Source: a virus
IMG/VR virus record: IMGVR_UViG_3300030108_005106
Location: 1-20,270 of that record
DNA: 20,270 nucleotides
Strand: one strand, 5' to 3'
Shown here one piece after another: positions 1-20,270 of this stretch. Within the stretch, counting starts at the first letter, position 1. Each line of letters begins with the position of its first letter. Both the position numbers and the translations under genes were made by a program. The notes under the pieces were generated by a model, which worked only from the letters and a program-made list of their open reading frames with translations, was not told the origin of the DNA and searched no databases.

Positions 1-636
1 TTTTTTTGCGTCAGCTCCAGACTTGGATAAAATCCCGTACCTAGCATCACTTGATATGGTTGCCAAATTAACAGTTTCCGCTGATGCCATAAATGAAAAC
101 CCAGATCTTCTGTTTTTAAGATAGCACATTCCGTATGATCGTACGTCTGCTTTGCAAGCTTCCCAGAAAATGTAGAATAATCTATTTGCTTCCCTAAATT
201 CTGGCTTGCCAACGTCAATTTTAGTCCACTGCAAGTACATGTAATGAGTGCCAGTAATATAAGTGTCAACACCTTTATTACGGAACCAATAACCTTGTTC
301 TCTATTAGTAAACTCTTGTTCAATATATTCATGCCATTTGTTTTTAAATTCTTGCGGTAATTCTTTCCAATCAAATATACTTTTAAGCTTTTGTAACTCT
401 TTAGGATATTTTTGTACTTGCCATTTATTATTACCTTTAAAAACATTTCTAGCTTTTGGTAAAGCTATCCGCAGATTTTGGATTTCATATATTTCGCCAA
501 TTTCACCAGTTTTTGATATAATGACGACATCATGTTCTTTATTGTAACCATATTCCCATTTTTTAGATTTATTTAATCTTTTAATTGTATTTATTTTTAT
601 AGGTTCTATAACCTTATATAAATTTTGCTTATACAT
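1..636 (-). CDS. terL: Terminase large subunit, N-terminal 212 residues (runs off the left edge)
   Basis: The reading frame is open from an ATG at 636 to the window edge. In phages the large terminase is the ATP-driven motor that packages and cuts DNA at the portal. The visible part has the pre-ATPase region of the family: around residues 126-140 there is TYITGTHYMYLQW, like the 'HYFYL' segment before the ATPase core, then PEFREANRLFYIFWEA at 145-160, and a deviant Walker A at about 173-181 (LKNRRSGFS), where the arginine-rich RRSGFS form replaces GKT/S. Walker B and the nuclease domain would lie outside the window. The ATG shares one base with the stop of the upstream small gene (TAATG), which fixes the start and suggests translational coupling. 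The family call is from recognised motif order, not a search. Confidence 0.78.
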   Translation of the reverse strand, partial: MYKQNLYKVIEPIKINTIKRLNKSKKWEYGYNKEHDVVIISKTGEIGEIYEIQNLRIALPKARNVFKGNNKWQVQKYPKELQKLKSIFDWKELPQEFKNKWHEYIEQEFTNREQGYWFRNKGVDTYITGTHYMYLQWTKIDVGKPEFREANRLFYIFWEACKADVRSYGMCYLKNRRSGFSFMASAETVNLATISSDARYGILSKSGADAKK

Positions 637-908
637 TATTTAGATCTTCTTTCTGCAAAACCTTTAAAAGCTTCTTCTTTTTTTTCTAAAGGTTTGTTAT
701 CTAATAAAGCTTTTTCTTCTTCAAGTCTATTTAAAATTTCAAAAGCATCAAATATAGCTAACTTTTTAGTTGCTGCCGCATTTTTAAGTCTATCGGCTGA
801 AATATCGTCTTCTGTTTCAACTATTGGCTCTTTTGCAACTTTAATTAATTCTTCAACAGCTCTATGTCCAGCTTGGATTATATTCTTCTTCGTTTCCTTG
901 GCGTTCAT
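636..908 (-). CDS. Putative terminase small subunit (90 aa)
   Basis: This short, charged, predicted all-helical protein has an Ala-rich middle (NAAATKKLAIFDAFEILNR, about residues 43-61) followed by a Glu/Lys-rich helix. It sits directly before the large terminase and its stop codon overlaps that gene's ATG by one base. Position, size and helical character fit a small terminase subunit, which binds DNA and regulates the motor. I see no definite helix-turn-helix, so the assignment rests mainly on neighbourhood. It overlaps the end of the upstream gene by 47 bases in another frame; starting at the ATG at 908 keeps the whole helical region. It could also be an unrelated small virion or scaffold protein. 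Confidence 0.45.
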   Translation of the reverse strand: MNAKETKKNIIQAGHRAVEELIKVAKEPIVETEDDISADRLKNAAATKKLAIFDAFEILNRLEEEKALLDNKPLEKKEEAFKGFAERRSK

Positions 909-1446
909 ACTTAATAGTTATAAATTTAGTTAATACTCTATATAATCTTTCGCCGTCAACTATAAATTCATATTCGCTGCTTGGCGTAAAACCAACTAAA
1001 TCTCCAACTTTTATTCCTTCAAGTTTTTTATTTAAGTATTTAACAATACCACGATAAGGTATTTCTTTATCTATAATATTATTTGATTTAATTGGCTTAA
1101 TAAAACAATAATCTTTAGGCGCATGCCATTTATTATTTCTTTTATATAAAAATATTTGTTCTTTATTAACAAAATACTTATTTTCTTTATAATAGCTTCT
1201 ACTATTTTTTTCTATACCTCTAGCATCATACCATCTCCTAAAAACATTATGATGAATAATAACTTCATCACCAATTTGTATTTCTGTTTTTTCTGATTTA
1301 GGCAATGCTGTCACTATTCCAACACGACTAACAAATTTATGATCAGATATTTCTGAATTAAGTATTAATTCTTTTCCGTCAATGCTTTTTGTATTATCGT
1401 ATCTTTCTTTTTTAGGTTTAATTATAAAACTAAATAAACTTTGCAT
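862..1446 (-). CDS. Tandem GroES-like (Cpn10-fold) protein, 194 aa
   Basis: The protein appears to hold two copies of the GroES-type beta-barrel pattern. The second is clearer: residues about 113-180 run CFIKPI, RGIVKYL, IKVGDLVGF, then DGERLYRVLTKFITIKY, the order seen in Cpn10 proteins (basic first strand, G-x-V, v-x-G-D-x-V, acidic-glycine turn, final strands). The first, residues about 39-102, has VGIVTAL, IQIGDEVII and KEQIFLYK, with an insert of roughly 20 charged residues. No clear GroES mobile loop is visible, so binding to a chaperonin ring is uncertain. It lies between small structural genes and the terminase, far from the groEL/groES pair at 13547-15356. T4 gp31 is a precedent for a divergent phage co-chaperonin. 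The fold call is inference by eye. Confidence 0.5.
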   Translation of the reverse strand: MQSLFSFIIKPKKERYDNTKSIDGKELILNSEISDHKFVSRVGIVTALPKSEKTEIQIGDEVIIHHNVFRRWYDARGIEKNSRSYYKENKYFVNKEQIFLYKRNNKWHAPKDYCFIKPIKSNNIIDKEIPYRGIVKYLNKKLEGIKVGDLVGFTPSSEYEFIVDGERLYRVLTKFITIKYERQGNEEEYNPSWT

Positions 1447-1664
1447 TAATATTCTAAATTATATTCAACTGCAATAGCCATATTTTTATTAAAGTCTTTC
1501 CAAGGTAAAACTTCTTTATTTTTTTCAATATAAATAGAAAATTTATCCGCTTGTTCTATTATTTCGCATATGGTGTGACCTCCATATACTTCTTGGCCAA
1601 CAGAATAGTGCATTGCGTCGTTTTTATAGTCTCTACCTACGCTAATTTTCCTTACTACGCTCAT
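1446..1664 (-). CDS. Conserved-looking phage protein, 72 aa, unknown function
   Basis: I do not recognise a named family. The protein is small and mixed alpha/beta in character, with a VGQEVYGGHTI segment at about residues 22-32 and an ending MAIAVEYNLEY that I associate loosely with small marine-phage proteins. No signal peptide, membrane segment or catalytic motif is visible. The ATG at 1664 lies one base after the upstream gene's stop (1666), and its own stop shares a base with the next ATG at 1446, so it is locked into the late operon. Its place among virion and packaging genes suggests a minor structural or assembly role, but nothing in the sequence proves it. Confidence 0.6.
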   Translation of the reverse strand: MSVVRKISVGRDYKNDAMHYSVGQEVYGGHTICEIIEQADKFSIYIEKNKEVLPWKDFNKNMAIAVEYNLEY

Positions 1665-1665
1665 T

Positions 1666-1899
1666 TTATTTAATTAAATTTGCTTCAATTTTACCGGTTT
1701 TAATATCTATATTAACTTCGCCGTATTTTTCCTTCAAACCTTGTTGAAAATTACCTAAATCTTGCTGAATTCCGCCAATAGCATGCAATAAAGCATGTTT
1801 TTGTAGCTCTAAATTACCTAATTGAGCAGATCCATTGTTAATTTTAGTTACAAAACCTTGTAATTGTTCTAATTCTTGTTTATTTATTTTTTTTGCCAT
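1666..1899 (-). CDS. Small coiled-coil protein, 77 aa, unknown function
   Basis: The N-terminal 60 residues read as two amphipathic helices (KINKQELEQLQGFVTKI and LQKHALLHAIGGIQQDLGNF) joined by an NGSAQLG turn, a prefoldin-like hairpin arrangement. The C-terminus, KYGEVNIDIKTGKIE, is a short beta element. Similar small proteins occur in marine phages as far as I recall, without a known function. The ATG at 1899 is preceded only by A/T sequence and by no Shine-Dalgarno. A scaffold or assembly-chaperone role is possible given its place in the late operon, but this is inference. Confidence 0.65.
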   Translation of the reverse strand: MAKKINKQELEQLQGFVTKINNGSAQLGNLELQKHALLHAIGGIQQDLGNFQQGLKEKYGEVNIDIKTGKIEANLIK

Positions 1900-1913
1900 A
1901 ATATTTAATTTAA

Positions 1914-2810
1914 TTATTTCTTAGGAGGGTTGTCTATAAACCAATTTTTATAAACTTCTCTCTTTTTACATATATAATCAATATATTTATCAACTTTTTC
2001 TTTCCAATTTATATCAATATCTGGATTTATAATACCAGATTTATAACTCGAAAATGTTTTATTAATAAAATGTTTAGCATCATGCTGATGAGTTAACAAA
2101 TGATTATTAATACAATAAAATGAACCTCTTTGTATATTATTCCATACATCAATAGGTTCTGTTTTTTTACCAGTTACAATACCATATATACAACTTTCAC
2201 TAATATGAGTCGTGTAAATACCTTTAGCTTTTTGTAAATAGTAATACATATTTATATCTCTAGGTAATATATTTTCTTCACCAAAAAAATCTTTTAATTC
2301 ACCAATAATTTGATGAGTTGTTATAGGATGTGGTTTGAAATATATATTATCACCATGTTGTTTAGATATATACTTTAATCTATTTAAACATACATTCTCT
2401 CTAACTTTATTAGAACCTGGTAGAACAACTAAATAATCTTTTGGTAAGTATTTATTAAATTCTTCCTTTCTTCCTGTATATTTATTAGCTTCATTATTTA
2501 CAATTCTATTTATAAGTAAAGAAGAATAATCAACAATTTTACTTGAATTATCATTGTAAGCGTCTATTAATTGTTCGTTTCTTAATTTAAAATTTAGTGG
2601 TTGTAAATAAAAATTACCAGCATATTCTGTATATGCTAATGTTTTAAAATATGGCATTTCTTCTGCCATAACATCATAGCTGTGATCTAAGCCATTTTCG
2701 TTGGCTTTTCTAATTACATAACCTTCAACAGCTTCAAGGTCATATAGTTTTTTGTTTTTCTTTAAGGGGCCTATGCGTTTATCTAGCTCCTTTTTATTAA
2801 ACATTTCCAT
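1914..2810 (-). CDS. Glycosyltransferase-like protein (capsule-transferase / GT-B type), 298 aa
   Basis: The second half carries the signature of nucleotide-sugar transferases related to capsule-synthesis (KpsS/KpsC-like) and glycerophosphotransferase enzymes: a strand LVVLPGS at about 127-133, then YFKPHP at 157-162, a D-x-x-x-Y-Y-x-L-x-x-A-K segment at 185-196 (INMYYYLQKAKGIYTTH), and SESCIYGIVTGKKTEPID at 204-221, which matches the donor-binding 'S-S-x-x-x-E-x-x-x-x-G-K-P' region. The N-terminal 120 residues would be the acceptor half. No membrane segment is seen, so it should be cytosolic. It is the next gene, 52 bases downstream, after a 645-residue Thr/Ser-repeat protein, making that protein and its paralogue the likely acceptors. 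The family assignment is moderately sure; the acceptor is inference. Confidence 0.6.
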   Translation of the reverse strand: MEMFNKKELDKRIGPLKKNKKLYDLEAVEGYVIRKANENGLDHSYDVMAEEMPYFKTLAYTEYAGNFYLQPLNFKLRNEQLIDAYNDNSSKIVDYSSLLINRIVNNEANKYTGRKEEFNKYLPKDYLVVLPGSNKVRENVCLNRLKYISKQHGDNIYFKPHPITTHQIIGELKDFFGEENILPRDINMYYYLQKAKGIYTTHISESCIYGIVTGKKTEPIDVWNNIQRGSFYCINNHLLTHQHDAKHFINKTFSSYKSGIINPDIDINWKEKVDKYIDYICKKREVYKNWFIDNPPKK

Positions 2811-2862
2811 AAAATTTGATTTAATTTGACATATTATATTAATTACATGCTTTTATTTGTTA

Positions 2863-4800
2863 CTAAGTTCTAGGATGATGCACCGTATCTCCAGGTTGAT
2901 TAGCTCTAGTAGACGGTTGATACCAAGTTGTTATAGTATCAACAGCTGTACTAAACGATGTTGTATATGTCGTGGTAGTATTAAACGTCGTAGTTGTTGA
3001 TCTAGTCGTTGTATATACTGTGGTTGTTGTTGTACTAGTATTGAACGTAGTTGATGTACTAGTATTAAAAGTGGTTGTTGTGTTAGTACTAGTATTAAAA
3101 ATTGTTGTAGTAGCTGTACTTGTGTTAAACGTCGTAGTAGTTGATGTTGATGTATTAAACGTCGTTGTAGTCTCTGCCGATGTACTAAACAATGTTGATG
3201 TTGATTTAGTTGTATTATATACCGTTATAGTAGTAGTACTAGTATTAAATGTTGTTGTTGTACTTTTTGAAGTACTAAATGTTGTTGTTGTAGTTGTACT
3301 TGTATTAAATGTTGTACTAGTATTTTTACTTGTGCTAAATGTTGTTGTAAAACTAGTAGTAGTTGATTTAGACGTTTCATAAACAGTAGTTGTAGTGGTA
3401 CTTGTATTAAACGTTGTTGTCGTATTTATACTAGTTGGTACAGTTGTTCCAAAACTTGTTGTGGTACTTCTACTAGTATTATATACTGTTGTTGTTGACC
3501 TTGTTGTTTCAAACGTTGTTGTTGTACTAAATACAGTTACAGTACTAGTATTAAATGTAGTAGTGGTTGCAGTCGTTGTATTAAATACAGTATTAGTTGT
3601 GTATACTGTTGTTGTGCTCCTACTTTCAGTGGTATTACGGCTAGTTGAAAATGTAGTCGTAGTAGATCTACTTGTATTTTTACTTGTATTAAACGTTGTG
3701 GTAGTAGTAGTACTTGTATTAAAAGTAGTAGTTGTATTAGTAGACGTATTAAATGTTGTTATAGTATCTCTAGTCGTTATTCTACTAGTATTAAATGTAG
3801 TAGTATATTCAGTAGTAGTATCTCTAGCTGTATTAAAAGTAGTATTTCTACTAGTTGAAAAAGTAGTGGTTGTATTTTTACTAGTACTAATAGTTGTGGT
3901 TCTAGTTGTTGCTGTTGATCTAGTGGTACTAAAAGTCGTTGTATAAGTAGTTGTTGTAGAAGTACTAGTATTAAAAACTGTTGATGTTTGAGTAGTTCTA
4001 GCTGTATTAAATACTGTTGTAGTTGACGTATTAAAAGCAGTTATAGTAATTGTACTAGTGCTAAATGTCGTAGTTATATTTATAGGAACAGTATTTAAAG
4101 TATTTCTAACTGTATTATAAGTAGTAGTAGTAGTATAAGTAGTCGTAGTACTTCTACTTTCTGTAGTATTTCTATTCGTTGAAACTGTTGTAGTTCTGCT
4201 TGTACTAAATATAGTTACTGTTGAAGTATTAAAAACAGTATTAGTTGTATATACAGTCGTCGTATTTCTTGATTCAGTTGTATTTCTAGAGGTGCCAAAA
4301 GTTGTTGTATATACTGTTGTTGTACTAGTATTGAATACAGTATTAGTCGTATATGTTGTTGTAGTTGACCTAGATTCGAATGTATTTCTATTTGTATTAA
4401 ATGTTGTGGTTGTATTAAATACAGTAGTCGTAGATGTATTATAAATTGTTGTAGTACTTTTACTAGTATTAAATGTCGTGGTAGTTGATCTACTTGTATT
4501 AAAAACACTTGTATACGTAGTTGTTCTACTAGTATTATAAATTGTAGTTGTGTTTTTAGAAGTTGCGGTAGATCTAGTAGTCCCTCGTGATGTACTATAT
4601 GTTGTTGTTGTTTGGTATGCGGTAGTAGTATTAAAAGATGTATTAGTATCTGTTTCAGTTTCAAATGTAGTAGTTGTGCTATAAACAGTACTCGTGTTCC
4701 TACTCGTACCGGTATTTCTTGAAGTACCAAAGGTGGTAGTTGTATTTCTCAACGTTGGAAACGTGGTAGTTGTAGTTGTTGACCTACTAGTATTTGGCAT
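2863..4800 (-). CDS. Giant Thr/Ser-repeat protein, 645 aa (probable fibre or mucin-like virion protein)
   Basis: Nearly the whole protein (residues about 4-620) is a degenerate repeat of 8-10 residues with the core TTTxFNTSxS (variants TTTVYNTT, STSRNTTT). Roughly half the residues are Thr, with Ser, Asn, Phe/Tyr/Val and Arg/Lys making up most of the rest. Acidic residues are rare and mostly sit in a recurring ESRS/N motif. Thr alternating with aromatic or aliphatic residues suggests extended beta structure, as in a fibrous shaft. There is no signal peptide or membrane segment. The C-terminus (about 625-645) changes character to a Pro/His-rich tail ending GDTVHHPRT. The ATG at 4800 lies two bases after the upstream stop. 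It pairs with the second repeat protein at 5357-7753 but lacks that protein's C-terminal chaperone domain. Function is inferred from composition and neighbours. Confidence 0.75.
   Translation of the reverse strand: MPNTSRSTTTTTTFPTLRNTTTTFGTSRNTGTSRNTSTVYSTTTTFETETDTNTSFNTTTAYQTTTTYSTSRGTTRSTATSKNTTTIYNTSRTTTYTSVFNTSRSTTTTFNTSKSTTTIYNTSTTTVFNTTTTFNTNRNTFESRSTTTTYTTNTVFNTSTTTVYTTTFGTSRNTTESRNTTTVYTTNTVFNTSTVTIFSTSRTTTVSTNRNTTESRSTTTTYTTTTTYNTVRNTLNTVPINITTTFSTSTITITAFNTSTTTVFNTARTTQTSTVFNTSTSTTTTYTTTFSTTRSTATTRTTTISTSKNTTTTFSTSRNTTFNTARDTTTEYTTTFNTSRITTRDTITTFNTSTNTTTTFNTSTTTTTTFNTSKNTSRSTTTTFSTSRNTTESRSTTTVYTTNTVFNTTTATTTTFNTSTVTVFSTTTTFETTRSTTTVYNTSRSTTTSFGTTVPTSINTTTTFNTSTTTTTVYETSKSTTTSFTTTFSTSKNTSTTFNTSTTTTTTFSTSKSTTTTFNTSTTTITVYNTTKSTSTLFSTSAETTTTFNTSTSTTTTFNTSTATTTIFNTSTNTTTTFNTSTSTTFNTSTTTTTVYTTTRSTTTTFNTTTTYTTSFSTAVDTITTWYQPSTRANQPGDTVHHPRT
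2950..4790 (-). repeat. Degenerate ~24-30-base tandem coding repeats (Thr/Ser units)
   Basis: The plus strand shows continual runs of GTTGTTGTA and TACTAGTATTAAA; the minus strand encodes TTTxFNTSxS units. Units vary by one or two codons and synonymous codons differ between copies, so this is an old, diverged array rather than a recent expansion. A longer module, ESR-S/N followed by TTTxYTTNTVFNTST, recurs near 3622, 4157, 4270 and 4374. The array gives Val-rich open frames on the opposite strand, which are artefacts. Confidence 0.85.
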
Positions 4801-4802
4801 GA

Positions 4803-5357
4803 TTAATTTATTGTTTCACCTGATATTGGTATTATTATTTTACCGCCATCTTTTAAATTATTTGTATAATTATTTATTAATTTTGTTTTATGATCTTGTA
4901 TTATATCGTCTGGCTCCGCCCATAAATCACATATTATAATATCATATTTTTTTGAAGTAGCATATGTCCATTCGTCATGTTGTATTACATTTATATTATT
5001 ATTTATCCATGTAACATTATCTATTATTTCTTGGTCTGATTCTACAACATCTACAGAATGAGTTTTGTTACTATATATATATTCAGGAGTTAATCCCATA
5101 TATAAACCTAAATATAACACATCGCCCCATGTAACATCTGTAAATTGATTTTTACTTTCATTAAAATGAGAACAACCATCACATTCTCCTATATATACTT
5201 GTGCTTCTTTAACACTATTAAATTTATTATGTATTACATCTTGTTTATACTTAAATTCAGATATAGTATAATCATTATCGTTTTCATCTTTTTTAGTGAC
5301 TTTTTCTATAACAAAATTTGTACCGTTATGAGCTGATATTAAACTTTCATCTATCAT
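4803..5357 (-). CDS. Class I methyltransferase-like / spermidine-synthase-like protein, 184 aa
   Basis: A Rossmann-type SAM-binding order is visible: motif I as DVLYLGLYMGLTPEY (about 79-93, with the usual GxGxG relaxed to GLYMG), an acidic strand end VDVVESD (102-108), INVIQHDEW (122-130) and KYDIIICDLW (137-146), then DGGKIIIP (170-177). This order and the 'YDvIi.DlW' strand are most like spermidine-synthase-type proteins, but the protein is shorter than those enzymes and the polyamine site cannot be judged. The first 70 residues may form a small N-terminal beta region. Its ATG shares a base with the stop of the Thr-rich fibre gene (TAATG) and its stop is two bases before the next Thr-rich gene, so it lies inside the fibre cassette. 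A role in modifying the fibres is inference. Confidence 0.62.
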   Translation of the reverse strand: MIDESLISAHNGTNFVIEKVTKKDENDNDYTISEFKYKQDVIHNKFNSVKEAQVYIGECDGCSHFNESKNQFTDVTWGDVLYLGLYMGLTPEYIYSNKTHSVDVVESDQEIIDNVTWINNNINVIQHDEWTYATSKKYDIIICDLWAEPDDIIQDHKTKLINNYTNNLKDGGKIIIPISGETIN

Positions 5358-7753
5358 TATTTTAATTGTTTAAATTCAACATTTATTTTATCATAGTTAA
5401 CATGTTTATAACCGTTAACTTCGTAAACAGCACCCTCTATATTTTCAACTTCATCAGCTATAACTCCCTCATATTTACCTCGATGAGATTTATATTCGAA
5501 TGTATATATATTTATTCCGTCATGTGTTTGATATAAGAAATTAATATTTTTCTTTAATCTTCTATCAGAAGGGAAGCCTCCACCGCCGCCACAACCTGTT
5601 ACTTGTATTACATCTCCACTACCACCGCTAATTCTTATAAAGTGCGTTGCGCCAATAGCTGTACCATCATTAATAGCATAATATCCATCACTTAACGTAC
5701 TAGTTCCGCTACTATTAGTATAAGCAACAGAATTTGTAGTTGGTATTCCAGCAGAAGCATTAGTAAAGTAGAATGTAATACTTGGAAATTCAAAACATGC
5801 AAAATTAAAGCTTGTTGCACTTGATCTTTCTAAATTACTTAAACTTAAAGTCGTAGCATATACAGTAGTTGTTGAAGTACTTCCTGTTGTATTAAACTCT
5901 GTAGCTGTAGATCTAGCAGTATTAAAAGCGGTTGTTGTATTAAACGCGGTGCTTGTATTTCTGCTTTCCGTTGTACTTCTAGTTGTATTATAGAAAGAAG
6001 TGGTAGTTCTAGACGTTGCTGTACTTCTACTTTCTCCTGTGGCTGTACTAGTATTAAACGTAGTATTATAAAGTGTACCAGTATTAAACGTTGTGGTTGT
6101 AGTTTTTTGAGTTTGGAACGTTGTAGTTCTAGATGTTACAACACTTGTGCTAAACGTTGTAGTAGTAGATCTAGATGTGCTAAACGTTGTCGTAGTTGAT
6201 CTACTTGTTGATATAGTTGTTGATCTACTAGTTGAAGTACTTCTTGTTGTACTATAAACAGTGCTTGTAGTATATGTAGTTGTAGTACTCCTACTCTCAG
6301 TTGTGTTTTTTGATGTAGAAATTGTTGTTGTTCTACTGGTTGTTGTTGACGTATTAAAAGCAGTATTCGTTGTATATGTTGTCGTTGTTGATCTACTTTC
6401 CGTAGTATTTCTATTTGTAGAAATAGTGGTATCTGTTGACGTATTATATACAGTTGTTGTTGACGTGTTATATACAGTGTTTGTTGTATATGTAGTAGTT
6501 GTGCTTCTGCTTTCTGTTGTACTTCTACTAGTATTATATTCTGTTATTAATGTTTGTATAGAGTTTCTAATAAAAGTACTTCTAGTAGTATTATATACTG
6601 TAGTAGTATTTTTAGCTGTTTCAATAGTCGTAGTTCTAGACGTAGTATAAGTAGTAGTTGTATTTGTTGATCTATTTGTACTAAATGTTGTAGTTGTTGA
6701 CCTGCTGGTAGTTCTACTTGTATTAAATGTTGTAGTAGTATTAAAAGTTGTTACAGTACTTGTATTGTATACAGTCGTTGTTGTCGTACTTGTATTAAAT
6801 GTTGTACTTGCACTAGTAGCAAAATATGTTATAGTTGGTCTTGATGTAATTCTACTTGTACTAAAAGTTGTTGTATATGTAGTTGTAGTATCTTTAGATG
6901 TTGAAAAAGTTGTACTAGTTGATCTAGTTGTAGAAATAGTTGTTGTTGTACTTCTTGATGTGTTAAATGTAGTTGTATATACCGTAGTAGTAGAAGTACT
7001 CGTGTTAAATACTGTACTTGTTGTATACGTTGTTGTTGTATTTCTCGACTCTGTTGTGTTTCTATTTGTTGAAATTGTTGTATTTGTACTTCTTGATGTT
7101 GATATAGTAGTAGTTTTACTTGTTGTCGTAACAGTGCTTGTGTTAAATGCGGTTGTTGTAGACTTAGAAGTTGAGAATGTTGTAGTAGTACTTCTAGTTG
7201 TTGCTGTTGAAGTATTAAATACAGTAAGAGTTGTAAGAGTAGTACTAAAAGTTGTAGTCGTAGACCTAGTAGTATTATATACTGTTGTTGTAGATTTAGA
7301 AGTTGTAGTACTAGTATTAAAAGTAGTTACAGTAGCTGTACTAGTGTTAAAAGTTGTAGTTGTAGATCTAGTAGTATTGAATGTCGTAGTCGTAGACCTG
7401 GTTGTATTAAATGTCGTAGTTGTAGACCTTGAAGTTTCAAATGTCGTAGTTGTAGACCTTGAAGTTAAAAATTCTGATGTAGTTGATCTAGTGGTTGTAA
7501 ATGTTGTAGTTGTATTTTTAGATGTACTTACAACTGTATTTGTGTTTTTAGAAGTACTTACAACCGTGCTTGTTGATCTTGATGTAGAAAAAGTAGTTGT
7601 TCTTGAAGTACTAAAAGTAGTTGTTGTGGACTTAGAAGTTTCGTAAACAGTATTTGTTGACCTAGAAGTGCTAGTTGACCTCGAAGTAGTTCTGCTCGTA
7701 GACCTGCTAGTCCCGGTATTCCAAAAATCAATTCGTGACCAGAAGTTTCTCAT
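5357..7753 (-). CDS. Thr/Ser-repeat tail fibre with C-terminal S74 intramolecular chaperone domain, 798 aa
   Basis: Residues about 14-635 are the same TTTxFNTSxS repeat as the 645-residue protein. Residues about 636-728 form a distinct, probably globular beta domain (from LSLSNLERSS to a CGGGGG linker at about 720). Residues 729-798 begin SDRRLKKNI and contain GVIADEVENI and HVNYDKI, the hallmark of the Peptidase_S74 chaperone domain, which trimerises fibres and, in studied members, cuts itself off just before that Ser. The domain is short, about 70 residues. A receptor-binding fibre or spike is therefore likely. The N-terminus (MRNFWSRIDFWNTGTS) could be the virion anchor, though no known adaptor is visible. 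It heads a four-gene chain with the methyltransferase-like, second repeat and glycosyltransferase-like genes. Confidence 0.8.
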   Translation of the reverse strand: MRNFWSRIDFWNTGTSRSTSRTTSRSTSTSRSTNTVYETSKSTTTTFSTSRTTTFSTSRSTSTVVSTSKNTNTVVSTSKNTTTTFTTTRSTTSEFLTSRSTTTTFETSRSTTTTFNTTRSTTTTFNTTRSTTTTFNTSTATVTTFNTSTTTSKSTTTVYNTTRSTTTTFSTTLTTLTVFNTSTATTRSTTTTFSTSKSTTTAFNTSTVTTTSKTTTISTSRSTNTTISTNRNTTESRNTTTTYTTSTVFNTSTSTTTVYTTTFNTSRSTTTTISTTRSTSTTFSTSKDTTTTYTTTFSTSRITSRPTITYFATSASTTFNTSTTTTTVYNTSTVTTFNTTTTFNTSRTTSRSTTTTFSTNRSTNTTTTYTTSRTTTIETAKNTTTVYNTTRSTFIRNSIQTLITEYNTSRSTTESRSTTTTYTTNTVYNTSTTTVYNTSTDTTISTNRNTTESRSTTTTYTTNTAFNTSTTTSRTTTISTSKNTTESRSTTTTYTTSTVYSTTRSTSTSRSTTISTSRSTTTTFSTSRSTTTTFSTSVVTSRTTTFQTQKTTTTTFNTGTLYNTTFNTSTATGESRSTATSRTTTSFYNTTRSTTESRNTSTAFNTTTAFNTARSTATEFNTTGSTSTTTVYATTLSLSNLERSSATSFNFACFEFPSITFYFTNASAGIPTTNSVAYTNSSGTSTLSDGYYAINDGTAIGATHFIRISGGSGDVIQVTGCGGGGGFPSDRRLKKNINFLYQTHDGINIYTFEYKSHRGKYEGVIADEVENIEGAVYEVNGYKHVNYDKINVEFKQLK
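5850..7715 (-). repeat. Degenerate Thr/Ser coding repeat array of the S74 fibre gene
   Basis: This is the same kind of array as at 2950-4790, in a paralogous gene. The ESR-S/N plus TTTTYTTxTVxNTST module recurs near 6295, 6395, 6510 and 7046, with looser ESR copies near 5966 and 6026. Near-identical blocks in the two genes make homologous recombination or gene conversion between them plausible. Confidence 0.85.
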
Positions 7754-7764
7754 TAAGTTATATT

Positions 7765-8139
7765 TTATGGTTGCGGATAGCTACCAAAATCGCCTACATA
7801 GTTTATTAATACTTTATTTGAAGCTACTACAATATAGCTTATTATAGCTAACGCATTAGCAGTAGTGTCAAAATTTATAGCTGAACCGCCTGGTGTATAA
7901 GCTGTAGATGGCAATTCTGCCCAACCTAATGAACCAACAGTTCCTGGATTAGTTATAACAATAGTACCTGATTTACCAACATTATCTGCACCTAAGTTAC
8001 TAAATGAAATTACATTAGTTGCATTATTTGCTGTTATACTATAATTATTACCGTGTGCATCAAAATCTATAGTATGTGTATTACTAGAAGCAGTAATAGC
8101 AACTAATGGTTGTGTTATATCTAAAGAAAATAATGCCAT
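7765..8139 (-). CDS. Fibre-associated beta protein, 124 aa, paralogue of the 15734-16207 C-terminus
   Basis: I recognise no named family, but the protein is clearly related to residues 62-157 of the protein encoded at 15734-16207. Both contain NTHT, GKSGTIV, AxxIISYxV and NYVG at matching spacing. The sequence is beta-rich with no charged clusters, as in small fibre-tip or decoration domains. It lies 11 bases upstream of the Thr-rich S74 fibre and downstream of the 622-residue fibre, within the fibre section. A likely role is fibre tip, adaptor or decoration protein. The ATG at 8139 follows an A/T-only leader after a strong stem-loop. Confidence 0.6.
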   Translation of the reverse strand: MALFSLDITQPLVAITASSNTHTIDFDAHGNNYSITANNATNVISFSNLGADNVGKSGTIVITNPGTVGSLGWAELPSTAYTPGGSAINFDTTANALAIISYIVVASNKVLINYVGDFGSYPQP

Positions 8140-8157
8140 ATAAATATATTTAAATAA

Positions 8158-8186
8158 ATACAGACGGCACCAAAGTGCCGCCGTAT
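8158..8186 (-). terminator. Stem-loop between the 622-aa fibre gene and the next gene
   Basis: CGGCAC (8165-8170) and GTGCCG (8175-8180) form a perfect six-base-pair GC-rich stem with a CAAA loop, standing out in an AT-rich gap. On the minus strand it comes 17 bases after the fibre stop codon and is followed by TCTGTATTTATTT, a broken T tract. It may be a partial terminator or an RNA-processing or stability hairpin that lowers expression of the genes downstream. On the plus strand it is followed by CCGTATTTT, so orientation is not absolutely certain. Confidence 0.5.
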
Positions 8187-8197
8187 TTTAATTATTA

Positions 8198-10066
8198 TTA
8201 GTTATAAGCTACACTTCCAGCAGTAGATCCTTTGATTGAAGTAATTAAAACTTCTATATCATTTGTAGGTGCTGCTGCAAAGCTTACTTTAATTTTACTT
8301 GTTGATGCAGAATCAGATTTATCTGTTCTAGCTATATCAGCATATACTTGCTCTTTTGAACTAGAATCGAATAACTGAACAATTACATCTTCAGTACCTA
8401 ATGAATGTGTTATTTCAGCATATAGGTTAGATGTAAAGTTTGAATCAGATACGTCGATTGTAGCATGTACAGATTTAGCAGCAAGTTTATCAGGATTAAT
8501 AGCTTTTGATGTATTAGTACCTGCTTGAACCTCTGCAGCTGAAGCAAAAGATAATTGTGTATCAGTACTTGCAATAGTTACAGCACCACCAGATTCTGAA
8601 ATACTTATATTTGATCCAGCAGTAAACGCTAATGTTTCATTTGAAGCTAAAGTATTACCGCCAGCGGTTACAGTTCTAACATCATTTGCTGTCATATCAT
8701 CTACAACAAGATCTATAGTTCCATCGCCGTCTACATAAGTTGCAGATATTCTTGTTTCAGTATTACCTGAGAACATTGCTCCAACAGTATCTTGTACGAA
8801 TTCTGCTATTGCAGTACCGTCAATTGTTAAAGCATCTGTTTCAAGAGTACCGTCAACATCAACATTTCCTGAAATATCTAATTCAGTACCTGTAAATTTA
8901 GCAGCTTTAATATCTTCAAATGAAGATCCTAATTTAAAGTCAAACGCATTTGTTGAAGCGTTATAAGTAAATGTAGCATCATCACCAGAACCACCTTCAA
9001 TTGTAATACCAGCACCATCAACAACTGCTGACGTACTGTTACCACTATCAAGTACTATATTATGGTCATTAAGATTTACAGTAGTTGAATTAACTGTTGT
9101 AGTAGTACCCGATACAGTTAAATCGCCAGTTACAACAACGCCACCAGAAAAAGTAACAGTAACATCTGAAGCATCACCAATTGAAAAAGATGAACTTAAT
9201 TGTGGTAATCTAGCTCCTAAGTTTGTTATAGAAACGTCTGTGTCTGTATTTGTTGTAAACGTTAAGTTAGATTGTAAGTATGACTGAAGCACACTAACAT
9301 CCATTCTTTTAACAGTTCCAGCATCACTAATCATTAATTCATCTGTACTTGCTAAACCTGATGTTAATGCTCCTTGACCAGAAATAATATCATCATTTAA
9401 CATGCCGTGGTGAACCGCAGCTGATGCTATTGTGGTTGCAAGAGATACATTACCTTTTGCAGTTTGAGTTGCAGAAGCTGTAACATCTCCTGTTAAAGCA
9501 AAGTCTGAGTCTGCTACTGTAAAATCTAAAGTACCGTCGCCATCTTGATATGCTACTGTAATACCTGTTTCAGTATTACTGCTTACCATAGCGCCAACTA
9601 TATCCTGTACTTGTTCATCAGATAATTGTGTATTATCATTTGGTGTAGTTACTGAACCGCCTAATGATATTGCAGATCCATTAATAGTTATTGAGCTATT
9701 AGCAAGTTTACCATTTGCTATTGAGCCCGCAAGCATAGCGTTTGTAATACCTGATGCTTTTACTCTTAAAGTATCTGAATTAGTTTCGATTGATGAGTCA
9801 TCAACATTTACTGCTAATGAAACTGTTCCTGATGTTCCACCACCTGATAAACCATCTCCAGCAGTTACGCCTTCAATATCGCCAGTAGCTGTTCCAAGTT
9901 GTTGCCAGTTGGAACCATCGTAAAATTTAATTGCGTTCGCTCCTGTATCGTAGATTATTTTACCTTCTACATTAGAAGCAGAACCTTCTGTTGTTTTATG
10001 GAGTATTGCATTTCGCAGCTCCGATACACTTCTTAGATCTAAGTGATTTAAAATAGGTATTGCCAT
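8198..10066 (-). CDS. Tail fibre / long structural beta protein, 622 aa
   Basis: The composition is that of a phage fibre: Ser/Thr/Gly/Asp/Val-rich, few Cys or Trp, and many short beta repeats. Recognisable fibre segments are KIIYDTGANAIKFYDGSNW (36-54), GDIEGVTAGDGLSGGG (62-77), VTGDLTVSGTTTTVNSTTV (312-330), and a duplicated module VQDxVGAMxSxNTETxI...YxDGDGTxD at about 153-181 and 424-452. These modules are common in marine-phage fibres. The C-terminus (about 552-622) has HSLGTEDVIVQLFDSS, resembling the C-terminal half of the small protein encoded at 10074-10412. There is no S74 domain. It opens the fibre section after the holin. I infer a host-binding or baseplate-attached fibre; the trimer state and the anchor are not visible. 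Confidence 0.75.
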   Translation of the reverse strand: MAIPILNHLDLRSVSELRNAILHKTTEGSASNVEGKIIYDTGANAIKFYDGSNWQQLGTATGDIEGVTAGDGLSGGGTSGTVSLAVNVDDSSIETNSDTLRVKASGITNAMLAGSIANGKLANSSITINGSAISLGGSVTTPNDNTQLSDEQVQDIVGAMVSSNTETGITVAYQDGDGTLDFTVADSDFALTGDVTASATQTAKGNVSLATTIASAAVHHGMLNDDIISGQGALTSGLASTDELMISDAGTVKRMDVSVLQSYLQSNLTFTTNTDTDVSITNLGARLPQLSSSFSIGDASDVTVTFSGGVVVTGDLTVSGTTTTVNSTTVNLNDHNIVLDSGNSTSAVVDGAGITIEGGSGDDATFTYNASTNAFDFKLGSSFEDIKAAKFTGTELDISGNVDVDGTLETDALTIDGTAIAEFVQDTVGAMFSGNTETRISATYVDGDGTIDLVVDDMTANDVRTVTAGGNTLASNETLAFTAGSNISISESGGAVTIASTDTQLSFASAAEVQAGTNTSKAINPDKLAAKSVHATIDVSDSNFTSNLYAEITHSLGTEDVIVQLFDSSSKEQVYADIARTDKSDSASTSKIKVSFAAAPTNDIEVLITSIKGSTAGSVAYN

Positions 10067-10073
10067 TTTTGTT

Positions 10074-10412
10074 TTAGTTTAAGTATGCGTAACCGCTTTC
10101 CGCAGCCGCGAGATTAATTGTTATTGTGTTATTGTTATTGTATGTTACACCCGCAAAAGCGCCAACATTTGTATAAACATTATCACTACTAGAAAATTTT
10201 ATACTTACTGATGGAAATTTTCCTAGATTGTGATTTATTGTCCAAGTTGCTGATGCACTATTTTGATGATGAGTATATAATTGTTGTTTATTTATAAAGA
10301 ATGCTAGATCACTTACTAAATAATTTTTGGTAGAACCCGATACGTCAGAGCCTAACACTTTATCCTCTCCAGTAATGGTGCTATCATTTTCGTAAGTTTT
10401 TATCTTAGCCAT
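10074..10412 (-). CDS. Small modular fibre/adaptor protein, 112 aa
   Basis: The first ~25 residues (MAKIKTYENDSTITGEDKV then LGS) match the start of the protein encoded at 15734-16207 (MAKISTYTKDTTLSNKDKV then IGS), suggesting a shared attachment module. The second half carries INHNLGKFPSVSIKF, like the HSLG segment near the end of the 622-residue fibre, then beta strands. It lies seven bases upstream of that fibre gene. A head-to-tail or fibre adaptor, or a fibre tip, is the simplest reading. No enzymatic motif is visible. Confidence 0.6.
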   Translation of the reverse strand: MAKIKTYENDSTITGEDKVLGSDVSGSTKNYLVSDLAFFINKQQLYTHHQNSASATWTINHNLGKFPSVSIKFSSSDNVYTNVGAFAGVTYNNNNTITINLAAAESGYAYLN

Positions 10413-10418
10413 TTGCTT

Positions 10419-10880
10419 TTATTTTTTAAATATGCTTGTAACCTTTTCTCCACTCCTTCCACCGAAATATGCTAGAATAACGGCCATCATAACTTTTTCA
10501 AAAGTATCATTCCAGTTATCATGTATAACGAAAGGTATAGTTTCGACACTATCTAATATACCTGCAAAAGAAAATACAACAATACACCATATCAAAACCA
10601 TAGGGCGTACATTTTTCGAAAGCCATGAATCTGATTTAGAATCTGCATTCCATCTTGCAGTAATAGCTTCCATTTCTTTATTTTGTTGTTCGTATATTAA
10701 TTGTTGTAGTTTTATTTTATCATCAGAACTTACATCTGATTTACCTATTGCTGCTATAGCTTCTTTAGGTGACGTTACTCCCTTAAGTACATTTCCTAGT
10801 GTTGGGTTTACTATAGATGCCGCGCCAAATAAAAGTTTGCCTACAGTACTTTCTGCAAATGGTTTTTTAGTTTTACTCAT
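10419..10880 (-). CDS. Holin of the 3TM (GTA-holin) type, 153 aa
   Basis: Holins make pores in the inner membrane to time lysis. The family pattern is visible: an Ala/Gly-rich amphipathic N-terminus (about 11-46), a charged helix QQNKEMEAITARWNAD (65-80), then SDSWLSKNVRPMVLIWCIVVFSFAGIL (split here as SDSWLSKN, 83-90, and a membrane segment beginning at the conserved Arg-Pro, 92-109), and a second membrane segment VMMAVILAYFGGR (about 130-142) followed by a basic tail. This arrangement is typical of PF11351-type holins. Its ATG overlaps the upstream small membrane gene's stop by one base. No endolysin is present in this window. Confidence 0.75.
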   Translation of the reverse strand: MSKTKKPFAESTVGKLLFGAASIVNPTLGNVLKGVTSPKEAIAAIGKSDVSSDDKIKLQQLIYEQQNKEMEAITARWNADSKSDSWLSKNVRPMVLIWCIVVFSFAGILDSVETIPFVIHDNWNDTFEKVMMAVILAYFGGRSGEKVTSIFKK

Positions 10881-11065
10881 TAAGATATTAAATTTTTAAT
10901 TTCTGTTTTTGTATATGGTGATTCTTGATGAATCCAAGCATCAAATAATTCTTCTGCTTTTTTATTTATTTGTTCTGATCTTTCTTTTACACCTTGCATT
11001 TTGCCAAGCTCATAAGAACTTAAAACAAAAATAACAAGTATAAAACTTATTATAATTTTATTCAT
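10880..11065 (-). CDS. Small single-membrane-anchor protein, 61 aa (possible spanin-like lysis accessory)
   Basis: The N-terminus has a strong hydrophobic stretch at about residues 3-17 (KIIISFILVIFVLSS) followed by a soluble, charged, helical part (EQINKKAEELFDAWI). That is the topology of an inner-membrane spanin or other type II membrane protein. It is coupled to the holin gene (stop and ATG share a base at 10880), which supports a lysis role. It is shorter than most inner-membrane spanins and no outer-membrane lipoprotein partner is evident, so the role stays tentative. Confidence 0.6.
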   Translation of the reverse strand: MNKIIISFILVIFVLSSYELGKMQGVKERSEQINKKAEELFDAWIHQESPYTKTEIKNLIS

Positions 11066-11083
11066 ATTTATTTAATTTAATTA

Positions 11084-12034
11084 TTATCTAACTGTTGTTT
11101 GATTGTTTGCAAAACTCATTGCTGATTTAAATTTTTGCGGTAAAGGAAATTCTATTTCACCTCCTTCAAATGTATTATCTTGAAATCTTTCTCTAAAAGC
11201 TTTTACATATTGACTTGAAAAATCTGATATATCTTGAATGTTTCCTTGTATTCTTGCTAATAAACTTCTACCTGTATCACCGCCTGTTGCACCGCCATAA
11301 ATTGACATGTGATATTGAGATTGATCTGCATCTTTAAAGCCTCTTAGCTCTTCTGCAATTCTATATCCTCTATCAGAATCTTGAGGTCCTGTAAATGTTT
11401 CATCAGCAAATCTTTTATCTCTTCTGTCTATTGAATATGTAAAAGGAGAAGTTCCTTGACCACGTAAGTTATTACCTTTAAGGAATATGCCTTGATCAGC
11501 TAAAAATCCAAATACACCTTCAGCTTCTTTACCTTCAATGGATTCAAACACACCTTGCTCATTTATTCTGCCAGCTGTTTGACCGAATCTTTTTCTCATT
11601 TCTATATTCATAAGTTCTGACATACCCTGCGCGTCTAAAGCATTTAAGCCACCTTGGTTTCTAACATATTCAGCAGCTTCGTCAAACGGTCCTGTTTCAG
11701 TTTGTTTCATTAAAAATACTAAACGACCTGGGCCTGCTTTAATATCTTCATCTGTAATATCTACACCTGCACCTTTTAACGATACCGCTAATATCTTAGG
11801 ATCTAATTTTTCTAAATCTGATTCTGATAAATTTGCTAATTCGTAATTAGGATCAAAAGCAGGGTTCGAACTTTTAAATTTATTTGCTACTGGGTTTCCA
11901 GTATCTTGTGCGCCTAAAGCGTTAGCTTTTTTTTCTGCATCACCAGGCGGATCTTTTTTATCTTTTTCTGGATCTTTTACATTAGGATTTACTTTTGCTA
12001 ACAAAGCACCTGAATTTTTACCAAACACACTCAT
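11084..12034 (-). CDS. Unknown virion-region protein, 316 aa
   Basis: I recognise no domain. The first ~55 residues are Lys/Pro/Asp-rich and probably disordered (KVNPNVKDPEKDKKDPPGD). The middle is acidic and helical (LSESDLEKLDPKILAVSLKG; DEAAEYVRNQGGLNALD). A central segment SIDRRDKRFADETFTGPQDS precedes a Gly-rich IYGGATGGDTGRS and a last amphipathic region ending FANNQTTVR. There is no membrane segment or signal peptide. Its ATG shares a base with the stop of the 57-residue gene upstream. Position between basic small proteins and the lysis genes suggests an internal virion or assembly protein, but that is inference only. Confidence 0.6.
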   Translation of the reverse strand: MSVFGKNSGALLAKVNPNVKDPEKDKKDPPGDAEKKANALGAQDTGNPVANKFKSSNPAFDPNYELANLSESDLEKLDPKILAVSLKGAGVDITDEDIKAGPGRLVFLMKQTETGPFDEAAEYVRNQGGLNALDAQGMSELMNIEMRKRFGQTAGRINEQGVFESIEGKEAEGVFGFLADQGIFLKGNNLRGQGTSPFTYSIDRRDKRFADETFTGPQDSDRGYRIAEELRGFKDADQSQYHMSIYGGATGGDTGRSLLARIQGNIQDISDFSSQYVKAFRERFQDNTFEGGEIEFPLPQKFKSAMSFANNQTTVR

Positions 12035-12207
12035 TACTTTTTTAGTTTAAATTGTTTGTTATAAGGCACTAAATTATTTAAAGCTTGTCTTCTAGCTTCA
12101 CATCCACAAGGAACATTTAAGCCTTCAGAAACCTTATCAACAATTGTTTTAATACCTGTTGCTGTAGTAAATTTATGTATACTATCTCCTAGTCCTCTTG
12201 ATTTCAT
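12034..12207 (-). CDS. Small conserved phage protein with a CGC motif, 57 aa
   Basis: The product begins MKSRGLGDSIHKFTTATGIK and continues with VPCGCEARRQALNNLVPY. I recall a widespread family of tiny phage proteins with the same layout: GLGD..I.KFT.ATGIK, then CGC..R...LN..xPY. It is of unknown function. The paired cysteines could bind a metal ion, but two ligands alone are not enough. The start ATG at 12207 follows the previous stop by one base, and the stop codon overlaps the next ATG (TAATG at 12034), so it is certainly within the translated operon although very short. Confidence 0.75.
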   Translation of the reverse strand: MKSRGLGDSIHKFTTATGIKTIVDKVSEGLNVPCGCEARRQALNNLVPYNKQFKLKK

Positions 12208-12208
12208 A

Positions 12209-12496
12209 TTAACAATTCCATTTTCTTCTGGCTGCTTTACCTCTTTCGCTTGTCCAGCTACGAGATCTAGCGCAGAATGCTTTTCTTCTTTTATAAGCTT
12301 TACTACCTTTCTTTAACTTAGAAGGTGGAGTTGTGACCGCTGTTTTAAGCTTACTTCCAGGATTATCTCTTCTATATTTAGCAACGCCTTTAGCAGTCAT
12401 ACCGCCTCCGGCTTTTTTGCCTCGCCCTTTGCCTTTTTTTACTTTAGCATAGTAGCCTAGAGATTTTTTTCTGGAAGGTGCATTCTTTCTTGCCAT
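12209..12496 (-). CDS. Lys/Arg-rich marine-phage protein, 95 aa (DUF6321-like)
   Basis: This is a very basic protein with the recognisable core MTAKGVAKYRRDNPGSKLKT, then KKGSKAYKRRKAFCARSRSW, ending RGKAARRKWNC. I associate this core (SKLKTAVT...GSKAxKRRKxFCARS...RRxW) with the cyanophage and pelagiphage family DUF6321. Function is unknown; a nucleic-acid-binding or virion-internal role is plausible from the charge. Two Cys residues, one in FCARS and one at the C-terminus, are conserved as I remember. It lies among other small basic genes and follows no Shine-Dalgarno. Confidence 0.7.
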   Translation of the reverse strand: MARKNAPSRKKSLGYYAKVKKGKGRGKKAGGGMTAKGVAKYRRDNPGSKLKTAVTTPPSKLKKGSKAYKRRKAFCARSRSWTSERGKAARRKWNC

Positions 12497-12498
12497 AG

Positions 12499-12618
12499 TT
12501 ATTTTTTCTTTTTGCCTTTTTTCTTTCTTAACATTTTAAAATCGGCACCTGTAATTTTATTGAATGGTTTAGCCATTCTAGCTATAATCATTTGTTTAGC
12601 CGTAAGTTTTTTTGCCAT
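12499..12618 (-). CDS. Tiny basic protein, 39 aa
   Basis: The frame encodes MAKKLTAKQMIIARMAKPF and then KITGADFKMLR followed by a Lys/Gly tail (KKKGKKKK). The non-repetitive N-terminal 30 residues, a proper ATG after an A/T leader, and the tight fit between genes (2 bases before the next ATG, 4 bases after the previous stop) support a real gene. Similar 'MAKKLT...KITGADF..L' microproteins occur in marine phages as I recall. No function is known. Confidence 0.65.
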   Translation of the reverse strand: MAKKLTAKQMIIARMAKPFNKITGADFKMLRKKKGKKKK

Positions 12619-12622
12619 GATA

Positions 12623-12706
12623 TTATTTTTTGCCTTTTTTCTTAGACACTTTTTTCATTTTTTTCTTTCCTTTTTTGGCTTTTTTGTTTCCTCCTGAATG
12701 ATACAT
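12623..12706 (-). CDS. Tiny Lys-rich protein, 27 aa
   Basis: An open frame from ATG at 12706 encodes MYHSGGNKKAKKGKKK followed by MKKVSKKKGKK. More than half the residues are Lys. It fills the space between two genes with 2 and 4 base gaps, which favours translation, but at this length and complexity chance cannot be ruled out. It may be a DNA- or RNA-binding peptide packaged with DNA, or a truncated relic of the neighbouring basic proteins. Confidence 0.45.
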   Translation of the reverse strand: MYHSGGNKKAKKGKKKMKKVSKKKGKK

Positions 12707-12708
12707 AA

Positions 12709-13113
12709 TTATTTGTTTTTATTTAATCGTTTTAGTTTTCTATTAACTTTTCTAGACTGTCTTCTTTCAAGTCTATCTACTCTTCTTTGTAATCTATCGG
12801 ACTTTTGTCCTAATCCAAAATAGTTTTGTTGACCTGTTTTTTCAGCAAAACGTTGTTTAGCTTTTTGTCCTCTTATTCTATCTCCTAATCTACCTGGCAA
12901 CTCTACATTGTTCATAGACATTACGGGAGTAAGATTTGTGTCCATGTTCGACGGCATAGGCGGTGATAACTCAACCACACCTGCTTGATTAACAGGAAAT
13001 GCACTAACAGCCTGCGCTCTCATTGAACCTGGTGTATTTATTTCTCTTTGACCTACAGTCGATTCATTCATGACTACGGGTTCTGGTTTAACAAGATCTA
13101 ATAATCCTCTCAT
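12709..13113 (-). CDS. Unknown protein with basic coiled C-terminus, 134 aa
   Basis: The N-terminal ~75 residues are low in charge and rich in Pro, Val, Met and Asn (VKPEPVVMNEST, VELSPPMPSNMDTNLTPVMS), probably flexible. The C-terminal ~55 residues are a highly basic helix (KSDRLQRRVDRLERRQSRK) likely to bind nucleic acid or an acidic partner. I recognise no family. Its ATG overlaps the end of the upstream winged-helix gene by four bases. A virion-internal or assembly role fits the neighbourhood. Confidence 0.6.
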   Translation of the reverse strand: MRGLLDLVKPEPVVMNESTVGQREINTPGSMRAQAVSAFPVNQAGVVELSPPMPSNMDTNLTPVMSMNNVELPGRLGDRIRGQKAKQRFAEKTGQQNYFGLGQKSDRLQRRVDRLERRQSRKVNRKLKRLNKNK

Positions 13114-13550
13114 CTGTTTTTATCTTTTATCATATCATCAATAGATTTATTATAAACTCTATCACTATATGATTTGTTTTTGTAAAATATATTTCTTTCT
13201 GAAGTTGGAATATCCTCTTCACCCAATAGGATTCTGTATATACGGGATATAAGTTGACTAGATTTAAATGAGGTTTTGTATATACTATATTTAATTGAAG
13301 TTCTGTTTCTATGACGCCATACATCTATCCAACCATTTTTACGTAGTCTTTCCCATCGGTTTTTATCCCATGAGTATGTATAAACGCCCTCTATAAATTC
13401 ATTACGTGTAAATCGACCTTTGCAATCTAAATAGATCAAAAGCTCTAAATCAGCGTCTGTTAATTTATAAGTTTTGCAGGCCCATTTCCTAACAAGCCTA
13501 TAATATTTAAACAGATTAAGATCACGCAGATCTTGTGCTGCTAATTTCAT
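13110..13550 (-). CDS. Winged-helix (MarR-like) DNA-binding protein, 146 aa
   Basis: Residues about 14-95 follow a winged-helix order: a first helix FKYYRLVRKWACKTYKLTDAD, then LELLIYLDCKGRFTRNEF (helix-turn-helix start), a recognition-helix candidate WDKNRWERLRKNGW (61-74), and a basic two-stranded wing IDVWRHRNRTSIKYSIYKTS (75-94). The rest is a charged tail. MarR-like proteins of this size are frequent in marine phages. It could regulate late transcription or be a virion-associated DNA binder. It overlaps GroES by four bases at its start and the next gene by four at its end, so it is co-translated with the chaperonin pair. Confidence 0.6.
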   Translation of the reverse strand: MKLAAQDLRDLNLFKYYRLVRKWACKTYKLTDADLELLIYLDCKGRFTRNEFIEGVYTYSWDKNRWERLRKNGWIDVWRHRNRTSIKYSIYKTSFKSSQLISRIYRILLGEEDIPTSERNIFYKNKSYSDRVYNKSIDDMIKDKNR

Positions 13551-13804
13551 TCTACTAATACTATATCACCGATCTTTAAAACATAATATAATTTTTCATT
13601 AAGTTCTATACCATGCCCAGCATGCTTATCATAATGAATTATATCTCCTTCTTTCAATACTTCAACCATAGATCCAGCGGATATAACTTTACCTTTTAGG
13701 TATCTTACATCTTTATTTTGATCTTCTGTAAGCTCAAGCCCTCCCACTTTCTTCGGTGCTTCTTTTATTTTTTCAACTACTACGTAATAACTAACTGCTT
13801 GCAT
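13547..13804 (-). CDS. groES: Phage co-chaperonin GroES (Cpn10), 85 aa
   Basis: The Cpn10 pattern is clear: YYVVVEKIKEAP at the first strand, a mobile loop KVGGLELTEDQ with GGLEL (21-25) at the place of the bacterial GGIVL tripeptide, YLKGKVISAG (36-44), LKEGDIIHYDK (50-60), then EKLYYVLKIGDIVLVE to the end. It is about ten residues shorter than bacterial GroES, mostly around the roof region. It should form the heptameric lid of the adjacent GroEL. Its ATG lies 14 bases inside the groEL 3' end, so the order is groEL then groES, opposite to the usual bacterial operon. Confidence 0.85.
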   Translation of the reverse strand: MQAVSYYVVVEKIKEAPKKVGGLELTEDQNKDVRYLKGKVISAGSMVEVLKEGDIIHYDKHAGHGIELNEKLYYVLKIGDIVLVE

Positions 13805-15356
13805 TTTCTACTCTTACATTATTAATTACACAATCAGCTGAAAATATTGTAGTAACTACACTAACTGCATTTTTTAATGCTGTTTTAGTTACAAGAACAG
13901 GATCTATAATACCTGCTTTTATCATATCAACTTCTTTATTTTGTACAACATCAATACCGAATCCTCTTTTAGTAGACTCAAAATGATTTAATGCTGCGTT
14001 ATCAAGTATAGTTGCATATGGTGACTTTATTGCTTGTAAAAGTATTTCTTCACCTTCATTTTCAGGTGCAATACTATATGAAGCATCTAATAAAGCAACA
14101 CCACCTCCAGCAACAATACCTTCTTGTAAAGCTGCTTTAGTAGCATATATTGCATCTTCGACTCTATCTTTCTTTTCTTTCATTTCAACTTTTGAGTCGG
14201 CTCCGACTTTTATCATCGCTACTTTACCGTTTAGCATAGCTAATCGTTCTTGTAGCTTCTTCTTAAAGTACGGATTTTTTTCTTCTTTTAATAATGTTTC
14301 AACATTACTAATTCTTTGTTTTGAATCTTTACCTTGATCAATTGTTTGAAGAACTGTATGTTTATCATCAGTTATAGATTTAAAACATTCACCTAATACA
14401 TCAGGTTGTATTAAATCTAAATCATCTCCAAGTTCTTCATTTATTATTTTTGCTCCTGTTAATATCGCAAGATCTTCAATTGTATCTTGTTTTGTTGGAC
14501 CGAATCCAGGCAAATCTACAACATTTACTTTTATATTACCTTTTACTTTGTTAGCTAGTAACGCTGCTTTAGGTTGTTGTTCTACGCTTGCAACGATCAA
14601 CAAACTCCTTTTCTGTTTTATAACAAACTCTAATACACTTTGTATTTTACGAATATTAGGTATTGGCGATGCAACTATCAGTACGTACGGATTATCTAGT
14701 TCCGCTTTACCTTTATCCTTATCTGTTATAAAATGTGGCGATGTGAGCCCGCAACTAATTCTTGTGCCCTCAACGAATGTTACATGAGTGTCATGGGTCT
14801 CAGACTCTTCCATAAGAACGACACCATCCTTACCTACTTTTGAATAGGCTTGCGATATTATCTTACCAAGAGCTTCATCATTATTACAACTAATAGTACT
14901 TACATTGTGTAACATTTTGTTAGTTACTTTAATTGCTTTCTTATCTAAGTAGCTAAATACTTTATTAGCGGCTGATAATATGCCGTCTTTTATAGGTCGT
15001 ATACTTTGAGCATACTTTTTTTGGTTAGCTATGTGCAATAATGATTGAGCAAGCACAGTAGCTGTAGTAGTACCGTCGCCTGCTTCTTTAACTGTATTTC
15101 TAGCCGCTTCTTTTATTAATGTAGCGCCTATGTTCTCAACCGGATCATATAAGACTACGGATTCAGCTACCGTTACACCATCTTTTGTAATCACCGGTTT
15201 TCCTAGCGCATCTTCATAGATTACGCATTTACCTGAAGCACCAAGGGTTGACTTAACAGCATTAGCTAATTTATCAACCCCGTGCATTATTTTTTCTTGT
15301 GCATCTGTCCCGAAAGACAGATTCTTTACTATCTCACTTGGATTATTATATTCCAT
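13791..15356 (-). CDS. groEL: Phage chaperonin GroEL (Cpn60), 521 aa
   Basis: Full-length chaperonin that folds proteins in a double-ring cage with ATP. ATP-site motifs are intact: TKDGVTVA (57-64), GDGTTTATVLAQ (93-104) and AGGGVALL (416-423) with an Asp in RVEDA (401), matching the three catalytic aspartates of the family (D52, D87 and D398 in E. coli numbering, aligned by eye). Also seen are VGKDGVVLMEES (174-185) and, near the end, the ring-closing DPVLVTKTALKNAVSV (485-500). It ends ...VENASS, without the Gly-Gly-Met tail of bacterial GroEL, and is shorter by about 25 residues. Some apical substrate- and GroES-binding positions differ from E. coli. It is co-transcribed with groES and the virion genes, so it probably folds phage structural proteins. 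Confidence 0.95.
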   Translation of the reverse strand: MEYNNPSEIVKNLSFGTDAQEKIMHGVDKLANAVKSTLGASGKCVIYEDALGKPVITKDGVTVAESVVLYDPVENIGATLIKEAARNTVKEAGDGTTTATVLAQSLLHIANQKKYAQSIRPIKDGILSAANKVFSYLDKKAIKVTNKMLHNVSTISCNNDEALGKIISQAYSKVGKDGVVLMEESETHDTHVTFVEGTRISCGLTSPHFITDKDKGKAELDNPYVLIVASPIPNIRKIQSVLEFVIKQKRSLLIVASVEQQPKAALLANKVKGNIKVNVVDLPGFGPTKQDTIEDLAILTGAKIINEELGDDLDLIQPDVLGECFKSITDDKHTVLQTIDQGKDSKQRISNVETLLKEEKNPYFKKKLQERLAMLNGKVAMIKVGADSKVEMKEKKDRVEDAIYATKAALQEGIVAGGGVALLDASYSIAPENEGEEILLQAIKSPYATILDNAALNHFESTKRGFGIDVVQNKEVDMIKAGIIDPVLVTKTALKNAVSVVTTIFSADCVINNVRVENASS

Positions 15357-15376
15357 TTAATTAAATTTTAAAGTGG

Positions 15377-15685
15377 TTATTCAAAGGTTTTAACAACCTT
15401 AGGTCCTTGAGCGAACTCTAATTTTTTGTTGTAATGTTCGATACTTCCATCAATAGCCGCTTCTGCAGATTCAATAGTTTCTCTTCTAGTTATGTCATGC
15501 CAATCACCGTTTGGTTCGTTATCGGCATTCAAAGTTTTACATTCGGTTTGATAAAATCCATTTGGTAATTGAACGATTCTCCAATTTTTTTTGTCTGCGA
15601 AAAATTCCCATGCTTTCTTGGTTTCTTCGGATATTCCTTGGTTACTATTATTCCCCCAGGAATAGGTTTTGTAATAAAATGTCAT
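15377..15685 (-). CDS. Conserved-looking phage protein, 102 aa, unknown function
   Basis: The protein is soluble, with aromatic-rich segments: AWEFFADKKNWRIVQLPNGF (26-45), YQTECKTL, and DWHDITRRETIESAEAAIDG (61-80), then EHYNKKLEF. I recall this layout (WRIVQLPNG, QTE, W.D.TRRETIE.AEAAID.SIEHY) from cyanophage and other marine-phage genomes, where function is unknown. No catalytic motif can be named. It lies 20 bases upstream of groEL and 48 bases after the fibre-adaptor gene, so it may be expressed with the chaperonins. Confidence 0.65.
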   Translation of the reverse strand: MTFYYKTYSWGNNSNQGISEETKKAWEFFADKKNWRIVQLPNGFYQTECKTLNADNEPNGDWHDITRRETIESAEAAIDGSIEHYNKKLEFAQGPKVVKTFE

Positions 15686-15733
15686 TGGTTTTGGTTTATT
15701 ATAGTTATATAATCACGCAATCGCTTGCGATTT

Positions 15734-16207
15734 TTAAGCGTAGTTTCCTACGTAGTTGGTTAGTATTGTATCTTCTTTAAATACAAAATATGATATTATT
15801 GATATAGCATTGCCTGTTGTAACAAAACTTATGTTTGTATTATCAGGTGTTTTAAAAATATCTGGTAATTGATTGTAAGTTGTACCACTTGCATGGTTAA
15901 CTAATACTATTGTACCTGATTTACCAATATCGGCACTTGATAATGTGAATGCTATTGATGTCAATGCGTTGTTAGATACTACTTGAAAGTTATTACCTAA
16001 TGATAAATCGCATGTATGTGTATTGTTATTTTCTACCGCTGTTAATAGATTAGCATCAAATCCTAAAAAGTTTTTAAGCTCTAGTAGTGAAAAGTTTTGA
16101 GTTACAAATTGATCTACACTATTTACAGTGTTTACATAGTTTGATCCTATAACCTTATCTTTGTTAGATAGCGTAGTATCTTTTGTGTATGTTGAAATTT
16201 TAGCCAT
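15734..16207 (-). CDS. Modular fibre-adaptor-like protein, 157 aa
   Basis: It is built from two pieces found separately elsewhere in the window. Residues about 1-23 (MAKISTYTKDTTLSNKDKV, then IGS) match the start of the protein at 10074-10412. Residues about 62-157 (NTHT, GKSGTIVLVN, AISIISYFV, NYVGNYA) match the protein at 7765-8139. It therefore looks like an anchor module fused to a beta-rich tip or decoration module. The role in the virion is inferred; no enzymatic motif is present. It lies near the start of the leftward block, five bases after the basic 76-residue gene. Confidence 0.6.
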   Translation of the reverse strand: MAKISTYTKDTTLSNKDKVIGSNYVNTVNSVDQFVTQNFSLLELKNFLGFDANLLTAVENNNTHTCDLSLGNNFQVVSNNALTSIAFTLSSADIGKSGTIVLVNHASGTTYNQLPDIFKTPDNTNISFVTTGNAISIISYFVFKEDTILTNYVGNYA

Positions 16208-16212
16208 GTAGT

Positions 16213-16443
16213 TTATTCTTTCTTAGTACCTTTACCTCGGTTACCACGATTTTTCTTTACAGTTGTAAATCTTTTAATCTTATGATCGTAGTCTTTACCT
16301 TTTAAGTTCTTACCTTTTTTCTTAGCTGCACGTCTCTTTCTTTGGTTCTCTGCTTTCTTTCTTCGTCTGTCAGCTGTCATTGCATATTTTTTATCTCGCT
16401 TCAGTTTAGCGGCCTTTGCTTTTTTACTAAGTTTTTGTGCCAT
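16213..16443 (-). CDS. Lys/Arg-rich small protein, 76 aa, first gene of the leftward block
   Basis: Extremely basic throughout: KKAKAAKLKRDKKYAMT, then ADRRRKKAENQRKRRAAKKK and GKNLKGKDYDHKIKRFTTVK, ending RGNRGKGTKKE. I recall marine-phage homologues with the same KGKDYDHKxxxF..VKxNRGNxGKGTKKE ending. The family has no known function; nucleic-acid binding or packaging is a reasonable guess. The ATG at 16443 follows an A/T leader and a possible sigma70-like -10 box too close to it to leave a leader. Confidence 0.65.
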   Translation of the reverse strand: MAQKLSKKAKAAKLKRDKKYAMTADRRRKKAENQRKRRAAKKKGKNLKGKDYDHKIKRFTTVKKNRGNRGKGTKKE

Positions 16444-16481
16444 ATAGATATTATCACTTAAAAAATAAAATTGTTAATAAT

Positions 16482-16525
16482 GTGACACTAGCTCCTTATT
16501 ATTATATAATAATACCTTATGTCAT
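16482..16525. repeat. Inverted repeat GTGACA ... TGTCA(T) enclosing a perfect AT palindrome
   Basis: GTGACA (16482-16487) faces TGTCAT (16520-16525) across 32 bases; the centre TATTATTATATAATAATA (16497-16514) is a perfect 18-base palindrome. The block shares GTGACA, AGCT, TATTAT and TGTCA in the same order with the one at 17475-17519. Likely roles are an operator for a dimeric regulator or an origin element. Confidence 0.6.
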
Positions 16526-16596
16526 ATATAAATAAATAATAACATTATTTATTATTATATACGTATATTATGATATGAGAAATATAGAACTAATGG

Positions 16597-16626
16597 GTTA
16601 CCCCTATATTTTCGTATTTGCCTTGT
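16597..16626 (-). promoter_or_regulatory. Phage promoter-like element, leftward copy
   Basis: On the minus strand the sequence reads ACAAGGCAAATACGAA, seven bases (AATATAG), then GGGTAAC. It matches the rightward consensus box at 13 of 16 positions with identical spacing, and GGGTAAC matches GGATAAT at 5 of 7. It points at the leftward late block and ends about 150 bases before the first ATG (16443). It is the weakest of the seven copies in the GGATAAT part. Confidence 0.45.
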
Positions 16627-16653
16627 AATATACAAACACATTTTTTTACCCCA

Positions 16654-16673
16654 CCGGGCCCTGTTTTGGCCGG
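16654..16673. other. GC-rich hairpin in the divergent gap
   Basis: CCGGGCC (16654-16660) can pair with GGCCGG (16668-16673) with one bulged G and a CTGTTTT loop. It stands in a GC-rich patch (ACCCCACC...GGATCCCC) inside very AT-rich DNA. Neither side has a convincing T tract after the stem in the direction of a gene, so a terminator is not favoured. It could be a protein site or a 5' RNA structure of the leftward transcript only if transcription starts to its right. Confidence 0.4.
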
Positions 16674-16697
16674 ATCCCCTCGAAAGTTTCAGCTTTT

Positions 16698-16727
16698 GCG
16701 TGCGTAACACGAGCGCTTATGGATAAT
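16698..16727 (+). promoter_or_regulatory. Phage promoter-like element 1 (rightward)
   Basis: CACGAG (16708-16713), seven bases CGCTTAT, then GGATAAT (16721-16727) and AAG. The 3' two thirds match the repeated element; the upstream half (GCGTGCGTAA) diverges. It lies 33 bases before the ATG of the 56-residue membrane gene. Confidence 0.5.
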
Positions 16728-16760
16728 AAGTATGTAAATAACCTATAAAAAAACAATATT

Positions 16761-16931
16761 ATGAAAAGAACATTCACACACATCACGCTGGCACAGGCTT
16801 GGAAGTTAACGTTAGACCTAATATGTGTATCATTAATCGGATTAGCAATCTTCGGTTTGGTCGGTGTAATCGGTACAATCATCATGGACCCGAGTGTAAT
16901 CGATGGTGCAAGCTTCGGAATCTACGGATAA
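16761..16931 (+). CDS. Small single-pass membrane protein, 56 aa, first rightward gene
   Basis: ATG AAA AGA starts MKRTFTHITLAQAWKLTLDL, followed by a long hydrophobic segment (residues about 20-42, ICVSLIGLAIFGLVGVIGTI) and a short polar tail ending SFGIYG. It should cross the inner membrane once. The start MKRTFTHITLA resembles MKKRFKHLTLA of the membrane protein at 19439-19606, so the two are probably paralogues. It is less AT-rich than its neighbours. A promoter-like element lies just upstream, and a second copy overlaps its stop codon. Early phage membrane microproteins often act on host envelope functions, but no target can be named. Confidence 0.65.
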   Translation: MKRTFTHITLAQAWKLTLDLICVSLIGLAIFGLVGVIGTIIMDPSVIDGASFGIYG

Positions 16932-16953
16932 AACACGAAGTACAATGGATAAT
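16924..16953 (+). promoter_or_regulatory. Phage promoter-like element 2 (rightward)
   Basis: ACGGATAAAACACGAA, seven bases GTACAAT, then GGATAAT (16947-16953) and ATAA. It overlaps the stop codon of the 56-residue gene and precedes the 103-residue gene (ATG 16986). Between them ATG at 16958 opens an eight-codon frame (MKLIIKNK) that could be a leader peptide or nothing. Confidence 0.6.
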
Positions 16954-16985
16954 ATAAATGAAATTAATAATTAAAAATAAATAAT

Positions 16986-17297
16986 ATGAATACTAAATTA
17001 AATCAAGCAATAGCTAAACTAAGTAAGAAAGAATTAAAAGAAATCTTTCCACCAATTACAAGAAAGAACTTTGTAGTAAGAAAGTCATGGTACGGTAGAA
17101 ATCAAGTGATAACTTTCGTAAACAATAAGAATCAAAAGATAACTTATAATCACGACGAAGTATTAAAGATAATGCTACCAAAGTTAAACATCATGCCATG
17201 CTGGCTAAAGAGAGGTTACTGGTCTCAGTCAACTGACATGCCAAGCAACACTAGAGAGTGTGTAATTGAAAGAGTAGACCTTACTAAAAAGAAGTAG
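16986..17297 (+). CDS. Unknown small protein, 103 aa
   Basis: A basic protein with no recognised family. The N-terminal third is helical (KLNQAIAKLSKKELKEIFPP). A middle part RKNFVVRKSWYGRNQVITFV with NNKNQKITYNHDEVLKIML reads as beta strands then a helix. The end contains PCWLKRGYWSQSTDMPSNTR. No catalytic motif or membrane segment is visible. The net positive charge and a Trp/Tyr-rich C-terminus would allow nucleic-acid binding, but this is a guess. It starts after an A-rich leader behind element 2 and ends just before a GC-rich, foldable stretch. Confidence 0.65.
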   Translation: MNTKLNQAIAKLSKKELKEIFPPITRKNFVVRKSWYGRNQVITFVNNKNQKITYNHDEVLKIMLPKLNIMPCWLKRGYWSQSTDMPSNTRECVIERVDLTKKK

Positions 17298-17314
17298 GGT
17301 CTAGCACCAAGCAG

Positions 17315-17404
17315 GGCGCGACAAGATATGCGGAAAGCATCACTCGGCATCGGCCCTCGGTGTATAGCAATGTATAGCATTGCGTGTACAGCAAAAACCG
17401 CGCC
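17315..17404 (+). ncRNA. Candidate structured RNA (GC-rich, branched fold)
   Basis: A closing helix GGCGCG (17315-17320) with CGCGCC (17399-17404) can enclose three hairpins: ATGC-GGAAA-GCAT (17328-17340); CAC...GTG (17341-17362) with a further short GG/CC helix; and GCAATG-TATAG-CATTGC (17367-17383), lengthened across a small internal loop by TGTA (17361-17364) with TACA (17387-17390). The two TGTA/GTG bases overlap with the second hairpin, so both cannot form completely at once. It resembles no RNA family I know, and has no T-loop sequence, so it is not a tRNA. The strand is assumed from the direction of neighbouring genes. Confidence 0.35.
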
Positions 17405-17428
17405 GGAATCTACACCGTATGTCGTATT

Positions 17429-17452
17429 GTCATAACAAGTTATTAACATGAC
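17429..17452. repeat. Inverted repeat GTCAT ... ATGAC
   Basis: GTCAT (17429-17433) faces ATGAC (17448-17452) with AACAAGTTATTAAC between; TGTCAA follows at 17457. It belongs to a cluster of TGTCA motifs with the larger inverted repeat at 17475-17519. Operator or origin site is possible. Confidence 0.45.
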
Positions 17453-17474
17453 GTAATGTCAATCGGTAAATAGT

Positions 17475-17519
17475 GTGACAAAAGCTACCTATTATACTAT
17501 ATTATGTAGTAAATGTCAC
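17475..17519. repeat. Inverted repeat GTGACA ... TGTCAC, related to 16482-16525
   Basis: GTGACA (17475-17480) and TGTCAC (17514-17519) form a perfect six-base inverted repeat with 33 bases between. The interior shares AGCT, a C-C run, TATTAT and TATAT/ATTAT in the same order as the block in the divergent gap, so the two are probably copies of one site. A dimeric DNA-binding protein or replication initiator could bind both. Confidence 0.55.
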
Positions 17520-17601
17520 TGTTTTTACTTCTTTGACTAAGAGACTGAGTACAATACCTACAATACTTTAATTGAATAGTAAACAATTAATATACTTTTA
17601 T

Positions 17602-17631
17602 ACAAACTAAATACGAAGTCATTTGGATAAT
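17602..17631 (+). promoter_or_regulatory. Phage promoter-like element 3 (rightward)
   Basis: ACAAACTAAATACGAA, seven bases GTCATTT, then GGATAAT and ATAA. This is a full match to the consensus, lying 25 bases before the ATG at 17657, and the only nearby candidate to drive the four-gene run 17657-18410. Confidence 0.65.
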
Positions 17632-17656
17632 ATAAGTGTAAATAAAAATAATAATT

Positions 17657-17782
17657 ATGACACTTAAAAAACTAATACAACAATTAAAAGATTTAGAAAC
17701 TTTAAATACTCAAGTTGACGATTTCAATGTAGAAATAGAATACCCAAATCCTTTTCAAATGAAAATAACTATAAATAAATAA
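17657..17782 (+). CDS. Small protein, 41 aa
   Basis: ATG ACA CTT starts MTLKKLIQQLKDLETLN, an amphipathic helix, then TQVDDFNVEIEYPNPF and a short strand MKITINK. I know no family for it. Support for a real gene is the promoter-like element upstream, an A-rich leader (AATAATAATT), and an ATG for the next gene four bases after its stop. It could be a small regulator or inhibitor made early. Confidence 0.6.
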   Translation: MTLKKLIQQLKDLETLNTQVDDFNVEIEYPNPFQMKITINK

Positions 17783-17786
17783 TAAA

Positions 17787-17987
17787 ATGAATATAGAGAA
17801 ATTAATTAAAAACGAAATACAAAACCATACTGACGTAGAGTATTGGGGAACTGAAGAAAATATTAATAATGAAAATATAATATTTGACTATGTATTAGAC
17901 AATAATATAGTAAACCAAGATTGGTTTGACACTAAATTAAAATATACAAATGTAGAGTTATTAGAGGAATTATTAAAAGAATTATAA
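17787..17987 (+). CDS. Small acidic protein, 66 aa
   Basis: Very acidic and Asn-rich (VEYWGTEENINNENIIFDYV, LEELLKEL at the end), predicted helical, with no recognised domain. Its first residues MNIEKLIKN resemble the MNIEQLKRF start of the product at 18183-18410, which may reflect chance or common ancestry. It lies four bases after the previous stop and one base before the next ATG, so it belongs to a compact early operon. Acidic early microproteins may imitate DNA or bind basic host proteins, but that is speculation here. Confidence 0.62.
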   Translation: MNIEKLIKNEIQNHTDVEYWGTEENINNENIIFDYVLDNNIVNQDWFDTKLKYTNVELLEELLKEL

Positions 17988-17988
17988 T

Positions 17989-18186
17989 ATGAAAGAATTT
18001 TATTGGAATACCGAAACATTAGAGTACTATGCTCTACACCAAAATGAAATACCCAACTTTGTTAAATTTGAATGTGACTTAGAAGATGGCGAAACTGAAG
18101 AAGATTTAATAAAAGATTTAACTAAACAAAGTAAACAATACTATAAAAACTTAATAAATAACGATACATTAAAATACAGAAAATGA
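17989..18186 (+). CDS. Small acidic protein, 65 aa
   Basis: Residues about 1-30 contain FYWNTETLEYYALHQNEIPN, and about 29-42 are strongly acidic (ECDLEDGETEEDLI), followed by a basic helix KQSKQYYKNLIN. No family or catalytic motif is recognised. The stop TGA overlaps the next ATG (ATGA), a translational coupling arrangement. It is likely an early host-interaction protein, function unknown. Confidence 0.62.
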   Translation: MKEFYWNTETLEYYALHQNEIPNFVKFECDLEDGETEEDLIKDLTKQSKQYYKNLINNDTLKYRK

Positions 18187-18410
18187 ATATAGAACAATTA
18201 AAAAGATTTGAAAACTCTTTAGTAAATACTGAAGATATATACCATGAAATTGCAAAAAACTATGTAATTGCAATGTCAAGAAGTATGGGAAATAAAAGTA
18301 AAAGCTTACTTTCATTAGACGAGTTTTTATGTGAATACTCTGACTATATGGATTATGACGACTTAAAGTTAGGTGAATCAATACTAAGGTTATTTGAAAT
18401 TACAAACTAA
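18183..18410 (+). CDS. Small helical protein, 75 aa
   Basis: Predicted helical with an acidic C-terminal half (SLLSLDEFLCEYSDYMDYDD). The ATG overlaps the previous stop by four bases (ATGA), and the stop codon TAA at 18408-18410 lies within the upstream half of promoter-like element 4. No family is recognised. Its N-terminus MNIEQLKRF echoes the start of the product at 17787-17987. Confidence 0.62.
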   Translation: MNIEQLKRFENSLVNTEDIYHEIAKNYVIAMSRSMGNKSKSLLSLDEFLCEYSDYMDYDDLKLGESILRLFEITN

Positions 18411-18431
18411 CTACGAAACTAAATGGATAAT
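18402..18431 (+). promoter_or_regulatory. Phage promoter-like element 4 (rightward)
   Basis: ACAAACTAACTACGAA, seven bases ACTAAAT, then GGATAAT. One mismatch to the consensus box. It overlaps the previous gene's stop codon and lies 17 bases before the ATG at 18449. Confidence 0.62.
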
Positions 18432-18448
18432 AAAATAAAATAATAACT

Positions 18449-18583
18449 ATGAGATACGATAAATATAAACTAGTAAACGATGTAGTAGACGGTATGATAT
18501 ACGTCGAAGAAATTAATGAGTGGGTAAGTATTAACTCACTTGAGAAAGCTAACGAAATGATAGATTTTTATGAAGGTAACTAA
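18449..18583 (+). CDS. Small protein, 44 aa
   Basis: The frame encodes MRYDKYKLVNDVVDGMIYVE, then EINEWVSINSLEKANEMIDF and YEGN. The layout (short beta hairpin, then helix) looks like a compact domain; no family is recognised. It follows promoter-like element 4 and an A/T leader. The next gene's ATG (18585) is one base after its stop. An upstream in-frame ATG of that gene at 18570 would overlap this gene, so 18585 is the more likely start for the neighbour. Confidence 0.6.
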   Translation: MRYDKYKLVNDVVDGMIYVEEINEWVSINSLEKANEMIDFYEGN

Positions 18584-18584
18584 T

Positions 18585-18773
18585 ATGAAAGAGTTGTTAG
18601 AGTATGTAGCAACTAAAAGAAAAAAACGAGCTCATGACCATTACGAATTAGTAAAAATATATGGTCCCTGTAAAGGAATGGGTAATAGAAGATATAAAGT
18701 ACCACAAAAAAGTACTTTTAGTAAATATAAAAAGTATAGTTTCACTGCAAGATGGAACAACTTTCACAAATGA
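18585..18773 (+). CDS. Small basic protein, 62 aa
   Basis: Starts MKELLEYVATKRKKRAHDHY, then ELVKIYGPCKGMGNRRYKVP and a basic, aromatic tail (KYKKYSFTARWNNFHK). The basic GMGNRRYK segment could contact nucleic acid. I chose ATG 18585 because it follows the previous stop by one base; an ATG at 18570 adds five residues and overlaps the upstream gene. The stop (18771-18773) falls inside promoter-like element 5. No family is recognised. Confidence 0.6.
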   Translation: MKELLEYVATKRKKRAHDHYELVKIYGPCKGMGNRRYKVPQKSTFSKYKKYSFTARWNNFHK

Positions 18774-18795
18774 AATACGAACTAAATTGGATAAT
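18766..18795 (+). promoter_or_regulatory. Phage promoter-like element 5 (rightward)
   Basis: ACAAATGAAATACGAA, seven bases CTAAATT, then GGATAAT and ATAA. Two mismatches to the consensus box, same spacing. It overlaps the previous stop codon and lies nine bases before the ATG at 18805, so an RNA beginning at the GG would have a leader of about 16 bases. Confidence 0.62.
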
Positions 18796-18804
18796 ATAAA
18801 CGAT

Positions 18805-19047
18805 ATGAATAAATACAAAACACTATACGACAAACTACTTCCACCTCTTAAAGATGCACTCAGACAAAGTGCACGAGAGTACGACGGTGCTAAAAGATTA
18901 AAATATAATCTAATGAGCAAGTCGCACTGGTGGGATTTAAACATTGAAGAAATAAAAGAAATATTCACTTGGTGTAATATATATTCCTTCGAATATGATG
19001 CATACACATTTTTATACGGTGAAAAAATAATTAAGAAAGATGACTAA
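18805..19047 (+). CDS. Small protein, 80 aa
   Basis: ATG at 18805 is chosen because it is the first after promoter-like element 5; an in-frame ATG at 18661 would read 48 codons through the preceding gene and is unlikely. The product (MNKYKTLYDKLLPPLKDALR, HWWDLNIEEIKEIFTWCNIY) is helical with a Trp/Phe-rich second half and a basic end (EKIIKKDD). No family is recognised. It overlaps the next gene by eight bases. Confidence 0.62.
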   Translation: MNKYKTLYDKLLPPLKDALRQSAREYDGAKRLKYNLMSKSHWWDLNIEEIKEIFTWCNIYSFEYDAYTFLYGEKIIKKDD

Positions 19048-19252
19048 AGAATATAAAGATTACCCACAAGAAAAGATTGACGCGAAGCTTAAGCAAGTTC
19101 AAGAATTTGAAAGCAAGTACGGTGAATCAACAAGAACTATAGCTTGGAAAAAGTGGTGTACTGACATCAACTATAGAAGAAGAGAATGGCAATTCCGAAT
19201 GGGTCTTGCAGAGTGGGCATTACATAACGCACATAAAGGATTTATAAAATGA
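19040..19252 (+). CDS. Small helical protein, 70 aa
   Basis: Long charged helix in the first half (YPQEKIDAKLKQVQEFESKY), then RTIAWKKWCTDINYRRREWQ and a C-terminal AEWALHNAHKG. A coiled-coil or nucleic-acid-binding helix is possible. It is translationally linked on both sides (eight-base overlap upstream, ATGA overlap downstream). No family is recognised. Confidence 0.62.
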   Translation: MTKEYKDYPQEKIDAKLKQVQEFESKYGESTRTIAWKKWCTDINYRRREWQFRMGLAEWALHNAHKGFIK

Positions 19253-19455
19253 CAAAATTAAATATAATACTGGAACTAGCACAAGCTTTGACACAATACG
19301 ACCAAGGTGAAGGTGCATTCACTGAGATGAGAGCTAACGGTACATTAGACGAGCCAAGTTATCTCAGAAAAAAAGAAGATAACGCAGATGATTTTATCAA
19401 TGCAATTAGAGATTTAACTAACAGAATAACAGAAGATTATGAAAAAAAGATTTAA
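19249..19455 (+). CDS. Small acidic helical protein, 68 aa
   Basis: ATGA overlap with the previous gene. Contains LELAQALTQYDQGEGAFTEM, a Gly-Thr-Leu-Asp-Glu turn, and KKEDNADDFINAIRDLTNRI. Mostly helical and acidic; no family is recognised. Its final codons overlap the start of the next membrane gene by 17 bases. Confidence 0.62.
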   Translation: MTKLNIILELAQALTQYDQGEGAFTEMRANGTLDEPSYLRKKEDNADDFINAIRDLTNRITEDYEKKI

Positions 19456-19606
19456 ACATTTAACATTAGCGAGAGTTACGGATATAATGATATGGACTGT
19501 AATAAGTGCGCTAGGAACTATGGCAATAACCGGAATATTATTTATGATTTATGGATTAATATTTTTAGATTTCGGTGGTAAAGCAAACTTTGCTTGTTGC
19601 TTTTAA
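19439..19606 (+). CDS. Small single-pass membrane protein, 55 aa
   Basis: Encodes MKKRFKHLTLARVTDIMIWT, then a hydrophobic run (residues about 17-43, VISALGTMAITGILFMIYGL) and a tail DFGGKANFACCF. The opening MKKRFKHLTLAR parallels MKRTFTHITLAQ of the first rightward gene (16761-16931), suggesting paralogy. Its ATG overlaps the previous gene by 17 bases. The tail bears two Cys. Function is unknown. Confidence 0.6.
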   Translation: MKKRFKHLTLARVTDIMIWTVISALGTMAITGILFMIYGLIFLDFGGKANFACCF

Positions 19607-19617
19607 TACTATATATT

Positions 19618-19812
19618 ATGGAAAAATTTGATAGATATAAACAAAACTTAACAAGAGTAGGTGATGAAATATATTCTTACTCTACAAACGTTGCAACAAT
19701 TGAATACCCAAACTTAATACAGCACGGGTGGTGGAGTGTAACAACACAGAAACATATCAACTATGTTGCAAGAGAATTAGGATTAACAATTAAAAAACCA
19801 TATTTAAAATGA
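19618..19812 (+). CDS. Small protein, 64 aa
   Basis: ATG at 19618 follows an A/T leader (ACTATATATT); an earlier in-frame ATG at 19594 adds nine hydrophobic residues translated from inside the preceding gene and is unlikely. The product has YKQNLTRVGDEIYSYSTNVA, then PNLIQHGWWSVTTQKHINYV and a helical end. The TRVGDEIYSYST and WWSVTTQKHINYVARELG layout looks like a small beta-then-helix fold. No family is recognised. The stop overlaps the next ATG (ATGA). Confidence 0.62.
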   Translation: MEKFDRYKQNLTRVGDEIYSYSTNVATIEYPNLIQHGWWSVTTQKHINYVARELGLTIKKPYLK

Positions 19813-20039
19813 GAACATTTACATTTATGAGAAATCCAAACGATTTGGTAAAGCCAATTGGTGAAGACTGTGAAATTGTAACTATACCGTTTCGATCGAA
19901 TCTAGGTCCAGAGATAATAACTAAAGTAATGAATACTGATAAATTTGAAATACTTGGCATTCAGGAAGATGGCTCATGGACTATGGAAATTATAGCAAGA
20001 AAAATAGATAAGCCAATATACACAAAGAAAGATGAGTAA
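19809..20039 (+). CDS. Small protein, 76 aa
   Basis: Starts with ATGA overlap. Contains FTFMRNPNDLVKPIGEDCEI, VTIPFRSNLGPEIITKVMNT and QEDGSWTMEIIARK, apparently beta-rich with one helix. No family or catalytic residues are recognised. It ends eight bases inside the next gene. Probably an early host-takeover protein of unknown target. Confidence 0.62.
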   Translation: MRTFTFMRNPNDLVKPIGEDCEIVTIPFRSNLGPEIITKVMNTDKFEILGIQEDGSWTMEIIARKIDKPIYTKKDE

Positions 20040-20226
20040 AATGAAAGAGCTAGAACATATTGCAGATTGTGTAGTAGAAGTATTAGACGAACTAATAGAG
20101 CACAATATTGCATGGGCGGTAGATGATACAATTGTAGATAAGCTTGATGGTGACGATTTCACCGATGCTATACACCAAATCCGCCAAAATGTTATACACA
20201 AACTAAATACGAAGTATAACGGATAA
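20032..20226 (+). CDS. Small acidic helical protein, 64 aa
   Basis: Strongly acidic helices (MKELEHIADCVVEVLDELIE, AWAVDDTIVDKLDGDDFTDA) with a basic end IHKLNTKYNG. ATG 20032 overlaps the previous stop by eight bases; ATG 20041 is an alternative start two residues after the stop of that gene. Its last codons are themselves the promoter-like element 6, and its stop TAA lies in the GGATAAT box, so one stretch of DNA serves as gene end and control site. Confidence 0.6.
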   Translation: MSKMKELEHIADCVVEVLDELIEHNIAWAVDDTIVDKLDGDDFTDAIHQIRQNVIHKLNTKYNG

Positions 20227-20227
20227 T
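20198..20227 (+). promoter_or_regulatory. Phage promoter-like element 6 (rightward)
   Basis: ACAAACTAAATACGAA (identical to element 3), seven bases GTATAAC, then GGATAAT and AA. It overlaps the last codons of the upstream gene and precedes the ATG at 20232 by four bases. Confidence 0.65.
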
Positions 20228-20231
20228 AAAT

Positions 20232-20270
20232 ATGAACGAATTGCAATGGAAGCGCACCGCTGGCGAAGAA
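20232..20270 (+). CDS. Start of a further small rightward gene (truncated by the window edge)
   Basis: ATG at 20232, directly behind promoter-like element 6, opens a frame reading MNELQWKRTAGEE to the end of the window. Nothing can be said about function. An RNA beginning at the GG of that element would have a leader of about eleven bases before this ATG. Confidence 0.4.
   Translation, partial: MNELQWKRTAGEE

Follow-up and report, generated by a model that had tools for sequence, protein, structure and literature searches.

Six repeats in a viral contig are probably promoters of a large, uncultured marine virus family with probable Bacteroidota hosts

The comparison of related contigs suggests that six repeats in a viral contig are probably promoters, and that they belong to a large, uncultured marine virus family whose hosts are probably Bacteroidota. 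The contig is IMG/VR virus record IMGVR_UViG_3300030108_005106, which was analysed over its whole length of 20,270 bases and is referred to here as the window. The record is linear, and the window is thus a fragment. Its leftward (−) genes code for tail-fibre-like and structural proteins, a holin, GroES, and GroEL, as well as for a large terminase, of which the start is present. The rightward (+) block is composed of small genes that are proposed to be promoter-driven. The terminase is most similar to those of MW202828 (55%), which is a metagenomic podovirus, and of Cellulophaga and Flavobacterium phages. A Bacteroidota host is likely, judging from these relatives and from the absence of Shine–Dalgarno sequences.

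We consider it probable, with good though not full confidence, that the six sites are promoters read by host core RNA polymerase together with a phage sigma factor of ~250 aa, and that an upstream box sets their specificity. In this mechanism, the phage factor, a member of the sigma-70 family, would redirect the host core RNA polymerase. The polymerase would melt the −10 element TGGATAATA, in which GATAAT occupies positions −12 to −7, and would start at a purine 7 nt downstream. A 17-bp box, TTACAAACTAAATACGA (−38 to −22), would replace the classical −35 element and determine phage specificity. The box may be contacted by sigma region 4, by an accessory phage DNA-binding protein, or by both, and a ~206-aa helix-turn-helix (HTH) protein is one candidate for the accessory role. 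The promoter set would drive about seven short operons of small genes on one strand. The binding of the sigma factor to the promoters, the role of an accessory protein, and the temporal class of the genes are what we infer in this scheme.

The six sites are found where the preliminary description placed them, at positions 16698, 16924, 17602, 18402, 18766, and 20198, all on the + strand (Table 1). Each copy contains [CT]ACGA[AG]-N7-GGATAATA with constant spacing, and the reversed pattern gives no match in a control search. A 16-base box had been described for all six copies. It is strong in the last four, partial at 16924, and weak at 16698, where only the last ~6 bases are retained. The 30-base full consensus, with up to three mismatches allowed, matches four times in the window versus 0.00 expected from dinucleotide shuffles. 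The stop codon of the previous gene lies within the site in four cases (16929–16931, 18408–18410, 18771–18773, and 20224–20226), in line with the earlier account. All sites had also been said to precede genes. A complete ORF indeed follows five of them, whereas only 43 bases separate the sixth from the end of the contig. The ATG at 20232 sits at −2 of promoter 6 and is probably not a start codon.

Table 1. Coordinates of the putative promoters and associated features in the window
Feature	Coordinates	Strand	Box	GATAAT	Predicted +1	Leader	Matrix score	Remark
Inverted repeat TGACAnnAGC...TGTCA	16483–16524							Divergent junction of late (−) and promoter-driven (+) genes
Promoter 1	16696–16734	+	16696–16712	16722–16727	G16734	27 nt to ATG 16761	16	Weakest copy, degenerate box
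Rightward gene block	16761–20270	+						Small genes, proposed promoter-driven
Promoter 2	16922–16960	+	16922–16938	16948–16953	G16960	26 nt to ATG 16986	32	Partial box
Inverted repeat, second copy	17476–17518							Upstream of promoter 3
Promoter 3	17600–17638	+	17600–17616	17626–17631	G17638	19 nt to ATG 17657	49	Best copy
Promoter 4	18400–18438	+	18400–18416	18426–18431	A18438	11 nt to ATG 18449	44	
Promoter 5	18764–18802	+	18764–18780	18790–18795	G18802	3 nt to ATG 18805	40	
Promoter 6	20196–20234	+	20196–20212	20222–20227	G20234		45	

What the computation shows directly is the motif with its spacing, strand, and linkage to genes, together with the +1 position and the joint occurrence with the sigma factor. 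A scan of viral contigs with the box core plus GGATAATA matched at least 120 stretches. The short pattern is present in 29 of 30 related IMG/VR contigs, typically in about 4–8 copies each within a few kilobases; contig G004 has no site. The sites occupy a single strand throughout these contigs, except for one contig with one reversed site, and a backwards-read control gave one match. In ten related contigs inspected whole, the sites are found where the gene block that opposes the direction of the structural genes begins. A de novo dyad count in the upstream regions of 10 genomes ranked ACGA-8-GGAT first (z = 27). Promoters of the host sigmaA type were not enriched where the block begins.

The spacing was also determined at 80 loci picked by another gene. 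These loci contain 174 copies of ACGA-N8-GGATAAT, versus at most three for each of the other spacings from 0 to 20. The sites are grouped within ~10 kb and lie on the gene strand in 167 cases versus 7. They fall inside a long same-strand ORF in 19% of cases, versus 62% of random positions, and the median distance from a site to the downstream start codon is 19 nt. Random positions and orientations were therefore not seen in the related phages, where the sites lie upstream of gene starts. This rigid spacing, strand preference, and intergenic placement support the original suggestion of a promoter read by a protein with fixed geometry.

The logo of 405 distinct sites is TTACAAACTAAATACGA-N7-TGGATAATA-TAAAT-[A/G], in which the ACGA and GGATAAT positions are imposed by the search pattern. 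Locus-adapted matrices agree with this logo and also expose variants. A purine is located 7 nt past GATAAT in 97–99% of sites. Among 568 sites examined, 90 have an ATG at this purine, and 86 of these ATGs lead into an ORF of 40 aa or more, versus 11 of the 152 ATGs at −2 (random-ATG baseline, 26%; Fisher p = 1e-47 for the difference between the two positions). Since start codons are used at +1 or later and almost never earlier, the start site can be fixed without RNA. The +1 predicted in this way is the purine 7 nt beyond GATAAT, and it places GATAAT at −12/−7 and the 17-bp box at −38/−22. By this assignment, GGATAATA is the −10 element, and the predicted geometry fits a bacterial sigma promoter and not a T7-type promoter. 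Leaderless mRNA is predicted at ~15% of sites, and leaders are short, with a median of ~19 nt. The box displays two TACRA words that are 11 bp apart, one on either side of −35.

All motif-bearing contigs that reach far enough encode a sigma-70-family factor downstream of the sites. Protein clustering of ten genomes and the window identified one family that is present in nine of nine contigs complete in this region and in none of three motif-less relatives. Proteins of this family are ~250 aa long and carry sigma-70 regions 2 and 4. Four of five members match TIGR02937 above the cut-off, Sigma70_r2 and Sigma70_r4 match too, and a profile search against solved structures returned SigA, RpoD, and FliA. 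An AlphaFold model of the protein (mean pLDDT 72) resembles the sigmaA chains of initiation complexes. The DLIQEGNxGL sequence of region 2.2 is also kept.

The sigma factor is encoded in 26 of the 30 related contigs and is missing from all three motif-less relatives. The four contigs without it are G004, which has no site, and G001, G006, and G020, whose sequence stops or is interrupted after the sites but before the position that the sigma gene occupies in relatives. G001 (terminase 82%) and its near-identical partner G026 are among the contigs closest to the window and share the site layout. G026 is long enough to include the sigma gene and does encode it. The window contig likewise stops short of its own sigma gene. 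In a reciprocal test, loci were picked by the sigma gene alone. All 74 loci that extend 8 kb or more upstream contain at least two sites (mean 7.8), and together they hold 640 sites versus 7 in reversed sequence. Relatives of the factor are encoded in hundreds of IMG/VR stretches, and a tblastn search of 50,697 phage records with the factor found no relative. The promoter cluster precedes the sigma gene, so that something else must start the first expression of this gene, which is a point against our best explanation.

The ~206-aa protein has a C-terminal HTH, which matches HTH_11 weakly and below the cut-off, and its gene immediately precedes that of the sigma factor. The two genes overlap by four bases in G005. 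In relatives, they follow 2.6–8 kb downstream, a position past the end of the window. In addition, an inverted repeat of ~42 bp, TGACAnnAGCC...GGCTnnTGTCA, is present in two copies in the window. Many relatives carry the repeat at the divergent junction and across the start codon of the HTH–sigma pair, and reversed sequence contains none. It may switch the sigma operon.

The −10 element is nearly invariant, whereas the box varies between phages and is common within one phage, with mean mismatches of 3.2 within a phage versus 4.3 between phages. Clear box dialects are displayed by L313, L364, L299, L303, L366, and L371. Examples are AAAAAGGTT.ACACGA in L313 and L364, CCCC.AACTA.TAC.A in L299, and ACGGAGCAAACACGT in L366. 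Sigma region 4.2 is nearly identical despite these differing boxes, as in L313 versus L338 and L299 versus the consensus. Distances between sigma factors do not track those between boxes (partial r = −0.09). The conserved box also reaches −22, beyond the part of the spacer usually read by sigma region 4. Both this and the dialects count against our best explanation.

Because sigma region 4 does not explain the dialects, a second reader is possible. Up to 52 protein families were screened for a box reader, with the use of distance correlation as well as nearest-neighbour prediction, and no clear winner emerged; neither the HTH of the ~206-aa protein nor sigma region 4 tracks the dialects. The HTH protein was rejected as their explanation since its recognition helix is conserved across them; it is a candidate cofactor rather than a demonstrated reader. 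Covariation between sigma residues and motif-base columns is mostly outlier-driven. One plausible covariation was observed between sigma region 3.0 (RIPEHK versus RLPEHVT) and base −14. Two options are left: a few sigma residues that lie outside region 4.2 matter, or the box is read by another protein. We tentatively entertain a form of the latter, in which the conserved sigma factor would read the −10 element only and a second phage protein would read the 17-bp box that replaces the −35 element. The specificity of this protein would have switched repeatedly, giving each lineage a private dialect. If this is true, the promoter sets of such phages would be orthogonal to one another and make up a natural collection.

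It is rather unlikely that the sites are instead two-factor promoters, at which a cII- or MotA-like phage activator bound to the −38/−22 box recruits RNA polymerase with a host sigma factor, and the phage sigma factor serves other promoters, such as late ones. The paired TACRA words flanking −35 do make the box resemble an activator site, but GGATAATA is unlike the −7 box TAnnTTTG of flavobacterial sigmaA. The dialects shift without a corresponding change in sigma region 4.2, and the sites precede the sigma gene, both of which speak for an activator; the co-occurrence of motif and sigma factor is nevertheless perfect both ways. Moreover, the late strand yielded no repeated motif as an alternative target for the sigma factor; a motif search there returned only one conserved coding segment.

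We give little credence to the sites serving as operators, in replication or packaging, or as elements of mRNA leaders. The nearby inverted repeat does indicate other regulatory DNA in the region, but the fixed strand, the intergenic placement, the purine +1 at a constant distance of 7 nt, and the leaderless ATGs at +1 all argue for promoters, and an mRNA element leaves the conservation upstream of +1 unexplained. A promoter for a T7-like single-subunit RNA polymerase, with ATACGA...GG likened to TAATACGACTCACTATAGGG and GGATAATA as the initially transcribed sequence, is highly improbable, since the likeness of ATACGA with a GG ~9 nt later is superficial, the predicted +1 falls 12 nt after the conserved GG and not on it, and the giant proteins lack an RNA polymerase motif. 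A virion RNA polymerase within the giant structural proteins of 2,000–3,900 aa was rejected on the last ground as well, as they contain DFDDTL stretches only. PF00940, with which a single-subunit RNA polymerase gene was sought, matched none of 30 relatives and none of the control genomes. A host alternative-sigma regulon was also rejected. The motif occurs in 10 of 299 Flavobacteriaceae genomes (up to three mismatches), mostly in a chance-like manner, and is not conserved within two genera.

Promoters read by a phage sigma factor, as favoured here, can be compared with several known systems. In T4 middle promoters (MotA/AsiA), a phage box replaces the −35 element, a sigma-type −10 element is retained, and the host sigma70 is remodelled by AsiA. 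The present sites similarly combine a phage-specific box in the −35 place with a sigma-type −10 element. However, these phages encode their own sigma factor, and a MotA/AsiA relative was not identified in them. In lambda CII-dependent promoters, direct repeats TTGC-N6-TTGC, one helical turn apart, flank −35. The TACRA-N6-TACRA words flanking −35 are alike in geometry only: no CII relative was found, and from phage to phage each word varies independently of the other.

Of the podoviruses found to encode a sigma factor of their own, phiEco32 and 7-11 are the best studied. Their sigma-70-family proteins, gp36 and gp47, respectively, redirect host core polymerase to phage-specific promoters genome-wide (PMC8948821). 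Those promoters are a single tAATGTAtA or a bipartite GTAAtg-(16)-aCTA and serve middle and late genes; transcription starts 6–9 nt beyond the −10-like element, the sigma factors of relatives are distant from each other, and the consensus changes along with them (PMC8948821). The present family likewise has a phage sigma-70-family protein (found in relatives), a recurring phage-specific promoter, a constant start-site offset, and joint presence or absence of the two. However, its promoters differ in sequence and layout, as they consist of the 17-bp box at −38/−22 plus TGGATAATA and precede small genes opposite the structural-gene strand. The host sigma motifs of F. psychrophilum mapped by RNA-seq are TAnnTTTG, TAnnTTGY, sigma54, and ECF, and none matches the phage element (PMC9723704). 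In particular, although the host RNA polymerase core is presumed to be the same, the TAnnTTTG of flavobacterial sigmaA promoters (−12 to −5) is absent from the 405-site logo (PMC9723704). No description of the motif was found in open-licence papers. Given this and the differences from phiEco32 and 7-11, the system is rated as a variant of the phiEco32/7-11 type of phage sigma systems.

For a phage family that is represented by metagenomes only, the analysis provides start predictions at single-base precision, a predicted cognate sigma factor, and a map of dialects. The start sites, the cognate factor, and the virus-specific promoter variants are predictable from sequence and can be tested at the bench. 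The motif is also a sequence marker for recruiting further fragments. Common promoters fail in Bacteroidota, and the sites are candidate orthogonal promoters for these bacteria. Finally, the dialects represent a natural experiment in which promoter specificity changes while the sigma factor barely changes.

An inverted repeat of approximately 42 bp is present twice in the window. In related phages, the repeat is conserved at the junction between late and early genes, and it also covers the start codon where the gene pair encoding the helix-turn-helix (HTH) protein and the sigma factor begins. The reversed sequence, searched for the same repeat, yielded no matches. The repeat is possibly the operator of the sigma operon. 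A homologue of the HTH protein clusters in the elemo phage, which contains neither the sigma factor nor the promoter motif. The broken sigma frames in two related contigs may reflect sequencing error or decay.

Features of the window and of related contigs
Feature	Location	Strand
Inverted repeat TGACAnnAGCC...GGCTnnTGTCA, ~42 bp	window 16483-16524 and 17476-17518	
Inverted repeat, example copy in a relative	L214:1887-1928	
HTH protein gene, adjoining sigma gene with four-base overlap	L214:1923-2546	
Sigma gene split into overlapping frames	G023 58338-59098	
Sigma gene split into overlapping frames	G010 55767-56520	
Very long Thr/Ser/Asn-repeat protein	window 2863-4800	-
Very long Thr/Ser/Asn-repeat protein	window 5357-7753	-
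Phage-encoded GroES and GroEL pair	window 13547-15356	-

The two repeat proteins are built from units such as STTTTFNTS, and the C-terminal end of the second (5357-7753) resembles an S74-type tail-spike chaperone (DRRLKKNI). The GroES/GroEL pair is kept in every related genome examined.

The phage promoter is also present in L246, a 64-kb contig of a Prochlorococcus single-cell genome that looks like a phage contig wrongly assigned to the cyanobacterium. Near-perfect copies occur in L252, L253, L254, L255, and L258, host-assigned metagenome-assembled chromosomes of Flavobacteriaceae. Three copies each lie upstream of a small secreted-protein gene, one precedes a TerB-like gene, and one immediately follows tRNA-Asp, with an ATG exactly at +1. 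Within the genera, these copies are not conserved. They could derive from phage DNA that was captured, or mark host genes placed under the control of the phage sigma factor.
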